Below, piece by piece: positions 1 to 64,000 of a stretch of DNA of 64,000 bases. Position numbers and translations under genes: made by a program. Where the stretch lies: contig NZ_BONQ01000057.1 of the NCBI RefSeq assembly GCF_016862795.1, positions 1 to 64,000 of the forward strand, in the 5' to 3' direction. The stretch's first letter is position 1. Every line of letters begins with the position of its first letter. This stretch comes from Dactylosporangium siamense (GTDB taxonomy: Bacteria > Actinomycetota > Actinomycetes > Mycobacteriales > Micromonosporaceae). Below the pieces are notes generated by a model, which saw only the letters and a program-made list of their open reading frames with translations, was not told where the DNA came from and searched no databases.

Positions 1-605
1 ACGGAAGGCAGGGAAGGCAGGGAAGGCGCGGACGGCGTGGGTGGCGCGGTGGCGGGGAACGGGCGGGCGGCGACCGGCAGCACGATGGCGCTCACGGCGA
101 GGGCGACGACGAGCGGTGACACCCCGGCGGCCACCGCGGCCCCGCCGGCGAGGCTGCCGGCGAGCAGGGCCCCGCTGAACGCGGCGTGGGACCGGTTCAT
201 CGTCCGGCGGCCAGGCACGCGCTCGGTGTGCGCGGCGAGCCCGACGGCGGCGACGTTGCAGGCGCCCGTGCCGACGCCGAACAGGACGACGGCGGCCAGC
301 AGCACCCCCGCCGGGGCGGCCGGCCCGGCCGTCGCGGCCAGGACCGGCAGCGGGGCCAGGACGGTGAACCCGACGACCGCGGCGCGGCCGAGGCGCAGCC
401 CGAACCGCCCCAGCAGCCGCCCGGTGGCGAACATCGCGGGCAGGGTGGCGAGGCCGCAGGCGAGCAGGACGGTGCCGAGCCGCCCGGGGCCGCCGGCCGC
501 GTCGCACAGGACGGGCATCGCGGCGAGGTAGGGCGCCCAGAGCAGTCCGTACAGGGCGAACGTGGGCACCGGCCGGGCCCGGGCGGTTGTCGAGAACATT
601 CGCAT
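1..605 (-). CDS. MFS transporter, YbjJ-like, N-terminal part (runs off left edge)
   Basis: The minus strand stays open from an ATG at 605 to the window edge, giving about 201 residues of a hydrophobic protein. It starts MRMFSTTARARPVPTFALYG and continues with alternating hydrophobic segments. A region near residues 115-150 (NVAAVGLAAHTER, then RRTMNRSHAAFSG) matches the pattern of small-molecule exporters of the YbjJ group (Asn, Glu-Arg, Arg-x-Met, His-x-x-Phe-Ser-Gly). A membrane exporter or permease is therefore likely; the substrate is unknown. An upstream ATG at 610 is in another frame, and a second in-frame ATG lies at 599. The C-terminal half is outside the window. An inverted repeat at 628-641 lies just upstream and could be an operator. 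Confidence 0.7.
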   Translation of the reverse strand, partial: MRMFSTTARARPVPTFALYGLLWAPYLAAMPVLCDAAGGPGRLGTVLLACGLATLPAMFATGRLLGRFGLRLGRAAVVGFTVLAPLPVLAATAGPAAPAGVLLAAVVLFGVGTGACNVAAVGLAAHTERVPGRRTMNRSHAAFSGALLAGSLAGGAAVAAGVSPLVVALAVSAIVLPVAARPFPATAPPTPSAPSLPSLPS

Positions 606-627
606 CCCATCGCCGAGACATTGACGC

Positions 628-641
628 TGACGAAACCGTCA
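628..641. promoter_or_regulatory. Inverted repeat, possible operator
   Basis: TGACG-AAAC-CGTCA is a perfect 5-bp-arm inverted repeat. It lies 23 bp upstream of the MFS start on the minus strand, in the divergent region shared with the glycosidase gene. A role as a repressor site for the transporter is inference from position only. Confidence 0.3.
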
Positions 642-735
642 CATCGGACCGTAACGATCTCGTCCGGTCTCGGTCATCTCGGTGAGTGCGTTGTCCGGCC
701 GGGTTGGTCGAGTGTGCCGGAGTTGGCCGCCCGTA

Positions 736-765
736 TTGACAGCGGCCGGGCGGTCATCCTATGTT
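736..765 (+). promoter_or_regulatory. Candidate sigma70-type promoter for the secreted glycosidase
   Basis: A perfect TTGACA at 736-741 is followed, after 18 bp, by TATGTT at 760-765. It would give a leader of roughly 210 nt before the ATG at 984. No attenuator was recognised in that leader. Only the two hexamers support the call. Confidence 0.4.
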
Positions 766-983
766 TCGCCGAGCATGTCCGTACCCCGTCGATCGGTGCG
801 ACCGCCAGACGCACCACAGGTTGGCCTTCGCCCGCCAGATTGCCGCCAAGGCTCGCGCTCGCCGATCGCAAGACATCCCATGTATACCCCGCCCTGATCG
901 TCCGGGATGCGCGACATGCCGGGGTCTTCGGCGATCCCTGATTCCTGCGTCATCGGTCTCACGTAGTCCGACAAGGAGCCGCG

Positions 984-3638
984 ATGTCCCCCACCGCCTG
1001 GCGCCGGGCGCTCATGCCCGTCGTCGCCGCCGCCACACTGGCCGGCACGCTGTTGTACACGGTCGTCCAGTCCAGGCCCGCCAACGCCTCGACGACCGAC
1101 GCCGCGTTCAACTCGAGCTCCGGCACCCTGGATGTGAACTACGGTTCGTACCTGTCCAAGCACGACGTGGTCTACAACTCACCGAACACCAACCCGCTCT
1201 ACGGCCTGACCGTCGGCAACGGCCGGACCGGCGCGATGGTCTGGAACGCCAACCAGCTCTCGATGCAGGTGTCCGGGGTGGACCTGTCGGAGCAGTCGGC
1301 GTACGCGGCCGGCAACGTCAACCTCACCACGACGCCGGCGATGAACACCGGCTACTCGACGTTCCAGCAGCGGCTGTCGCTGTACGACGGCACGCTGACG
1401 ACGAAGTACGACACCAACCGCACCGTCACGATCATGGGCTCGCCCAACTCCGAGGTCATGGGCATCCACGTCGACGACACCCGGTCGGGCGTCTCGAACA
1501 TCACCCTCGAGCTGAGCCTGTGGGACCTCAACGCGGTCACCAACTCCGCCGACGTGCCGAACCTGACCACCTGGAAGACCGCGTCGACCTTCGCCGACGC
1601 GGGCGGCATCGGCATCTCCCGCGGCCAGGCCGACCCCAACGGGTTCGGCTACACCCTCGCCGCGTCGGTGGAGGGCGCCGGCTACACGTCATCGACGGTC
1701 AACGGCACCCGGGTCCGGCTGACGATCACGCCGTCGTCGAGCTACACGATCTGGTTCACGGCGGCGTCGCGGATCAACGCGCCGAACCGGGACTCCGTCA
1801 CCGCGGCGCGTAACCAGCTCTCCTCGGTGAAGAGCACCGGCTACGCCAACACGTTCACCAACTACAAGAACTGGTGGCACAGCTTCTGGGGCAGGTCGTT
1901 CGTCCAGTACGGCGGCAGCAACGACGCCGACTACCTGGAGAACGCCTACTACCTGTCGACCTACATGATCGCCGCCGGTGGTTTCGGCAACTACCCGGTG
2001 CACTTCATCAACGGCGTCTTCCGCGCGACGCAGGACAACACGAAGTGGTCCAACGGCTACTGGTACTGGAACCAGCGCGACGTCTACAACTCGTTCCTGG
2101 CATCGAACCATGCCGACATGATGTCGACGTTCAACCGCCTCTACAGTCGAAATCAGGCCGCACTGACGTCGTACACGCAGACCCGGTACGGGGTCGGTAA
2201 CGCGTTGTGGGTGCCGGAGACGATGGGCTGGGACGGCAACGCCCGCGGCACCGTCGGCAGCGACTACGTCAACGACATCTACTCCACCGGCACCGAGGCC
2301 GCGTACAACATGTACCTGCAGTACCGGTACACCAACGACACCGCGTATCTGCAGAACACGGTCTACCCGTACATGCGTGACGTGCTGCGCTTCTACCAGA
2401 ACCGGTTCCAGCTGCAGAACAACGAGTGGGTCATGCCCAACTCGAACGCGCACGAGACCTACTGGGACGTGCGCAACGCGATCACCGACCTCGCCGCGGT
2501 GCGCCTGCTGGCCCCGATCGCCATCCAGGTCGCCACCGACCTCAACGTCGACAGCGGGCTGCGCACCCAGTGGCAGGACCTGGTCAACCGGATGCACCCG
2601 TACCAGGTCTCCAACGGCGCCTGGCTGCCGCACGACCCGCCCGCGCCGGCCCAGCAGCGCAACGGCGAGAACGTGTCCGCCGAGCTGATCTGGCCGTACG
2701 ACCGCACCGGCATCGGCGCGAGCGACTACCAGACCGCGCTCAACACGTGGAACAGCCGGCCGAACCCGTACAGCAACGTGTGGGCCAACGACCACGCCCA
2801 GGCGGCCCGGCTGGGCCTCGGTGACCAGACCTTCAACGGCATGAAGACCATGCTGCAGCGCTACCAGAACTACCCCAACGGCATGACCAACAACACCAAC
2901 GGCGTCTTCGAGTACCTCGGCATCCACCTGGTGGCGATGAACGAGGCGCTGATGCAGAGCTACAACGACAAGATCCGGGTGTTCCCCGCCGCGCCGACGT
3001 TCGGCGGCTTCACCGGCAAGTTCACGCTGCTGGCCAAGGACGGCTTCCTGGTCTCCTCCGAGCGGGAGGGCGGCGAGATCAAGTACGTCGGCCTGCGCAG
3101 CCTGCACGGCAAGCAGGCCCGGGTGGTCAACCCGTGGGGCACCCAGCAGGTCCGGGTCCGGCGGACCTCCGACAACGCGATCATCACCACCTCGACCGCG
3201 TCGGAGATCAGCTTCGCCACCGCGGCGAACACCAACTACGTCGTGGAGCGCACCGCGAAGCTGCTGTCGGCGTACTCGGCGACCACGCTGACCGGCACCC
3301 AGAACAACGGCGTGAAGTCGCTGTCCGGCACCGCGTCCACCCTCGGCATCGGCGGTGGCAGCCAGCCCACCGGTGGCCCGACGTTCTACGGCGACATCAA
3401 CTACGGCGGTTCGGCGGTCACGCTCGGCGTCGGCGACTACGACCTCGGGCAGTTGCAGGCGGCCGGGATCGCCAACGACAGCGTCTCCTCCATCCGGGTG
3501 CCGTCCGGCTGGACCGTCGCCGGGTTCCAGCACAGCGGCTTCGCCGGGACGCAGTGGACGTTCACCGCCGACAACCCGAACATGATCAACACCGGCAACA
3601 ACGACGCGATCTCCTCGGTGCGCATCACCAAGGCCTGA
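984..3638 (+). CDS. Secreted glycoside hydrolase (GH95/DUF5703-like) with C-terminal beta/gamma-crystallin domain
   Basis: The 884-residue product begins with a signal peptide (about residues 1-36, ending near SRPANA). An N-terminal beta-rich region (40-290) and a large aromatic-rich helical region (300-690) follow. The helical region carries YWYWNQRDVYNSF and SNAHETYWDVRNA, which suit the alpha/alpha-barrel glycosidases around GH95 and the DUF5703 group. A likely role is removal of side-chain sugars from polysaccharide outside the cell; the exact substrate is not visible. The last 85 residues (YGGSAVTLGVGDYDLGQL, then NDAISSVRITKA) look like a beta/gamma-crystallin module, often calcium- or carbohydrate-binding. 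The ATG at 984 is preceded by AAGGAG at good spacing. It stands alone, ahead of a strong hairpin. Fold class is fairly sure, specificity is not. Confidence 0.8.
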   Translation: MSPTAWRRALMPVVAAATLAGTLLYTVVQSRPANASTTDAAFNSSSGTLDVNYGSYLSKHDVVYNSPNTNPLYGLTVGNGRTGAMVWNANQLSMQVSGVDLSEQSAYAAGNVNLTTTPAMNTGYSTFQQRLSLYDGTLTTKYDTNRTVTIMGSPNSEVMGIHVDDTRSGVSNITLELSLWDLNAVTNSADVPNLTTWKTASTFADAGGIGISRGQADPNGFGYTLAASVEGAGYTSSTVNGTRVRLTITPSSSYTIWFTAASRINAPNRDSVTAARNQLSSVKSTGYANTFTNYKNWWHSFWGRSFVQYGGSNDADYLENAYYLSTYMIAAGGFGNYPVHFINGVFRATQDNTKWSNGYWYWNQRDVYNSFLASNHADMMSTFNRLYSRNQAALTSYTQTRYGVGNALWVPETMGWDGNARGTVGSDYVNDIYSTGTEAAYNMYLQYRYTNDTAYLQNTVYPYMRDVLRFYQNRFQLQNNEWVMPNSNAHETYWDVRNAITDLAAVRLLAPIAIQVATDLNVDSGLRTQWQDLVNRMHPYQVSNGAWLPHDPPAPAQQRNGENVSAELIWPYDRTGIGASDYQTALNTWNSRPNPYSNVWANDHAQAARLGLGDQTFNGMKTMLQRYQNYPNGMTNNTNGVFEYLGIHLVAMNEALMQSYNDKIRVFPAAPTFGGFTGKFTLLAKDGFLVSSEREGGEIKYVGLRSLHGKQARVVNPWGTQQVRVRRTSDNAIITTSTASEISFATAANTNYVVERTAKLLSAYSATTLTGTQNNGVKSLSGTASTLGIGGGSQPTGGPTFYGDINYGGSAVTLGVGDYDLGQLQAAGIANDSVSSIRVPSGWTVAGFQHSGFAGTQWTFTADNPNMINTGNNDAISSVRITKA

Positions 3639-3651
3639 TCCGCCCGCACCT

Positions 3652-3687
3652 GGTCGTGGATCGCCGTTCCGGCGGCGATCCACGACC
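3652..3687 (+). terminator. Hairpin terminator after the glycosidase gene
   Basis: A perfect 14-bp stem (3652-3665 with 3674-3687) and an 8-nt loop begin 14 bp after the stop codon. There is no clear U-tract, which is common for actinobacterial terminators. Confidence 0.7.
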
Positions 3688-4100
3688 TCTGTCGACGTCT
3701 TCCGGCAGGCATCACCCGGTCTCCATGGGATCGGCAATACCACCGATGTATGACGGCGAAGATCGGCTTTAGGGCGCGTTCAGGCGTCGAACCGGCACCA
3801 TTCATCCGATGAAAGTGTTGACAGTTCGGCAGCCTTCTTGCAACAGTCGTCAGCGACAGCGGCAATCCCGGGTGATCGGGCACGGGCCGCTGTCACCGTA
3901 GGTGCGTCGGCGCGCTCCTCCCGCATGTGAAGGAGTCCGCCGATGTCGAGGCGTCGCGTCCGTCCGCCACCGATGCCGCCCGTGCCGGTCCCGCCGCCGG
4001 CCATGTGAGCGCCGCCCCACGCCGCACCTCCGCCGCACACCCCCCGTCGCACCCCTCCGCCGCACGCCACCGGGCCTGTCGGTCCGGGAAGGAGCGCCGC
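3688..4100. other. Intergenic region before the sugar dehydrogenase gene
   Basis: About 410 bp without a credible gene. A consensus -35 (TTGACA, 3818-3823) is present but no good -10 lies 16-18 bp away. The reading frame of the next gene is open back to 3927, but that stretch encodes low-complexity Ala/Pro/Arg sequence with no signal peptide and is taken as untranslated. GGAAGGAG at 4087-4094 serves the ATG at 4101. Confidence 0.5.
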
Positions 4101-7010
4101 ATGCACGTCGTGGACCAGTACCCAAGACATCGAAATATTCCAAATCGGCGATGGATTTACGCCACCGCTGTGCTGATGGCCGCCTGGGCGGCGACCGTCG
4201 TGGTCACAGCGCCGCCCGCCGAGGCACACACCGCCATCAACGCGGCCGACTGGCAGCAGGTCGAGCTCGCCCGCGGGGTCGCCGAGGTCGGCGAACCCAT
4301 GACCCTGGCCGTCCTGCCCGACCGCTCGGTGCTGCACACGGCGCGTAACGGCACGCTGCGCCGCACCGACGTCAACGGCACCACGTCGGTCGTCGCGAAC
4401 ATCCCGGTGTACACGCACGACGAGGAGGGGTTGCAGGGAGTCGCCGTCGACCCCAACTTCGCCAGCAACCGGTACATCTACCTGTACTACGCCCCGCCGT
4501 TGTCGACGCCGGGCGGCGACGCCCCGGCCACCGGCACCGCCGCGACCTGGAACACCTGGCGGGGCGTCAACCGGCTGTCCCGGTTCACGCTGAGCACCAG
4601 CTGGGCGCTGAGCGGCGAGGCGATGATCATCGAGGTGGCGACCGACCGGGGCATGTGCTGCCACGTCGGCGGCGACATCGACTTCGACGCGGCCGGCAAC
4701 CTGTTCCTGACGACCGGCGACGACACGAACCCGTTCGACTCCGCCGGCTACGCGCCGATCGACGAGCGGACCGACCGCAACCCGGCCTACGACGCGCAGC
4801 GCTCCGCCGGCAACACCAACGACCTGCGGGGCAAGATCCTGCGGATCAAACCGAACGCGACCGGCGGCGGCTACACGGTGCCGTCCGGCAACCTGTTCGC
4901 GCCCGGCACGGCCAACACCCGGCCGGAGATCTACGCGATGGGCTTCCGCAACCCGTTCCGCATGAACGTCGACAAGGCCACCGGCGTCGTCTACGTCGGC
5001 GACTACGGGCCGGACGCCGGCACCACCAGCGCCACCCGCGGCCCGAGCGGCCAGGTCGAGTTCGACCGGGTGCCGTCGCCGGGCAACTACGGCTGGCCGT
5101 ACTGCACCGGCACCAACACCACGAACGAGACCTACAACGAGTGGAACTTCGCCACCAACGCGACCGGAGCGAAGTACAACTGCACGGGTGGCCCGACGAA
5201 CAACTCGTTCCGCAACACCGGCCTGGGCACGCTGCCGGCCGCGCGTCCGTCGTGGATCCGCTACGCCGGTGACGCCGGTTCGCCGCCGGAGTTCGGCAGC
5301 GGCTCCGAGTCGCCGATGGGCGGCCCGGTGTACCGCTACGACGCCGCGAACCCGTCGACGGTGAAGTTCCCCGCCGACTTCGACGGGCACTACTTCGCCG
5401 GTGAGTTCGGCCGCCGCTGGATCAAGACCGTGCACGTCAACGGCGACGGTTCGCCGGGCAGCATCATCGGCTTCCCGTGGACCGGCACCCAGGTCATGGA
5501 CATGGCGTTCGGCCCGGACGGCGCGCTGTACGTGCTGGACTACGGCACCGGGTTCGGCAGCCCGGACTCGTTCTCGGCGCTGTACCGCATCGAGTACATC
5601 GGCCGGGGCACCAACCGCGCACCGATCGCCCGCGCGGCCGGCACCCCGACGTCCGGCGCCGCGCCGCTGACGGTCAACTTCTCCTCCGCCGGATCCAGCG
5701 ACCCGGACGGCAACCCGATCACGTTCTCGTGGGCGTTCGGCGACGGCACCACGTCGACGGCGGCCAACCCGACGAAGACGTACAGCACCGCTGGCACCTA
5801 CACGGCCACGCTGACCGTCCGGGACAACGCCAACCCACCGGCGTCGGCGACGGCGAGCGTGCAGATCAGCGTCGGCAACACGGCCCCGACGGTCAACATC
5901 ATCACGCCGGTCAACGGACAGCTGTTCAGCTTCGGCGACACGGTGCCGTACCAGATCCAGGTCACCGACCCGGAGGACGGCACGATCAACTGCAGCCGGG
6001 TCCGCATGACCTACCTGCTCGGCCACGACAGCCACGCGCACCAGATCACGTCGCAGACCGGCTGCTCCGGCACGATCACGGTACCGGTCGACGGTGAGCA
6101 CGACGCCGCCGCGAACGTCTTCGGGGTGTGGGACGCCGAGTACACCGACAACGGCGGCATCACCACGCACAAGCAGAGCATCACCCAGCCGCGGCACCGG
6201 CAGGCCGAGCACTTCGGGGCGATGTCCGGCGTCGGGCTGTTCGACAAGGCGACCGCCGAGGGTGGGCGGACCGTCGGCGACATCCAGAACGGCGAGTGGA
6301 TCAGCTTCACGCCGTACGCGCTGAGCGGCGCCACCTCGTTCACGGCGCGGGTCTCCTCGGGCGGCCCGGGCGGCACCCTGTCGCTGCGCGCCGGCTCGGC
6401 GACGGGCACGCTGCTCGGCAGCGCCGCGGTGCCGAACACCGGCAGCTTCGAGACGTTCACGAACGTCACCGGCAACCTGTCCAACCTGCCGTCCGGCACC
6501 ACCACGCTGTTCCTGGTGTTCACCGGCGGTTCCGGGGCGCTGTTCGACGTGGACTCGTTCACCATCAACAGCGGCGGCCCGCCGCCGTCGAACCTGGCGC
6601 TGAACAAGCCGGCGACCGCGGACAGTCAGTGCGCGTCGACGGAGGCGCCGGCGAAGGCCGTGAACGGCACGGTCAACGGTGGCAACGCCGACAAGTGGTG
6701 CTCGGTGGGCGCCACCAAGTGGCTGCAGGTCGACCTGGGCTCCAGCCAGTCGGTCAGCCGGGTGGTGGTCCGGCACGCGGGTGCCGGTGGGGAGAACGCG
6801 GCGTGGAACACCCGTGACTTCGACATCCAGGTGAGCACCAACGGCACCACCTGGACGACCGTCGCGTCGCCGCGGGGGAACACCGCCAACGTCACCACCC
6901 ACACGTTCACCGCGACGAACGCCCGGTACGTCCGGATGAACGTGCTGGTGCCGACCAGCAACACCGACACCGCCGCCCGCATCTACGAGTTCGAGGCCTA
7001 CGCCAGCTGA
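4101..7010 (+). CDS. Secreted PQQ-type glucose/sorbosone dehydrogenase with PKD, CBM6 and F5/8C modules
   Basis: The 969-residue product starts MHVVDQYPRH with a signal region ending near PPAEAHT (residue 36-38). Residues 45-500 form a beta-propeller of the GSDH family (HDEEGLQGVAVDPNF, GDIDFDAAGNLF, then a run typical of PQQ-dependent soluble sugar dehydrogenases or their non-catalytic relatives). A PKD domain follows (505-590, SWAFGDGTTST), then an Ig-like segment (594-690), a CBM6-type module (697-825, beginning QAEHF) and a discoidin/F5-8C module (830-969, NLALNKPATADSQC). It probably oxidises or binds sugars at a polysaccharide surface outside the cell. The longer frame from 3927 is rejected because 4101 has the ribosome site and the signal peptide. 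It lies 77 bp upstream of the ThuA/keto-sugar hydrolase gene, whose last domain is nearly the same. Confidence 0.85.
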   Translation: MHVVDQYPRHRNIPNRRWIYATAVLMAAWAATVVVTAPPAEAHTAINAADWQQVELARGVAEVGEPMTLAVLPDRSVLHTARNGTLRRTDVNGTTSVVANIPVYTHDEEGLQGVAVDPNFASNRYIYLYYAPPLSTPGGDAPATGTAATWNTWRGVNRLSRFTLSTSWALSGEAMIIEVATDRGMCCHVGGDIDFDAAGNLFLTTGDDTNPFDSAGYAPIDERTDRNPAYDAQRSAGNTNDLRGKILRIKPNATGGGYTVPSGNLFAPGTANTRPEIYAMGFRNPFRMNVDKATGVVYVGDYGPDAGTTSATRGPSGQVEFDRVPSPGNYGWPYCTGTNTTNETYNEWNFATNATGAKYNCTGGPTNNSFRNTGLGTLPAARPSWIRYAGDAGSPPEFGSGSESPMGGPVYRYDAANPSTVKFPADFDGHYFAGEFGRRWIKTVHVNGDGSPGSIIGFPWTGTQVMDMAFGPDGALYVLDYGTGFGSPDSFSALYRIEYIGRGTNRAPIARAAGTPTSGAAPLTVNFSSAGSSDPDGNPITFSWAFGDGTTSTAANPTKTYSTAGTYTATLTVRDNANPPASATASVQISVGNTAPTVNIITPVNGQLFSFGDTVPYQIQVTDPEDGTINCSRVRMTYLLGHDSHAHQITSQTGCSGTITVPVDGEHDAAANVFGVWDAEYTDNGGITTHKQSITQPRHRQAEHFGAMSGVGLFDKATAEGGRTVGDIQNGEWISFTPYALSGATSFTARVSSGGPGGTLSLRAGSATGTLLGSAAVPNTGSFETFTNVTGNLSNLPSGTTTLFLVFTGGSGALFDVDSFTINSGGPPPSNLALNKPATADSQCASTEAPAKAVNGTVNGGNADKWCSVGATKWLQVDLGSSQSVSRVVVRHAGAGGENAAWNTRDFDIQVSTNGTTWTTVASPRGNTANVTTHTFTATNARYVRMNVLVPTSNTDTAARIYEFEAYAS
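6581..7010 (+). repeat. 430-bp direct repeat, copy 1 (F5/8C-encoding)
   Basis: This segment, up to and including the stop codon, is closely matched by 8686-9115 at the end of the next gene. By eye most positions agree and both copies are 430 bp. It encodes the F5/8C module shared by the two secreted proteins. Confidence 0.9.
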
Positions 7011-7017
7011 GGTCCCA

Positions 7018-7043
7018 GTGGGCGGGGCTCCGGCTCCGCCCAC
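7018..7043 (+). terminator. Hairpin between the two secreted-enzyme genes
   Basis: An 11-bp stem with one G-U pair (7018-7028 with 7033-7043) and a TCCG loop starts 8 bp after the stop codon. It may end or attenuate transcription before the ThuA gene 45 bp further on. Confidence 0.45.
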
Positions 7044-7087
7044 CGGCCCGCTCCGCCCATTTCGGGTCCGCCGAAGGGAAGCAGATC

Positions 7088-9115
7088 ATGATTCTCCGCA
7101 GAGTGCTCGGCGTCGCCACGGTCACGGCGGCGCTGCTCGCCCTGGCACACGCCCCGCAGAGCCAGGCCGCCGACACCGCCTACGACGTGCTGGTGTTCTC
7201 CAAGACGGCGGGCTTCCGCCACGACGCGATCCCCGCCGGCATCCAGGCGATCCGCGACCTGGGCGCCGCCAACAACTTCACCGTCACCGCGACCGAGGAC
7301 GCCAACGCGTTCACCACCGCCAACCTCGCCCAGTACGAGGCGGTCGTGTTCCTCAACACCACCGGCGACGTGCTCAACGCCGCCCAGGAGACCGCTTTCG
7401 AGTCCTACATCCGTGGTGGCGGCGGCTACGCCGGCGTGCACGCGGCGGCGGACACCGAGTACGGCTGGTCGTTCTACGGCACGCTGGTCGGTGCGTACTT
7501 CGCGTCGCACCCGGCGATCCAGCAGGTGAACGTCCGCGTCGAGAACCGCGCGCACGCGGCGACCGCGCACCTGCCGCAGGTCTGGACCCGCACCGACGAG
7601 CTGTACAACTACCAGACCAACCCGCGCTCGACCGCCCGCGTCCTGGCGAACCTGGACGAGAGCTCGTACTCGGGCGGAACCATGGGCGCGGACCACCCGA
7701 TCACCTGGTGCAAGACCATCGACAGTGGACGGTCGTTCTACACCGGACTCGGGCACACCATCGCCTCCTACACCGAGGCGAACTTCCGCAACCAGCTCCT
7801 CGGCGGCATCCGGTACGCGGCCGGCAAGACGAAGGCCGACTGCCGCCCGGAGACCGGATACACCACGCTGTACAACGGCGCGACGACCGGCTGGTCCCAG
7901 GCCGGCCCGGGCAGCTTCACCAACAGCGACGCCACCCTGACCTCCGTCGGCGGCCTGGGCCTGCTGTGGTACTCGGCGAAGGAGTTCCGCGCGTACTCGC
8001 TGAAGCTCGACTGGCGGATGCCCGGCGACGACAACTCCGGCATCTTCGTCGGCTTCCCGGCCAGCACCGACCCGAACTCGGCGATCAACAACGGATACGA
8101 GATCCAGATCGACGCCACCGACACCGACGACCGGACCACCGGGTCGATCTACGGCTTCAAGTCCGCCGACCTCGCCGCGCGCAACGCCGCCCTGAACCCG
8201 CCCGGCGAGTGGAACACCTACGAGATCCTCGTCGAGGGGGAGCGGCTGCGCGTGTACCTCAACGGCCGGCTCATCAACGACTTCACCAACACCGTGCCGG
8301 CGCGTTCGCTGGTGCAGGGGTACATCGGCATCCAGAACCACGGCACGGGCGACGACGTGTCGTTCCGCAACGTCCGCATCAAGGAGCTGCCGGGCGGGGA
8401 CACCACGCCGCCGACGGTGCCGGGCAACAACCGGGTGACCGCGACGACGTCCAGCAGCATCGCGCTGGCCTGGAACGCCTCGACCGACAACGTCGGGGTC
8501 AGCGGCTACGACGTGTTCCGGGAGAACGGCGCGACCGACGTCCTGGTCGGCTCGCCGACCGGCACCACCTTCACGGTCGGCGGCCTGGCCGCGGGCACCG
8601 GCTACACGTTCTACGTCGTGGCCAGGGACGCGGCCGGCAACCGCTCCGGCGCCTCGAACGCGGTGACCGCGACGACCACCGGCGCGCCGCCGTCGAACCT
8701 GGCGCTGAACAAGACCGCGACCGCGGACAGCCAGTGCGCGGCGTCGGAGGCGCCGGCGAAGGCCGTGAACGGGACGGTCAACGGCGGTAACGCCGACAAG
8801 TGGTGTTCGGTAGGTGCGTCGAAGTGGTGGCAGGTCGACCTGGGCTCCAGCCAGTCGGTCAGCCGGGTCGTGATCCGGCACGCCGGGGCGGGTGGGGAGA
8901 ACGCGGCGTGGAACACGCGTGACTTCGACATCCAGGTGAGCACCAACGGCACCACGTGGACGACGGTCTCCTCGCCGCGGGGGAACACGGCCAACGTCAG
9001 CACGCACACGTTCGCCGCGACGAACGCCCGCTACCTGCGGCTGAACGTGATCACACCGACCAGCAACACCGACGCCGCCGCCCGCATCTACGAGTTCGAG
9101 GCCTACGCCAGCTGA
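7088..9115 (+). CDS. Secreted ThuA / 3-keto-disaccharide hydrolase / FN3 / F5-8C protein
   Basis: The 675-residue product has a signal peptide (about 1-28, ending SQA). Domain order is ThuA-like class-I glutamine amidotransferase fold (30-255, YDVLVFSKTAGFRHD, GGGGYAGVHAAADTEY), a DUF1080-type domain now named 3-keto-disaccharide hydrolase (257-435, FTNSDATLTS, DWRMPGDDNSGIFVGF), fibronectin type III (440-530) and F5/8C (535-675). The family names suggest release or conversion of oxidised (3-keto) glycosides outside the cell, which suits the upstream sugar dehydrogenase. GAAGGGAA precedes the ATG. The ThuA part is a close paralogue of the gene at 60756. Catalysis by either enzyme domain is inferred, not shown. 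Confidence 0.82.
   Translation: MILRRVLGVATVTAALLALAHAPQSQAADTAYDVLVFSKTAGFRHDAIPAGIQAIRDLGAANNFTVTATEDANAFTTANLAQYEAVVFLNTTGDVLNAAQETAFESYIRGGGGYAGVHAAADTEYGWSFYGTLVGAYFASHPAIQQVNVRVENRAHAATAHLPQVWTRTDELYNYQTNPRSTARVLANLDESSYSGGTMGADHPITWCKTIDSGRSFYTGLGHTIASYTEANFRNQLLGGIRYAAGKTKADCRPETGYTTLYNGATTGWSQAGPGSFTNSDATLTSVGGLGLLWYSAKEFRAYSLKLDWRMPGDDNSGIFVGFPASTDPNSAINNGYEIQIDATDTDDRTTGSIYGFKSADLAARNAALNPPGEWNTYEILVEGERLRVYLNGRLINDFTNTVPARSLVQGYIGIQNHGTGDDVSFRNVRIKELPGGDTTPPTVPGNNRVTATTSSSIALAWNASTDNVGVSGYDVFRENGATDVLVGSPTGTTFTVGGLAAGTGYTFYVVARDAAGNRSGASNAVTATTTGAPPSNLALNKTATADSQCAASEAPAKAVNGTVNGGNADKWCSVGASKWWQVDLGSSQSVSRVVIRHAGAGGENAAWNTRDFDIQVSTNGTTWTTVSSPRGNTANVSTHTFAATNARYLRLNVITPTSNTDAAARIYEFEAYAS
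8686..9115 (+). repeat. 430-bp direct repeat, copy 2 (F5/8C-encoding)
   Basis: Second copy of the segment at 6581-7010, in the same orientation and also ending at a stop codon. It is diverged mostly at silent positions. Recombination between the copies would remove about 2.1 kb and leave the first protein's C-terminus intact. Confidence 0.9.
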
Positions 9116-9122
9116 ACACCGG

Positions 9123-9144
9123 AGGGGGCCCGGCCGGGCCCCCT
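9123..9144. terminator. Palindromic terminator after the ThuA gene
   Basis: AGGGGGCCCGG is followed directly by its exact reverse complement, giving a 22-bp perfect palindrome 8 bp after the stop codon. It sits between the plus-strand ThuA gene and the convergent SMI1-like frame, so it may work in both directions. Confidence 0.75.
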
Positions 9145-9162
9145 TCTCGGGTTGCCTGGCGC

Positions 9163-9432
9163 TCAGTCGCCTGCGTAACTCCATCGCAGCGCCGGGCCGG
9201 CCAGTGGGAGAAAATAGCGGGACGGGGAGATCTCGAACCGGTCGACGGCCGCGGTGGTGCCATCGTGCCAGAGGTAGAGCCGCTGCACGTCGGCGGGCAG
9301 CGGGCGGCCGAACACCGAGGCCGTGTGGTCGAGCCGGTCGAGCGTCGCGGCTGGAGCGAGCGTCGCGGCGTTCGCCGGGGCGTGCACCCGCAACCAGCGT
9401 TCGAGCTTTACCAGCGCGACGGTGATGGACAT
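9163..9432 (-). CDS. Short SMI1/KNR4-like protein, possibly truncated
   Basis: An 89-residue frame starts MSITVALVKLERWLRVHAPA and contains RPLPADVQRLYLWHDGTTAA, which fits the SMI1/KNR4 pattern (a Leu-Pro-x-Asp turn followed by an His-Asp-Gly loop). Family members usually run to 150-200 residues, and this one stops soon after FLPLAGPALRWSYAGD, so it may be a remnant. SMI1/KNR4 proteins are frequent immunity or effector-linked proteins in bacteria, but no toxin gene adjoins it. It converges on the ThuA gene across a palindromic terminator. Confidence in family is moderate and in function low. Confidence 0.45.
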   Translation of the reverse strand: MSITVALVKLERWLRVHAPANAATLAPAATLDRLDHTASVFGRPLPADVQRLYLWHDGTTAAVDRFEISPSRYFLPLAGPALRWSYAGD

Positions 9433-9676
9433 GCCGCCTCCATGGGGTCGCCGGTTCGGGCGCCACCAGGCTATGACACGTTCGATGACCTCGCCGAGGA
9501 TGCCGTCGCACGCGGAGAACCACCGCGGCCGCCTTCGCCGAGGCGGCGCGGTCGCTCGCGATCATCCGTCTCGTCCTGCGAAGGGCGCGTGCACCGTCAC
9601 CCCGAATGGTGTGAGCGTAGGCAGTGCAACAGTCCGCGCCGTGCTGGACGCGGTGAGTCTGGTCGGATGGGGGCCG

Positions 9677-11359
9677 ATGATGGGTGCGACAGTCCGGGTG
9701 CCGGTTCGCAGTGCCGACCGGGTGGTGGAGGCGGTCCGGGCGGCGGGGACGCGCTACGTCTTCGGCGTCCCGGGAGCGAAGATCGACGCCGTCTTCGACG
9801 CGTTGACGGACTCGGGTCTCGAACTGGTGGTGTGCCGGCACGAGCAGAACGCGGCGTTCATGGCGGCCGCGATGGGCCGGCTGACCGGTGTGCCGGGCGT
9901 GGTGCTGGTGACGTCGGGACCCGGCACCGCCAACCTGACGACGGCGCTGGTGACCGCCAACACCGAGCAGGATCCGGTGGTCGCGTTGTGCGGGGCCGTG
10001 AGCCGTGCGGACCGGCTCAAACGCACGCACCAGTCGATGGACGCCGCCGCGTTGCTCGCCACGGTCACGAAGTTCACCGGCGAGGTGGATCACCCGGACG
10101 ACGTGCTGGAGACCGTGGTCAACGCGTTCCGCGCGGCCGCCACGGCACCGTGCGGGTCGGCCGCCGTGGTCCTGCCGATGGACGTGCTCGCCGAGCTGAC
10201 CTCCACCGGTCCCGTCAAGGCCGTGCCACCGGCCACCCTGGGCGCCGCGCCGCACCAGGAGGTCCAGCGTGCGCTGCAGATCATCCGGAGCGCGCAGCGG
10301 CCGGCGTTGCTGGTCGGGGCACGTGGCGCCGACCCGGACAGCTGCGCCGCGATCCGCAGGCTGGTCAGCGACACCGGGCTCCCGGTGATCGAGACCTTTC
10401 AGGGCGCGGGCGTGGTCTCACACGATCTGGAGGACCACTACGTCGGCAGGGTCGGACTGTTCCGCAACCAGCCGGGTGACGTGATCCTGGCCCGCGCGGA
10501 CGCGGTGATCACGGTCGGATTCGACCAGGTGGAGTACGACCCGGCACGGTGGAACGCCGGCACGGACCGTCCGATCATCCACGTCGACACCGTGCCCGCG
10601 GGCATCGACACCGCCTACCAGCCGGCGGTCGAACTGCGCGGCGACGTGGCAGCCACACTCACCGACATGGCCAAATCGCTGTCCGGGATGCGGGTGGCCG
10701 ATGCGTTCACCACCGAGATCGCCGACCAGCGGCGCGCGCTGCGCGCGATCGACGACGCCGCCCGGGCGGGAGCGCACACGGCCCGCGGGCTCAACCCCGC
10801 GGCACTCGTGCTGAGCCTGCGGGAACTCCTCGACGACAACGCGACCGTGGCCTGTGACGTCGGCTCCAACTCCATCTACATGGCCCGGCACTTCCGGGTC
10901 TACGAGCCCCGGCACCTGCTGTTCTCCAACGGCCAGCAGACGCTGGGCGTCGGCATGCCATGGGCCATGGCCGCGAGCCTGGTGCGGCCCGGCACCCAGG
11001 TCGTGTCGGTCTCGGGCGACGGAGGCTTCCTGTTCTCCGCACAGGAACTGGAGACAGCCACCCGGCTCGGCCTGACGTTCACCCACGTGATCATGCGGGA
11101 CAACAGCTACGACATGGTCGGCTTCCAGGAGGAACTGAAGTACGGCCGCAGGTCCGGCGTCGTGCTCGGCGACTACGACATCGTCAGGTACGCCGGTGCG
11201 TTCGGTGCGCACGGCTACCGGGTCAGCACGGAACAGGAGTTCACCGCCGCGCTCCGCCAGGCACTGGACGAGGACGGCCCGTCGATCATCGACGTGCCGG
11301 TCGACTACAGCCACAACACCGACCTCGCCGCCGAACTGCACGCGGATCTCTTCGAGTAG
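9677..11359 (+). CDS. alsS: Acetolactate synthase, catabolic (AlsS-like)
   Basis: Thiamine-diphosphate enzyme of 560 residues that condenses two pyruvates to acetolactate. The N-terminal domain has CRHEQNAAFMAAAMGRLTG with the TPP-activating Glu. The KRTHQSMDAAALLATVTKFT stretch is the mark of catabolic AlsS rather than anabolic IlvB. The C-terminal TPP and Mg site reads SGDGGFLFSAQELETATRLG with a later Asn. The frame is open back to 9323, but the start is placed at 9677 (or ATG 9680) because family similarity begins at about residue 5 and GGATGGGGG lies just upstream. It is followed after 27 bp by an acetolactate decarboxylase gene, so the pair makes acetoin from pyruvate and removes acid. 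No regulator gene adjoins it. Confidence 0.85.
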   Translation: MMGATVRVPVRSADRVVEAVRAAGTRYVFGVPGAKIDAVFDALTDSGLELVVCRHEQNAAFMAAAMGRLTGVPGVVLVTSGPGTANLTTALVTANTEQDPVVALCGAVSRADRLKRTHQSMDAAALLATVTKFTGEVDHPDDVLETVVNAFRAAATAPCGSAAVVLPMDVLAELTSTGPVKAVPPATLGAAPHQEVQRALQIIRSAQRPALLVGARGADPDSCAAIRRLVSDTGLPVIETFQGAGVVSHDLEDHYVGRVGLFRNQPGDVILARADAVITVGFDQVEYDPARWNAGTDRPIIHVDTVPAGIDTAYQPAVELRGDVAATLTDMAKSLSGMRVADAFTTEIADQRRALRAIDDAARAGAHTARGLNPAALVLSLRELLDDNATVACDVGSNSIYMARHFRVYEPRHLLFSNGQQTLGVGMPWAMAASLVRPGTQVVSVSGDGGFLFSAQELETATRLGLTFTHVIMRDNSYDMVGFQEELKYGRRSGVVLGDYDIVRYAGAFGAHGYRVSTEQEFTAALRQALDEDGPSIIDVPVDYSHNTDLAAELHADLFE

Positions 11360-11386
11360 CCGCGCTCGAGCGTCAGGAGAGCGACG

Positions 11387-12196
11387 TTGGCCGGGACACG
11401 GCACGCCGACGACGGGTTCCGCCGATGGGCCAGGACCGTGCTCGCGCACCGTTTCGGCGGCGTGGGCGCCCGGCACGACGCCGGTCGGGCCAGGGAGGTG
11501 TATCAGTCCTCAACCATGGGAGCGTTGCTGGACGGCATCTACGACGGCGAGGTGACGATCGGCGAACTGCTGACCCACGGCGACTTCGGCCTGGGCACGT
11601 TCAACGAACTCGACGGCGAGATGGTCATCCTCGACGGCGTCTGCCACCACCTGCGGGCGGACGGCAGCGTCCAGGTCGCCGCCACCACCGACCGGACCCC
11701 CTTCGCCGCGGTCGCCCACTTCACGCCCGACATCACGATCCCGGTCACCGCGCCCGCGACCCGGGCGGAGGCAACCGCGGTCATCGACACGAACCTCCGC
11801 AGCGAGAACCTCATCTACGGGATCCGGATCACCGGAACGTTCAGCTCGGTGCGGACCCGGACCGTCCGGAAGCAGACCGCACCCTACCCGCCGCTGACCG
11901 AGGCGACCGCCGGGCAGGCGGAGACCGACTTCCGCGACGTGACCGGGACCCTGGCCGGATTCCGGATGCCCGCCTACGAGCAGGGCGTCTCGGTCGCCGG
12001 CTACCACCTGCACTTCGTCGACGACGCCCGGTCCCACGGCGGGCATGCCCTGGCCTTCCGGCTGGTCGCCGGCACGATGCAGATCTGCACCTTCACCGAC
12101 CTGCACCTGAGCCTGCCGGCGTCGGGTCCGTTCCTGGACGCCGACCTCACGTCCACCAACCTCTCGGAGCGCATCCACCAGACCGAAGGCGGCTGA
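11387..12196 (+). CDS. alsD: Alpha-acetolactate decarboxylase
   Basis: A 269-residue product converts acetolactate to acetoin and CO2. Family hallmarks are VYQSSTMGALLDGIYDGEVT, HGDFGLGTFNELDGEMVILD, and the metal-binding HxH plus His in YHLHFVDDARSHGGHALAF (His207, His209, His220), which match the zinc ligands known for the family. The start is a TTG with AGGAGAG about 8 bp upstream. An N-terminal extension of roughly 35 residues (basic, no signal peptide) precedes the conserved part. It forms an operon with alsS. Confidence 0.88.
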   Translation: MAGTRHADDGFRRWARTVLAHRFGGVGARHDAGRAREVYQSSTMGALLDGIYDGEVTIGELLTHGDFGLGTFNELDGEMVILDGVCHHLRADGSVQVAATTDRTPFAAVAHFTPDITIPVTAPATRAEATAVIDTNLRSENLIYGIRITGTFSSVRTRTVRKQTAPYPPLTEATAGQAETDFRDVTGTLAGFRMPAYEQGVSVAGYHLHFVDDARSHGGHALAFRLVAGTMQICTFTDLHLSLPASGPFLDADLTSTNLSERIHQTEGG

Positions 12197-12299
12197 GCCG
12201 AGGCCGCCGGAGGCCGTGGCTGACGGTCGACCGGGACGCGGCCTGCCGTCGCCCAGCCGCTGGTGGGCGCTGCCAGAGGCCGGGCCGCCACGCCTCAGC

Positions 12300-12385
12300 G
12301 TCCCTGGGCCGGACCCGGTCGGTGCGTCCGGCGAAGGGGCGGCCAGGTCGGCGATGAGCCAGGGCCGGCTGAGGCAGCCGCTGCG
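12300..12385 (-). pseudogene. 85-bp relic of a dus gene
   Basis: The minus strand reads GCLSRPWLIADLAA and then, after a one-base shift, PFAGRTDRV. This matches GCLGRPWLFADLAAAFAGRTDR in the intact dus gene at 25243-26358 and the truncated copy at 22473. Similarity stops on both sides. It is the third dus-derived sequence in the window and lies between the acetoin genes and the GGDEF-EAL gene. Confidence 0.75.
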
Positions 12386-12490
12386 GCGTGCAGGCTTGCG
12401 CGCCGTGACCGTCCTGAACCCGAATGGCAACCTCGCGGTCATCATGATGGGCTGGCGTCAGCCGACGATGTTCGCAAGCGGGTCTTCTGC

Positions 12491-14452
12491 ATGGCGCTAA
12501 GACGGCGATCGGAGGTGTTCGTGGCCGGGTCGCGCAGGCAGCGGTATGCGGTGGCCGGGCTGGCCACGGTGCTGCTCGCCCTGACCGCGGTGAGCACGTT
12601 CGGCTCCGTCGCCACTCGGCACGCCGCCAGGGAGGCCCGGACCGCGTCCCTGCTCGCCGACGCCTACGACCAGGCCCATGACGCGCTCGCATTGGAGAAG
12701 ATCGCCGAGCAGCAGTACCGGATCGAACCGACGAAGGCGCACCGCGCGGAGCACGCCGACGCGGCCGCCCGCCTCGACGCCGCCGTCGTCAAGATCCGCG
12801 CCCGCGGCGACGGCGACGACCGGGCGCTCGCCGCCCAGGTCGCGACGTTGCAGACGCAGTACCGCGGTGGCATGAACGACCTGTTCAACGCGGTCGACCT
12901 GCACGACTTCGTGCTGGTGCAGCGGATCGATCTGACGGTCATCGACCCGGCGTCCGCGGCGATCGACGACCTCGTGCAGACCGCCGCCGCCGAGCACACC
13001 GCCAACGCGGCCCGTGCCGCCGACCGCCTCGACGACGTCGAGCAGGTGGTCTTCGTCGCCACCATCTGCACGTTTGCCGTCGGGCTGGCCGGGCTGGCCT
13101 GGTTCTCACTCCTTGCGGCCGGCTACCAGCGCCGACTGCTGCGCCAGGCGGCGGCCAGTGAGCACCAGGCCCTGCACGATCCGCTGACCGGCCTGCCGAA
13201 CCGCAGCCTGTTCATCACCCGCACCGCCGAGGCGATCGACACCCAGGTCACCGCGTCGGTGCTGATGCTGGACCTGGACCGGTTCAAGGAGGTCAACGAC
13301 ACCCTCGGCCACCACTACGGCGACGAGCTGCTGCGCCAGGTCGCCGCGCGGGCCGCCGCCGCCGTCCGCGCCGGCGACACGGTGGCCCGCCTGGCCGGCG
13401 ACGAGTTCGCCGTGCTGTTGCCCGGCACCGACGCCGGCGCGGCAACCGACCTCGCCCAGCGCCTGCAGCAGGAGCTGCACCGCAGCTTCGACCTCGGTGA
13501 CGTGATCGTCGACGTCGAGGCGAGCGTCGGCGTCGCGCACGCCCCGACGGACGCGGGCACGGCGGAGGCCCTGCTGCGCTGCGCGGACGTCGCCATGTAC
13601 GCGGCCAAAGACACCAAGAACGGCGTCGTGGCCTACCTGCCGACGTTGCAGACCGAGGCCAGCAGCCGGCTGGTCCTGCTCGGGGACCTGCGCCGCGCCC
13701 TGGACGCCACCGATCAACTGAGCCTGCACTACCAGCCGAAGGTCCGCCTCGGCAGCGGCGAGCTGTGCGGCGTCGAAGCCCTCATGCGCTGGCGGCACCC
13801 GGCCCGTGGCCCGATCGCCCCCGGCGAGTTCATCCCCGTCGCTGAGAACACCGGCCTCATCAACCGCCTCACCCGGTACGTCCTGCACCAGGCGCTGTCC
13901 CAGGTCCGTGCCTGGCTCGACGCCGGTCTGGAGATTCCGGTCGCGGTCAACCTGTCGCCCCGCTGCCTGCTGGACGCCAGCCTGGTCGATCAGGTCGCCG
14001 TGATGCTCGCCGAGCACGAGGTGCCCGCCACGCTGCTGCGCCTGGAGGTCACCGAGTCCGCGGTCATGGCCAACCCGGCCCTGGCCACCTCCACCCTGCA
14101 CGAGCTGCACGCCCTCGGCATCCAGCTGTCGATCGACGACTACGGCACCGGGTACTCCTCGATGGTGTACCTGAAACAGCTGCCCGTCGACGAACTCAAG
14201 GTCGACCGCGCGTTCGTCATGCACATGGACACCGACCGCGACGACGCCATGCTGGTCCGTGGCGCGATCGAGCTCGGCCACAACCTCGGCATGACGGTCG
14301 TCGCCGAGGGCGTGGAGGGCGCCGCCCACGTCGCGGCGCTGCGCGACCTCGGGTGCGACATCGCCCAGGGGTACCACTACGCCCGGCCCATGCCGGGCGC
14401 GGACCTCACGGAGTGGATCCGCAGCCAGGACCTGACCTCCGCCGTCGCCTGA
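12491..14452 (+). CDS. Membrane GGDEF-EAL protein (c-di-GMP turnover)
   Basis: The 653-residue protein has transmembrane segments near residues 20-40 and 185-210 with an extracytoplasmic helical sensor between them. A GGDEF domain follows (about 228-390), beginning HDPLTGLPNRSLF, and then an EAL domain (395-645). The GGDEF signature reads AGDEF (residues 302-306), a variant of uncertain cyclase activity. The EAL domain keeps EALMRW, the DDYGTGYSS loop, KVDRAFV and VAEGVE, so phosphodiesterase activity is likely. The start at 12491 follows the relic of dus; the frame is open further upstream but that part overlaps the relic and is not protein-like. It is monocistronic, ended by a strong hairpin. 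Confidence 0.85.
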   Translation: MALRRRSEVFVAGSRRQRYAVAGLATVLLALTAVSTFGSVATRHAAREARTASLLADAYDQAHDALALEKIAEQQYRIEPTKAHRAEHADAAARLDAAVVKIRARGDGDDRALAAQVATLQTQYRGGMNDLFNAVDLHDFVLVQRIDLTVIDPASAAIDDLVQTAAAEHTANAARAADRLDDVEQVVFVATICTFAVGLAGLAWFSLLAAGYQRRLLRQAAASEHQALHDPLTGLPNRSLFITRTAEAIDTQVTASVLMLDLDRFKEVNDTLGHHYGDELLRQVAARAAAAVRAGDTVARLAGDEFAVLLPGTDAGAATDLAQRLQQELHRSFDLGDVIVDVEASVGVAHAPTDAGTAEALLRCADVAMYAAKDTKNGVVAYLPTLQTEASSRLVLLGDLRRALDATDQLSLHYQPKVRLGSGELCGVEALMRWRHPARGPIAPGEFIPVAENTGLINRLTRYVLHQALSQVRAWLDAGLEIPVAVNLSPRCLLDASLVDQVAVMLAEHEVPATLLRLEVTESAVMANPALATSTLHELHALGIQLSIDDYGTGYSSMVYLKQLPVDELKVDRAFVMHMDTDRDDAMLVRGAIELGHNLGMTVVAEGVEGAAHVAALRDLGCDIAQGYHYARPMPGADLTEWIRSQDLTSAVA

Positions 14453-14535
14453 CCTTTGCAAGGGCTGGAGGGCGCGTGGGCACTGCGCTCTCGACGCCCT
14501 GAATCCTCCGCGAATCCTCCGCGCATTTTCCAGGG

Positions 14536-14563
14536 CGCCGCCCCGGTGTTCACCGGGGCGGCG
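14536..14563 (+). terminator. Hairpin terminator after the GGDEF-EAL gene
   Basis: A perfect 13-bp complementary pair (14536-14548 with 14551-14563) is separated by only two bases and followed by TTCGGCGTTCG. It lies 84 bp after the stop codon. Confidence 0.7.
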
Positions 14564-14658
14564 TTCGGCGTTCGCCGGTCGTCGTCCGGCGGCATTGATT
14601 GCTGCCGTTGGATTCCCGCTGCAAGGTCCACAAAGGATTGTCGAACACGGGGGAATTC

Positions 14659-16893
14659 GTGCGAAGACTCGCAACAGTTGTCGCAGCCGTGCTGGCCGCA
14701 GGCCTGCTCACCGTTGTTGCCGGGCCGGCTCCGGTGGCGAACGCCGAGGTGGCCGCGCCGGCGCCGGTCGTCGGGGCCGGCGGGCCCGGCACCCAGAACA
14801 TCGGCGCGTACCTGCAGGATGCCATCCGTGTCGGCGGGGCGCCGGTGACCGGTTCGATCGCGGCGAGCGGCGCGGACCGGGCCACCTTCAGCGTGCAGAG
14901 CGCCGGATGTGATGTGGCACGCCCGCGGACGGAGCAGGCGGCGGTCGACGCGGTGCGCGCCCAGAGCACGAGCACGACGCCGTGCTTCCAGTTCGCCCGG
15001 CTGTCGTCGGAGCCGCAGTACCTGCCGGAGCCGCGTTCGGACATGTCGTACCTGCCGTACGCCCGCGACGGCGTCACGTACGTGACGGGCAGCTACAACA
15101 AGGTGACCTCGACGATGGCGGAGATGCGGGCCGTCTACACCTGCCAGCGCGCGCCGCTGGTGCCGGCGCTGCCCGGCTACGGCTCGCAGCTGCGTACCCA
15201 GTGGCTGGCCGCGCTGGGGCTCAGCGACTCGCCGACGCTGAGGGCGACGTACCCCTGCATCACCGACACCGTCAACGGCGTGGCGATGCTCGACGACGAC
15301 ACGACCGGGATGACCACCGACTGGGTGCTGCCGTACGCGGTCTCGCAGTTCCTCACCCAGTCGACCGCTGACGCGAGGGGACCGGCCGGGCGAGGGCTTG
15401 GGATCGCGCGGCTGGGCCGCCTCACCGACGCCCCCGGCGGCAACGGTGCCGGGCCGCTCACCGTGAACGCGGTCGACTATCCCGACGGCGTGAGCTGGGC
15501 CACCACCGGCACGGAGCTGCCGGCCGCGTTGACGGTGGACCAGCTCCAGGCCATCTACCGGTGCCAGCTGCGCTCGTTCGGCAGTGCGTCCGTGGTGCCG
15601 GCGCTGCCGCCGGTGAGCCCGCCGACGCTGCGCGCCGCCTGGCTGACGGCGATCGGGCTCACCGAGGCGGACGTCAGGGGCGGCTGCGTGCAGACGCTGC
15701 CCAGCGGCAACACCACGAAGATCACCGCCGTGAAGCCGGACATGGTCGTGCCGTTCGGGATCCAGGCGTACATCAACACCTCCGGCGACTTCTTCATGCA
15801 CGGCCCGGGAGAGCTGCGCCGGATCATCCGCCCGCGGACGTTGACCGACTCGCTGCTGCATGAGGGCAACCCGATGTCCCTCAACACCGGCTACGGCACG
15901 CCCCTCGTCCACCGCCTGCACACCGCGGTCCCGACGAACACCACGTACGACCACACGCTCGTCGACCGGCTGTTCCGCGGCCCCGGGTCGATGGTCTGCG
16001 CCGAGGCCTCGCGGCTGTCGGCCTTCGGCCTGACGCGCCTGCCCCGGCTGGACTGCGGCGGCCCCGCGGCCGTGAACCAGCTCGGTCCGGCGCCCGCGCG
16101 CGGCGACGGCCGGGCAAACGCGGTGTACTTCGTGCACGGCTTCAACTGGAAGGCGGGCACCTCCTGCTCCAGCACGTGGGACCCGGCGATGGCCGCGTTG
16201 CGGGCGCGGGGCTGGACGGGCGAGATGCACACGGTCGGCTACTACGCCGATGACACGGGCTGCACCGACCAGTTCGCCTCCGGGCACACCTGGACGTCGA
16301 TCGCCGACCTCGCCCAGCAGGTTGCCTGGGGCATCTACAACAACCAGTCGCGCTACGGCCGCAAGGTCGACGTCGTCACGCACTCCATGGGCGGCCTCAT
16401 CCTGCGGTACGCGGTGACGGCGGTTGAGCAGCGCCGTTCCGGCTTTCCGCCGCTGCTGTACATCGAGGACGCGGTGACGATCGCCCCGCCCAACGCCGGG
16501 ACGTGGTGGACAACCTTCTGTGACTGGTACAACACCCAGTGCGTCGAGATGCTGCCCACCTCCAACTTCCTGCCCACCCTGGGCACCGACCCGCAGTCGG
16601 CGATGAACACGGACTGGACGGAGATCTTCTCCTGCGCCGACATCGTCTCCGACTGCAACTCCTCGGCCGTGATGAACGTGGCGCACCACGTCCGCTACGG
16701 CTCCCAGTTCAACCTCGACCACAGCGGCATCCTGGCCGCCACATCGGCCACCTGGAACTACAGCGTCCACCACAGCGAGCGCCACGGTCAGCCGCTGTTC
16801 GCCGGTGACTCGGGCAGCGGCTGGCTCGAGGGCAACGCCCCCGGGCCGATCTCCTGGACCTACCAGGCACTCAACTATCAGTACCTCTGGTAA
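14659..16893 (+). CDS. Secreted PstS-like domain fused to alpha/beta-hydrolase (lipase-type)
   Basis: From the GTG at 14659 (GGGGGA upstream) the product is 744 residues with a clear signal peptide (about 1-29, ending VANA). Residues 30-420 look like a periplasmic phosphate-binding-type fold: SYLPYARDGVTYVTGSYNK, then two similar units, MAEMRAVYTC...PALPGYGSQL and VDQLQAIYRCQ...PALPPVSPPTL, each followed by an LGL/IGL and a Cys. From about 495 an alpha/beta-hydrolase begins (NAVYFVHGFNWKAG) with the nucleophile motif THSMGGL. Ten or more Cys residues suggest disulfides. A secreted esterase or lipase is likely. The joining of a PstS-like module to it is unusual and its ligand is unknown. A terminator hairpin follows. 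Confidence 0.75.
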   Translation: MRRLATVVAAVLAAGLLTVVAGPAPVANAEVAAPAPVVGAGGPGTQNIGAYLQDAIRVGGAPVTGSIAASGADRATFSVQSAGCDVARPRTEQAAVDAVRAQSTSTTPCFQFARLSSEPQYLPEPRSDMSYLPYARDGVTYVTGSYNKVTSTMAEMRAVYTCQRAPLVPALPGYGSQLRTQWLAALGLSDSPTLRATYPCITDTVNGVAMLDDDTTGMTTDWVLPYAVSQFLTQSTADARGPAGRGLGIARLGRLTDAPGGNGAGPLTVNAVDYPDGVSWATTGTELPAALTVDQLQAIYRCQLRSFGSASVVPALPPVSPPTLRAAWLTAIGLTEADVRGGCVQTLPSGNTTKITAVKPDMVVPFGIQAYINTSGDFFMHGPGELRRIIRPRTLTDSLLHEGNPMSLNTGYGTPLVHRLHTAVPTNTTYDHTLVDRLFRGPGSMVCAEASRLSAFGLTRLPRLDCGGPAAVNQLGPAPARGDGRANAVYFVHGFNWKAGTSCSSTWDPAMAALRARGWTGEMHTVGYYADDTGCTDQFASGHTWTSIADLAQQVAWGIYNNQSRYGRKVDVVTHSMGGLILRYAVTAVEQRRSGFPPLLYIEDAVTIAPPNAGTWWTTFCDWYNTQCVEMLPTSNFLPTLGTDPQSAMNTDWTEIFSCADIVSDCNSSAVMNVAHHVRYGSQFNLDHSGILAATSATWNYSVHHSERHGQPLFAGDSGSGWLEGNAPGPISWTYQALNYQYLW

Positions 16894-16898
16894 CCCTG

Positions 16899-16932
16899 GA
16901 CGGCGCCGCGCCGTGACGTGCGCGGCGCCGTC
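16899..16932 (+). terminator. Hairpin terminator after the lipase-fusion gene
   Basis: A perfect 13-bp stem (16899-16911 with 16920-16932) with an 8-nt loop begins 6 bp after the stop codon. Confidence 0.8.
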
Positions 16933-17284
16933 TCCCGGCTCGCCACCCCCGCCGACGTCGCCATGTATGCCGCGGCCAGCCGCGGCCAGCCGCGGCCTGA
17001 CCCCGGTCGATGGTGGCCACCGGGTATTGACTGGCGGGTAACAACCTGATTGAGTCCCCGTCATCAATATCGACACCCGCGAAATCGGCGCGGGTTCACA
17101 CGGGGAGAGTCATTGATGAGGTTCCACGCGTAGCGGCGCGTTCAAGCCCGCCTGATCGCCTTTCGTAGCACCGCGCGCCCTGCGTGCGGTGCTCGCATCC
17201 GCGTGCGCTTTCCGCGTGCGATGCCGTTCTCCGACCGCTGTGACAGCGGTGCCTTTGTGCTGCCCTCAATTGACTGGAATAACT
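16933..17284. other. Intergenic region before the polymorphic toxin gene
   Basis: About 350 bp with no credible gene. It contains a short direct repeat (CGCGGCCAGC, twice, 16973-16992) and presumably the toxin-gene promoter, but no convincing -35/-10 pair was found. Confidence 0.4.
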
Positions 17285-20200
17285 GTGAAACTGCTGCTGA
17301 GATTGTTGTCGGCCGGCGCCTGGACGCGCCGGGCGCTGATCGCGGTCGTGCTGGTGGCGCTGGTCGCGTCGACGACCGTGCGCGCGGTGCCGGCGCCGGA
17401 CGTGCCGCCGATGACCGCCACGTCGGGGACGGGCGCGCCGCCCGGGATGCCGGACGTGGACTGGCCGTTGTGGCCGGAGTGGAGCGTCTGGGACGGCTTC
17501 TCCAACTACGGCTACACGAACCGGCACACCAGCTTCAACGACTGGACGCCGAGCTCGCAGGACGGCGCGCAGGCCCGGGAGGACCGCTGCCGGGTCGGCA
17601 ACGTGCTGCACCAGGGCGGCCCGAACGTGCGGGCGTTGGCGGCGCAGTCCCTGGCCGGCACGGACGCGCAGCGGCGGGCGGCGCTGGCCGGCGGCAGTGC
17701 GTTCGAGTCGCCGCTGGGGGTGGCGGCGCAGCAGGACTGGGATGCGTCGCCGCCGCCGTCGGGGTTCGAGACGCAGCAGCAGGACCGGTGGCTGTCGGAG
17801 ATCAACCCGATCAGCTACCAGGTTGACGTGCCCGGCTTCGACGACACGTTCCGGGCCTTCATCCGCGCCAGCGACCAGCGCACGTACGACGCGCTGAACG
17901 CCGACGTGGTGCCGCGCGCGGGGCAGGCGGCGAAGGACCGGGTGACCGGGCTGGTCGCGGAGCAGGCGCAGTCGGATCCGTACCTCGTGGCGTTCCGGGC
18001 GTTCGAGGAGGAGTTGTCGGCGCTGTTCGGCGGCGGCGACATCGTGCCCCTGACGGACATCGCCAACGGCATGTCGGCCGACGACGCGCGCCTCTACCTC
18101 CAGTACGGCGGGTTCGCCAAGTCGGCGCCGACGCCGGGTTCGCAGGAGTTCCGCCTCGAGGTCGAGGCGATGAAGATCCGCTGGGCGAACTGCGACTTCA
18201 ACAACCCCGCCGACCCGTACCGGGTGCTGACCGGCATCGTGTCGGCGGCGCAGGCGGAGTGGCAGGCCGAGCTGGCCGGGCAGAAGCCGCAGCGGGACGC
18301 GATCGTGGCGGCCGAGGCGCAGGCGTGGAAGGACCTGTGGACCGCGTCGTACGCGATGGTCGAGGCGGTCGGGCAGGCATGGGTCGCGGAGAAGCTGCTG
18401 GCCTACCAGAAGGACATGGGCCCGGGCTGGACGCCGACGGCGAAGTTCAACACCACGCTGCAGCTGACCCGCACCACGATCGCGCAGCAGCTCACGATCG
18501 CGCAGCAGGCGGCCACGTCGGCGCACACCCAGGTCACCGCGGTCGACGCGGCGCAGGCGCAGGCCGCCCAGGTCGCCGCCGCGGGAAACCTGCCGCGGGG
18601 CCGGGGCCTGGCGTACGCGCTGCAGTCGGCACAGGTGACGAAGGCGTCCTCGGCCGCGGTCGACGCGACCGTCGCGGCGATCAACACCGCGGTGCAGACG
18701 TCGAACGCGACCGCCGCGACCAGCGAGGCGATGTTCCAGCGGGCGTGCGCGGAGATGAACGCCGTGCAGGCCTACTACCAGCGGGCCGCCGCGCAGGAGG
18801 CGGCCGCGCAGGCGCACGCCGCCGCCCTCGCCGCGCAGGCGCAGGCCGACCAGGCGGCGCAGCACGCGACGACGGCGAAGGCCGCCCGGGCCACCGCCGA
18901 GCAGCAGGAACTGGTCGCGAAGAACGCCGCCGCCGACGCGCACGCCAAGCGGCTCGTCGCCGAGGCCGAGCGGCAGAACGCCGCGCACTTCCGCGCCGTC
19001 GCCGACAGCGAGCGGGCCAAGGCCGCCGCGGCCGAGGCCACCGCGCAGCAGCAGCGGGCGATCGCCGAGTCCAAGCGCGACGACGCCGACGACTCCGCCG
19101 GCACCGCGGCCCAGAAACGCACCGAAGCCGAGGCCGCCGAGAGCAGGGCGGTGACGGCCCGGACGGACGCGGTCAACGCCGAACAGCGCCGGGACGCGCT
19201 CACCGCCAGGGCGGAGGCCGCCGAGGCCCGGGCCGCGGCGGCGGAAGGCAGCGAGGATGCGGTCGAGGCGCGGAACGCGGCGACTGCCGCCCGCGCCGCC
19301 GCAGACGAGGCCACCACGGCCGCGCAGAACGCCCGCGACGCGGCCACCGCGGCGACCTCCGCGGCCACCGCGGCGCGTGCGGCCGCGACCGAGGCCGACG
19401 CCGCGGCGTCCCGGGCCGAGGCGGCCGCCCGCGCGGCCCAGGCCGCCCTCGACGAGGCCACCGCGGCGGCGGCCAAGGCCCACTCGGCGGCCGCCGACGC
19501 GATCGCGGCGGCGAACCTGGCCGCGGCCAACGTGGAGGAGGCCGAGCGGCAGGCCACCCTGGCCCTCGCCCTGGCCGCGCAGGCCAGCGCGAACACCGTC
19601 GCCGCCCGCGCGGCCGCGGACGCGGCACGGGTCGACAGCAGCAAGGCGGTCGGCGCGGCGTATGCCTCGCTGCAGTCCGCCTTCGCCGCCCGCGACGCCG
19701 CGCTACTCGTCGCCGCGCCCGCTGACGACGCGATCACCCTGGGCGCGCCGTACCAGCAGATCGACTCCTCCGCAGGCATGGCGGTCCTCGTCGGGCAGGC
19801 CGCGAAGACGCTCGCCGAACAGCAGGCGGCCGTCGCGCAGGTCCGCGCCGACGAGGCGGCCGAAGCGGCCGAGGCGGCCCAGGCCGCCGCGGACCGGGCC
19901 GAGGCGGACGTCAAGCTCTCCGCGGAGGCCGCCGCGGCCGCCGCCGTCGACGCTGTCGCGGCCGCCCAGTCGCTGCAACAGGCCCGGATCTCCGCCGCCG
20001 CCGCGGCCACCGACGCCGCGGCCGCGGCGCAGGCGGACGCCAACGCCGCGCAGTACAAGGCGCAGGCGGTGCAGGACTCGGCCGCGGCCGACCTCGCGGC
20101 CAACGCCGCCCGCGCCGACGCGGACGCCGCCCTGGCCGCCGCCTCGGCCGCCGAACGCGACGCCGCCGCGGCCCGCCTGGCGGCCGACGCGGCCGAGTAC

Positions 20201-21739
20201 GCCGCCGGTCAGGCCCGGGCCGCCGCCCAGCAGGCCGAGACCGACGCGACCGCCGCGGAACAGGCCGCCGCCAACGCGGCCGCCGCCGCGGCACAGGCCG
20301 AGAGCGCGGCCATGCTGGCCGAGATCGAGGCCGACAACAACGCGATGGCGGTCGCGGTCAGCGAAAACGGTCCGGCCGGCGAGGCGGGGCTGATGGTCGT
20401 GCCCAACATCACCGACAACGTCACCACCGACGGCGACTGCCAGATCCCCTACGACAACATCCACGTCTGCGACCTCAAGGTCGACCACCACATCACCGGC
20501 ACGCTGATCTATCTGGTACGGACCTGTCACAACCCCGGCGACACGATCTGCCCCGAGGCGTACACGATCGACTTCCTCCACGCCGAGCAGATCAACCAGC
20601 ACTATCCAGTGACGGAGCGCATTCAGCTGCAGCCAATCGAGGAGGCCCTGCTCAAGTCGCTCGCATACGGCATGATCAGCGACTTCGTCGGCTGCGCGCG
20701 AGGCAAGCTCAGTGACTGTGCCTGGGTCGCGGGCACGCTGCTCGCGCCCGCTGGCCTGAGCCTGGTCGCGCGGGGTGTCATCGCAGTTCGGATCGCGTTG
20801 CGCACCGGCGTTGGCGTCGGGGAGGCGCTGCTGGCGCTGCGCGGCACCGAGATCAGCCTGACCGCGCTGAGCCGGATCGAGCGGGAGGTCCAGGACATGC
20901 TGCGGGCCGGCTGTCCAGGCGGGGGGCATAGCTTCGACGGCCGGACGCCGGTGGTGATGGGCGACGGCAGTTGGCGGCCCATCAGCCGCGTCAAGATCGG
21001 CGATGCGGTCCGCAGCACCGATCCGGCGACCGGCCGCACCGTGGTTCGCAAGGTTACGCAGGTGTTCCGCAACTACGACACTGATCTGGTCGATGTCACC
21101 GTCCGGGGTCTGAGTGGCCCCGCCGTGCTGCACACCACCGCGGAGCACCGGTTCTGGGACGCAACCCGGCACGCGTGGGTCGGTGCGGGGTCGCTTCGCG
21201 TGGGCGACGCGCTGCACGCGCTGTATGGCACGCCGACATGGGTGATGGACGTCCGCCCGGTCCGCGGCGGTCAGGACATGTTCGACCTGACCGTCGCCGA
21301 GGCGCACAACTACTACGTGTCCGCCGGTGGAACTCCGGTGCTGGTGCACAACAGCAGCTGCCTCGATTACTACGGATTCTACGAGGGTGGGGTGGCGATC
21401 GCGGCGGACGTCGACGCGAATGGCGTGCTCAACACCGCGATCACCGCGGTCGAGGGCCGGCTGCCGACCGGCGGTCAGATGTTCGTGGACGCAGTGGAGG
21501 CGCTACGCCCTCACATCAGAGCCATCCGCGGTAACTGGCATTCGGAGAGTGGAACAATGTCTGACAACCTGGACAGCTTCAACGCCGGCATTCAGATCGG
21601 TCTCACCGCGGAGGAGGCAGCGTTGAACACCTTTACCGGCAAGATGGCCGCCCGGTACGGGTTCAAGAACGTCGTCATCGAATCGACCAAGGGTCCGCTC
21701 GGAGAGTGCACCGACGTGGTTGTGCGGTTCGTGCCGTGA
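17285..21739 (+). CDS. Giant secreted alanine-rich coiled-coil polymorphic toxin with Hint domain and C-terminal toxin
   Basis: The 1484-residue product starts MKLLLRLLSAGAWTRRALIA with a signal peptide or anchor. Residues 60-400 are a Trp-rich domain. Roughly 420-1020 is an Ala/Glu/Arg coiled coil of hundreds of residues. A spacer with paired Cys follows (1040-1200). Residues 1210-1356 are a Hint (Hedgehog/intein-type) autoprocessing domain: CPGGGHSFDGRTPVVMGDG, block with TTAEHRFW (His1288), ending NYYVSAGGTPVLVHN. The last 128 residues (from Ser1357) form a separate module ending ECTDVVVRFVP, the expected toxin position. The usual Cys directly before the SF of Hint is replaced by GH; Cys1210 is the nearest. 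The start is a GTG with a weak site. The stop overlaps the next gene by 4 bp, typical of toxin-immunity pairs. The toxin activity is not recognised. Confidence 0.82.
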   Translation: MKLLLRLLSAGAWTRRALIAVVLVALVASTTVRAVPAPDVPPMTATSGTGAPPGMPDVDWPLWPEWSVWDGFSNYGYTNRHTSFNDWTPSSQDGAQAREDRCRVGNVLHQGGPNVRALAAQSLAGTDAQRRAALAGGSAFESPLGVAAQQDWDASPPPSGFETQQQDRWLSEINPISYQVDVPGFDDTFRAFIRASDQRTYDALNADVVPRAGQAAKDRVTGLVAEQAQSDPYLVAFRAFEEELSALFGGGDIVPLTDIANGMSADDARLYLQYGGFAKSAPTPGSQEFRLEVEAMKIRWANCDFNNPADPYRVLTGIVSAAQAEWQAELAGQKPQRDAIVAAEAQAWKDLWTASYAMVEAVGQAWVAEKLLAYQKDMGPGWTPTAKFNTTLQLTRTTIAQQLTIAQQAATSAHTQVTAVDAAQAQAAQVAAAGNLPRGRGLAYALQSAQVTKASSAAVDATVAAINTAVQTSNATAATSEAMFQRACAEMNAVQAYYQRAAAQEAAAQAHAAALAAQAQADQAAQHATTAKAARATAEQQELVAKNAAADAHAKRLVAEAERQNAAHFRAVADSERAKAAAAEATAQQQRAIAESKRDDADDSAGTAAQKRTEAEAAESRAVTARTDAVNAEQRRDALTARAEAAEARAAAAEGSEDAVEARNAATAARAAADEATTAAQNARDAATAATSAATAARAAATEADAAASRAEAAARAAQAALDEATAAAAKAHSAAADAIAAANLAAANVEEAERQATLALALAAQASANTVAARAAADAARVDSSKAVGAAYASLQSAFAARDAALLVAAPADDAITLGAPYQQIDSSAGMAVLVGQAAKTLAEQQAAVAQVRADEAAEAAEAAQAAADRAEADVKLSAEAAAAAAVDAVAAAQSLQQARISAAAAATDAAAAAQADANAAQYKAQAVQDSAAADLAANAARADADAALAAASAAERDAAAARLAADAAEYAAGQARAAAQQAETDATAAEQAAANAAAAAAQAESAAMLAEIEADNNAMAVAVSENGPAGEAGLMVVPNITDNVTTDGDCQIPYDNIHVCDLKVDHHITGTLIYLVRTCHNPGDTICPEAYTIDFLHAEQINQHYPVTERIQLQPIEEALLKSLAYGMISDFVGCARGKLSDCAWVAGTLLAPAGLSLVARGVIAVRIALRTGVGVGEALLALRGTEISLTALSRIEREVQDMLRAGCPGGGHSFDGRTPVVMGDGSWRPISRVKIGDAVRSTDPATGRTVVRKVTQVFRNYDTDLVDVTVRGLSGPAVLHTTAEHRFWDATRHAWVGAGSLRVGDALHALYGTPTWVMDVRPVRGGQDMFDLTVAEAHNYYVSAGGTPVLVHNSSCLDYYGFYEGGVAIAADVDANGVLNTAITAVEGRLPTGGQMFVDAVEALRPHIRAIRGNWHSESGTMSDNLDSFNAGIQIGLTAEEAALNTFTGKMAARYGFKNVVIESTKGPLGECTDVVVRFVP

Positions 21740-22155
21740 GCGCGCTGGTGCTCTCCGCCGACCAGCGCTGGCCAGCCGACCCGGCGTTGGCCGAACGAGT
21801 GGTCGAACTCCTCGGCTCGTGGGTGTCTGACCCGCTGACGCGTGGTTGGCTGGCGGCTGGCGGCGATGCGGGAGACCTGCGTGGACTGCCCGCGACCGGA
21901 CGCCGGGAGACGTTGACGGCGCTCCGGGACCGGGTGGGCCCTGCCCTGGCCCTGCCGCCGGATGCCGCGGCGGCGCTGCGCAGGGCGGCGGCCGCGGTGC
22001 TGGCCCAGGACGACGAGATCGACGACTGGATCCGCGCGGGTCACCCCGTACGGGCGATCAAGGCGATTCGGGAGCAGCTTGCCTGCGGCATTCAACGCGC
22101 CACCGATGAATATCATCATCGCGCCGCGCCGCTGCTCCGACCGGACGAGGACTGA
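21736..22155 (+). CDS. Putative immunity protein for the Hint toxin
   Basis: The GTG at 21736 overlaps the toxin stop codon (GTGA), so it is translationally coupled. The 139-residue product has no signal peptide or membrane segment and should be cytosolic, as expected for immunity against a returned or incoming toxin. The C-terminal part, DDWIRAGHPVRAIKAIREQL then ATDEY, resembles in pattern the helix-turn-helix of ribosomal protein L7/L12 C-terminal domains (Gly, Ala-Ile-Lys, Arg-Glu). The immunity role is inferred from position, overlap and size. A strong hairpin ends the operon 20 bp downstream. Confidence 0.65.
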   Translation: MSALVLSADQRWPADPALAERVVELLGSWVSDPLTRGWLAAGGDAGDLRGLPATGRRETLTALRDRVGPALALPPDAAAALRRAAAAVLAQDDEIDDWIRAGHPVRAIKAIREQLACGIQRATDEYHHRAAPLLRPDED

Positions 22156-22501
22156 CCGGTCGCAGCGGGCTTCTGACGGTGACCCCGTGACCATGCGGGG
22201 TCACCGTCTCCGGCTCCCGGAGCGTCTTCGAGGGCTTGAACGCGTTTGCCTGCTGGATTCGCTCGTTCTCGGCTTCGTAGGCGAGAACAGCGATTCGGAT
22301 GCGTTCGGCCAGCCACAGCTGCCGTAGGAGGCCAGTGGGCAGACCGTGCATCTGCGACCACAGAGCGGTCCATGCTGCGGCGTTATGAGCCCTGGCCTCG
22401 GCTTCAACCGTTGTGTCAAAGGCGTCCGAATGTGCTACGGAGTCGCAGGGAGTGGTCGCGGAAGGTTCGGAGTCAGCCACCGCTGTCGTCGAGTTCGGCA
22501 C
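22058..22501 (-). CDS. Hypothetical protein, doubtful
   Basis: A 147-residue frame whose middle (AAWTALWSQMHGLPTG, LAERIRIAVLAYEAENERI) looks like a real helical protein. It begins at a GTG inside the last codons of the truncated dus copy. Its C-terminus runs through the terminator hairpin and overlaps the immunity gene on the other strand by about 100 bp, which argues against the full length being real. It could be the remains of a small gene brought in with the dus copy. No family is recognised. Confidence 0.35.
   Translation of the reverse strand: MPNSTTAVADSEPSATTPCDSVAHSDAFDTTVEAEARAHNAAAWTALWSQMHGLPTGLLRQLWLAERIRIAVLAYEAENERIQQANAFKPSKTLREPETVTPHGHGVTVRSPLRPVSPRPVGAAARRDDDIHRWRVECRRQAAPESP
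22175..22208. terminator. Hairpin terminator closing the toxin-immunity operon
   Basis: A perfect 13-bp stem (22175-22187 with 22196-22208) with an 8-nt loop lies 20 bp after the immunity gene. It also lies inside the opposing hypothetical frame at 22058-22501. Confidence 0.75.
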
Positions 22502-23303
22502 CTTCGGGGATGGTGTCGTCGTCTCGGTTGTCGAGCCAGTTCTGGGGGAGGACGACCTTGGCAGGGGTGCCGGTGCGGCCGCGGGGCTGGCCGAGGATCT
22601 CCTTCGGGAACGGCACTGATGGGTCGAGCTGGGAGAGGAGGTCGCCGAGTTCGGCCAGGGATGACGAGGTGGCCATGGCGGCGCGGAGTTCGCCGCCGGC
22701 GGGGAAGCCCTTGAGGTACCAGGCGACGTGCTTGCGGAAGTCCGTCACGCCTTCCTTTTCCCTGCCCCACCATTCGACGAGCAGCGTCGCGTGGCGCAGC
22801 ATCAGGGCCGCGACTTCGCCCTGAGTGGGAAGGACCCGGTCGGTGCGTCCCGCGAAGGCGGCGGCCAGATCCGCGAAGAGCCATGGGCGGCCGAGGCAGC
22901 CCCGGCCGATGACCACGCCGTCGCAGCCGGTCTGCGCCATCATGTCCAGGGCGTCCGAGGCTTCCCAGATGTCGCCGTTGCCGAGGACCGGAATGTCCAG
23001 AGCGGCCTTCAGTGAAGCGATCGCGTCCCACGAAGCGGTGCCTGAATAGCGCTGGGCGGCGGTGCGGGCGTGCAAGGCGACCCACGCCACGCCGGCGTCC
23101 TGGGCGATGCGGCCGGCGTCGAGCATCGTCGTGTGCGAGTCGTCGATGCCGATGCGCATCTTGATGGTCACCGGCAAGCCGGAAGCGCCCTCGACGGCGG
23201 AGCGAACGATGTCGCCGAAAAGCTTGCGTTTCCACGGCAGGGCCGAGCCGCCGCCGCGCCTGGTGACCTTGGGCACGGAGCATCCGAACTTTGCGATGTA
23301 GCG
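22473..23303 (-). pseudogene. Truncated copy of a dus (tRNA-dihydrouridine synthase) gene
   Basis: The frame reads FGCSVPKVTRRGGG to EGAELDDSGG and matches residues 101-371 of the intact dus gene at 25243-26358 with only scattered changes. The first 100 residues, which hold the N-terminal TIM-barrel strands and the PMAGITN motif, are missing. Upstream of the break the sequence is unrelated (MSSRYIAK), so a working enzyme is unlikely. The break lies about 40 bp from the toxin-antitoxin promoter. The copy may result from a duplication or an insertion event at dus. Confidence 0.85.
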
Positions 23304-23339
23304 ACTACTCATCGTAGGATCTGGCGGACATAACTCTTG

Positions 23340-23354
23340 TGACATATAATGTCA
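23340..23354 (+). promoter_or_regulatory. Toxin-antitoxin promoter -10 within an inverted repeat operator
   Basis: TGACAT-ATA-ATGTCA is a perfect inverted repeat with a 3-bp centre, and it contains a consensus -10 box TATAAT (23345-23350). The toxin start lies 27 bp beyond that box. The arrangement suits autorepression by the antitoxin. The -35 is weak (TGGCGG at 23322-23327). Confidence 0.65.
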
Positions 23355-23376
23355 GAGACATGCTCGGAGGCGCGAC

Positions 23377-23753
23377 GTGGCGTGGACGATCGTGGTGGTT
23401 GAGCCGGTGCGGTCCTGGCTGCATGATCTGCGACATTCCGATCGGCGCACCTTGGCTCTGATCAGCGCGGCGGTTGATGCGCTCGCGGTGGAAGGGCCGG
23501 CGTTGGGCGGCCACTGGTAGACACGGTGCGGGGCTCGAAGCTGGCGAACCTCAAGGAGTTGCGACCCGGCTCGGCCGGCGCGAGCGAAGTGCGGTTGTTG
23601 TTCGTGTTCGATCCGGTCCGGCAGGCGGTGCTGCTCGTCGGCGGCGACAAGGCAGGCAACTGGCAGGGTTGGTACAGAACCGCGATACCGATTGCTGAGG
23701 CGGCATATGCCGAGCATCTGCAGCGGCTGCAAGAGAAGGACGGTGAGCAGTGA
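23377..23753 (+). pseudogene. RelE/HigB-family toxin gene, frameshifted
   Basis: From GTG 23377 (CGGAGG upstream) the frame reads VAWTIVVVEPVRSWLHDLRH to EGPALGGHW and stops at 23518. The +1 frame then continues VDTVRGSKLANLKELRPGS and LLFVFDPVRQAVLLVGGDKA to the antitoxin start. Inserting one C near 23505 would restore LGRPLVDTVRGSKL, the usual family sequence of about 125 residues. So one base is lost, or a sequencing error is present. The toxin would be a ribosome-dependent mRNA interferase. The antitoxin downstream is intact, as expected when a toxin decays. Confidence 0.8.
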
Positions 23754-24088
23754 TGGACCACCTCAAGGACCCGCAAGCCATCTCCTGGGACGACATGAAG
23801 ACCGAACTCGGTTTCACTGATGCCGAACGTCAGGAGATCCAGGCCGGCGCTCAAGAACTGATCGCGCAGGCGCGTGCCTACCGCCTTGCCGAGGTTCGCC
23901 GCCGCCAGCATGCCACGCAGACCGACATCGCCAAGGTGATGGGCGTGACACAGGCGCGCGTGTCCCGGATCGAGAAGGGCGAGATCTCACGCAGCGAGGT
24001 CGACACCCTCGCCGCCTACGTCCAGGCCCTCGGCGGAAAGTTGAAGATCATTGCTGACTTCGGCGACGAGTCGTACGTACTGGGCTGA
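23753..24088 (+). CDS. HigA-type antitoxin, XRE-family DNA-binding protein
   Basis: The 111-residue protein overlaps the toxin stop (TGATG; a GTG at 23750 is an alternative start). An N-terminal toxin-binding region (DDMKTELGFTDAERQEI) is followed by a Cro/CI helix-turn-helix (TQTDIAKVMGVTQARVSRIE, about residues 60-80). It should neutralise the toxin and repress the operon from the inverted repeat at 23340. With the toxin frameshifted it may now act only as a repressor or protect against related toxins. It belongs to the dus-flanked segment. Confidence 0.85.
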   Translation: MDHLKDPQAISWDDMKTELGFTDAERQEIQAGAQELIAQARAYRLAEVRRRQHATQTDIAKVMGVTQARVSRIEKGEISRSEVDTLAAYVQALGGKLKIIADFGDESYVLG

Positions 24089-24161
24089 AACCGTCAGTGG
24101 TCCGGCTGAAGGATCAAGCTACATTCCGGCCGAACCGGGGTAATCGTCATGGGTTGGTGTC

Positions 24162-25184
24162 ATGAGAACTTGCTCTTCTGGGTGCGGACGGCCTTGCGCT
24201 AACGGCAAAGGGAAACCCGGTCGGTGCGTTCAATGCATTGACGTGGTCTACAACAGCCTACGATTGCAGCCTCTTGAGCCGTATCGTGACGCTCGGTATG
24301 AGCGAAAGTGTCGATGCATCGGATGCCTGCAGGAGGTGAGGGTCGCCTACCATGATATTCGCAATCGCCCTGCAAATGGCATCGTTGCATGTGACCTGTG
24401 CAATCTCGCTGAAATGGCAAGGGAGGCGCGGCAGGCCGGTCGCTTCCCTTCTCTCGATTCTCGCCAAGTCTGGAGCATGCTGACGGCAAGAGGGCTGATT
24501 CCACTGGCTCGGTTTTCCTTCGAGAACCATAATGCGCCGGGCTTCGGCACTGGTGTCGAAGTAATCCGAGCATTCTGCGTGATGTGCGAATCCATTGAGC
24601 ACACCACCCTTCAGTTGGTGGATGACCTGGTGCGTAGAGGTCGGAATCCGTGCCGTAACTGCTCGCAGAGAGTATTCAACGGATGGTCGCAGCGGCGAGC
24701 TACTCAAGTGTTCGCGCAGCATGGCCTGGAGTATCTGTCAGGCGACATGAGGATGACCGACCCTGCGGAATCGAGATGCTTGCGGTGTGGGGACGAGCGG
24801 CGTCTGTCGTTGAGTGCACTTCTCGGTGGAGCGCCGGCATGTTTGCGCTGCGACGGAGGTGCAGATCTCGCCGGACCGCACGTCGTTTACCTGATCTTCT
24901 TTCCTGCTTTGTCGCTGTACAAGGTCGGTATCACGCATTCGCAGGACAGCCGGCGAATATCAGATCACCTGCGCAACGGAGCCGAGGTGATCTCGATGGT
25001 GGCCGTCAAGGACCGCCTTGCTGCTTTTCGAGTTGAGCGGGCTGTTCTCGTGACGACTGCTGCCTTCCGGCCGACCGACTCGGTGAAACCTCACTTTGCA
25101 TACGGAGGGTGGACCGAGACGTGGACCAGCGATGCGCCTGCGGTCGATCTGCACAGCGTTGCGGCTGCGGTCCTGCGGAATTGA
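24162..25184 (+). CDS. Zinc-cluster protein with C-terminal GIY-YIG-like domain
   Basis: The 340-residue protein has repeated Cys pairs (CRCIGC, CDLC, CVMC, CRNC, CLRC twice), pointing to several small zinc-binding units in residues 1-235. Residues 243-300 (GPHVVYLIFFPALSLYKVGI, then RRISDHLRNGAEVI) follow the GIY-YIG/T5orf172 nuclease pattern with Tyr-Lys-Val-Gly-Ile and an Arg-Arg-Ile. Its base composition is visibly lower in G+C than its neighbours and its codons are less biased, so it was probably acquired. It lies between the toxin-antitoxin pair and the intact dus gene. A DNA-targeting or defence role is plausible but not shown. The start has a weak ribosome site. Confidence 0.6.
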   Translation: MRTCSSGCGRPCANGKGKPGRCVQCIDVVYNSLRLQPLEPYRDARYERKCRCIGCLQEVRVAYHDIRNRPANGIVACDLCNLAEMAREARQAGRFPSLDSRQVWSMLTARGLIPLARFSFENHNAPGFGTGVEVIRAFCVMCESIEHTTLQLVDDLVRRGRNPCRNCSQRVFNGWSQRRATQVFAQHGLEYLSGDMRMTDPAESRCLRCGDERRLSLSALLGGAPACLRCDGGADLAGPHVVYLIFFPALSLYKVGITHSQDSRRISDHLRNGAEVISMVAVKDRLAAFRVERAVLVTTAAFRPTDSVKPHFAYGGWTETWTSDAPAVDLHSVAAAVLRN

Positions 25185-25242
25185 GTCAAGCAGAAACTCA
25201 GACTTGTACGAAGCACCCGATAGCCTTGCGTCGGGTCGCTGA

Positions 25243-26358
25243 TCAGCCGCCGGAGTCGTCGAGTTCGGCGCCTTCGGGGACGGTGTCGTCGTCTCGGTCG
25301 TCGAGCCAGTTCTGCGGGAGGATGACCTTCGCGGGGGTGCCGGTGCGGCCTCGGGGTTGGCCGAGGATCTCGCGGGGGAACGGCACGTCCGGGTCGAGTT
25401 GTGACAGCAGCGCGCCGAGCTCGGCCAGGGATGAGCTGGTGGCCATGGCGGCGCGGAGTTCGCCGCCGGCGGGGAAGCCCTTGAGGTACCAGGCGACGTG
25501 TTTGCGGAAGTCGGTGACGCCTTCCTTTTCGCGGCCCCACCATTCGACGAGCAGGGTGGCGTGGCGGAGCATCAGGGCGGCGACCTCGCCCTGGGTCGGG
25601 AAGGCGCGGTCGGTGCGGCCGGCGAAGGCGGCGGCGAGGTCGGCGAAGAGCCAGGGTCGGCCGAGGCAGCCGCGGCCGATGACGACGCCGTCGCAGCCCG
25701 TCTGGGACATCATATCCAGCGCATCTGACGCTTCCCAGATGTCGCCGTTGCCGAGGACCGGGATGTCCAGAGCGGATTTCAGCGAAGCGATCGCGTCCCA
25801 CGAAGCCTCGCCCGAGTAGCGCTGGGCGGCGGTACGGGCGTGCAGGGCGACCCACGCCACGCCCGCGTCCTGGGCGATGCGGCCCGCGTCGAGCATGGTC
25901 TGGTGCTCGTCGTCGATGCCGATGCGCATCTTGATGGTGACCGGCAAACCGGCCGCGCCCTCAACGGCAGACCGCACGATGTCGCCGAAGAGCTTGCGCT
26001 TCCACGGCAGGGCGGAGCCGCCACCGCGGCGGGTCACCTTGGGGACGCTGCAGCCGAAGTTCATGTCGATGTGGTCGGCCAGGTCCTGCTCGACGATCAT
26101 CTCGACGGCCTTGCGGATGGTGGCGGGGTCGACGCCGTACAGCTGCAGGCTTCGTGGCCGTTCCAGGGCGCCGAACTGGATCATGCTCATGGTCTTGGGG
26201 TTGCGCTCGACCAGGGCGCGGGTCGTGATCATTTCGCAGACGTAGAGGCCGGCGCCCTGTTCGCGGCAGAGTTGCCGGAAGGCCACGTTGGTGATGCCCG
26301 CCATGGGGGCGAGGACCACGGGCGGGTCGACGGGGTAGGGGCCGAGGCGCAGCGTCAC
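25243..26358 (-). CDS. dus: tRNA-dihydrouridine synthase, DusB type
   Basis: The 371-residue flavoenzyme reduces uridines in tRNA. From a GTG at 26358 it reads MTLRLGPYPVDPPVVLAPMA, the standard start. It has the FMN site, Cys103 in MNFGCSVPKVTRRGGGSAL (the usual catalytic Cys position), and HARTAAQRYSG. The ribosome site is poor (GAGGGG directly before GTG). The open frame extends much further upstream, but that part is antisense to the aminotransferase and is ignored. It is the intact parent of the partial copies at 22473 and 12300. dus genes are known insertion points for mobile elements. Confidence 0.92.
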   Translation of the reverse strand: MTLRLGPYPVDPPVVLAPMAGITNVAFRQLCREQGAGLYVCEMITTRALVERNPKTMSMIQFGALERPRSLQLYGVDPATIRKAVEMIVEQDLADHIDMNFGCSVPKVTRRGGGSALPWKRKLFGDIVRSAVEGAAGLPVTIKMRIGIDDEHQTMLDAGRIAQDAGVAWVALHARTAAQRYSGEASWDAIASLKSALDIPVLGNGDIWEASDALDMMSQTGCDGVVIGRGCLGRPWLFADLAAAFAGRTDRAFPTQGEVAALMLRHATLLVEWWGREKEGVTDFRKHVAWYLKGFPAGGELRAAMATSSSLAELGALLSQLDPDVPFPREILGQPRGRTGTPAKVILPQNWLDDRDDDTVPEGAELDDSGG

Positions 26359-26393
26359 CCCTCGAGCATGGCACGGCGGCGCGGCGCGGCGGC

Positions 26394-27593
26394 CTACCGG
26401 GCCTCGGCGAACAGCTTGCCGAGGCGCAGCAGGCCTTCGGCCAGGTCCTCGTCGCTGAGGACGTAGGAGAACCGGAAGTAGCCGGGGGTGCCGAACGCCT
26501 CGCCCGGGACGAGTGCGACCTCCGCCTCCTCGAGCACCAGGTCGGCCAGCTCCGCCGAGGTCCGCGGGCGGCGGCCGCGCAGCTCGCGGCCGAGGAGGCC
26601 CTTGACGGACGGGTAGGCGTAGAAGGCGCCGGCGGGCTCGGGGCAGGAGACGCCGGGCATCTCGTTGAGCATCCGGACCGTGGTCCGCCGGCGGCGGTCG
26701 AACGCGGCCCGCATCCGCTGGACGGCGGACAGGTCGCCGGAGACCGCGGCGAGCGCGGCCGCCTGCGCGACGTTGGACACGTTGGAGGTGCTGTGCGACT
26801 GCAGGTTGGTCGCGGCCGCGATCACGTCGGTGGGGCCGATCATCCAGCCCACCCGCCAGCCCGTCATCGCGTAGGTCTTCGCGACGCCGTTGAGCACGAT
26901 CACGTTGTCGGCGAGCTCCGGCACGGCGGTGGCGATGCTGGTGAAGACCGCGTCGCCGTAGGTGAGGTGCTCGTAGATCTCGTCGGTGACGACCCACAGC
27001 CCGTGCCGCGCGGCCCACTCGCCGATCCGCGCGACTTCCGAAGGCGGGTAGACGGCGCCGCTCGGGTTCGACGGGGAGACGAAGAGGATCGCCGTGGTGC
27101 GTTCGGTGCGGGCCGCCTCCAGCTGCTCGACGGACGCGAGGTAGCCCGACGTCTCGTCGGTGACCACGTCGACCTGGACGCCACCGGCGAGCTTGATCGC
27201 CTCCGGGTAGGTGGTCCAGTACGGCGCGACCACCAGCACCTCGTCGCCCGGGTCGAGGATGGTGGCGAACGCCTGGTAGACGGCCTGTTTGCCGCCGTTG
27301 GTGATGAGCACCTGGCTCGCCCGCGCCGCGTATCCGGAGTCGCGCAGCGTCTTGGCCGCCACCGCCTCGCGGAGCTCGGGCAGGCCGCCGGACGGCGTGT
27401 ACTTGTGGAAGCGCGGCTCGGCGCAGGCGCGCCGCGCGGCCTCGACGATGTGGTCGGGCGTCGGGAAGTCGGGTTCGCCGGCGCCGAAGAGCACCACCGG
27501 CCGGCCGGCCGCCCTCATCGCCTTGGCCTTCGCGTCGACGGCGAGGGTGGCTGACTCCGCAATACCGGCGATACGCGCTGCAATACGGCTCAT
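26394..27593 (-). CDS. Pyridoxal-phosphate aminotransferase, aspartate type
   Basis: A 399-residue class I/II aminotransferase that would swap amino groups between aspartate (or a similar amino acid) and 2-oxoglutarate. Motifs are [44 protein letters not shown] and [16 protein letters not shown] with the cofactor Lys. The start [20 protein letters not shown] matches the family; the frame is open 37 codons further but lacks similarity there. It lies 35 bp upstream of dus on the same strand, so the two may be co-transcribed. Substrate specificity cannot be told from the sequence. Confidence 0.88.
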
Positions 27594-27971
27594 ACCGCCA
27601 CCGTGGCACGTCGTTTCCCGGATCGTCATCCGTATTTTCGCCCCTTGGTGATCCGCCCGCATCAATGCGGAGGCCGATCGCGACAGAGCACAAACGATGC
27701 TCATTGCTGCTCGGCACGAGCCGGGATGAATCAGGTGTACGCATCCCGAAGTGCGGGAACGCGGAAAGCCCTAAAACGGGCACGATCGCGAGCGATGCGC
27801 GAAGTTGCGTGGTGGAGCGCTCCCAAATGCACCCGCAAGAGCCTCATGTGCCGTTCCTTGTGTGACTTGTCATATGGCGATGCCAAATTGCGGAATACCG
27901 CTTTACGGTGTGCCGCACACGGGAACCCTAACGATGGCTCAGCCGCACGAGTAAGGGTAGTGGAGGCTTCA
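27594..27971. other. Divergent intergenic region between aminotransferase and ppdK
   Basis: About 380 bp that must hold both promoters. The part at 27780-27930 is less G+C-rich than the genes around it. No convincing -35/-10 pair and no riboswitch were recognised. GGAGG at 27962-27966 serves the ppdK GTG. Confidence 0.5.
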
Positions 27972-30632
<2,661 letters not shown>

Positions 30633-30646
30633 GGACTGATCGGCGA

Positions 30647-31018
30647 TCAGACGTCGAGCTCGTCCTCGATGCGGGACAGGTGGTGCCGGGCCAGCGCGAG
30701 GTTGGCCCGGGACCGCAGCAGCGCCAGGTAGAGGAACAGCCCCTTGCCGGAGCGGCCCGTGACCGGCCGGATCAGGTGGTACTGGTTGTTCAGCGTGATC
30801 AGGATGTCCTCGATGCCGTCCTTGAGGTTCAGCATCTCGATCGTGCGCATCTTGGCGCGGACCACGTCGGTGTTGCCGGCCGCGGCCACGGTCAGGTCCA
30901 GGTCCTTCGAACCGCCGAGCACGCCGAGCGCCATACCGCTGTTGTAGTCCACCAGCGCGACGCCGATCGCGCCGTCGATGGTCATGAGATCCTTGAGCGC
31001 CGTTTCCATGTCCGCCAT
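30647..31018 (-). CDS. Roadblock/LC7-domain protein
   Basis: A 123-residue single-domain protein (MADMETALKDLMTIDG, VALVDYNSGMALG, YHLIRPVTGRSGKGLFLYL). Roadblock proteins of the MglB type act on or bind small GTPases and control polarity or signalling. The start at 31018 has GGAGG at ideal spacing. It resembles the protein encoded at 32573-32959 in the TIRGAIG/TIDGAIG and AYHLIRPV/QYHLIRPV motifs, so the two are paralogues. It is last in a four-gene minus-strand operon. Confidence 0.8.
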   Translation of the reverse strand: MADMETALKDLMTIDGAIGVALVDYNSGMALGVLGGSKDLDLTVAAAGNTDVVRAKMRTIEMLNLKDGIEDILITLNNQYHLIRPVTGRSGKGLFLYLALLRSRANLALARHHLSRIEDELDV

Positions 31019-31116
31019 GGCTACCTCCGTGAGCTTCTGGGTGGGGGGAGTGTCACTGGGTTTCGGTGCCGGGTCGTTCGTTCGTCTCGGCCGTCGGTGC
31101 ACCCCGCCGTTGCGGC

Positions 31117-31542
31117 CTACCATCGGGCCGGCTCGGGGAGCGCCTGGGAGAAGGTGAGCGCGGCGGTGGCCACGACCCGCGAGACCACCGCGATCGACCG
31201 CCGCGCCTCGTGATGCAGCCGTGCCACGTTCGCCTCGGCGCCGGCCAGCAGGACCAGCACGGCGCCGTTGCCGGCCAGGTACATGGCGACGTGGCCGCCG
31301 GTACTGCTGATCAGCACCTCCTGGAAGTCCTCATGGCCCGCGCTGTCGGCGATCCGCTGGCTGACGCCGAGGCAGGCCGCCGCGAGCGCGGCCACACCCT
31401 CGACGACCACCGTCTCGGCGTCGTCGACGATGAGCAGGCCGTCGGTGCTGGCGACCAGGCAGCCGGTGAGCTCCGGCACGGCCCGGCGCAGCCGGTGCAG
31501 CTCCGCGAGCAGCTCGCCGCGCAGTTCCGTGTCGGTCGTCAT
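31117..31542 (-). CDS. Roadblock/LC7-domain protein, MglB-like
   Basis: The 141-residue protein (MTTDTELRGELLAELHRLRR, then LTGCLVASTDGLLIVDD) has the classic Roadblock start of a question about self (a strand LVASTDGL). It contains GGHVAMYLAGNGAVLVLLAG and a C-terminal helix. The start follows GGGGGTGA. It belongs to the same operon as the genes on each side, 98 bp before the downstream Roadblock gene. It probably regulates a small GTPase, but no GTPase gene is in this cluster. Confidence 0.8.
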   Translation of the reverse strand: MTTDTELRGELLAELHRLRRAVPELTGCLVASTDGLLIVDDAETVVVEGVAALAAACLGVSQRIADSAGHEDFQEVLISSTGGHVAMYLAGNGAVLVLLAGAEANVARLHHEARRSIAVVSRVVATAALTFSQALPEPARW

Positions 31543-31574
31543 CGCCGTGTCACCCCCATCTGAAGAAGCCGGTC

Positions 31575-32576
31575 TCACCGCAGGGACTGCAGCGCCGTGC
31601 GGATGCGTTTGAGCAGCGAGTCGTCGGGAGGCTTGTCGATCGCGCCGGGCAGCACCGCCAGGGCGCTGACCCCGGCCGGCAGGTGCCGCCGCGTGCCGGT
31701 CGGCGGGTCCTCGAACGTGAAGGTCCCCGGCACTCGCCGCGGCAGGATCTCCCGGCGTTCCGCGCCGTTCGCCGGCGGCGACGCTGCCGCGGCGGCGGGC
31801 ACGGACGCGGGCACGGCGGCGGATCCGGACGCCGCCACCCGGGGTTCGGGCGTGGCCGGCGGCTCCTCCGGCTCCGTGGCGACGGGTGGCTCGACCAGTC
31901 CCGCCGCCGCGAGCCGCCGCACGTCCAGGGTCACCGCGTACGCGGAGCAGCCCAGCAGGCCGGCCAGCTCCTGCGGGGTGCGGTTGCCGTCGGCGTGCAG
32001 CACGATCTCCCACTGCAGCCCTGACACCAGCACACGGTCGAGGCCCGGTCGCAGGACCGGCCGGACCGGGGCGGTGTCAGTGACGTCTGAGGGGTGCACC
32101 TCGTTGAGGATGCGCCGCTGCCGGACGACGTGGTCGCACAACTGGTCCGCCGTCACCGTGCAGTCCGCGCCGAGCCAGTGCTCGATGTCGGGGGCGAAGC
32201 GCAGCTCGGCCCGTTCGGTCGACAGCACGAAGTACGCCGCGTCGTACAGGGCGCCGATCGCGCACAGCTCGATCTCCGCGGCGCTGACGTGCCCGCCCTC
32301 CACCAGCGCCCGGGCCGGCCGCGACGGAATGGTCTCCCAGACCCGCTCCTCGACCTTCCCGCAGGCGGTGAGGAGCCGGTCGACGCTCGGCGCGGCCGGC
32401 GACTCGACGCCGTTGACCAGGCCGTCGCGGAGGAAGATGACGCCGCCGGGCTCGCCGACGACGGTCAGCGCTCCGGTCACCCCGAGGGCGGCGAGCTGAC
32501 CGAGGGCCTTGGCCGGGGTGACGCCCCGGCCGAGCTTCGGCTGCTGCTGCCGCGTGGCCTTCGCGGTGGCGTTCAC
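31575..32576 (-). CDS. DUF4388-like plus winged-helix regulatory protein of the Roadblock operon
   Basis: The 333-residue protein starts at a GTG overlapping the stop of the upstream Roadblock gene (GTGA), so translation is coupled. Residues 15-150 (KALGQLAALGVTGALTVVGE, IFLRDGLVNGVES) look like the PATAN/DUF4388 fold. Residues 170-235 (LQWEIVLHADGNRTPQELAG, then LDVRRLAAAGLVEPP) look like a winged helix. A long Pro/Ala linker and a short basic tail (DDSLLKRIRTALQSLR) end it. Such proteins accompany Roadblock/GTPase signalling modules in actinobacteria. A signal relay or transcription role is inference. Confidence 0.7.
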   Translation of the reverse strand: MNATAKATRQQQPKLGRGVTPAKALGQLAALGVTGALTVVGEPGGVIFLRDGLVNGVESPAAPSVDRLLTACGKVEERVWETIPSRPARALVEGGHVSAAEIELCAIGALYDAAYFVLSTERAELRFAPDIEHWLGADCTVTADQLCDHVVRQRRILNEVHPSDVTDTAPVRPVLRPGLDRVLVSGLQWEIVLHADGNRTPQELAGLLGCSAYAVTLDVRRLAAAGLVEPPVATEPEEPPATPEPRVAASGSAAVPASVPAAAAASPPANGAERREILPRRVPGTFTFEDPPTGTRRHLPAGVSALAVLPGAIDKPPDDSLLKRIRTALQSLR

Positions 32577-32959
32577 GCGAGGTCTTCGGCGAGCGACCGG
32601 ATGCGGCGACGGGCGATCGCCAGGTTGCCCTCGGCCCGGTCGAGCCACACGTAGAGGACCAGCCGCGAGTCGAAGCCGGTGCGCACCGGCCGGATCAGGT
32701 GGTACGCCGCGGACGTGCTGATGATGACGTCCTCGACCGTGTCGCCGGGCACCGCGGGGGCGTACGCCGCGGTCTGCATGGCGGCGTGGATGACGCTCGC
32801 GGTGCCCAGCGCCGCCGCGGTCGGATCGGCGTGCGGCGCCACGGACTCCCTGCCGCCCTGCAGGCCGAGCGACTGCCCGGTGGTGTAGTCGATGAGGCTC
32901 GCCCCGATGGCGCCGCGAATCGTCATGGCGCGCCGCAGGCAGTCATCGATAGCAGGCAC
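32573..32959 (-). CDS. Roadblock/LC7-like protein, first gene of operon
   Basis: The 128-residue product starts at a GTG with GGGAG five bases upstream (VPAIDDCLRRAMTIRGAIGA). It contains SLIDYTTGQSLGLQGG and AYHLIRPVRTGFDSRLVLYV, closely like the product of 30647-31018. It is coupled to the DUF4388-like gene by a 4-bp overlap. The frame is open further upstream without similarity. Confidence 0.72.
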   Translation of the reverse strand: MPAIDDCLRRAMTIRGAIGASLIDYTTGQSLGLQGGRESVAPHADPTAAALGTASVIHAAMQTAAYAPAVPGDTVEDVIISTSAAYHLIRPVRTGFDSRLVLYVWLDRAEGNLAIARRRIRSLAEDLA

Positions 32960-33260
32960 TGAGTCTCCCGTTCGCGGGCGGGTGAAGGTGAGCACGGGGA
33001 AACGGCACACGACGGCCAGACGTGGGGGAGCGGCCGTAACGATGCGCTTCCGGCAAATTACCCCGAGCCACTTGATCAGCTACTCCGTGCGTTCGGGTGA
33101 TAACCAGAAGCCGATCAGACATTGCTTTTTGCAAAATGCACGTTTACGGCACGACGCCGCGGGAGACCGGCTAAGGTGGCCTCCCCGCGCGCATCGGGGC
33201 GGCTGCGACGGTCGTCGACCCGGCGTATGGTGAGTCCCCACGCCGACCACGGAGGTATGC
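32960..33260. other. Divergent promoter region with an A+T-rich palindrome
   Basis: About 300 bp between the Roadblock operon and the glyoxalase-like gene. It contains TTTTGCAAAA, a 10-bp perfect palindrome (33127-33136) in a locally A+T-rich patch, which may be a regulator site. GGAGG at 33253 serves the glyoxalase-like start. No gene was seen. Confidence 0.4.
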
Positions 33261-33614
33261 ATGGGGAGCCGGTGGGATGCCTTGATCGTCGATGCGCTCG
33301 ACCCTGAGCGGCTCGGCCGGTGGTGGGCGGAAGTGCTCGACCAGCGGATCGAGAGCGTATCGCCACGGGAGGTCGTGGTCGGCCCCGGCGTCGACGGTCA
33401 CCCACGGCTGATCTTCCTGCGCCATCCGGACACCAAACACGCCAAGAACCGCCTCCACCTCGACCTGCGGCCCGACGACCTGGACGCCGAGATCGAGCGA
33501 CTGGTCAACATGGGCGCCCGCCACGTCGACGTCGGCCAGCCCGAGGACGCCACCTGGGTCGTCCTCGCCGACCCGGAGGGCAACGAGTTCTGCATCCTGC
33601 GAACCCCCGGATGA
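33261..33614 (+). CDS. Glyoxalase/bleomycin-resistance (VOC) family protein
   Basis: A 117-residue protein of the short VOC type (RWDALIVDALDPERLGRWWA, then KNRLHLDLRPDDLDAEIERL and VLADPEGNEFCIL). The His and the terminal Glu-Phe-Cys-Ile-Leu strand fit the metal-binding beta-alpha-beta fold. Members act as small dioxygenases, isomerases or binding proteins, and the substrate cannot be told. It has GGAGG upstream and lies 7 bp before the AI-2E-type gene. Confidence 0.82.
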   Translation: MGSRWDALIVDALDPERLGRWWAEVLDQRIESVSPREVVVGPGVDGHPRLIFLRHPDTKHAKNRLHLDLRPDDLDAEIERLVNMGARHVDVGQPEDATWVVLADPEGNEFCILRTPG

Positions 33615-33621
33615 GCCGCCA

Positions 33622-34740
33622 GTGATCGACTTCGGCAGGGCGTACCGCTTGGCCGTCGCCACCGGCCTCGGGTTGCTGACCGTGGCCGTCGGCGCGTTCG
33701 CGCTCTACAACGTCCGGCAGATCCTCGTGCAGGTCGTCATCGCGGTCTTCGTCGCGGTGAGCCTCGACCCCGCGGTCCGGCTGCTGATCCGCCACGGGGT
33801 GCGCCGGTCCGTCGCGGTCGCCGTCATCGTCGTGCTCGCCCTGCTGATCCTCGTCGGGTTCGTCTGGTCGCTGGTCCCCACCCTCGTCGGGCAGGGCGGC
33901 GACCTGCTCCGCAACATTCCGCAGTACCTGCAGGAACTGCCCGAACGGTCGCAGACCTACCGCGAGGTGGCGGACCGCTACGGGCTGACGGAGAAGCTCA
34001 CCGAATACGCCAAGACCCTGCCGGGCAAGGTCGGCGGCGGCGCGCTCGGCGTCATCGCCGGCATCTTCAGCGCGATCCTCAACGTCCTGCTGGTCACCGT
34101 GCTCACGATCTACTTCATGGCCGACCTGCCCCGGATCCGGCGGGGCATCGTGCGGCTGGTGCCCCGGCAGGGCCGGCCCCGCGCGGCGCAGGCGATCAAC
34201 GTCGTCGTCGACAAGGTCGGCGGCTACATGATCGGCAACCTGATCATCTCCCTGTTCGCCGGTGTGTCCTCGTTCGCCTGCCTGTTCCTGATGGATGTGC
34301 CGTTCGCGCTGCCCCTCGCCTTCTTCGTCGCGATCACCGACCTGATCCCGCTCATCGGCGCCACCGTCGGCGCGGTCGGCTGCACGGTCGTCGCGCTGGT
34401 GACCGGCGACGTGTGGCCGAACGCCGTCGTCGTGGCGGTGTTCTTCCTGCTGTACCAGCAGCTGGAGAACTACCTGATCGCCCCGCGGGTGCTGCGCAAC
34501 ACCGTCGACCTGTCCTCGATCGCGGTGCTCCTCGCCGCGCTCGTCGGCGGCGCGACCCTCGGCGTGGTCGGCGCGCTCATGGCGATCCCCGTCGTCGCCG
34601 CGATCAAGGTCCTGATGACACCCGTGGTCGAGGCGCTCAACGAGCCGCCCGCGGAGCGGGACCCGCCCGCGGCGCCGCCCGTGCCCATTCCGCCGCCGCG
34701 AGATCAGGGAACTGAGGAAACCTCTAAGCTCGAGGCGTGA
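33622..34740 (+). CDS. AI-2E family transporter (PerM-like membrane protein)
   Basis: A 372-residue membrane protein with two N-terminal transmembrane segments, a soluble loop (residues 100-140, with LPERSQTYREVADRYG), and about six further segments. DLIPLIGATVGAVGCTVVAL and LYQQLENYLIAPRVLRNTVD are typical of the family (Pro-x-Ile-Gly, Gln-x-x-Glu-Asn). The C-terminal tail is Pro-rich. Family members export signals or act as sodium-proton antiporters, so the substrate is open. It starts at a GTG and is coupled to dgt by a GTGA overlap. Confidence 0.85.
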   Translation: MIDFGRAYRLAVATGLGLLTVAVGAFALYNVRQILVQVVIAVFVAVSLDPAVRLLIRHGVRRSVAVAVIVVLALLILVGFVWSLVPTLVGQGGDLLRNIPQYLQELPERSQTYREVADRYGLTEKLTEYAKTLPGKVGGGALGVIAGIFSAILNVLLVTVLTIYFMADLPRIRRGIVRLVPRQGRPRAAQAINVVVDKVGGYMIGNLIISLFAGVSSFACLFLMDVPFALPLAFFVAITDLIPLIGATVGAVGCTVVALVTGDVWPNAVVVAVFFLLYQQLENYLIAPRVLRNTVDLSSIAVLLAALVGGATLGVVGALMAIPVVAAIKVLMTPVVEALNEPPAERDPPAAPPVPIPPPRDQGTEETSKLEA

Positions 34741-36002
34741 ACCCGGACCTGAGCCCGGACGCAGAGCGCTTCGTGCACGAGCCGCAGAAGGACCGCACCA
34801 CGACCTCCGCCGACAACGGGCGCGGGCCGTTCCAGCGGGACCGGGCCCGCGTGCTGCACTCCGCCGGGTTCCGCCGCCTCGCGGCCAAGACCCAGGTGCA
34901 CACCGCCGGTGCCGACGCGTTCCTGCGCACCCGCCTCACCCACTCCCTGGAGGTCGCGCAGCTCGGCCGGGAGATGGGCGCCCGCCTCGGCTGCGACCCC
35001 GACGTCGTGGACACCGCCGGGCTCGCCCACGACCTCGGCCACCCGCCGTTCGGGCACAACGGCGAGGACGCGCTCGACGAGGTCGCGCAGCCGTGCGGCG
35101 GCTTCGAGGGCAACGCGCAGACCCTGCGGGTGCTGACCCGCCTGGAGGCCAAGGTCCTGGCACCCGACGGCGCCTCGGCCGGGCTCAACCTCACCCGCGC
35201 CGCGCTGGACGCCGTGTCGAAGTACCCGTGGCCCCGCCGCGACGGCTACCGCAAGTTCGGGGTCTACGCCGACGACGCGGCCGTCTTCACGTGGCTGCGC
35301 GATGGGCGTGCCGACGATGAACGCTGCCTCGAGGCGCAGGTGATGGACTGGGCCGACGACGTCGCCTACTCCGTGCACGACGTCGAGGATGGCATCCACG
35401 GCGGCTACGTGCACCTGGCCACGCTGCGCACCGACGCCGGCGAACGCGCCGCGCTGTGCGAGGACGTCGCCGCCGCCTATTCCTCCGAGCGGGCCGCGGA
35501 CCTGGAAGCCGTCCTGCTCGACCTGCTCGCCGACCCGGTCCTCGCGCCGCTGGACCACTACGACGGCAGCCACGCCGCCCAGGTCGCCCTGAAACGGGTG
35601 ACGAGCGTCCTCACCGGCCGTTTCGCCGCCGCCGCCGTGTCGGCGACCAGGGCCGTGCACGGCGACGCGCCGGTGCGGCGCTATGCGGCCGGGCTCATCG
35701 TCCCGCCGCCGGTGCGGGCGCAGTGCGCGCTGTTGAAGGGCATCGCGCTGCGGTACGTGATGCGCCGTCCCGGCTCGAAACAGCGCTACGCGCAGGAGGT
35801 CACCATCCTGCAGGAGCTCGTGGCGGCGCTCGCCGACCGGGCGCCCGACGGGCTGGACGCGGTCTTCGCCCCGATGTGGCGGGCGGCGCCCGACGACGCG
35901 GCCCGGCTGCGGGTGGTCATCGACCAGGTCGCCAGCCTCACCGACCTGTCGGCGACGGCCTGGCACGAGCGCCTGAACCCGGCGGCCGCGGCGCACGTGT
36001 GA
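34737..36002 (+). CDS. dgt: Deoxyguanosinetriphosphate triphosphohydrolase-like protein
   Basis: A 421-residue HD-domain phosphohydrolase that removes tripolyphosphate from dNTPs. His69 in RTRLTHSLEVAQLGREMG, His98-Asp99 in GLAHDLGHPPFGHNGE and a later Asp in QVMDWADDVAYSVHDVEDG form the metal site. The N-terminal part (RDRARVLHSAGFRRLAAKTQ) is the usual dgt pattern. Its GTG start overlaps the stop of the preceding transporter gene (GTGA). In actinobacteria dgt commonly sits upstream of dnaG; here dnaG is about 9.5 kb further on. Confidence 0.9.
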   Translation: MNPDLSPDAERFVHEPQKDRTTTSADNGRGPFQRDRARVLHSAGFRRLAAKTQVHTAGADAFLRTRLTHSLEVAQLGREMGARLGCDPDVVDTAGLAHDLGHPPFGHNGEDALDEVAQPCGGFEGNAQTLRVLTRLEAKVLAPDGASAGLNLTRAALDAVSKYPWPRRDGYRKFGVYADDAAVFTWLRDGRADDERCLEAQVMDWADDVAYSVHDVEDGIHGGYVHLATLRTDAGERAALCEDVAAAYSSERAADLEAVLLDLLADPVLAPLDHYDGSHAAQVALKRVTSVLTGRFAAAAVSATRAVHGDAPVRRYAAGLIVPPPVRAQCALLKGIALRYVMRRPGSKQRYAQEVTILQELVAALADRAPDGLDAVFAPMWRAAPDDAARLRVVIDQVASLTDLSATAWHERLNPAAAAHV

Positions 36003-36087
36003 CCAGTGACTGGTGGCTGAATCCTGCGGTCGTGACGCGCGCGGGTGACCAGTGGCAGATCGCGGAGCGGTAGGGAAGGCTGGACCT

Positions 36088-37332
36088 ATGGCTGACGAGC
36101 GGACATTTGTGATCGTGGGCGCGAGCCTCGCCGGGGCGAAGGCGGCGGAGACGCTGCGCACCGGAGGCTTCAGCGGCCGGATCGTGCTGATCGGCGAGGA
36201 GACGGAGCGCCCGTACGAGCGCCCACCACTGTCCAAGGCCTACCTGCAGGGCGACGAGGACGCCCGCGGGAAGGCGTTCGTCCACCCGGAGGAGTGGTAC
36301 GCGGAGAACGACGTCGACCTGCGCCTCGGCACCCGGGTCACCCGCGTCGACCCGGCGGCGCGGACCGTCACCCTCGACGGCGTCGACGAACTGCACTACG
36401 ACAAGCTGCTGCTCACCACCGGATCGCGGGTGCGCACCCTCGACGTGCCCGGCGCCGACCTGACCGGCGTGCGCTACCTGCGCACCGTCGACGAGGCCGA
36501 CGCGCTGCTGGCGCACCTGCGCGCCGCCGCGCACGTGGTCGTCGTCGGCGCCGGCTGGATCGGCCTGGAGACCGCCGCCGCGGCCCGCAAGCACGGCGCG
36601 ACCGCCACCGTCGTCGAGGTCGCCGACCTGCCCCTGCAACGCGTCCTCGGCGACGAGGTCGCCACCGTCTTCGCCGACCTGCACCGGGCCAACGGCGTCA
36701 CGTTCCGCTTCGGCGCCTCCGTCGCCCGGTTCACCGGCGTCGACGGCAAGCTGACCGGCGTCGTCCTCGCCGACGGCACCGAACTGCCCGCCGACGTGGC
36801 CGTCGTCGGCGTCGGCATCCAGCCCAACACGGAGCTCGCCGTCGACGCGGGTCTCGAGGTCGACAACGGCATCGTCGTCGACGCCGCCCTGCGCACCTCC
36901 GACCCCGACATCTACGCCGCCGGGGACGTGGTCAACCTCGACCACCCCGGCCTGGGCCGGCGGGTGCGGGTCGAGCACTGGGCGAACGCCCTCAACGGCG
37001 GCAAGGTCGCCGCCGCGTCGTTGCTCGGCGAGGCCAGCTACGACCGGGTGCCGTACTTCTTCTCCGACCAGTTCGACCTCGGCATGGAGTACTCGGGCTT
37101 CGCGACGCCCGGCGGCTACGACCAGGTGGTGTTCCGGGGCGGGACGTCGGTCGCGGACGGGTTCATCGCCTTCTGGGTGAAGGACGGCCGCGTCCTGGCG
37201 GGCATGAACGTCAACGTCTGGGACGTCACCGACGACATCCAGGCCCTGGTCCGCGCCGGCTGGGCGGGCACCGCCGTCGACCTTGAGGGGCTCGCCGACC
37301 CGAAGGTGGCCCTCGCGGACCTGCTCGGCTGA
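36088..37332 (+). CDS. FAD-dependent NAD(P)H ferredoxin-reductase-like oxidoreductase
   Basis: A 414-residue class I pyridine-nucleotide oxidoreductase. It has an FAD-binding start (FVIVGASLAGAKAAETLR), a typical PYERPPLSKAYLQGDE, the NAD fold (VVVVGAGWIGLETAAAARKH), a second FAD motif (DIYAAGDVVNL) and a C-terminal reductase domain. It probably passes electrons from NAD(P)H to a ferredoxin serving an oxygenase or P450; none is nearby. The start at 36088 follows GGAAGG, rather than the open frame from 36052. It is monocistronic. Confidence 0.87.
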   Translation: MADERTFVIVGASLAGAKAAETLRTGGFSGRIVLIGEETERPYERPPLSKAYLQGDEDARGKAFVHPEEWYAENDVDLRLGTRVTRVDPAARTVTLDGVDELHYDKLLLTTGSRVRTLDVPGADLTGVRYLRTVDEADALLAHLRAAAHVVVVGAGWIGLETAAAARKHGATATVVEVADLPLQRVLGDEVATVFADLHRANGVTFRFGASVARFTGVDGKLTGVVLADGTELPADVAVVGVGIQPNTELAVDAGLEVDNGIVVDAALRTSDPDIYAAGDVVNLDHPGLGRRVRVEHWANALNGGKVAAASLLGEASYDRVPYFFSDQFDLGMEYSGFATPGGYDQVVFRGGTSVADGFIAFWVKDGRVLAGMNVNVWDVTDDIQALVRAGWAGTAVDLEGLADPKVALADLLG

Positions 37333-37336
37333 GCCG

Positions 37337-37500
37337 TCACCCGGTCAGCTCACGCATCCGCGGGACGACCTCGGGGGCGAACCGGCGGACCTGGTCGGCA
37401 CGGGTCCGCGACCGGCCGGCACCCGAAGGTGTCGAAGCGCAGGTCGTGGACCCGGCCGGCGATGGTCCGCGCCCAGGTCCCGCCGTCGCCGCGCAGTCCC
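37337..37500 (-). pseudogene. C-terminal remnant of an LLM-class (F420-dependent) oxidoreductase
   Basis: The minus strand reads WARTIAGRVHDLRFDTF and then, after a frame change, ADQVRRFAPEVVPRMRELTG and a stop at 37337. This is the usual C-terminus of luciferase-like F420 oxidoreductases (Phe-Asp-Thr-Phe, Asp-Pro-x-x-Gln-Val-x-x-Phe-Ala-x-Glu-Val-x-Pro). No upstream part of the barrel is present before the response regulator gene. It is a decayed fragment in a 300-bp intergenic region that otherwise holds the next gene's promoter. Confidence 0.55.
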
Positions 37501-37636
37501 GGCCCGCGAACCGCGGCGGCAGGTCAGCCATGGAAGGGCCACGCCGGCGCGAGCGCCTGCTCATCGCGTGGTCGAAGCGGCATCCCGAGGTGGTCCGACC
37601 GCCGGGCGGTTGCCGCCGCTGGCTATCCTGCACACC

Positions 37637-38302
37637 ATGTCGGACCAGGTCAGGCTCGTGATCGCCGACGACCAGGCGATGATCCGGGCCGGCCTGCGGC
37701 TGGTCGTCGAGACCGCCGCCGCCGCGACGATCACCGTCGTCGGCGAGGCCTCCGATGGCGAAGAGGCGGTGGCCGCGGTCCACCGCCTGCGACCCGACGT
37801 GCTCGTCATGGACATCGCCATGCCCCGCCTGGACGGCCTGTCCGCGGCGCGCCGGCTGCTCGCCGGCCCGCGACCACCGAAGATCGTCCTGCTGACCATG
37901 TTCGACACCGACGAGCACCTGCACGCGGCGCTGCGGCTCGGGGTCAGCGGGTTCCTGCTCAAGGTGTCGCCGCCGGAGCAGCTCATCGACGCGGTCAGGG
38001 TCGCGGCGGCCGGTGACGCGCTCATCGACCCGGCGGTGACCACCCGGGTCATCGCGTCGTTCGCCGCCCGGCCGGAGCCGGCGCCCGCGCCCGAACTCGA
38101 CACGCTGACCGGCCGTGAGCGCGAGGTGCTGGAGCTGCTCGTCCGCGGGCTCTCCAACGCCGAGATCGGCGGGCGGCTGCTGGTCGGCGAGGCGACCGTG
38201 CGGACCCACGTCGGCCGGATCTTCCAGAAGCTGGGGCTGCGCGACCGGGTCCAGGCGGTCGTGTACGGCTACGAGGCGGGCATCGTCCGCCCCGGCGGAT
38301 GA
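37637..38302 (+). CDS. NarL/LuxR-family response regulator
   Basis: A 221-residue regulator with a receiver domain (1-120; phospho-acceptor Asp59 in DVLVMDIAMPRLDG, Lys in FLLKVSPPEQL) and a LuxR helix-turn-helix (155-215; LTGREREVLELLVRGLSNAE). Its stop overlaps the ATG of the histidine kinase gene (ATGA), so the two form a two-component system. Start chosen at 37637 because similarity begins there; the frame is open 118 codons upstream over non-coding sequence. Its likely target is the neighbouring membrane-protein gene or an ABC system, which is inference. Confidence 0.92.
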   Translation: MSDQVRLVIADDQAMIRAGLRLVVETAAAATITVVGEASDGEEAVAAVHRLRPDVLVMDIAMPRLDGLSAARRLLAGPRPPKIVLLTMFDTDEHLHAALRLGVSGFLLKVSPPEQLIDAVRVAAAGDALIDPAVTTRVIASFAARPEPAPAPELDTLTGREREVLELLVRGLSNAEIGGRLLVGEATVRTHVGRIFQKLGLRDRVQAVVYGYEAGIVRPGG

Positions 38303-39426
38303 CCCCCGCACCCGCGCGCTGGCGGGCGTCGTGGCTCGACGCCCTCCTCGCCGTCGCCGTCGCCGGGGCGGGGATCGTCGAGGCGTACGGGCGGGCCGGC
38401 CCCGGACCCGGACACGTGCACCGGCCGGACCTCGTCGCCGCGGGTGCCCTCGTCGCGGGCGTGCTCCTGCTCCTGCGCCGCCGGTTCCCGGTCGGGACGC
38501 TGGCCGCGCTGACCGCACTGTCGGCCGTGTTCCGCGTCGCCGTCACCGACGACGACTACCCCCTGGCCGCCTGGCAGTTCTACTCGAACTTGATCCTGGT
38601 CCACACGGTCGGCAGCCAATCCACCGGGCCGCGCCTGCGGGCCGCCGGCGTCCTCGCCGTCCTCGCCGCCTACGCGCTGTTGCAGACCCTGCCCGGTCAG
38701 GACGTCGCCGAGAGCCTGATCGGTGCCATCTTCATGGGCGTCGCCTACGGCAGCGGCATCCTGCTGCGCCGGCAGACCCGGCGGACGGTCCGGATGGCGC
38801 AGCGGGCGGCGGTCGCGGCCACCGACGAGCGCACCCGCATCGCCCGCGAACTGCACGACGTCATCTCCCACAACGTCAGCCTGATGACCTTGCAGACCGG
38901 TGGCGTGCGGCTGCTGCTCGGCACCGACCGTGAACGCGAACACGACCTCCTCCGAGGCGTCGAACGAGCCGGTCGCGACACCGTGGAGGAGTTGCGGATG
39001 CTGCTCGGCGTCCTGCGCGACGGGCGCCCGCCGGCGGGGCTCGACCGCCTCGACGAACTGGCCGGGCCGCTGCGGGCGGCGGGGCTCGACGTGCGGCTCA
39101 CCGTCACCGGCCCGCCGCGCCCGCTGCCGCCGTCGCTGGGCCTCGCCGTCTACCGGGTGGTGCAGGAGGCGCTGACCAACACCCTCAAGCACGCCGGTGC
39201 GGCGAGCGTGGACGTGACGATCGGCTTCACCCCCGGCGAGCTGGCCGTGGAGGTCCGCGACGACGGCGCGGGCGGTGCCGCTGACAGCGGCGGGGCGGGA
39301 CCGGGGCACGGCCTGGTCGGCATGGGTGAGCGCGTCGCGCAGCACGGAGGCACCCTTCGCGCCGGCGCCCGTTCCGGCGGCGGCTACTCGGTCACCGCGA
39401 CGTTCCCGCTCACCGCCGGCGCCTGA
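38299..39426 (+). CDS. Sensor histidine kinase, NarX/DesK-like
   Basis: A 375-residue kinase with four or five N-terminal transmembrane segments (about 15-155), a HisKA_3 dimerisation region with the phospho-His in ARELHDVISHNVSLM (near residue 188) and a HATPase domain ending GLVGMGERVAQHGGTLRAG. The regulator gene precedes it with a 4-bp overlap. Little sequence is outside the membrane, so it may sense membrane state. Its last 43 bp overlap the convergent membrane-protein gene. Confidence 0.9.
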   Translation: MTPAPARWRASWLDALLAVAVAGAGIVEAYGRAGPGPGHVHRPDLVAAGALVAGVLLLLRRRFPVGTLAALTALSAVFRVAVTDDDYPLAAWQFYSNLILVHTVGSQSTGPRLRAAGVLAVLAAYALLQTLPGQDVAESLIGAIFMGVAYGSGILLRRQTRRTVRMAQRAAVAATDERTRIARELHDVISHNVSLMTLQTGGVRLLLGTDREREHDLLRGVERAGRDTVEELRMLLGVLRDGRPPAGLDRLDELAGPLRAAGLDVRLTVTGPPRPLPPSLGLAVYRVVQEALTNTLKHAGAASVDVTIGFTPGELAVEVRDDGAGGAADSGGAGPGHGLVGMGERVAQHGGTLRAGARSGGGYSVTATFPLTAGA

Positions 39427-40046
39427 GCCCACTGCGCGTCGCTCATCCGCAGCATCCGGATCCCGATCACGCCCGCTCCGGCGATGTAGAGGACGCTCCC
39501 GGCGATCATGCCGACCGGGTACACCGGCCCGGCCAGCATCCCGGCCACCATCGCCGGAGGCGCCCACCAGGGCACCTGCTGGTCGTACGCCAGCGAAAGA
39601 CCGAGCAGCAGCACGCCGAGCAGACCCAGGAACCCCGGCACCTGGAAACCCCACAACGCACCGGCCGCGGCGAACGCGGCGTCGGCCAGCCGATCGCCCT
39701 CCGCGGTCCCGAGGTCCGCCTCGAGCCTGGCGTAGAAGAAGTCACCGAGCATCAACGCGGAGAAGTTGACGACGCCGAGCAGCGCCACCACGCCGGCGAT
39801 GTGCCCGAACAGCACCGCGCGCCGCCGCACGAGGTGGATCATCCCGATGATGCCGGGCACGAGCAGCACCCAGCTCCAGTGCAACAGGGCCGCGCTCACC
39901 GACACCTGCCCCGGATGGCGCCCGTAGGCCCCGTCGGCGGCGTCACCGGCACGCAGGGCCGGGTCGGTGAGCAGGCCCGCGACGTAGAACAGCGGCGCGG
40001 CGACGAGGCAGGCCCCGGCCAGGAGGCGTCGAAACTTGTGCGGCAT
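39384..40046 (-). CDS. Integral membrane protein, DUF4386-like
   Basis: A 220-residue protein with about six transmembrane segments (for example LLAGACLVAAPLFYVAGLL and GVVALLGVVNFSALML). It is similar in layout to DUF4386-type membrane proteins of unknown role. Its 3' end overlaps the kinase gene by 43 bp on the opposite strand, and it is divergent from the GAF-PAS-GGDEF gene. A link to the adjacent two-component system is plausible but unproved. AAGG lies before the ATG. Confidence 0.7.
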   Translation of the reverse strand: MPHKFRRLLAGACLVAAPLFYVAGLLTDPALRAGDAADGAYGRHPGQVSVSAALLHWSWVLLVPGIIGMIHLVRRRAVLFGHIAGVVALLGVVNFSALMLGDFFYARLEADLGTAEGDRLADAAFAAAGALWGFQVPGFLGLLGVLLLGLSLAYDQQVPWWAPPAMVAGMLAGPVYPVGMIAGSVLYIAGAGVIGIRMLRMSDAQWAQAPAVSGNVAVTE

Positions 40047-40170
40047 GACGACCTTTCGGCTCGAACGGTGATGTGTCGAGCCGGACGGTAGGCCGGGCGC
40101 TCCCGGCCGTCGTCAGCCGCGACGCTGACCCGGATCAGCGCCGCCGCGGACGCGCATTTTGTTTAGGATC

Positions 40171-40179
40171 GGAGGTGAT
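40171..40179 (+). promoter_or_regulatory. Full-length Shine-Dalgarno site deciding a GTG start
   Basis: GGAGGTGAT is complementary to the whole 16S anti-SD. The GTG at 40188 lies 8 bases beyond it. The ATG at 40178 overlaps it and opens only a 13-codon frame, so it is not the start. Confidence 0.75.
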
Positions 40180-40187
40180 GCGTCGAT

Positions 40188-41765
40188 GTGAGGGTGCAGG
40201 GTCGGCCGGATCGGGGTAGGCGAGCCGTGGATCGAGATCGGGACATGGCGATGGCCGCGATCCGTTCCGTGTACACGATCACCGGGCGCATCAACACCGG
40301 CAGCACCGTCGTCGAGACGCTCCACCGCATCGCCGAGGCCGTCGTCGAGGGTGTCGGGTTCGGTGCCGCGGTGGTCAACTACCTGCATCCGGACGGCGTG
40401 TACGAGGCGGTCGCCATCGCCGGGCCCGAGGAGGCCCGCGCCGAGCTGCTCGGCGCGCGCTACCCGGCGGCCGAGTTCGACGCGCACCTCGCCGACGCCG
40501 ACGAGTGGGGGCAGCTGCGCTTCCTGCCGCACGAACGGCACAACGACGGCATCCAGTCCTGGATCCCCGCCCCGGTCGACGGCGCGGAGGGCGTCCCCGA
40601 GGAGGAGCGCTGGCACCCGCTCGACGCCCTGTTCGCGCCGCTGTGCGCGCCCGACGGGTCGCTGGTCGGGGTCCTCAGCGTCGACCTGCCCGCCGACGGC
40701 AAGCGCCCCGGCGCGTTCCAGCGGGAGCTGCTCGAGATGCTCGCCGCGCAGGCCGGCATCGCGATCAACAACGCCAACCTGGTCGAGGCGCTGCGCCAGG
40801 AACGCCGGCACCTGGAGGCCAGTGAGGCCGCGTTCCGGCTCGCGTTCAACGGCGCCGGCACCGGCATGTGCATGATCGGCCTGGAGGGCGCCGACCTGAC
40901 CCGGATCGTCCGGGTGAACCCCGCCCTGTGCGAACTGCTCGGCCGGGACGAGGACGTCCTCGTCTCGATGCGCTTCGGCGACTTCATCCACCCCGACGAC
41001 CTCGACCACAGCCGGGCGGTGTTCGCCGGCGGCACCGGATCGGTCCGCGACTACGAGGTCCGGTGCGTCCGCGGCGACGGCGAGACGATCTGGATCTCCG
41101 CCACGATGTCGGTCGTCGCCGGCTCGCCCGCGTTCGCCATCACGCAGGTGCAGGACATCACCGACCGCAAGGCGACCGAGGCCGACCTGGTCCGCCGCGC
41201 CTCCCGCGACCCGCTGACCGGCCTCGTCAACCGCGACGCCTTCACCGAGCCCCTCGCCACCGCGATCCGGCGGGCCCGCACCGACGGCGTCGTCAGCGCG
41301 CTGCTCTTCTGCGACCTCGACGACTTCAAGGTCGTCAACGACACCCTCGGCCACGATGCCGGCGACGCGGTCCTCGTGGCCGTCGCGCACCGCCTCGTCT
41401 CCCTGGTCCGGCCCACCGACACCGTCGCGCGGCTCGGCGGCGACGAGTTCGTCGTCCTCACCGGCAACGTCACCGTCGCCGACCTCGGCGCGCTCGTCGA
41501 CCGCCTCGAACGCTCGGTCTGCGCGCCGATCACGCACCAGGGCCACATCATGCGGGTGCGGGTCAGCGTCGGCGTGGCCGTGATCGATGACACCATCGAG
41601 GACGCGGGTGCCGCCCTGCGCGCCGCCGACCGCGCGATGTACCTGGTCAAGGGCGCCCGCCACGCCGGAGGGGTGACCAGACGGGTGACAGCACCCGGTG
41701 AGCGTTCGGGTGCGCCGGGTGGTATGCCGGTGCTGCGGTTGGCCCGTCCCGAGGGCGCCCAGTAG
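40188..41765 (+). CDS. GAF-PAS-GGDEF diguanylate cyclase
   Basis: The 525-residue protein lacks membrane segments. It has a GAF domain (about 25-190, with LFAPLCAPDGSLVGVLSVDL), a PAS domain (205-325, ending ITQVQDITDRKATEADL) and a GGDEF domain (335-500) with an intact RLGGDEFVVL. It should make cyclic di-GMP in response to a cytosolic signal sensed by GAF or PAS. The GTG start is fixed by the perfect SD site. It is followed by a c-di-AMP riboswitch belonging to the next gene, so two cyclic dinucleotide systems lie side by side. Confidence 0.88.
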   Translation: MRVQGRPDRGRRAVDRDRDMAMAAIRSVYTITGRINTGSTVVETLHRIAEAVVEGVGFGAAVVNYLHPDGVYEAVAIAGPEEARAELLGARYPAAEFDAHLADADEWGQLRFLPHERHNDGIQSWIPAPVDGAEGVPEEERWHPLDALFAPLCAPDGSLVGVLSVDLPADGKRPGAFQRELLEMLAAQAGIAINNANLVEALRQERRHLEASEAAFRLAFNGAGTGMCMIGLEGADLTRIVRVNPALCELLGRDEDVLVSMRFGDFIHPDDLDHSRAVFAGGTGSVRDYEVRCVRGDGETIWISATMSVVAGSPAFAITQVQDITDRKATEADLVRRASRDPLTGLVNRDAFTEPLATAIRRARTDGVVSALLFCDLDDFKVVNDTLGHDAGDAVLVAVAHRLVSLVRPTDTVARLGGDEFVVLTGNVTVADLGALVDRLERSVCAPITHQGHIMRVRVSVGVAVIDDTIEDAGAALRAADRAMYLVKGARHAGGVTRRVTAPGERSGAPGGMPVLRLARPEGAQ

Positions 41766-41824
41766 GGTCGTGAGGTCTGCTCCGGTCGACCTGCGCCGCA
41801 TCGGCGCTGCCGGGCAGGCGCCGT

Positions 41825-41951
41825 CGAGTCGCGATGTTCGCGAGCCGGGGACCCAATGAGTCCTCTGGGGTGTATCCGTGGCCGAGCCGCGGTAGGGCGA
41901 ATCTTCCCGCCCGAACCCGTCAGCTAACCCGGTAGGCGGCACCGGAAGGAG
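41825..41951 (+). promoter_or_regulatory. Cyclic di-AMP riboswitch (ydaO/yuaA class)
   Basis: The conserved core is plain: GAGCCGGGGACCCAATGAG, then GGGGTGTATCC, GGTAGGGCGAAT, and CCCGAACCCGTCAGCTAACC with GGTAGGCGG and GGAAGGAG at the end (41850-41951). These are the signature sequences of the ydaO class, which in actinobacteria precedes genes for wall hydrolases and usually turns them off when c-di-AMP is high. The 5' limit is approximate. It lies about 125 bp before the start codon of the secreted protein gene. Confidence 0.9.
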
Positions 41952-42074
41952 TCTGCCGATGATGGCCGCCCGCTTGCCGTCGTAGCGCCTCACCACTGAT
42001 TCCCCCCTTCCAGCACGCCGTGCCCGTCACGACGTGCCGATGCCGCATGCCTTTTCGACGAAGGAATTTCAGTA

Positions 42075-42803
42075 GTGAAGCCGTTGCCACGCCAGTTCCA
42101 CCCACGACATCGCCGGGCCCGTCTGATCCTCGGCGCGAAGGCCGGCACCGTCTCGGTCGCCGTGCTGTCCGCCACACTGCTGGCCACACTGCCGGCCGAC
42201 TCACCACCGTCGATGTTCACCGGTTCCGCGTATGCCGAGACCGGCGCCGTCGCGTCGTCGTCCCCGGCCCCGACCTCGTCGGCGTCGCCGTCTCCCGCGC
42301 CGTCGCTGCCCGGGCCGTTCGCCGTCGCGGTGCCGGCCGCGCCGCCCGTGCCGCCGGCGCCGCCGGTCGTCCGGCCGGTCGCCGGGCTCGACCAGCAGCA
42401 GATGGACAACGCCGCGCTCATCGTGAAACAGGGCCGGGCGCAGGGCATGTCCGACCGGGCCCTCGTCGTCGCGATCGCGACGGCGATGCAGGAGAGCGAC
42501 CTGCACAACGTCGCCAGCTCCGCGGTGCCGTCCTCATTGCAGCTGCCGCACCAGGGTGTCTCCACCGACCACGACTCGGTCGGGCTGTTCCAGCAGCGGG
42601 CCAGCCAGGGCTGGGGCACGGTGGCGGAGCTGATGAACCCGTCGCACTCGGCGATGCTGTTCTACAACGCGCTGGCCAGGGTGCAGGGCTGGGAGCGGAT
42701 GAGCGTCACCGCGGCCGCCCAGGCGGTGCAGCGTTCGGCGTTCCCCGGTGCGTATCAGAAGCACGCCGCTCGCGCGGAGCAGGTGGTCGGCGCGCTCACC
42801 TGA
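42075..42803 (+). CDS. Secreted lysozyme-like/transglycosylase-type wall hydrolase under c-di-AMP control
   Basis: The 242-residue product has an N-terminal basic stretch and signal segment (about 1-55, ending AYA), a Ser/Pro/Ala linker (58-100) and a C-terminal helical domain. That domain has AMQESDLHNVASS, with a likely catalytic Glu, then HDSVGLFQQRASQGWGTV, patterns of the lysozyme-like superfamily. It should cleave or remodel peptidoglycan outside the cell. The start is a GTG with AAGGA upstream, behind the ydaO riboswitch, which supports a wall role during osmotic or growth change. An inverted repeat follows. Confidence 0.75.
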   Translation: MKPLPRQFHPRHRRARLILGAKAGTVSVAVLSATLLATLPADSPPSMFTGSAYAETGAVASSSPAPTSSASPSPAPSLPGPFAVAVPAAPPVPPAPPVVRPVAGLDQQQMDNAALIVKQGRAQGMSDRALVVAIATAMQESDLHNVASSAVPSSLQLPHQGVSTDHDSVGLFQQRASQGWGTVAELMNPSHSAMLFYNALARVQGWERMSVTAAAQAVQRSAFPGAYQKHAARAEQVVGALT

Positions 42804-42836
42804 GCGCGCGCAACGATGGTGCGGCGTGACGCACCG

Positions 42837-42867
42837 CCGGATCCGGTTGTACGGTGACCGGATCCGG
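42837..42867 (+). terminator. Inverted repeat downstream of the wall hydrolase gene
   Basis: CCGGATCCGG occurs twice, 11 bp apart, and each copy is self-palindromic. The pair can form a 10-bp stem with an 11-nt loop, 33 bp after the stop codon. It is a likely terminator of the plus-strand gene. Confidence 0.55.
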
Positions 42868-42896
42868 CCGTCGGTCACGGCGCTCTGACGCCGGGC

Positions 42897-42920
42897 GCGC
42901 ACCCGGCAGGCCGGGTGCGT
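42897..42920. terminator. Hairpin terminator between converging genes
   Basis: CGCACCCGG-CAGG-CCGGGTGCG is a perfect 9-bp stem with a 4-nt loop, 9 bp from the end of the minus-strand synthetase gene. It may serve both strands. Confidence 0.6.
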
Positions 42921-42929
42921 TGTCGCCGG

Positions 42930-44276
42930 TCAGGCGGGGTGGCGGGTGGCCCAGCGGGCCAGGGCGACCAGCTCCGCGACCGCGGCCGGCTCGGGGATCG
43001 CCAGGTCGAGGGCGAGCAGCGCCTGCGCCAGGAGGTCCTCGCCCTGCTGGACGCACCAGGAGCGGGCGCCCGAGCGTTCGATGACCTTGGCGGCGCGTTC
43101 GAGCTCGGCGTCGCCCAGCCGGCTGTCGTGGCGCAGCAGCTCGGCGAGCTCGTCGGCGCCGGCCGCGAGCGCGGCGGCGACCGGGAGCGACAGCCGCCGG
43201 CGGCGCAGGTCGGGGAACGCCGGCCGGCCGGTCACGTGCGGGTCGCCCCAGATGCCGAGCAGGTCCTCGGTGAACTGTACGGCCAGTCCCAGCCGCACGC
43301 CGAACAGCCGCAGCTGCTCCACCCGCGCCGGGTCGCCGCCGCCGGCGATCGCGCCGAGTGCGCACGCGCAGCCGAGCAGGGCGCCGCTGCGCTGCTCGAC
43401 CACCGTGATGCAGTCCCGCAGCAGGTCGCTGCCGGACCGGCGGCGGGTCGTCGTGGTGTCGAGGGCGGTGCCGAGCGCCGTGTGCTGGCTGTGCAGGAGC
43501 TGCTGGACGGTGTCGCCGAGCACGCGGACGCCGGCCCGGTCGACGGGCGCCGCCCCGGCCCGGTGCCGCCCTCCGTCGGCGCACGCGTCGGCGGCGCCCC
43601 GCTCGACGACCCGTTCCCCGGTCACCCGCTTGTCGTGGGGCTCGACGAACTGGTCCCGGGTCGCCCGCTCCTCGTGCGGCTCGACGAACTGGTCCCGGGT
43701 CGCCCGCGCTTCGCCGCCCCGCTCGCCGGTTGCCGGTCCGCCGGCGACGGGCGTGCCGTCCGCCGCCGGCAGCTCGCTTCCGCTGGGCGGGCCGTCCTCT
43801 CCGTGCCGGGGGCCGCCCACCGGCTGCCTCTCCCGGGTGGCCTGGCGCAGCGGCCGCGGCACGCGCCGGGTCGGGTCGCCGGTGGCCGCCACGTCGAACG
43901 CGAGGGCCAGCATCGCCTCGCCGCCGAGGGTCGCCGGGTGCGGGCCGACCACGCTCCAGGCCGTCGGCCGGTGCCGCCGGGTCAGGTCGCCGTCGAACAG
44001 GTCCTGCTGCAGCGCCGACCAGTGATGCACCAGCTCGACCGCGACGGCGCCCGCGACCGCGTCGTGCGGGTCGCCGCCGACCGCGCCCGCGCAGACGAGG
44101 CTGAGCGCGGCTCGCGTCCGTATTCCCGGCGGATCCTCGTCGAGCCGTCCCAGCTGCAGCTCCGCCACGTCGCGGGACGGTGTGGGCAGCCGCCCGACGG
44201 CGGTGCGCAGCGGCGGCTCGACCAGGAGGCCGGCCCAGGCAAGGACGTCGTCGACGGTGCGCAGCACGGTGACCAT
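42930..44276 (-). CDS. Polyprenyl synthetase family protein with altered Asp-rich motifs
   Basis: The 448-residue protein has the all-helical isoprenyl diphosphate synthase fold (ALSLVCAGAVGG, AVELVHHWSALQQDLFDGD, then TRRHRPTAW). The first Asp-rich motif, usually DDxxD, reads QDLFD. The second, usually DDxxGD, reads EDLLGIWGD. So substrate binding could be altered or lost. A Gly/Pro/Glu insertion (about residues 140-235) separates the halves and contains a 36-bp tandem repeat. The start at 44276 is the ATG where similarity begins; the frame opens 17 codons earlier. It lies downstream of a DUF218 gene. It may act in a terpene step or as a regulatory relative. Confidence 0.72.
   Translation of the reverse strand: MVTVLRTVDDVLAWAGLLVEPPLRTAVGRLPTPSRDVAELQLGRLDEDPPGIRTRAALSLVCAGAVGGDPHDAVAGAVAVELVHHWSALQQDLFDGDLTRRHRPTAWSVVGPHPATLGGEAMLALAFDVAATGDPTRRVPRPLRQATRERQPVGGPRHGEDGPPSGSELPAADGTPVAGGPATGERGGEARATRDQFVEPHEERATRDQFVEPHDKRVTGERVVERGAADACADGGRHRAGAAPVDRAGVRVLGDTVQQLLHSQHTALGTALDTTTTRRRSGSDLLRDCITVVEQRSGALLGCACALGAIAGGGDPARVEQLRLFGVRLGLAVQFTEDLLGIWGDPHVTGRPAFPDLRRRRLSLPVAAALAAGADELAELLRHDSRLGDAELERAAKVIERSGARSWCVQQGEDLLAQALLALDLAIPEPAAVAELVALARWATRHPA
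43638..43709 (-). repeat. 36-bp tandem repeat within the synthetase gene
   Basis: Two nearly identical units encode RATRDQFVEPHEE and RATRDQFVEPHDK in the inserted linker. Copy number may vary between strains. A weaker third unit encodes RVTGERVVERGA. Confidence 0.75.
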
Positions 44277-44432
44277 CAACCGGATACCGCCTGGCGGGGG
44301 ACACTCACCGGAAAACGCACCACCCATCGGGAGCCGACCATGGACAGGCGCCGATCAGTGCCGGCGCCGTGGACTGGTCAAGTATGCCGCCGGTGCCCGC
44401 CTGACATGCCCAAAACCACGATGGTGGGCGGG

Positions 44433-45419
44433 TCAGCGGGTCGCTTCGAGCAAGGAGGGATCCGGTGGCGACACGACTGTCGCCTGGCGGTGCCGGAAGG
44501 CCTCCCACGCCGCCTTCGGGGCGGCCGCGACGTCCCTGGCCGTGTTGTACCAGATTGTCACCCGCTGGCAGCCCTCGCAGAGCGCCGGGACGCCGTACGC
44601 CTCGACCCCCAGCCGCCGGCACAGGGTGACCGCGCGGTGCAGGTGCAGCTCCTGGCTGACGAGGAGGGCCTTCGTCACCCCGTACACGTCGTGGGCGCGG
44701 CGGCACGTGTCGTAGGTGTCCAGGCCGTGCGGGTCGACGACCATCCTGGCCGGATCCACGCCCTGCCCGGCCAGGTACTCCCGCATGACGCGGACCTCGT
44801 CGCCGGAGCCGCCCTGCGCGTCGCCGGAGATGAGCAGGGCCTTGACCTTGCCGGTGGCGAGCAACCGCGCGGCGACGTCGAGCCGGCCCTTGAGGAACGG
44901 CATCGGCACCTGCCCGCCCGGCGCGACCTGCGCGCCGAACACGATCGCCACGTCGGCGTCCGGCGCCTCGGCGGCCGGCCCGATCCGGCCCAGCGAACCG
45001 GCCCGCACCCAGGCCGTCGGCGCGAGCACCAGCGCGGCGACGACGCTGCCGGTGAGCACGACCCGCAGCAGGATCCGGCGGCGGCGCTGCGGGCGGGTCT
45101 CCCGGCCGGTGGGGAGCCGCTGCCGGTCGCGCGCCGCCCACCGGGCCCGCTCGACCTCGAACAGGAACCACGGCGGCACCGTCCGGGCGCTGTGCAGCGT
45201 CTCGCGCTCGCCGTCGTCGAGGTAGCCGGTGACGTGGTCGACCGCGACGGAGTACGCCGCCATCCGCGCCGCGCCCCGCCCGCGGGACCGCAGCACCGCC
45301 CACGCGCCCAGCGTGGCGATCGTCATCAGCCAGCCCAACGGGCCCAGGCGGCGGCTGCGACGCTGCAACCGGTCCTGGACGGCGAGCCAGGCGACGCGCT
45401 CGTCACGCAGTTTCGGCAT
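44433..45419 (-). CDS. DUF218/SanA-like membrane protein (ElyC/YdcF type)
   Basis: The 328-residue protein has a cytosolic N-terminal part, one transmembrane segment (about 124-145, LLRVVLTGSVVAALVLAPTA) and a DUF218 domain (ADVAIVFGAQVAPGGQVPMP, LISGDAQGGSGDEVRVMREY, LLVSQELHLHRAVTLCRRLG). SanA-type proteins affect envelope integrity and vancomycin entry. The start used is ATG 45419 (MPKLRDERVAW); 45440 is an in-frame alternative. It may form a unit with the synthetase gene 156 bp downstream, suggesting a lipid or envelope link. That link is inference. Confidence 0.82.
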   Translation of the reverse strand: MPKLRDERVAWLAVQDRLQRRSRRLGPLGWLMTIATLGAWAVLRSRGRGAARMAAYSVAVDHVTGYLDDGERETLHSARTVPPWFLFEVERARWAARDRQRLPTGRETRPQRRRRILLRVVLTGSVVAALVLAPTAWVRAGSLGRIGPAAEAPDADVAIVFGAQVAPGGQVPMPFLKGRLDVAARLLATGKVKALLISGDAQGGSGDEVRVMREYLAGQGVDPARMVVDPHGLDTYDTCRRAHDVYGVTKALLVSQELHLHRAVTLCRRLGVEAYGVPALCEGCQRVTIWYNTARDVAAAPKAAWEAFRHRQATVVSPPDPSLLEATR

Positions 45420-45540
45420 GGCGGCAGCATCGCACGACACTGTGATGTGGTGGTGCCCGTGTGGTGCTCATCGTGTGGAGTCGTAAATTGTCGGTGGCGC
45501 GAGGCAGGATGTATCCCTCGGGTAGGGGAGGTGGCGTCGG

Positions 45541-47388
45541 TTGGCCGGCAAGATCAAGGACGAGGACATCGCCTTGGTACGTGAGCGCACCGCGATCGCG
45601 GATGTGATCTCCGAGCATGTGACGCTCAAGTCGGCCGGGGGCGGCAACCTCAAGGGGCTCTGCCCGTTCCACGACGAGAAGACCGCCTCGTTCAACGTGT
45701 CGCCCGCGCGCAACGTGTATTTCTGCCACGGGTGCGGTGCCGGCGGCGACGCCATCAAGTTCCTGATGGACCACGACCACCTGTCGTTCGTCGAGTCGGT
45801 GGAGCGGCTCGCCGGCCGCGCCGGCCTGCAGCTGCAGTATGTGGAGGCGGGCAGCGCGCCGGTCCGCCAGACCGGGCAGAAGCAGCGGCTCATCGCCGCG
45901 CACGCCGAGGCGGCCCGGTTCTACGCCGAGCACCTCGGCTCGCCCGGCGCCCGCCTCGCCCGGGAGTTCCTCGCCCAGCGCGGGTTCGGCCGGGAGGAGG
46001 CGGAGCGCTACGGCTGCGGTTTCGCGCCCGAGGGCTGGGACCCGCTGAGCAAGCACCTGCGGTTGAAGGGCTACACGGCGCAGGAGCTGATCACCGCGGG
46101 CCTGTCCAAGGAGGCCCGGTCCGGCAGCCTCATCGACCGGTTCCGCCGCCGGCTGCTGTGGCCGATCAAGGACATCTCCGGCGACGTGATCGGGTTCGGC
46201 GCCCGGAAGCTGTTCGCCGACGACGACGGCCCCAAGTACCTGAACACCCCGGAGAGCCCGCTCTACAAGAAGTCCCACGTCCTGTATGGCGTCGACCAGG
46301 CCAAACGGGAGATCGCCAAGCAGAGCAAGGTCGTCATCGTCGAGGGGTACACCGACGTGATGGCCTGCCACCTGTCCGACGTGCCGGTGGCGGTCGCGAC
46401 CTGTGGGACCGCGTTCGGCGCCGACCACATCGCGGTCCTGCGCCGGCTGCTGCTGGACGCCGACGGTTACGGCGGGGAGATCATCTTCACGTTCGACGGT
46501 GACGCCGCCGGGCAGAAGGCGGCGCTGCGCGCGTTCGAGGACGACCAGCGGTTCGTCGCCCAGACGTTCATCGCCGTCGGCCCCAACGGCATGGACCCGT
46601 GCGAGCTGCGCATGGCCAAGGGCCCGGTCGCGGTGCGTGACCTCGTCGCCGACCGGCAGCCGCTGCTCGACTTCGCGTTGCGCTCCGTCATCCAGCGGTT
46701 CGACCTCGACACCGCCGAGGGCCGTGTCGGCGCCCTCAAGGCCACCGCGCCGCTCGTGGCGAAGATCAAGGACCGGACCCTGCGCCCGGAATATGCCCGC
46801 AAGCTCGCCGGTGACCTCGGCATGGAGCTCGAGACGGTCCAGCGCTCCGTCGGCGCGGCCGCGAAGGGGATCGTCGAGGCCCCCGCCCCGCCGCCCCGCA
46901 AGACCCTGGCGCCGGACAGCGCCGAGGCGCTCGTCGAGCGCGAGGCGCTGAAGCTGGCCCTGCAACTGCCGGCCCTGGCCGGCCCCATGTTCGACGTCGT
47001 CGGCGCCGACATCTACGCCCATCCCACCTACGCGGCCCTGCGCACCGCGATCGCCGACGCCGGCGGCGCGTCCTCGGCGACCGCCGGCGCCGTCTGGATC
47101 GAGCGGGTCCGCGAGGCCTGCACCGACCCGGCGGCCGGCGGCCTGGTCACCGAGCTGGCCGTGGAGCCGCTGCGCCTCGACGGCGAGCCCGACCCGCGCT
47201 ATGTCGAGGCGACCGTCGTGCGGCTGCAGCTGCCCGCGATCAACCGGCGCATCGCCGACCTCAAGTCCAAGCAGCAGCGCATCAACCCCGTCACCAACGC
47301 CGACGAGTATCTGCGCCTGTTCAGCGAGCTGGTGTCCCTGGAGCAGCACGCCAGGGCACTGCGCGACCGCAGCGCCAGCCGCTGGTGA
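45541..47388 (+). CDS. dnaG: DNA primase
   Basis: The 615-residue primase makes RNA primers for replication. It has the CHC2 zinc finger (Cys41, His44, Cys62, Cys65 around CPFHDEKTASFNVSPARNVY), a Toprim domain (VVIVEGYTDVMA, then FDGDAAGQKAALRAF) and a C-terminal DnaB-binding part. The TTG start is supported by GGGGAGGTGG at 45525-45534 and by the standard MAGKIKDEDI beginning. It is followed by a small gene 16 bp on. No tRNA gene is next to it. Confidence 0.95.
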   Translation: MAGKIKDEDIALVRERTAIADVISEHVTLKSAGGGNLKGLCPFHDEKTASFNVSPARNVYFCHGCGAGGDAIKFLMDHDHLSFVESVERLAGRAGLQLQYVEAGSAPVRQTGQKQRLIAAHAEAARFYAEHLGSPGARLAREFLAQRGFGREEAERYGCGFAPEGWDPLSKHLRLKGYTAQELITAGLSKEARSGSLIDRFRRRLLWPIKDISGDVIGFGARKLFADDDGPKYLNTPESPLYKKSHVLYGVDQAKREIAKQSKVVIVEGYTDVMACHLSDVPVAVATCGTAFGADHIAVLRRLLLDADGYGGEIIFTFDGDAAGQKAALRAFEDDQRFVAQTFIAVGPNGMDPCELRMAKGPVAVRDLVADRQPLLDFALRSVIQRFDLDTAEGRVGALKATAPLVAKIKDRTLRPEYARKLAGDLGMELETVQRSVGAAAKGIVEAPAPPPRKTLAPDSAEALVEREALKLALQLPALAGPMFDVVGADIYAHPTYAALRTAIADAGGASSATAGAVWIERVREACTDPAAGGLVTELAVEPLRLDGEPDPRYVEATVVRLQLPAINRRIADLKSKQQRINPVTNADEYLRLFSELVSLEQHARALRDRSASRW

Positions 47389-47404
47389 TCCGAAGGAGTG
47401 CGTC

Positions 47405-47944
47405 GTGTTCGGCTTCTTGAAGAAGCGCCGCCTGCCCGCCGGGCAGCGGCCCGACCTCGCCGCGGACGAGCGGGTCCTGTCCTGGGCGGGCACGACCGGC
47501 GACAACGTCGTGGTCGTCACCAACCTCGGCCTGTGGCTCCCCGGCGCCGGTGAGCGGCTCGGCTGGCACGAGATCCACAAGGCGACGTGGTCGGGCCGGC
47601 AGCTGACCCTGATCGCGGCCCATGAGCTGCCCGCCGACGATCCCGGCGACTACGTGGTGATGCAGGACCTGCCGCCGCTGGTCCTCCCGCTGCCGGACCC
47701 GGACCGGGTGCCCGAGCACATCCGCACCCGCGTGAACAAGTCGATCGGGCACACCTCGCACCATCCGCTCGAGGCGGGTTTCGGCGTCCGTGTCGTCGCC
47801 CGCCGGGTCAGCGGCGTCGACGGCCTGCGCTGGACCGTCCGTTACGACGAGGGCGTCGACCCGGCCGCCCCGGGGGTCGCCGAGCAGACCGCGGCCCTCG
47901 TCTCGTGGGCGCGCGAGTCCATCGGCACCCCGGCCACCGCCTGA
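47405..47944 (+). CDS. Conserved hypothetical cytosolic protein downstream of dnaG
   Basis: The 179-residue product begins MFGFLKKRRLPAGQRPDLAA and contains VLSWAGTTGDNVVVVTNLGL and IHKATWSGRQLTLIAA. It looks like a PH-like or GRAM-like small beta fold with no signal peptide. It has the AAGGAG site and a GTG start 16 bp after dnaG, so it is probably co-transcribed. Function unknown. It ends 4 bp before the convergent MptB-like gene. Confidence 0.7.
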   Translation: MFGFLKKRRLPAGQRPDLAADERVLSWAGTTGDNVVVVTNLGLWLPGAGERLGWHEIHKATWSGRQLTLIAAHELPADDPGDYVVMQDLPPLVLPLPDPDRVPEHIRTRVNKSIGHTSHHPLEAGFGVRVVARRVSGVDGLRWTVRYDEGVDPAAPGVAEQTAALVSWARESIGTPATA

Positions 47945-47948
47945 ACCG

Positions 47949-49379
47949 TCACGGGCGGGTGGCTTCGGGAGCCGCCGGGACCTCGGTCACGGTCCCGCGG
48001 CGGCGGATCAGGTGGACGGCGGCGGCCGCGACGAGCGCGACGTCGAGGAACGCGCCGGGGACCTTCGTCTTCGTGGCCAGGCCGAGGCTGTCGGGCAGCG
48101 TGAGCAGCGGCAACCCGGCCGCGGCGACGTGCACGACCGTCCGCAGCCGGCCGGTGAGCACGGTGCCGGCCAGCAGGGCGATGCCGGCGATCGCATACCA
48201 GGCGTAGAAGACCGGGCCGAGGACCGCCGCGGCGAGCATGCCGATCCCCGCGGCGGTGAGCACCACGTCCCGCCCGCGCCGGCCGGCCGCGTCACCGTCG
48301 CGGGCCAGGGTCCGCGCGGCCCGCCACCACAGGGCCAGGAGGATCGCGGCGAGGGCCAGGAGGCCGGCGGCCCTGGCGACCGCGACCGCCGTCGCGAACG
48401 ACTCCGGCTGGCCGGTCACGCGCAGGACATAGCCGACGGCCATGCCCACCCCGGTCGGGACGGACAACCACTGCACCATGGTGCTGGTCGAGCCGAGGGC
48501 GTGCAGGAAGCCGAGACCGTGCCCCGTGAGCAGGGCGAGGATGGTGTACGCACCGACGGCCGCCCCGGCGAACGCCGCAGGACCGGTCCAGCGGGCTCTG
48601 GACGTACCGGCGAAAAAGAGCAACAACAGCGCGAAGGGGGCGGCGGTGAGGGCGGTGACCTTGACGGCGACGGCGAGGCCGAAGGCGAGCCCGGACATCG
48701 CACCGGACGCGGCGCCCGGGCGGCGCGCCGCGACGAACCCGGCCAGGACCAGCCCGGCGAGGACGACGTCGTTGTGCGCCCCGGACACGACGTGCACCAG
48801 CACGAGCGGGCTCGCGGCCAGCAGCGCGTTCTGTCGCGACAGGCGGTGCACCGCGGCGACGCACAGCAGCAGGCCGAGCACGGCGGCGACGCGCAGCAGC
48901 AGGACCGCGGCGGGGAGGCTGCCGTGGGCGAGCCAGGCCGCCGCGCCCTCGATCGCGATCCACAGTGGACCGTAGGGCGTCGGCGTCTCCCGCCACAGCT
49001 CCGGCACGTCGGAGAGCCAGGTGCAGGGCAGCGCCGCCGGGCCCACCCGGTAGAGGTCGAGGCCGGCGTCGAAGAGCTGGCCCTGGCAGGCATACGCATA
49101 GACGTCGTGGCTGCCCAGCGGCGGTGCGAACAGCAGCGGCAGGCTCCAGATCGCGGCCGTCACCAGGACACCGCGCTGGTCGGTCTCCTCCCGCAGCGTC
49201 CACCAGGCGCGGATCAGCATCGCGAGGGCGACGAACCACACGACGACGCCGAGCAGCCACGCGCGGTCGTGCGGCACCGGCTTGCCGGCCAGGAAACCGC
49301 TGGCGGCGAGCAGGACGGTGGCGGCCAGCCCGAGCCAGCGCGGGTTGACGCTCACCCGCCCATGGTGCCACGGGCCCAT
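47949..49379 (-). CDS. mptB: Polyprenol-phosphate-mannose alpha-1,6-mannosyltransferase, MptB-like
   Basis: A 476-residue membrane protein with about twelve transmembrane segments. GSHDVYAYACQGQLFDAGLD and TPTPYGPLWIAIEGAAAW (the first loop Asp) are characteristic of the MptA/MptB GT-C family. These enzymes extend the mannan core of lipomannan and lipoarabinomannan on the outer membrane face, using polyprenol phosphomannose. The start is ambiguous (ATG 49379 or GTG 49355). It converges with the dnaG operon and is divergent from the ABC exporter. Confidence 0.8.
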   Translation of the reverse strand: MGPWHHGRVSVNPRWLGLAATVLLAASGFLAGKPVPHDRAWLLGVVVWFVALAMLIRAWWTLREETDQRGVLVTAAIWSLPLLFAPPLGSHDVYAYACQGQLFDAGLDLYRVGPAALPCTWLSDVPELWRETPTPYGPLWIAIEGAAAWLAHGSLPAAVLLLRVAAVLGLLLCVAAVHRLSRQNALLAASPLVLVHVVSGAHNDVVLAGLVLAGFVAARRPGAASGAMSGLAFGLAVAVKVTALTAAPFALLLLFFAGTSRARWTGPAAFAGAAVGAYTILALLTGHGLGFLHALGSTSTMVQWLSVPTGVGMAVGYVLRVTGQPESFATAVAVARAAGLLALAAILLALWWRAARTLARDGDAAGRRGRDVVLTAAGIGMLAAAVLGPVFYAWYAIAGIALLAGTVLTGRLRTVVHVAAAGLPLLTLPDSLGLATKTKVPGAFLDVALVAAAAVHLIRRRGTVTEVPAAPEATRP

Positions 49380-49410
49380 TTTTGTCAGACCCCTGGGTTA
49401 ATGTCGCCAC

Positions 49411-50343
49411 GTGGCTGAAGACGAAGCGTTGATCGCGGCGACCGCGCTGGTCAAACAGTTCGGTGACTTCACCGCGGTCGATGGCATCGACGTGCGGGTG
49501 CGGGCCGGGGAGGCGTTCGGGTTCCTCGGTCCCAACGGGGCCGGCAAGTCCTCGACGATGCGGATGATCGGCTGCGTGTCCCGGCCCACCGGCGGGGCGC
49601 TGCGGATCCTGGGCCTGGACGCGGCGAAGGACGGCGCGGCGATCCGGGCGCGGCTCGGGGTGTGCCCGCAGCAGGACTCGCTCGACCTGGAGCTCACCGT
49701 CCTGGAGAATCTCACGGTCTACGCGCGTTACTTCAACATCCCGCGCAAGGTGGCCCGAGCGCGGGCCATGGAGCTGCTCGACTTCGTGCAGCTCGCCGAC
49801 CGCGCCGGTGACAAGGTCGAGCCGCTGTCCGGCGGGATGAAACGCCGCCTCACGATCGCCCGGGCCCTGGTCAACGAGCCGGAGATCGTGCTGCTCGACG
49901 AGCCGACGACGGGCCTCGACCCGCAGGCCCGGCACCTCGTCTGGGAGCGGCTGTTCCGGCTCAAGCAGCGCGGCGTGACGCTGGTGCTGACCACGCACTA
50001 CATGGACGAGGCGGAGCAGCTGTGCGACCGCCTGGTCGTCATGGACGCCGGCCGGATCGTCGCGGAGGGCTCACCGCGGGAGCTCATCGACCGGCACTCG
50101 ACCCGGGAGGTCCTGGAGGTGCGGTTCGGCAACGACCCGCTCGACGGGTTCGCGGACAAGCTCGACGGCATCGGCGAGCGCGTCGAGGTGCTGCCCGACC
50201 GCATCCTCGTCTATACCGGCGACGGCGACGCGGCCGCCGCGCAGGTGCACGGCCGCGGGTTGACGCCGTCGAGCGTGCTGGTCCGCCGCGGCTCGCTCGA
50301 AGACGTGTTCCTGCAGCTCACCGGCCGGACGTTGGTCGACTGA
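49411..50343 (+). CDS. ABC transporter ATP-binding protein, DrrA-type
   Basis: A 310-residue nucleotide-binding protein with Walker A GPNGAGKSS, signature LSGGMKRRL, Walker B VLLDEPTTGLD and a C-terminal extension (VLVRRGSLEDVFLQLTGRTL) typical of DrrA/NatA exporters. It powers the two membrane partners encoded next, with a TGATG overlap. The GTG start follows a weak site. Substrates of such systems include drugs and lipids. The system is not linked to a biosynthetic cluster here. Confidence 0.9.
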   Translation: MAEDEALIAATALVKQFGDFTAVDGIDVRVRAGEAFGFLGPNGAGKSSTMRMIGCVSRPTGGALRILGLDAAKDGAAIRARLGVCPQQDSLDLELTVLENLTVYARYFNIPRKVARARAMELLDFVQLADRAGDKVEPLSGGMKRRLTIARALVNEPEIVLLDEPTTGLDPQARHLVWERLFRLKQRGVTLVLTTHYMDEAEQLCDRLVVMDAGRIVAEGSPRELIDRHSTREVLEVRFGNDPLDGFADKLDGIGERVEVLPDRILVYTGDGDAAAAQVHGRGLTPSSVLVRRGSLEDVFLQLTGRTLVD

Positions 50344-51110
50344 TGGCGCATCCGACCGCGCTGGCGCTCGAGTTCCACCTCGTGGCCTACAAGCGCACGT
50401 GGCGCTCCAGCGTGTTCAGCTCGTTCGCGCTGCCGGCGATGTTCCTGGTCGCGATGGGGATCACCGTCGGGCACTACATCGACGAGCGGTCCACCTCGAT
50501 CGGCGTGCCCTATCTGGACTATCTGGGTCCCGGGCTGCTGGCCGCGACGGCCCTGCAGGTCGCGGTCGGCGACTCGACGTGGCCGGTGTATGGCGGGTTC
50601 CACTGGACGCGGGTCTATCACGTGATGCGGGCGTCGCCGCTCACGGTGGGTGACGTGCTGCGGGGACATCTGGCGTTCGTCCTGCTGCGGGTCGCGCTGT
50701 CCAGCGCCGGGTTCCTGGTGGTGCTGCTGCTGTTCGGCGCGCTGCACTCGTGGTGGGCCCTGACGACCCCGCTGGTCGCCGTCCTGGTGGGCGCGGCATG
50801 CGCGGCGCCGTGTTTCGCGTTCGCCGCACGGGCCACCAGCGACGGCGCGTTCGCGGTGCTGTTCCGGGTGGCGGTGGTCCCGATGACCCTGTTCGCGGGC
50901 GTGTTCTTCCCGGTCGAGAGCCTGCCCTGGGTGGCGCGCCTGCTGGCCTACGTGTCGCCGCTGTGGCACGGCGTCGAACTGTCCCGGGCCGCCACCCTCG
51001 GCACCGCGACCGCCTGGGGAGTGCCCGCGCACGTCGCGGTCCTCGCCGTGTGGTGCGCGGTCGGCTACGTGCTGGCGCTGCGCTCGTTCACCCGGAAGCT
51101 GGGCGACTGA
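50343..51110 (+). CDS. ABC-2 type permease, first DrrB-like subunit
   Basis: A 255-residue protein with six transmembrane segments (for example LPAMFLVAMGITVGHYID, FRVAVVPMTLFAGVFFPVES). FFPVESLPWVARLLAYVSPL is the ABC-2 signature region. Coupled to the ATPase gene and to the next permease gene by TGATG overlaps, so the three form a heterodimeric-permease exporter. Confidence 0.88.
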   Translation: MAHPTALALEFHLVAYKRTWRSSVFSSFALPAMFLVAMGITVGHYIDERSTSIGVPYLDYLGPGLLAATALQVAVGDSTWPVYGGFHWTRVYHVMRASPLTVGDVLRGHLAFVLLRVALSSAGFLVVLLLFGALHSWWALTTPLVAVLVGAACAAPCFAFAARATSDGAFAVLFRVAVVPMTLFAGVFFPVESLPWVARLLAYVSPLWHGVELSRAATLGTATAWGVPAHVAVLAVWCAVGYVLALRSFTRKLGD

Positions 51111-51928
51111 TGGTCACCACACTGATCTTCCCGCGGGCGATGTCCCGCCTCGACCACCGCGCCTCCGGCGCCCTGTCCGTCACCGCGCGTAACCTCGCCG
51201 CCGCCCGGCACGCCGCGTACTGGTGGGTGCTGCTGTCCGGCTTCGTCGAGCCGCTGCTCTACCTGCTCTCGATCGGCGTCGGTGTCGGCCGGCTCGTCGG
51301 CGACATCGCGCTGCCCGACGGGCGGCTCGTGACGTATGCGCAGTTCGTCGCGCCGGCGATGCTGGCCGCCTCCGCCATGAACGGGGCACTGGCGGAGACG
51401 ACGATGAATTTCTACGGCAAGCTCAAGTTCATGCGCATCTACGATGCGACGCTCGCCACCCCGATCACGCCGATGCAGGTCTCCGTCGGCGAGCTCATCT
51501 GGGCGATGTGCCGGGGCGGCGTCTACTCCGCGGTCTTCCTCGTCGTCATGGCGGCCCTCGACCTCACCACCTGGGGCTGGGCGCTGGTGGCGTTGCCGGT
51601 GACGCTGCTGGTCGGGTTCGCGTTCGGCGCGCTCGGCATGGGCCTGTCCACGCTGTTGCGCTCCTGGCAGGACTTCGACTACATCAACGTGACCCAGTTC
51701 GGGCTGTTCCTGTTCAGCGGCACGTTCTCCCCGCCGTCGGACTTCCCGGTGCCGCTGCAGATCCTGATCGAGGTGACGCCGCTGTATCACGGGGTGGCCC
51801 TGCTGCGGGCGATCACGACCGGCTCGCCGGACTGGACGGTGCTGTGGCATGTGGCGTATCTGGTCGCCCTGGCCGTGGCCGGTCTGACGATGGCCAGCCG
51901 CCGGATGGGCGTGCTGCTGCTGAAGTAA
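51110..51928 (+). CDS. ABC-2 type permease, second DrrB-like subunit
   Basis: A 272-residue membrane protein, six segments, with FGLFLFSGTFSPPSDFPVPL near the ABC-2 signature. It pairs with the preceding permease. It resembles that protein only in layout, so the two are distinct members, not a recent duplicate. Confidence 0.88.
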   Translation: MVTTLIFPRAMSRLDHRASGALSVTARNLAAARHAAYWWVLLSGFVEPLLYLLSIGVGVGRLVGDIALPDGRLVTYAQFVAPAMLAASAMNGALAETTMNFYGKLKFMRIYDATLATPITPMQVSVGELIWAMCRGGVYSAVFLVVMAALDLTTWGWALVALPVTLLVGFAFGALGMGLSTLLRSWQDFDYINVTQFGLFLFSGTFSPPSDFPVPLQILIEVTPLYHGVALLRAITTGSPDWTVLWHVAYLVALAVAGLTMASRRMGVLLLK

Positions 51929-53091
51929 CCCACCCACGACCGTTGCCCGCGCGGCCCGGCTTCCGCCGTGTGCCGTGAGGCCTGTCGCGCGGGGAGGGTT
52001 CGCCTGTTCGCCGGCGTGCGCGATCACCAGCTCATCGAATTGGAGCGCGGTTCCTCTCACGAGGTGACCCGACGGTCCGTCGACCGCGGGAGCGGATCGG
52101 GCCCGGGTCCTCGAAGCTGGCCGCCGCCAGCCCGTGCTCGCGGCCTTCGCCGGCGCGGACGCCAGGGGTTTGCGTTCATGATTGCTTCCCGCCCTGGACC
52201 CGAGCCTGGGCGCATGTTGTGTCGCCGTGATCGCGGAACGGTCGCGTCCACGGAGGTGGTGTACGGCTGTGCGGGCCCGCTCGCTTCGGGCAGCCACGGT
52301 TGCGCAGTGATAGCAAGACCCGCTGCACTTCGGCCACACCGCCGTTCCGTGCTGTGGCCCGCGCACGCGGCCGTGGCACCTGCTCACGGCTGGATCGAAG
52401 TCGTCTCGTGGCCCGTCGGGATGGCCGGTCCGCAGCGTCGTGCCGTGCGGGGCCTTGTCCGGCGGGCGGTGGCGCGACAAGCGGAACGATGTCCGGGGTC
52501 AGGGGGCCGGGGATCCTTCCGGTTGTGGAGAAGTCCGGCGGCGACGCCCGGCGCACCCGGATCCACTCCACGCGGATTACCCTCACCAACGACCGCAACG
52601 GGACGGCTGCCACAGACTCTCGGGGGACGACCACCACCAACGGCGCCAACCCCACAAGGATCAACGCGGGTGTCATCCGAACGGGTCGAATGCCGCGAAA
52701 TCGGCACCACGTTCGTGAGGGTGCCGCACCGGTGGGGTTGACCGGCCCCGGGGGCGGGTGGGCGCCGCAGGCGGAGCGGGACCCGGGTGGGAGCACCCGC
52801 GAGGCGGGGCGATTCGTCCGCTAAGCGGGGCTTTGCGGCAGCGGTGGCAAGCGGCCTGAGCTGGGAAAACCGGGAAACGTTCGGAAGTGGGCCAACTTCC
52901 GTTGGATTCAGCAAAAGTTTGGTAACGGGGGATAGAAGACCTAGACGCGGCGCTTTTCAGGGCCTAAAGTCTCGACGCAACACGGGTGTAACGCACGGCA
53001 CACGACCCGGCAACCAGCACCTCAGCGGAGGTGTGGTGGTGTAGCCGCGTGTCGCGGACGCCTGCCTGCGACCAGATGAGGAGGTGCCATT
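51929..53091. other. 1.16-kb region without a confident gene
   Basis: Frames here are short or of arginine/proline-rich composition and lack family motifs. One minus frame (from ATG 52676) begins with a hydrophobic run, MTPALILVGLAPLVVVV, but its remainder is unlike a protein. Codon bias is weaker than in the genes on either side. Near 52860-53091 lie an inverted repeat and the presumed promoter of the ROK gene. This may be decayed sequence. Confidence 0.5.
52883..52900. promoter_or_regulatory. Inverted repeat upstream of the ROK regulator, possible operator
   Basis: GGAAGT-GGGCCA-ACTTCC is a perfect 6-bp-arm repeat in an otherwise A-rich upstream stretch. It lies about 190 bp before the regulator start and could be the site of autoregulation. 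Evidence is the symmetry and position only. Confidence 0.35.
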
Positions 53092-54282
53092 GTGAACACG
53101 GTCAGTGCGGTAGACGGTCCGGTTCAGTCGCGCCTGCTCCGCTTGTTGCGGGACACCGGTGCGTTGTCGCGTGCGGAGCTGGCGGATCGCCTGGAGGTGC
53201 CGCGGCCGCGGCTGCTCGCGGACCTGGACGCGCTCGTCGCGACCGGGTTGATCCGCGAGGCCGGCCCGGCGGCCAGCCGGGGCGGTCGCCGGTCGACGCT
53301 GGTGGAGCTCAACCCCGATCTGCGGTTCGCCGCGGTGGACCTGGGCGCCAGCTCGATCGACGTGGAGATCACCGACGGGCGGTTGGAGCCGGTGACGGCA
53401 TACAGCGAGCCCGCCGACATCAGGTCGGGACCGAAGGTGATACTGCAACGGGTCAACGAGATCCTGCACAAGTTCCGTGCGGAGGGCGCGTTCGAGCGGT
53501 TGCACGCCATCGGTATCGGGGTTCCGGGGCCGGTCAGTTTCCGTGACGGGGTGCCGGTCTCTCCGCCGATCATGCCGGGCTGGGACAGGTTCCCGGTGCG
53601 GGAGGTGCTGGGGCGCGAGTTCAACTGCCCGGTCGTCGTCGACAACGACGTGAACATCATGAGCATCGGCGAGCGATACGGTGGCGTCGCGCACTCGGTC
53701 GACAACCTGCTCTTCCTCAAAGTGGGGACCGGCATCGGGTGCGGCATCTACCTCAACGGTGAGGTGTACCGGGGCACCGACGGGTGCGCCGGGGACATCG
53801 GGCACATCCAGGTCGACAGTCACGGGCCGGTGTGCTCGTGCGGCAATGTCGGCTGCCTGGAGGCCCTGTTCGGCGGCGGTGCACTGGCCCGTGACGCGAC
53901 GGCGGCGGCCCGTAGTGGTGCCTCGCCGGCACTGGCGGAGCGGCTCAACGCCAACAGCGTCGTGACCGCCAAGGACGTCGCCGACGGCGCGGCCGAGGGC
54001 GACGTCACGTGCATCCGTCTGATCCGTGACGGTGGGCGCCGGGTGGGTGGGGTGCTGGCCGGGTTGGTCAGCTTCATCAACCCGTCGATGATCGTGATCG
54101 GCGGCGGTCTCGCCGGCCTCGGTCACATCCTGCTGGCGGAGATTCGAAGCGTCGTCTACCGGCGTTCGCTTCCCCTCGCGACCGGCAATCTGCCGGTCGT
54201 CCTGTCCGAGCTCGGCCCCCGCGCCGGCGTTGTTGGCGCCGCGGTGCTGGCCAGCGAACTCGCATATGGACGGCCATCATGA
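53092..54282 (+). CDS. ROK-family transcriptional regulator (XylR-like)
   Basis: A 396-residue repressor with an N-terminal winged helix (LRDTGALSRAELADRLEV) and a ROK sugar-kinase-like domain (GIGVPGPVSFRDGV, NDVNIMSIGERYGG). The zinc motif reads CSCGNVGCLE. It should repress the following transport operon and be released by a sugar, probably xylose or a xylo-oligosaccharide. GAGGAGGTG precedes the GTG start. It overlaps the ATPase gene (ATGA), so repressor and transporter are co-transcribed. Confidence 0.9.
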   Translation: MNTVSAVDGPVQSRLLRLLRDTGALSRAELADRLEVPRPRLLADLDALVATGLIREAGPAASRGGRRSTLVELNPDLRFAAVDLGASSIDVEITDGRLEPVTAYSEPADIRSGPKVILQRVNEILHKFRAEGAFERLHAIGIGVPGPVSFRDGVPVSPPIMPGWDRFPVREVLGREFNCPVVVDNDVNIMSIGERYGGVAHSVDNLLFLKVGTGIGCGIYLNGEVYRGTDGCAGDIGHIQVDSHGPVCSCGNVGCLEALFGGGALARDATAAARSGASPALAERLNANSVVTAKDVADGAAEGDVTCIRLIRDGGRRVGGVLAGLVSFINPSMIVIGGGLAGLGHILLAEIRSVVYRRSLPLATGNLPVVLSELGPRAGVVGAAVLASELAYGRPS

Positions 54283-55847
54283 CAATTACGGACGACATCG
54301 TCCTGCGACTTACTGATGTAGTGAAGACCTTCCCCGGTGTCCGGGCGCTCGACGGTGTGCAGCTGGAGGTGCGGGCCGGAGAGGTGCACTGCCTCCTCGG
54401 GCAGAACGGCGCCGGCAAGTCCACGCTGATCAAGGTGCTCTCCGGTGCGCACACCCCGGACTCCGGCGAGATCCTGTGGCTGGGGCAGCCGGCCGCGTTC
54501 AACAGCCCGCAGACGGCCATGAAGGCCGGCATCGCCACCATCTACCAGGAGCTCGACCTCGTCGACGGGCTCAGCGTCGCCGAGAACATCTACCTCGGCC
54601 ACGAGCCGCACAACGCCGGGTTCGTCGCCCGGCGGACCATGCGCCGCGGCGCGGCGGAGATCCTCGGGCGGCTCGGCCACGCGGAGATCCCGGTCGGCCG
54701 GGAGGTCGGCAAGCTGCCGGCCGCGGCGAAGCAGATCGTCAGCATGGGCCGGGCGCTGTCCCGGGAGGCGCGGCTGCTCATCATGGACGAGCCGAGCGCC
54801 GTGCTCGCCCATGACGAGGTGGAGAACCTGTTCCGCATGGTCCGCGCGCTGACGGCGCAGGGCATCGCGGTCATCTACATCTCCCACCGCATGGAGGAGA
54901 TCCGCGAGATCGGCGACCGCGTGACGGTGCTCAAGGACGGCCGCACGACCGCGGCCAACCTCGACGCGAAGACCACGCCGACCCGCGAGCTGGTCAGCCG
55001 GATGACCGGCCGCACCATCGAATACGTCTTCCCCGAGAAGCCCGAGACCACCCAGGTGTACGACAAGGACGCGCCCCTGCTCCAGGTGGAGGGTCTGAGC
55101 CTGGACGGGCGGTTCAGCGACATCTCGCTGACCGTGCACGCCGGCGAGATCGTCGGGATCACCGGCCTCGTCGGCTCCGGCCGGTCGGAGGTGCTCGAGA
55201 CCATCTTCGGCGCCCGCCGCGCGACCGCCGGCACGGTGGTGGTCGGCAACAAGGCCCTGCGCCGGGGCAGCGTCAACGCCGCGGTGAAGGCCGGCATCGG
55301 CATGGCCCCGGAGGAGCGCAAGAGCCAGGCGCTCCTGCTCGGTGAGCCGATCTACCGCAACGTCACCCTCGCCGGCTTCGCCCGCTTCGCGCGGGTCGGC
55401 TTCACCGACTCGGGACGCGAGCGCGTCGAGGCCGAGAAGATCACCCAAGGCCTCGACCTGCGCCCGAACGACGTCCGGCGCCCGGTGCGCACCCTGTCCG
55501 GCGGCAACCAGCAGAAGGTCGTCGTCGGCCGCTGGCTGCTGGGCGGCACCAAGCTCCTGCTGCTCGACGAGCCCACCCGGGGCGTCGACGTGGGCGCCCG
55601 CGCCGAGCTGTACCAGGTGATCCGCAGACTCGCCGACGAGGGCGTCGGCGTGCTGCTCGTTTCCAGCGAGGTGCCCGAGGTGCTGGGCCTGTCCGACCGC
55701 GTGCTGGTCATGCGTGAGGGACGGCTCGTGCGCGAGGCGCCCGCCGATGAACTTGACGAAGACACTGTGCTCGACCTGGTGATGGCCGGCTCGCTGCTGG
55801 ACGGGGCCGACCTGGCGAGCACCGCCCCTGAAGGGACCGCAGCATGA
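54279..55847 (+). CDS. Sugar ABC transporter ATP-binding protein (XylG/RbsA-like)
   Basis: A 522-residue protein with two nucleotide-binding halves, as in ribose/xylose importers. First half: GQNGAGKSTLIKVLSGA and LLIMDEPSAVLAHDEV. Second half: GLVGSGRSEVLETIFGAR, TLSGGNQQKVVVG and LLLLDEPTRGVDVGAR. The first signature reads LPAAAKQIVSMGRALS. Overlaps with regulator and permease genes mark a single operon. Confidence 0.93.
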   Translation: MTITDDIVLRLTDVVKTFPGVRALDGVQLEVRAGEVHCLLGQNGAGKSTLIKVLSGAHTPDSGEILWLGQPAAFNSPQTAMKAGIATIYQELDLVDGLSVAENIYLGHEPHNAGFVARRTMRRGAAEILGRLGHAEIPVGREVGKLPAAAKQIVSMGRALSREARLLIMDEPSAVLAHDEVENLFRMVRALTAQGIAVIYISHRMEEIREIGDRVTVLKDGRTTAANLDAKTTPTRELVSRMTGRTIEYVFPEKPETTQVYDKDAPLLQVEGLSLDGRFSDISLTVHAGEIVGITGLVGSGRSEVLETIFGARRATAGTVVVGNKALRRGSVNAAVKAGIGMAPEERKSQALLLGEPIYRNVTLAGFARFARVGFTDSGRERVEAEKITQGLDLRPNDVRRPVRTLSGGNQQKVVVGRWLLGGTKLLLLDEPTRGVDVGARAELYQVIRRLADEGVGVLLVSSEVPEVLGLSDRVLVMREGRLVREAPADELDEDTVLDLVMAGSLLDGADLASTAPEGTAA

Positions 55848-56902
55848 GCACCGCGACCACACCGTCCGCCGACCCGGTGGAGCTGAGCAAAGGCGCGGCG
55901 AGCAGCGCCGCCGGGCAGAGCTGGTGGCAGCGGGACAGCGCCGACTCCGCCAAGCGCAACCTCGCCCTCATCGGGGTGCTGGTCCTGTTGCTGGTCATCG
56001 GCGCCTGGACCCGTTCCGACATCTTCCTGGACATCGACCGGCTCTGGTCCAACGAGCTGACCGTCCTGACCCAGGCGTCCAGCATCGGCGTGATCGTCGT
56101 CGGCATGACCTTCGTGATGATCAGCGGCGGCATCGACCTGTCGGTCGGCGCGCTGCTGGCCCTGGCGAGCGTGTGGTGCACGACGGTGGCCACGCAGGAC
56201 CTGGGACCGGCCGCGATGGTCTTCACCGCGCTCGCCGTCGGCGCCATCGCCGGCCTCGTCAACGGCGGTCTGATCGCCTACGGCAAGCTGGTCCCGTTCA
56301 TCGCCACCCTGGCCATGATGCTGTCCGCCCGTGGCCTGGCGCAGAACATCTCCGGGTCGCACACGCAGATCACGGCGGACCCGTTCATCAAGAGCCTCGC
56401 CGGTGACCGGCTGTTCGGTGTCCCGTACATGGTCATCATCTTCGTGGTGGTCACCGCGCTCGGCTGGGTCCTGCTCAACCGCACCACCTTCGGACGGCGC
56501 ACGATCGCCATCGGCGGCAACGCCGAGGCCGCCCGCCTCGCCGGCATCAACGTCCGGCTGCAGACCCTGCTGCTGTACGTGCTGTCCGGCCTCTGCTGCG
56601 GCATCGCCGCTCTGATGGTCGTGTCGCAGACGACGTCGGGCAGCAACACCCACGGCGACCTGTACGAGCTCAGCGCGATCGCCGCCGCGATCATCGGCGG
56701 CACCGCCCTCACCGGCGGCCGCGGCACCATCGTCGGCTCGCTGCTCGGCGTGCTGATCTTCACCCAGATCACGAACCTGTTCATCGTCAACAACCTGCAG
56801 CTGGACATCCAGCGGATCATCAACGGCGGCATCATCGTCGCCGCGGTCCTCATCCAGCAGTTCCGGGTTGGCTCGTTCTTCCGGACGAGATTCAACAAAT
56901 AG
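55844..56902 (+). CDS. Sugar ABC transporter permease (XylH/RbsC-like)
   Basis: A 352-residue membrane protein with about nine transmembrane segments. ISGGIDLSVGALLALASVWC and AIIGGTALTGGRGTIVGSLL are the two usual permease motifs of this carbohydrate uptake family. Its ATG overlaps the ATPase stop. The binding protein follows after 132 bp. Confidence 0.92.
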   Translation: MSTATTPSADPVELSKGAASSAAGQSWWQRDSADSAKRNLALIGVLVLLLVIGAWTRSDIFLDIDRLWSNELTVLTQASSIGVIVVGMTFVMISGGIDLSVGALLALASVWCTTVATQDLGPAAMVFTALAVGAIAGLVNGGLIAYGKLVPFIATLAMMLSARGLAQNISGSHTQITADPFIKSLAGDRLFGVPYMVIIFVVVTALGWVLLNRTTFGRRTIAIGGNAEAARLAGINVRLQTLLLYVLSGLCCGIAALMVVSQTTSGSNTHGDLYELSAIAAAIIGGTALTGGRGTIVGSLLGVLIFTQITNLFIVNNLQLDIQRIINGGIIVAAVLIQQFRVGSFFRTRFNK

Positions 56903-57034
56903 GCATCACCAGCAAACCCCATAGGCCCCGCCACATCACCAACACCGCCGTCGATGACGGCAGTGCTGATCAACACGCCCAAAATGCTCCGAATCAGTAC
57001 ACACCCCCATCCCACAGACGACCAGGAGGTCGTG

Positions 57035-58090
57035 ATGAGCGCATCCTCGGCTGACATGTCCCGCCGCAAGCTTCTCCTCGGCGGTGCCGCGGTCGGCGCC
57101 GGCGTACTGCTCGCCGGTTGCACGTCCAACGACACCAAGGACGGCGACGCCGGCACCAACACCAAGGAGAACACCGCCGCCTCGCAGGCGCCCGGCAAGG
57201 CCGTCACCATCGGCTTCTCCGCGCCGGCCGCCGACCACGGCTGGATCGGTGCCATCACCGCCAACGCCAAGGCGCAGGCCGCCAAGTTCTCCGACGTGAC
57301 CCTGAAGGTTGTCGACGCCGGTAAGGACGCTCCCGCGCAGATCGCCGCGCTGGAGACCCTGATCGGCTCGAAGCCCGACGCGATCGTGCTGCTGCCGCAG
57401 GACGGTGCCCAGCTGACCGCGATCGGCAAGAAGGCCACCGACGCCGGCATCATCGTGATCAACCTCGACCGCGAGTTCTCCGACTCGGCCGCCTCGTTCT
57501 CGCTGATCAAGGGCGACAACTACGGCATGGGCATCGCCGCCGGCAAGTTCATCGGCGAGAAGCTCAAGGGCAAGACGGACGCCGTCATCGGTGAGATCCC
57601 GGGCATCGACGAGCTCCAGCTGACCAAGGACCGGTCGAAGGGCTTCGCCGACGCGCTCAAGACCTACGGCCTCACCGTCAAGCACCGGGTCGCGGCGGGC
57701 TTCACCGTCGAGTCCGGCCAGAAGGCGGCGGCGAACCTGCTGCAGGCCGCGCCGAAGCTCGACGCCGTGTGGAACCACGACGACGACCAGGGCGTCGGCG
57801 TCCTCGCCGCGATCCAGCAGGCGGGCCGCAAGGAGTTCTTCATGGTCGGCGGCGCCGGCTCCCGCGACGCGATGGACCACATCAAGGCCGGCGACACGGT
57901 GCTCACCTGCACCGTCACCTACCCGCCGTCGATGGCGTCCTCGGCGATCATCCTGGCCCGCCTCGCCGCCCAGGGCAAGGGCATGGGCGACCTGGTCGAG
58001 CTGCAGGTGCCGAAGCTGATCGTCCTGCAGTCCGAGACGATCACCAAGGACAACGTCGACAAGTACCTGCCGCTCGGCTTCAAGTCCTAG
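57035..58090 (+). CDS. Sugar-binding lipoprotein of ABC transporter
   Basis: A 351-residue type I periplasmic binding protein. The N-terminal SRRKLLLGGAAVGAGVLLAG-C has both a twin-arginine pattern and a lipobox Cys, so it is probably a Tat-exported lipoprotein. The body (VTIGFSAPAADHGWIGAITA, DAIVLLPQDGAQLTAIGKKA, NHDDDQGVGVLAAI) matches ribose/xylose/inositol binders. AGGAGGTC precedes the ATG; a frame from 56954 is rejected. Ligand inferred from context to be a pentose. Confidence 0.9.
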   Translation: MSASSADMSRRKLLLGGAAVGAGVLLAGCTSNDTKDGDAGTNTKENTAASQAPGKAVTIGFSAPAADHGWIGAITANAKAQAAKFSDVTLKVVDAGKDAPAQIAALETLIGSKPDAIVLLPQDGAQLTAIGKKATDAGIIVINLDREFSDSAASFSLIKGDNYGMGIAAGKFIGEKLKGKTDAVIGEIPGIDELQLTKDRSKGFADALKTYGLTVKHRVAAGFTVESGQKAAANLLQAAPKLDAVWNHDDDQGVGVLAAIQQAGRKEFFMVGGAGSRDAMDHIKAGDTVLTCTVTYPPSMASSAIILARLAAQGKGMGDLVELQVPKLIVLQSETITKDNVDKYLPLGFKS

Positions 58091-58132
58091 CAGGTCGTCA
58101 GGTAGTTCCAACCACCAGAAAGGAACCGCCAA

Positions 58133-59308
58133 GTGTCCACTCAGGGCAGCAGCGGGGAGCTGCGCGTCGGCATGGTCGGATACGCGTTCATGGGCGCCGC
58201 GCACTCTCAGGCGTGGCGCACCGTGAACCGGGTCTTCGACCTGCCGGCGCGGGCGACCATGGTCGCCGTCTGCGGCCGCGATGGGGCGAAGGTGGCGGAA
58301 GCCGCGAGCCGGCTCGGGTGGGCCGAAGCGGTGACCGACTGGCGTGAGCTGATCGCCCGGGACGACATCGACGTCATCGACGTCTGTACCCCGGGCGACA
58401 GCCACGCCGAGATCGCCATCGCCGCGCTGGAAGCGGGCAAGCACGTGCTGTGCGAGAAGCCTCTCGCCAACACGGTCGACGAGGCACGCGCGATGGTCGC
58501 GGCGGCGGTGAAGGCCCGGGCGCTCGGCGTCCGGTCCGCCTGCGGGTTCAACTACCGCAGGGTCCCCGCCGTCACGCTCATGCGCAACCTCATCGCCGAC
58601 GGCCGGCTCGGCGCGATCCGGCACGTCCGGGCCGTCTATCTGCAGGACTGGATCACCGATCCGAACTTCCCGCTCGTCTGGCGGCTCCAGAAGGACAAGG
58701 CCGGCTCGGGCGCGCTCGGCGACATCGGCGCGCACATCATCGATCTGACCCAGTTCGTCACCGGCCAGCAGATCACCGGTGTCACGGGCATCACCGAGAC
58801 GTTCATCAAGGAGCGTCCGCTGCCGGAGGCGTCGAGCGGGTTGTCGGCGAGCGCCGGTGCGGCGACGGGGGAGGTCACCGTCGACGACGCGGCTGTCTTC
58901 GTCGCCCGGCTCTCCGGCGGCGGCCTGGCCACGTACGAGGCGACGCGCTTCGCGACCGGCCGCAAGAACGGCCTCAAGGTCGAGATCAACGGCGAGCTCG
59001 GTTCGCTGGTGTTCGACCTGGAGCGGCTCAACGAGCTCGAGTACTACGACGCCACCAAGCCGGCGGCGGAGCAGGGCTTCAGCCGCATCCTGGTGACAGA
59101 GGCGGAGCACCCCTACGTCGCCGCGTGGTGGCCGCCGGGGCACATCCTCGGCTACGAGCACTCCTTCACCCACGAGATGCGGGACTTCATCGAGGCGGTC
59201 GCCACCGGAGCCGATCCGACGCCATCGTTCGAGGACGCGCTGCAGGTGCAACTCGTGCTGGACGCCGTGGAGAAGTCCGACGCGTCCTGGGTCAGCGTGC
59301 TGGCATGA
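58133..59308 (+). CDS. Gfo/Idh/MocA family oxidoreductase
   Basis: A 391-residue NAD(P)-dependent enzyme. The nucleotide fold begins [18 protein letters not shown], with an atypical GYAFMG in place of GxGxxG. The EKP motif is in [16 protein letters not shown], and [16 protein letters not shown] is the active-site helix. The group oxidises or reduces cyclic sugars or inositols. Being between a sugar importer and xylA it probably handles an imported sugar or its lactone or keto form. GTG start with AAAGGA. Confidence 0.88.
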
Positions 59309-59390
59309 GCGGTCAGCGAAGCGTCTTGGGCCGCTCATCGTGTGGCAGGTTTGGTTCAGGCCGACGCTGGAGCGCAGCGGAGGCGGCGGA

Positions 59391-60569
59391 ATGAACGATC
59401 CCTACGCCCCCACCCCCGCCGACCGGTTCTCGTTCGGACTCTGGACCGTGGGCTGGCAGGCCCAGGACGTCTTCGGCTCGGCGTCGCGTGCGGCGCTCGA
59501 CCCGGTCGAGTCCGTGCACCGGCTGGCGGAGCTGGGGGCGTACGGGGTGAGCTTCCACGACGACGACCTGATCCCGTTCGGCAGCGACGACACGGTCCGC
59601 GACAAGCTGATCGGCCGGTTCCGGGAGGCCCTGGACACCAGCGGTCTGGTGGTGTCGATGGCGACCACGAACCTGTTCGGCCACCCCATCTTCAAGGACG
59701 GCGCGTTCACCGCCAACGACCGCGCCGTCCGCCGCTTCGCACTGCAGAAGGTCCTGCGCAACATCGACCTCGCCGCCGAGCTCGGCGCGCCGACCTACGT
59801 GCTGTGGGGCGGCCGCGAAGGCGCCGAATCCGGTGCCGGCAAACAGATGCGGGCCGCGCTGGACCGGTACCGCGAGGCGATCAACGCCCTGTGCGCGTAT
59901 ATCAGGGAGCGTGGGTACGACATCCGCCTCGCGATCGAACCCAAGCCCAACGAACCACGCGGCGACATCCTGTTGCCGACGATCGGCCACGCGCTCGCCC
60001 TGATCTCGACCCTGGATGAGCCGTCGCGGGTGGGGCTCAACCCCGAGGTCGGGCACGAGGAGATGGCCGGGCTCAACTTCGCCCACGGCATCGCCCAGGC
60101 GCTCTGGCACGGCAAGCTGTTCCACATCGACCTCAACGGCCAGCACGGCCCGCGCTTCGACCAGGACCTGCGTTTCGGCGCCGGTAACCTGCGCGGCGCG
60201 TTCTGGACCGTCGACGTGCTGGAGAACAGCTCCGGCTACCCGACCGCGTACGCGGGACCCCGCCACTTCGACTACAAGCCACCACGCACCGAGGACGCCG
60301 CAGGGGTGTGGGTCACCGCCGCGGCGTGCATGCGCAACTACCTGATCCTCAAGGACAAGGTCCGCACCTTCCGCGACGACCCCGAAGTCTCGGCGGCGCT
60401 CGCCACGGCCCGCGTCGACGAGCTGTCGGTGCCGACGCTGATGCCGGGGGAGTCCCTGACGTCGCTGCGGGCCGAGGAGATCGACGTCGAGGCGGTGGCC
60501 GCCCGCGGGATGGCCTTCGAACGTCTCGACCAGCTGGCCATGGAACACCTCCTGGGGATCAGGGGGTAA
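59391..60569 (+). CDS. xylA: Xylose isomerase
   Basis: A 392-residue actinobacterial-type isomerase converting D-xylose to D-xylulose (and glucose to fructose). Strong matches to the family are [32 protein letters not shown] with the catalytic His, the metal-site [29 protein letters not shown] and [23 protein letters not shown] precedes the ATG. The presence of this gene ties the operon to xylose. No xylB kinase is in the window. Confidence 0.96.
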
Positions 60570-60653
60570 ACACAGCTTTTCCTCGCCGGCAGCGAGGGCC
60601 CGGCCGCGGTTGCGCCCCGCGGCAGGGAACGCCGGAGAGGAAAGGTCCGTCGG

Positions 60654-60681
60654 GCCGGCGCGGCGTTGATGTCGCGCCGGC
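60654..60681 (+). terminator. Hairpin downstream of xylA
   Basis: A perfect 9-bp stem (60654-60662 with 60673-60681) and 10-nt loop, 85 bp after the xylA stop and about 75 bp before the ThuA start. It may end or attenuate the operon. Confidence 0.4.
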
Positions 60682-60755
60682 AGACGGGCACAACTGCACA
60701 TGAGACCCATGACGGCGCGACGGCGCGCGCTCACGCCCATCGTGAAGGAACTGTC

Positions 60756-62303
60756 ATGCCCAGAAGCTCAGCCCGGAGATGGTTCGCCGCCGCTACGGCG
60801 GGCCTGCTCGCCGCAGCAACACTCAACCCGGTGCCCGCCAGCGCCGCCGACGCCCCGTACAAGGTTCTCGTCTTCTCCAAGACCGCCGGGTTCCGCCACT
60901 CGTCGATCTCCACCGGCATCGCGGCCGTCCAGTCGCTCGGTGCCGCCAACAACTTCACCGTCACCGCCACCGAGGACGCCGCCGCGTTCACCACCGCCAA
61001 CCTGGCCCAGTACCAGACGGTGGTGTTCATGTCGACGACCGGCGACGTGCTCAACGACGCCCAGCAGACCGCCTTCGAATCCTGGATCCGGGGCGGCGGC
61101 GGGTACGTCGGCGTGCACGCGGCGGCCGACACCGAGTACAGCTGGCCGTTCTACGGCACGCTCGTCGGTGCCTGGTTCTCCTCGCACCCGGCGATCCAGC
61201 AGGCCACCGTCAACGTCGAGGACCGCACCCATCCGGCGACGGCCCACCTCGGCGCCACCTGGGTCCGCACCGACGAGTGGTACAACTACCAGACCAACCC
61301 GCGGGCCACGGCACACGTCCTGGCCTCGTTGAACGAGTCGTCGTACTCGGGTGGCACGATGAGCGGCGACCACCCGATCACCTGGTGCAAGACCATCGAC
61401 AGCGGGCGGTCCTTCTACACCGGCTTCGGCCACACCGAGGAGAGCTACGCGGACACGAACTTCAGGAACCTGCTGCTGGGCGCCATCCGGTACACGGCGA
61501 AACGCGTCGACGGCAACTGCGCCGCGCCGGTCGTGCCCTCCGGCAACGTCTACCAGGGTGAGGCGTGGTCCTCCACCGGCGGCGTCCAGGTCGCGAACCA
61601 CACGCCCGCCGTCGGCGGCAAGACCGCCGGATACATCGACAACAACGACTGGATCGCGTTCAACGGCGTGAACCTGTCCAACGTCACCGGCGCCACCCTG
61701 CGCACCTCGTCGGCCGGCGCCGGCGGTACCGTCGAGATCCGCGCCGGGTCGACCACGGGCACCCTGCTCGGCAGCGTCGCGGCCACCAACACCGGTAGCT
61801 GGGACACCTTCCGCGACGCGTTCACGCCGCTGTCCACCAACGCTTCGACCGTGCTCTACCTGGTGTTCAAGGGTACGGGCAGCTCGCTGTTCGACCTGGA
61901 CCAGATCACCCTGACCCGGTCCTCGACCACGCGTCAGGGTGAGGCGTGGTCGTCGAACAGCGGCCTGCAGGTCGCCGCCCACGGCCCCGCCACCGGCGGC
62001 CAGACGGCCGGCTTCATCGACAACAACGACTGGGCTGCGTACTCCGGTCTGTCCCTGAGCACCGCCGCCGGTGTCCGCGTCAAGTGGTCCTCGGCCGGCC
62101 CCGGCGGCACGATCGAGTTCCGGGCCGGCTCGGCGACCGGCGCCCTGCTGGGCAGTGTCGCGGTGGCCAACACCGGCAGCTGGGAGACGTTCCAGACCGC
62201 CTCGGTGCCGCTGGCGACCAATGCATCGACCACGCTGTGCCTGGTGTTCCGCGGTGGCAGCGGATCGCTCTTCGACGTCGACGAGTTCACGTTGTTCTCC
62301 TAG
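60756..62303 (+). CDS. Secreted ThuA-domain protein with two CBM6-like modules
   Basis: A 515-residue product with a signal peptide (about 1-29, ending ASAAD). A ThuA-like domain (30-255; KVLVFSKTAGFRHSSI, GGGGYVGVHAAADTEYSWP) is followed by two related CBM6-type modules (264-385 and 389-515), both starting QGEAWSS and ending with a Phe-Asp strand. The ThuA part is nearly the same as that of the protein at 7088, which carries a keto-sugar hydrolase in place of the second modules. It may act on oxidised glycosides at the wall. The 3' end, including the stop codon, is in a 21-bp tandem repeat. Confidence 0.82.
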   Translation: MPRSSARRWFAAATAGLLAAATLNPVPASAADAPYKVLVFSKTAGFRHSSISTGIAAVQSLGAANNFTVTATEDAAAFTTANLAQYQTVVFMSTTGDVLNDAQQTAFESWIRGGGGYVGVHAAADTEYSWPFYGTLVGAWFSSHPAIQQATVNVEDRTHPATAHLGATWVRTDEWYNYQTNPRATAHVLASLNESSYSGGTMSGDHPITWCKTIDSGRSFYTGFGHTEESYADTNFRNLLLGAIRYTAKRVDGNCAAPVVPSGNVYQGEAWSSTGGVQVANHTPAVGGKTAGYIDNNDWIAFNGVNLSNVTGATLRTSSAGAGGTVEIRAGSTTGTLLGSVAATNTGSWDTFRDAFTPLSTNASTVLYLVFKGTGSSLFDLDQITLTRSSTTRQGEAWSSNSGLQVAAHGPATGGQTAGFIDNNDWAAYSGLSLSTAAGVRVKWSSAGPGGTIEFRAGSATGALLGSVAVANTGSWETFQTASVPLATNASTTLCLVFRGGSGSLFDVDEFTLFS

Positions 62304-62373
62304 TTCGCAGTGTTGTTCTCCTGGTTTTCAGTGTTGTTCTCCTAGTTTTCAGTGTTGTTCTCCTGGTTTTCAG
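62290..62373 (+). repeat. Four-copy 21-bp tandem repeat across the ThuA gene stop codon
   Basis: Units start at 62290, 62311, 62332 and 62353, each like TGTTGTTCTCCTGGTTTTCA plus G. The first unit contains the real stop (TCC TAG). In the second and fourth units the matching codon is TGG, and in the third it is TAG again, all in the same frame. Copy number or base changes here would change the protein's end by seven residues per unit. Confidence 0.9.
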
Positions 62374-62556
62374 TCGTGGGCGCGGCTCACGACTGAACAG
62401 ACGGGTGGCGGGGTCGCGACGCCGACCGGCCCCGCTGTCCGGGCCCCGTCCGCTCGGATGCACCACAGCACCTGCACAACGTCCCGGGTGGTGACGCCGA
62501 CTCCCCCCGTGACAGGGCAGGTGCGATCCGGGCGGACGGGTCGCCTTTTTTGGCAG

Positions 62557-62585
62557 TTGTACTGGTGGGAACTGGTTCCTAGACT
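62557..62585 (+). promoter_or_regulatory. Possible promoter with palindrome in the spacer
   Basis: TTGTAC (62557-62562), a 17-bp spacer and TAGACT (62580-62585). The spacer includes GGAAC-TG-GTTCC (62568-62579), a symmetrical site that could be an operator. It would give the isomerase gene its own promoter, 139 bp upstream of its start. Confidence 0.35.
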
Positions 62586-62723
62586 GGTTTCTGCACCTGG
62601 TCGGCCCTTGGACAGGTGCGGGTGGGAGGCGCAACCCACCCGCGCCGCTACGCATGTCCTCGCCGGTCCGTTTGCACCTCTCCCTCGCGCCCTCATCACC
62701 GCCGTTACATCGGAGGAACGCTC

Positions 62724-63731
62724 ATGGCGCGTCCAATCACGCTCTTCACCGGCCAGTGGGCCGACCTGCCCTTCGAGGAGGTCTGCCGGCTGGCCTCGGA
62801 ATGGGGCTACGACGGCCTCGAGATCGCCTGCTGGGGCGACCACTTCGAGGTCGACAAGGCACTCTCCGACGAGTCCTACGTGGACCGGAAGCTGGAGACC
62901 CTGGCCAAGCACAACCTGAAGGTCTTCGCCATCTCCAACCACCTGGTCGGCCAGGCCGTCTGCGACCACCCGATCGACCAGCGCCACCAGGGCATCCTGC
63001 CGGCCCGCATCTGGGGCGACGGTTCCCCGGAGGGCGTGCGCCAGCGGGCAGCTGCCGAGCTTGCCGATACCGCCCGCGCCGCCCGCAAGCTCGGCGTGGA
63101 TGTCGTCGTAGGGTTCACCGGCTCCTCGATCTGGCACACCCTGGCCATGTTCCCGCCGGTGCCGCCGCAGATGATCGAGGACGGCTACCAGGACTTCGCC
63201 GACCGGTGGAACCCGATCCTCGACGTCTTCGACGAGGTCGGCGTCCGCTTCGCGCACGAGGTGCACCCCAGCGAGATCGCATACGACTACTGGACCACCA
63301 AGCGCACCCTCGAGGCGATCGGCAACCGGCCCGCGTTCGGCCTCAACTGGGACCCGTCGCACTTCGTGTGGCAGGAGCTCGACCCGGTGAACTTCATCTT
63401 CGACTTCGCCGACCGCATCTACCACGTCGACTGCAAGGACGCGAAGGTCCGCACCGGCGACGGCCGCCGCGGCCGGCTCGCCTCCCACCTGCCCTGGGCC
63501 GACATGCGCCGCGGCTGGGACTTCGTCTCCACCGGCCACGGCGACGTGCCGTGGGAGGACTGCTTCCGGGCCCTCAACGCCATCGGCTACAACGGGCCGA
63601 TCTCCATCGAGTGGGAGGACGCCGGCATGGACCGCCTCATCGGCGCGCCCGAGGCCCTGGCCTTCGTCCGCCGCCTGGCGTTCGACGCCCCGGCGGCCGC
63701 CTTCGACGCGGCGTTCTCGTCCTCGTCCTGA
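62724..63731 (+). CDS. Sugar phosphate isomerase/epimerase family TIM-barrel protein
   Basis: A 335-residue xylose-isomerase-like (AP endonuclease 2 fold) enzyme. [20 protein letters not shown] begins the barrel. Metal-ligand candidates are Glu in [11 protein letters not shown], Asp-His in [20 protein letters not shown] and Glu in ISIEWEDAG. It epimerises or isomerises a sugar or inositol derivative; the substrate is unknown. GGAGG precedes the ATG. It belongs to the catabolic region and is followed by a strong terminator. Confidence 0.88.
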
Positions 63732-63744
63732 TCGCTGTCCTGTG

Positions 63745-63780
63745 AAAAGGCCGGCCCCCTCGCGGGGGCCGGCCTTTTCC
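63745..63780. terminator. Strong bidirectional terminator
   Basis: GAAAAGGCCGGCCCCC, TCGC loop, and the exact reverse complement: a 16-bp stem with a T-run on the plus strand and the matching run on the other. It lies 14 bp after the isomerase stop and can also end the convergent gene. Confidence 0.92.
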
Positions 63781-63788
63781 GTGGCTCG

Positions 63789-63838
63789 CTGTTCCGTGGT
63801 TCGTCTTTCGGTGGTTCGCCTTTTCCGTGGTTCGCCTA
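63789..63838. repeat. Short tandem repeat between terminator and the last gene
   Basis: Three units similar to TTCCGTGGTTCGCCT (roughly 15-17 bp) run up to the stop codon of the last gene, which reads TAG on the minus strand in the last unit. Confidence 0.6.
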
Positions 63839-64000
63839 GAAGCTGGTGCCGCCGCTGGGCGTCGTCTTCGACGGCCCCGTCGTCGCCAGCACGTCCCGCT
63901 CGATCGCGGGCGTCGTGTCCGAGGTGCCGATCAGCCGCTGGCCGAGATCGCTCTCAGCGAACCGGCTGTTGGCCAGCTTGTCGGTCACCTTGGTCTTGCT
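63836..64000 (-). CDS. C-terminal end of an unknown protein (runs off right edge)
   Basis: The last 54 residues of a minus-strand gene, ending with a TAG at 63838-63836. They include KLANSRFAESDLGQRLIGTS and a Thr/Ser/Gly tail ending GGTSF. Codon use (G/C at nearly every third position) supports coding. The family is not recognised. Confidence 0.5.
   Translation of the reverse strand, partial: SKTKVTDKLANSRFAESDLGQRLIGTSDTTPAIERDVLATTGPSKTTPSGGTSF

Follow-up and report, generated by a model that had tools for sequence, protein, structure and literature searches.

A candidate homing-type gene of actinobacteria that joins a zinc-finger array to a GIY-YIG-type nuclease domain

The stretch of 64,000 nucleotides of Dactylosporangium siamense analysed here (the window) carries, between a toxin-antitoxin pair and the gene for tRNA-dihydrouridine synthase (dus), a gene of atypical composition for a cysteine-rich protein (Table 1). 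What kind of gene would settle in such a place, a nuclease kept against incoming DNA, a selfish mobile gene, or something less active? A sequence-only reading of the same DNA had described a zinc cluster followed by a GIY-YIG-like domain and suggested a mobile or anti-mobile nuclease. Its description of the open reading frame, with six or more CxxC pairs before the motifs YLIFF and YKVGIT, was confirmed. The product contains 18 cysteines and seven CxxC pairs, followed by a C-terminal domain with the GIY-YIG pattern, in which YLIFF occupies residues 243-247 and YKVGIT residues 253-258. Among 5000 shuffles of the same composition the mean number of CxxC pairs was 0.9 and the maximum 5, so that none reached seven. 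The low G+C content and the adjacent toxin-antitoxin pair were equally borne out. The gene has a G+C of 58.7% (GC3 0.62) in a neighbourhood of about 70%, to be compared with 70.2% (GC3 0.91) for dus, 63.4% (GC3 0.81) for higA and a GC3 of 0.94 in the next genes. The pair belongs to the Gp49-type HigB and Xre-type HigA families. The higB frame is split in this assembly, either genuinely or through a mistake in assembling the reads; a congener (G001) has an intact copy of 125 aa.

Table 1. Features of the insertion locus in the window (positions refer to the whole stretch).
Feature	Position	Strand	Details or evidence
dus 3' fragment, open frame	22473..23291	-	88% identical to intact copy; Pfam Dus E 8e-61
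higB-type toxin (Gp49), frameshifted	23377..23753	+	PF05973 E 1.2e-10
higA-type antitoxin (Xre; HTH_37/HTH_3)	23750..24088	+	Pfam
Segment absent from congeners G001, G005	24093..25240	.	dus-higA spacer comparison
Predicted zinc-finger array + GIY-YIG (T5orf172-like) nuclease gene	24162..25184	+	340 aa
Putative N-terminal zinc knuckles (C4, C8, C12, C22, C25)	24171..24236	+	Cys positions, aligned Cys
Putative zinc-finger unit 1 (C50/52/55 ... C77/C80)	24309..24401	+	alignment, model, Cys positions
Putative zinc-finger unit 2 (C139/C142 ... C164/C167)	24576..24662	+	alignment, model
Putative zinc-finger unit 3 (C206/C209 ... C227/C230)	24777..24851	+	alignment, model
Predicted GIY-YIG nuclease domain, aa 238-330	24873..25151	+	invariant residues, topology, Slx1/BH0048 matches
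Intact dus (tRNA-dihydrouridine synthase)	25243..26361	-	3' 819 bp = 25243-26061

The two halves of the predicted protein

We have examined the protein through an alignment of 12 homologues and an AlphaFold (AF2) model (mean pLDDT 80, pTM 0.45). In the N-terminal half, C139, C142, C164, C206, C209 and C227 are invariant and C230 nearly so, and the model places three hairpin-plus-helix zinc units ahead of the nuclease core. No Pfam model matched these repeats, which occur as several tandem units in relatives on plasmids of Streptomyces and Embleya. In the C-terminal half, eight residues (Y243, K254, G256, R265, H269, E292, G316 and E319) are invariant. The first three fall into motif A, a tyrosine followed some 10 residues later by (Y/K)xG (Y243, then K254-V-G256), the arginine of motif B is R265, with H269 one turn further on, and E292 is the glutamate of motif D. 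The asparagine of motif E is absent from the family, which has the invariant G316 and E319 there (a G..TE motif); this motif reportedly varies or is missing in parts of the GIY-YIG superfamily (PMC1564403). The modelled core has the b-b-a-b-a topology (strands 240-247, 252-259 and 275-282, helices 264-271 and 285-298). Structure prediction, one of the checks proposed in the sequence-only reading, thus gives a nuclease fold behind zinc-finger units.

The profile searches gave a more divided picture. No GIY-YIG or T5orf172 model of Pfam matched the 340-aa protein as a single sequence and NCBIfam gave no match, while T5orf172 was the commonest Pfam match among the homologues (5 of 12, weak, best E 0.0012), so that the profile check suggested earlier gave nothing for the window protein and weak matches for some of its relatives. 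In PHROGs the protein matched phrog_681, annotated as 'endonuclease' (E 3e-7). In a sequence search with the family profile, the PDB yielded only chance-like matches to zinc proteins and no GIY-YIG chain, and Foldseek against the PDB found nothing at E <= 0.001, with the UPF0213 protein BH0048 as the top match; when residues 235-340 were looked at again, the GIY-YIG proteins Slx1 and UPF0213 BH0048 led at a modest Z of about 5. Among the viral models of BFVD, Foldseek found 159 matches at E <= 0.001 (best E 3e-13), and those over the full length were phage T5orf172, CapR-homology, treble-clef and putative 'Hef-like homing endonuclease' proteins. Sequence and model together indicate that the gene very probably encodes a nuclease of the GIY-YIG family with a zinc-finger DNA-binding part, predicted to bind zinc and to cleave DNA. 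The earlier assignment of a zinc cluster plus GIY-YIG was thus right: homologues, catalytic pattern and fold all reach GIY-YIG.

Three other actinobacterial proteins (L011-L013, about 600 aa) have an N-terminal module in common with the window family (hhalign 98.9%). They carry DUF4379 zinc units and a different C-terminus with an IEYDG..WH motif, in which no GIY-YIG domain was recognised and no Pfam nuclease matched; by eye, it looks Vsr-like. In phage group II introns, three to five CapR-like domains are followed by a Vsr-like nuclease (PMC12350094). These CapR-like proteins with Vsr/EDxHD nucleases and L011-L013 resemble the window family in placing a zinc-finger array before a nuclease-like C-terminus, but the C-terminal nuclease of the former is of another fold.

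A single-gene insertion in a sporadic family

The spacer between dus and higA measures about 90-120 bp in two congeners (G001 and G005) and 1154 bp, with the nuclease gene, in the window. Since the site is empty in both congeners, the difference amounts to an insertion of about 1.1 kb carrying a single gene, and the sequence comparison argues strongly that the nuclease gene is a recent, horizontally mobile arrival, something we regard as highly probable. A comparable situation is found in Amycolatopsis, where a homologue (L056) lies between a gene for a metallo-beta-lactamase-type protein (MBL) and a VapBC-type module; in G721 and G722 MBL and VapBC are adjacent and the nuclease gene is absent, and G744 has neither the gene nor VapBC. 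For the Gordonia homologue beside rlmN (L054), the end of the island was not found, since over the length read the downstream DNA resembled none of the six relatives set beside it, and for the S. nanshensis homologue no close relative with a matching flank was found.

Relatives turned up at 13 loci in the scan of genomes. Their hosts are Streptomyces, Gordonia, Amycolatopsis, Lentzea, Geodermatophilus, Nocardioides and MAGs, among which one is labelled acidobacterial. Matches were sporadic, at about 2-3%: one of seven congeners had one, the count for the order was 7 of 298 genomes and that for the phylum 12 of 396, and some of these matches cover the zinc-finger part only. At the homologous loci, DNA similarity essentially stops at or near the ends of the gene; L053 and L063, for example, are 91% identical across 1.36 kb and share only short matches beyond. 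A housekeeping DNA-repair nuclease of the Slx1/UvrC kind, inherited vertically, would have the GIY-YIG fold that is common to Slx1, but it would hardly be missing from six of seven congeners and about 97% of the order, with empty sites and a deviant G+C. We have rejected this role, to which we give next to no chance, as the distribution across genomes refutes vertical inheritance. Homologues confined to vertical descent in housekeeping settings, the finding that the sequence-only reading had named as speaking against it, are not what the family presents. Of its two proposals, mobile or anti-mobile, the first is upheld by the empty site, the deviant G+C, the sporadic occurrence and the similarity confined to the gene, and the second draws on the neighbourhood only.

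Frameshifts interrupt the gene at 4 of the 13 loci, and between pairs of homologues dN/dS is 0.15-0.30, a range that points to purifying selection. These figures bear on the idea that the gene is an inert or repurposed passenger, either a nuclease fold that now serves as a DNA-binding repressor, or cargo of the dus/HigBA insertion that has decayed in part. The non-conserved asparagine of motif E, the frameshift in the adjoining HigB and the broken relatives would suit such a passenger, but the reading frame is intact, all other catalytic positions are conserved and the relatives have evolved under purifying selection, which makes this explanation improbable.

Some homologues have features of their own. 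One carries a C-terminal BRCT domain (L057:1338-2771, Pfam E 1.5e-4), and another travels in a 9.6-kb integrative element with a tyrosine integrase (L055:195-9846), bounded by att-like direct repeats of 76 bp, one of them at tRNA-Lys. A third is flanked by a 93-bp direct repeat (80%; L051:5380-5471 and 7825-7916), one copy of which lies just upstream of mcrB. In the search for direct repeats around the other homologues, only L055 and L051 stood out.

Homing-type gene or defence nuclease

The explanation that we favour, with a probability of roughly 0.55, is a zinc-finger-guided GIY-YIG DNA endonuclease that lives in actinobacteria as a free-standing homing-type mobile gene. The three zinc-finger units and the N-terminal knuckles would grip the DNA and the C-terminal GIY-YIG (T5orf172-like) domain would cut it, in alleles not yet occupied, at a conserved site within or close to the adjoining conserved gene; during repair of the cut the gene would be copied in, a process of intronless homing. 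The genomic signs expected of homing are present (sporadic occurrence, nearness to conserved genes, empty sites, frameshifts), and a selfish role of this type appears slightly better than an even bet.

The sequence-only reading knew of no named system with this layout. This is wrong for phages, in which N-terminal zinc-finger repeats joined to T5orf172 have been published (PMC10448857), in agreement with the fold search. In these phage T5orf172 homing endonucleases the terminus opposite the nuclease bears repeats of CapR, DUF723 or related zinc fingers, and their genes, frequently frameshifted, are found beside essential ones (PMC10448857). The window family resembles them in its N-terminal CxxC repeats and predicted C-terminal T5orf172-like GIY-YIG domain, in its sporadic occurrence beside conserved genes, in its frequent frameshifts and in the full-length structural matches. 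Unlike them, it resides in actinobacterial chromosomes and plasmids beside toxin-antitoxin and defence genes, its zinc-finger repeats escape Pfam, and tblastn against the collection of phage records found no relative. As the layout is already known in phages, the window family represents a bacterial branch of it that is new and carries no annotation. With it, a homing-endonuclease architecture centred on phages reaches actinobacterial chromosomes and plasmids, in combination with a zinc-finger repeat that goes unrecognised in profile libraries.

Two further systems share part of this design. Odn (ICP1 Gp88) combines RepA_N with T5orf172 and cuts a subviral parasite (PMC8263062); like the window protein it couples a T5orf172 nuclease to an exchangeable DNA-binding half, but this half is RepA_N and not zinc fingers, and its target is known. 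The Seg proteins of T4 are free-standing GIY-YIG endonucleases with intronless homing (PMC2988022). As in the window, a free-standing intergenic GIY-YIG gene lies beside a conserved gene, in a different host and with a different DNA-binding half, the target of the window protein being putative. A small nuclease with such a modular array of zinc fingers would have practical interest, provided that the specificity of the array can be read.

The main competitor is an interference nuclease, the same enzyme kept as cargo of defence islands for cutting incoming phage or plasmid DNA. The neighbours speak for it: McrB, McrC and a type I RM system at L051, an McrB-like AAA protein, DarT and a macro-domain (DarG-like) gene at L054, a sub-threshold Mrr_cat_2 match at L052, a DEAD/ResIII helicase at L059, RES, HNH and an integrase at L058, VapBC at L056 and HigBA in the window. 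Transposases are found at L062 and L063. These neighbours speak for a link of the homologues with defence or mobile islands and do not decide between defence and selfish cargo. Homing alone does not predict so many homologues in defence islands, which counts against it. Odn also provides a precedent, as a phage T5orf172 nuclease directed against a parasite. Against a dedicated defence role, the 340-aa protein matched none of the PADLOC models (PADLOC-DB 2.0.0, 0 families at E <= 1), there is no conserved partner, methylase or immunity gene, and the frequent frameshifts suit a selfish gene somewhat better. Since the layout of the phage T5orf172 homing endonucleases and the fold search both match, homing fits somewhat better than dedicated defence, which we consider possible but clearly less probable. 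The family also connects such nucleases with neighbourhoods of toxin-antitoxin and defence genes and with insertions that restore the adjoining gene.

The dus mosaic and the Amycolatopsis hotspot

The insertion in the window has a second layer. The last 819 bp of dus are duplicated past higBA, so that diverged halves flank the insert. The two copies differ by a dS of 0.45 at a dN/dS of 0.11, and this low ratio at such a distance indicates that both were functional coding sequence under purifying selection until recently, in different lineages. One of them was probably imported; a tree of the two copies did not identify the native one. The fragment begins at the codons N|FGCS, which we take to be the catalytic-cysteine motif of Dus enzymes. 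In G001, which lacks the nuclease gene, a decayed dus remnant lies at the same junction; the junction may thus be older than the nuclease or independent of it, and need not be its product.

A similar arrangement appears past the MBL gene of Amycolatopsis, an insertion hotspot (L091, L093, L094 and L096) with VapBC, HNH, DUF3800 and Hypoth_Ymh cargo. Four congeners there possess MBL 3' fragments whose upstream limit is at FTG|DSLF, the metal-ligand Asp motif of MBL, with a discrepancy of 5 nt there in three of the four; the cargo ahead of the fragment includes an HNH gene in G720, a DUF3800 gene in G731 and a Hypoth_Ymh gene plus VapBC in G745. Breakpoints at catalytic codons are thus seen at two loci (dus and MBL), too few to generalise, and the coincidence was spotted post hoc.

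A speculative and rather doubtful extension of these observations is that one-sided homing builds small bacterial islands. The zinc-finger nuclease would cut a conserved gene of the chromosome where a catalytic residue is encoded (N|FGCS in dus, FTG|DSLF in MBL); on one side, recombination with a donor would bring in a fresh 3' end together with the nuclease and a toxin-antitoxin module, and on the other, end-joining would leave behind a fragment, the former 3' end, beginning at the cut. If true, this would account for insertion hotspots that are free of integrases and restore the interrupted gene. The dus and MBL breakpoints are concrete candidate target sequences.

We have also searched the family for duplications of the dus 3' end; 148 of 151 genomes matched, with no other fragment duplication among the matches listed. 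A second dus place in G868, considered as a 3' duplication, was rejected, as it consists of two full dus genes. Another genome of the family has two complete dus genes separated by about 13 kb (L103:2992-17740); an Xre/AbiEii-like pair sits immediately downstream of one, a second toxin-antitoxin-type module at a dus 3' end. Elsewhere in the window, positions 17189-21739 encode an alanine-rich, coiled-coil-like protein of 1516 aa that ends in a pretoxin HINT domain (PT-HINT, E 3.8e-14). Together with the small open reading frame after it (21706-22155), it looks like a polymorphic-toxin-type locus.

Follow-up and report, generated by a model that had tools for sequence, protein, structure and literature searches.

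A 21-bp tandem array at the 3' end of a ThuA-CBM6 gene in Dactylosporangium siamense, a probable lineage-private minisatellite, and a separate conserved RNA structure next to it

The gene for a protein with ThuA and CBM6 domains in Dactylosporangium siamense ends within an array of four head-to-tail 21-bp units that is very probably a private minisatellite, produced by slipped-strand duplication at the 3' end of this gene in a single Dactylosporangium lineage, and for which no function can be supported. The sequence behind the array (62406-62551) is a conserved structured RNA that is separate from the repeat and looks like a candidate control element for the next gene. The window, i.e., the entire stretch of DNA analysed here, comprises 64,000 nucleotides of contig C57 from a draft genome of 12.7 Mb in 296 contigs; the features of the locus are given in Table 1. 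The ThuA domain precedes the CBM6 domain; the open reading frame of this gene is listed from its first start codon, the true start being probably at 60756, and its stop codon, TAG at 62301-62303, is located in repeat unit 1. The product of the TIM-barrel gene falls below all NCBIfam cut-offs (the best match is TIGR04379, with 45.9 of the 290 bits needed). The hairpin that begins within unit 4 lacks a T-run and is a possible candidate for the terminator of the ThuA transcript.

Table 1. Coordinates of the features at the ThuA-CBM6 locus
Feature	Coordinates	Strand	Remarks
Xylose isomerase gene (xylA)	59340..60569	+	ORF from first start; NCBIfam TIGR02631, 638.6 bits (cut-off 447)
ThuA domain + CBM6 gene	60666..62303	+	PF06283, 266.8 bits; PF03422, 148.1 bits in two stretches
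Repeat unit 1, carries the ThuA-CBM6 TAG stop	62291..62311	+	GTTGTTCTCCTAGTTCGCAGT
Repeat unit 2 (TGG), 3' of the stop	62312..62332	+	GTTGTTCTCCTGGTTTTCAGT
Repeat unit 3 (TAG), 3' of the stop	62333..62353	+	GTTGTTCTCCTAGTTTTCAGT
Repeat unit 4 (TGG), 3' of the stop	62354..62374	+	identical to unit 2
Hairpin, begins within unit 4	62369..62397	+	10-bp perfect stem; hairpins also at this place in congeners
Conserved structured RNA, separate from the repeat	62406..62551	+	146 nt; two hairpins with like loops and a long-range stem
RNA hairpin H1	62407..62436	+	10-bp stem; loop CGACGCCGAC (62417-62426)
RNA long-range stem P3, 5' arm	62444..62456	+	13-bp stem
RNA hairpin H2	62485..62509	+	stem CGGGTGG/CCCCCCG; loop TGACGCCGACT (62492-62502)
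RNA long-range stem P3, 3' arm	62529..62541	+	outermost pair not formed in the window; T6 follows at 62546-62551
Sugar isomerase/epimerase-like TIM-barrel gene, 3' of the conserved RNA	62724..63731	+	PF01261, 148.4 bits

Tandem Repeats Finder (TRF) delineates the array at 62291-62374, with a period of 21, 4.0 copies, 92% matches, no indels and a score of 140. The best score among 40 first-order Markov shuffles of the window is 78, so that head-to-tail copies of this quality are far above chance. Both TRF and a comparison of the units bear out the preliminary description, according to which one in-frame codon reads TAG in units 1 and 3 and TGG in units 2 and 4. Unit 3 is one base apart from units 2 and 4, and unit 1 is two or three bases away from the rest. 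The alternation is not as remarkable as it may seem, since a single substitution and one two-unit duplication suffice to produce it. Because translation of ThuA-CBM6 ends at the first TAG, units 2-4 are untranslated; when the frame is read onward through the array, the result is FAVLFSW FSVLFS* FSVLFSW FSVVGAAHD*.

A syntenic ThuA-CBM6 orthologue was identified in four of the six congeners searched (G002, G003, G004 and G006) but not, at the threshold used, in G001 and G005. None of the four orthologues contains a repeat or an insertion: each has a single gene end with TGA, followed by a hairpin-like stretch, which supports the alternative in the preliminary description that the array is simply a duplicated gene end. 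When up to 2 mismatches are allowed, only one of the 354 family genomes searched contains the unit pattern, solely at the ThuA-CBM6 locus of the source genome, and the array is thus private to this lineage. In the source genome itself, a search with up to 3 mismatches detects, besides the array, only two isolated sites, one with 2 and one with 3 mismatches. Most of the matches of the repeat region elsewhere in this genome correspond to query positions 6-45, i.e., the coding end of the gene, and not to the array. A dispersed repeat family or a mobile element was considered and rejected, given that the unit occupies one place in its own genome and occurs in that one family genome.

The preliminary description also proposed that a slip would alter the C-terminus by set steps and that the array might be a phase-variable tail. 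Slips were enumerated over all breakpoints (n=64 for 21 bp, n=43 for 42 bp and n=22 for the 63-bp deletion). The stepwise change holds for some contractions: a 21-bp deletion appends WFSVLFS at 12 of the 64 breakpoints, and a 63-bp deletion appends WFSVVGAAHD at 12 of the 22. It fails for all expansions of 21 and 42 bp, which leave the protein unchanged (0/64 and 0/43 breakpoints, respectively), and likewise for 42-bp deletions, which alter nothing at any of the 43 breakpoints. The orthologues end in FTLYNT*, FTLHAL*, FTLHAL* and FTVHNS*; the variation of these last residues (LYNT, LHAL, LHAL and VHNS) disfavors a functional tail of the ThuA-CBM6 protein. A switch of the tail through some contractions is conceivable in principle, but a phase-variable tail finds no support.

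The array is best read as a minisatellite that arose recently by slippage, starting from the end of a gene. The following course of events, including slippage as the mechanism and the part played by the hairpin, is an inference. The 21-bp piece that was duplicated would have consisted of the last three codons, the stop codon and the eight following bases; since translation halts at the first TAG, the later copies would have been free of selection. In one untranslated copy, TAG would then have become TGG, together with a change of CG to TT, and the alternating TAG/TGG series would have resulted from a later two-unit (42-bp) step. The hairpin directly 3' of unit 4 may have aided the duplication by stalling replication. 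Unit 1 probably represents the oldest form because its TTCGCAG is closest to the ACCGCAG of G006 (D. aurantiacum). In unit 4, the change of CG to TT permits pairing with the ACTGAA behind it and lengthens the hairpin, so that this change might possibly be templated. The length of the unit, a multiple of three, and a frame that is open save for the TAGs, as in a coding repeat, count against a minisatellite, but these properties need no selection.

Three other explanations were weighed against the minisatellite. The array could be regulatory, acting as untranslated RNA at the 3' end of the transcript or setting the distance from the ThuA stop to the conserved RNA, a reading favored by its position between the stop and the hairpin, 31 nt short of the conserved RNA; however, the congeners retain both a hairpin and the conserved RNA without any array, and the predicted fold of 62270-62440 is not more stable than those of shuffled sequences (z -0.35), which makes such a role very unlikely. 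We consider a phase-variable C-terminus, in which slips would swap TAG and TGG in the first unit and thereby add WFSVLFS or WFSVVGAAHD, to be slightly less plausible again: the enumerated contractions do produce exactly these tails, but no expansion changes the protein, the array is missing from all four orthologues, the tail is not conserved, and four imperfect copies are a poor substrate for slippage compared with the known phase-variable tracts. The draft status of the assembly, with its many contigs, raises the possibility of an artefact, which appears the least probable of the three given that the units differ by substitutions, both flanks of the array align to G006, and 84 bp is shorter than the usual read length.

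Unrelated non-coding arrays are common in the sampled genomes, so that the 21-bp array is one of many. On a rough gene map of our own making, on which all these counts rest, 798 kb of the source genome contain 30 non-coding tandem arrays of unrelated sequence, 10 of which score 130 or more and comprise 3 or more copies; 200 kb of the congener G004 contain 5 such arrays, and 200 kb of G009, which belongs to another genus, contain 15. On contigs C83, C17 and C77 of the source genome (L157-L196), there is about one non-coding array per 27 kb, several of them between convergent gene ends. Among the 37 relatives of the gene that have a readable stop, out of 80 loci fetched, 8 carry an array within -60 to +200 of the stop, each with a different sequence and none with the present unit. 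Of the 30 arrays, 3 have a perfect hairpin no more than 20 nt away, against 0.52 expected, and 11 of 500 random placings reach 3. A general rule of hairpin-driven tandem repeats was rejected, the enrichment being weak, the gene map rough, and two cases making no rule. As a separate observation, a long hairpin (AAAAGGCCGGCCCCC...GGGGGCCGGCCTTTT) is present 3' of the TIM-barrel gene (63745-63837), with a degenerate array directly after it; this array (63776-63837; 15 bp, 4.1 copies, 79%) adjoins the terminator-like hairpin.

Bacterial minisatellites, or VNTR loci, consist of head-to-tail units of about 20 bp, are private to lineages and are mostly intergenic. The present array resembles them in its head-to-tail units of about 20 bp and its restriction to one lineage, and is known from one genome of the species. 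A literature search on repeats in Dactylosporangium found nothing relevant. Arrays that start in gene ends have also been reported for Borg elements (PMC9879509). The Borg units are perfect and A-enriched, whereas the units described here, from an actinobacterial host, show 1-3 base differences.

The alignment of the congeners shows that the DNA 3' of the repeat is far more conserved than expected of a spacer. The homologous sequences were aligned without fitting to a structure, and the structure was drawn from one row of the alignment; in the resulting alignment of 26 sequences, 95.3% of the cells are paired. Pairs that have changed on both sides number 12, compared with 5.2 in shuffles, and there are 39 double-change cells, compared with 11.0, a number that none of 500 shuffles attains, whereas sliding the structure along the alignment reduces pairing to 37-53%. 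The element thus contains covarying helices, as is characteristic of structured RNA. The H1 loop, (A/C)GACGCCGAC, is invariant in all 26 sequences; GCCGAC is present within the H2 region of all 26 as well, and a scan places it in a loop closed by 4 bp or more in 25 of them but finds a stem of only 2 bp in L272. The H2 stem contains one mismatch both in the window and in G006. Because G-U pairs are found in every main helix, RNA accounts for the element better than a DNA palindrome does. A protein-coding origin of the conservation was rejected, given that the aligned pieces range from 135 to 151 nt in steps that are not divisible by three.

The distribution of the RNA rests on a covariance model, R1, that was built from five Dactylosporangium sequences and run against 150 family genomes. 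At E<=0.01, R1 detects the element in 26 of these, including the 5 training genomes; independently of training, it is present in 21 of 145 genomes, namely a further Dactylosporangium and 20 members of six other genera. The matches cover the full length of the model. R1 also gives up to 43.8 bits on the reverse strand of the loci from which it was built, which overlaps the range of the weaker matches (38-78 bits), so that R1 scores alone are insufficient. A second model, R2, built from 26 of the 27 loci, assigns all 27 between 73.5 and 133.4 bits, compared with at most 27.3 bits on 998 kb of other DNA (from the source genome and G004); since R2 was built from the other 26, only L276, with 73.5 bits, is independent of it. 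Across the phylum, R2 identifies the source genome and the family member G009 among 396 genomes, with 7 candidates scored per genome, a weak negative beyond these two. The short pattern GGGTGGTGACGCCGACTC is a noisy probe, with hits in 40 of 354 genomes at up to 1 mismatch and exact matches only in five Dactylosporangium genomes.

An Rfam 15 search of 61900-62900 reports no match over the element at E<=1, so that it is assignable to no known Rfam family. Nine of the 26 homologous loci were scanned at E<=1 and likewise give no match over the element; two sub-threshold matches appear, one of which, in L253, touches the edge of the element with 26.4 of the 77.5 bits needed. We found nothing on this RNA in the literature, including term searches of two bacterial RNA surveys; it is called undescribed on the basis of the absent Rfam 15 match combined with this limited literature search. 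At gathering thresholds, the only Rfam 15 match in the whole window is a c-di-AMP riboswitch (RF00379) at 41812-41953 on the forward strand, with 82 bits compared with the gathering score of 38.

At each of the 27 loci, one of two proteins starts 36-251 nt downstream of the RNA on the same strand; of the hallmarks of a riboswitch, this leader position is the one observed. In 6 Dactylosporangium loci it is the TIM-barrel protein, and in the 21 others a protein that starts with M-x-TG(V/I)W, the single scanned representative of which (from G136) belongs to the myo-inositol-1-phosphate synthase family. In the loci inspected, the M-x-TG(V/I)W gene is followed by genes for a UbiA protein of the SCO3242 family (368.5 bits, cut-off 260; the EboC model yields 139.7 bits, under its cut-off of 250), a TIM-barrel protein, a TatD-like protein (scanned in G009) and a phosphodiesterase. 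This inositol-1-phosphate-synthase-type operon resembles the ebo clusters as they appear in parts of PMC5133447 and PMC6282210, although we do not call it one. Upstream of the RNA the genes vary, with xylA and/or ThuA-CBM6 in Dactylosporangium and, at many other loci, a Gfo/Idh oxidoreductase behind a sugar-binding protein. At two loci from two other genera (L280 and L284, in G014 and G368), a gene that is ThuA-like by eye is located directly upstream of the RNA. A role of the RNA as a general companion of ThuA was rejected, given that 3 of 80 ThuA loci carry it, all from Dactylosporangium; the same 80 loci include a reverse-strand self-match in L049 and a weak reverse-strand match, with 26.3 bits, in L097.

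Position and structure suggest that the RNA is a candidate leader that would act by attenuation in some members and at another step in the rest; a run of at least four T follows the long-range stem at 10 of the 27 loci. Tentatively, and with somewhat less than even confidence, the element could represent an undescribed class of cis-acting RNA of the Micromonosporaceae, in which the loops with the GCCGAC core would bind a ligand or an RNA-binding protein and the long-range stem would serve as an attenuator for a sugar or cyclitol pathway that includes the TIM-barrel isomerase in Dactylosporangium and the inositol-1-phosphate-synthase/SCO3242-EboC-like operon in the other genera. The TwoAYGGAY and mini-ykkC/guanidine-II RNAs likewise consist of two hairpins with the same conserved loop. 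Unlike them, the present RNA has (A/C)GACGCCGAC and GCCGAC-core loops rather than ACGR or AYGGAY, possesses a long-range stem and has no Rfam match. The name TwoAYGGAY appears in a table of PMC2864571.

The array matters little in itself and shows that gene ends in GC-rich actinobacteria gain private stutters that leave the protein unharmed. If the neighboring RNA is a cis-regulator, it would constitute a new class of RNA whose gene context is clear, and it would offer a way to approach what is sensed or made by the poorly understood EboC/SCO3242-like operons.
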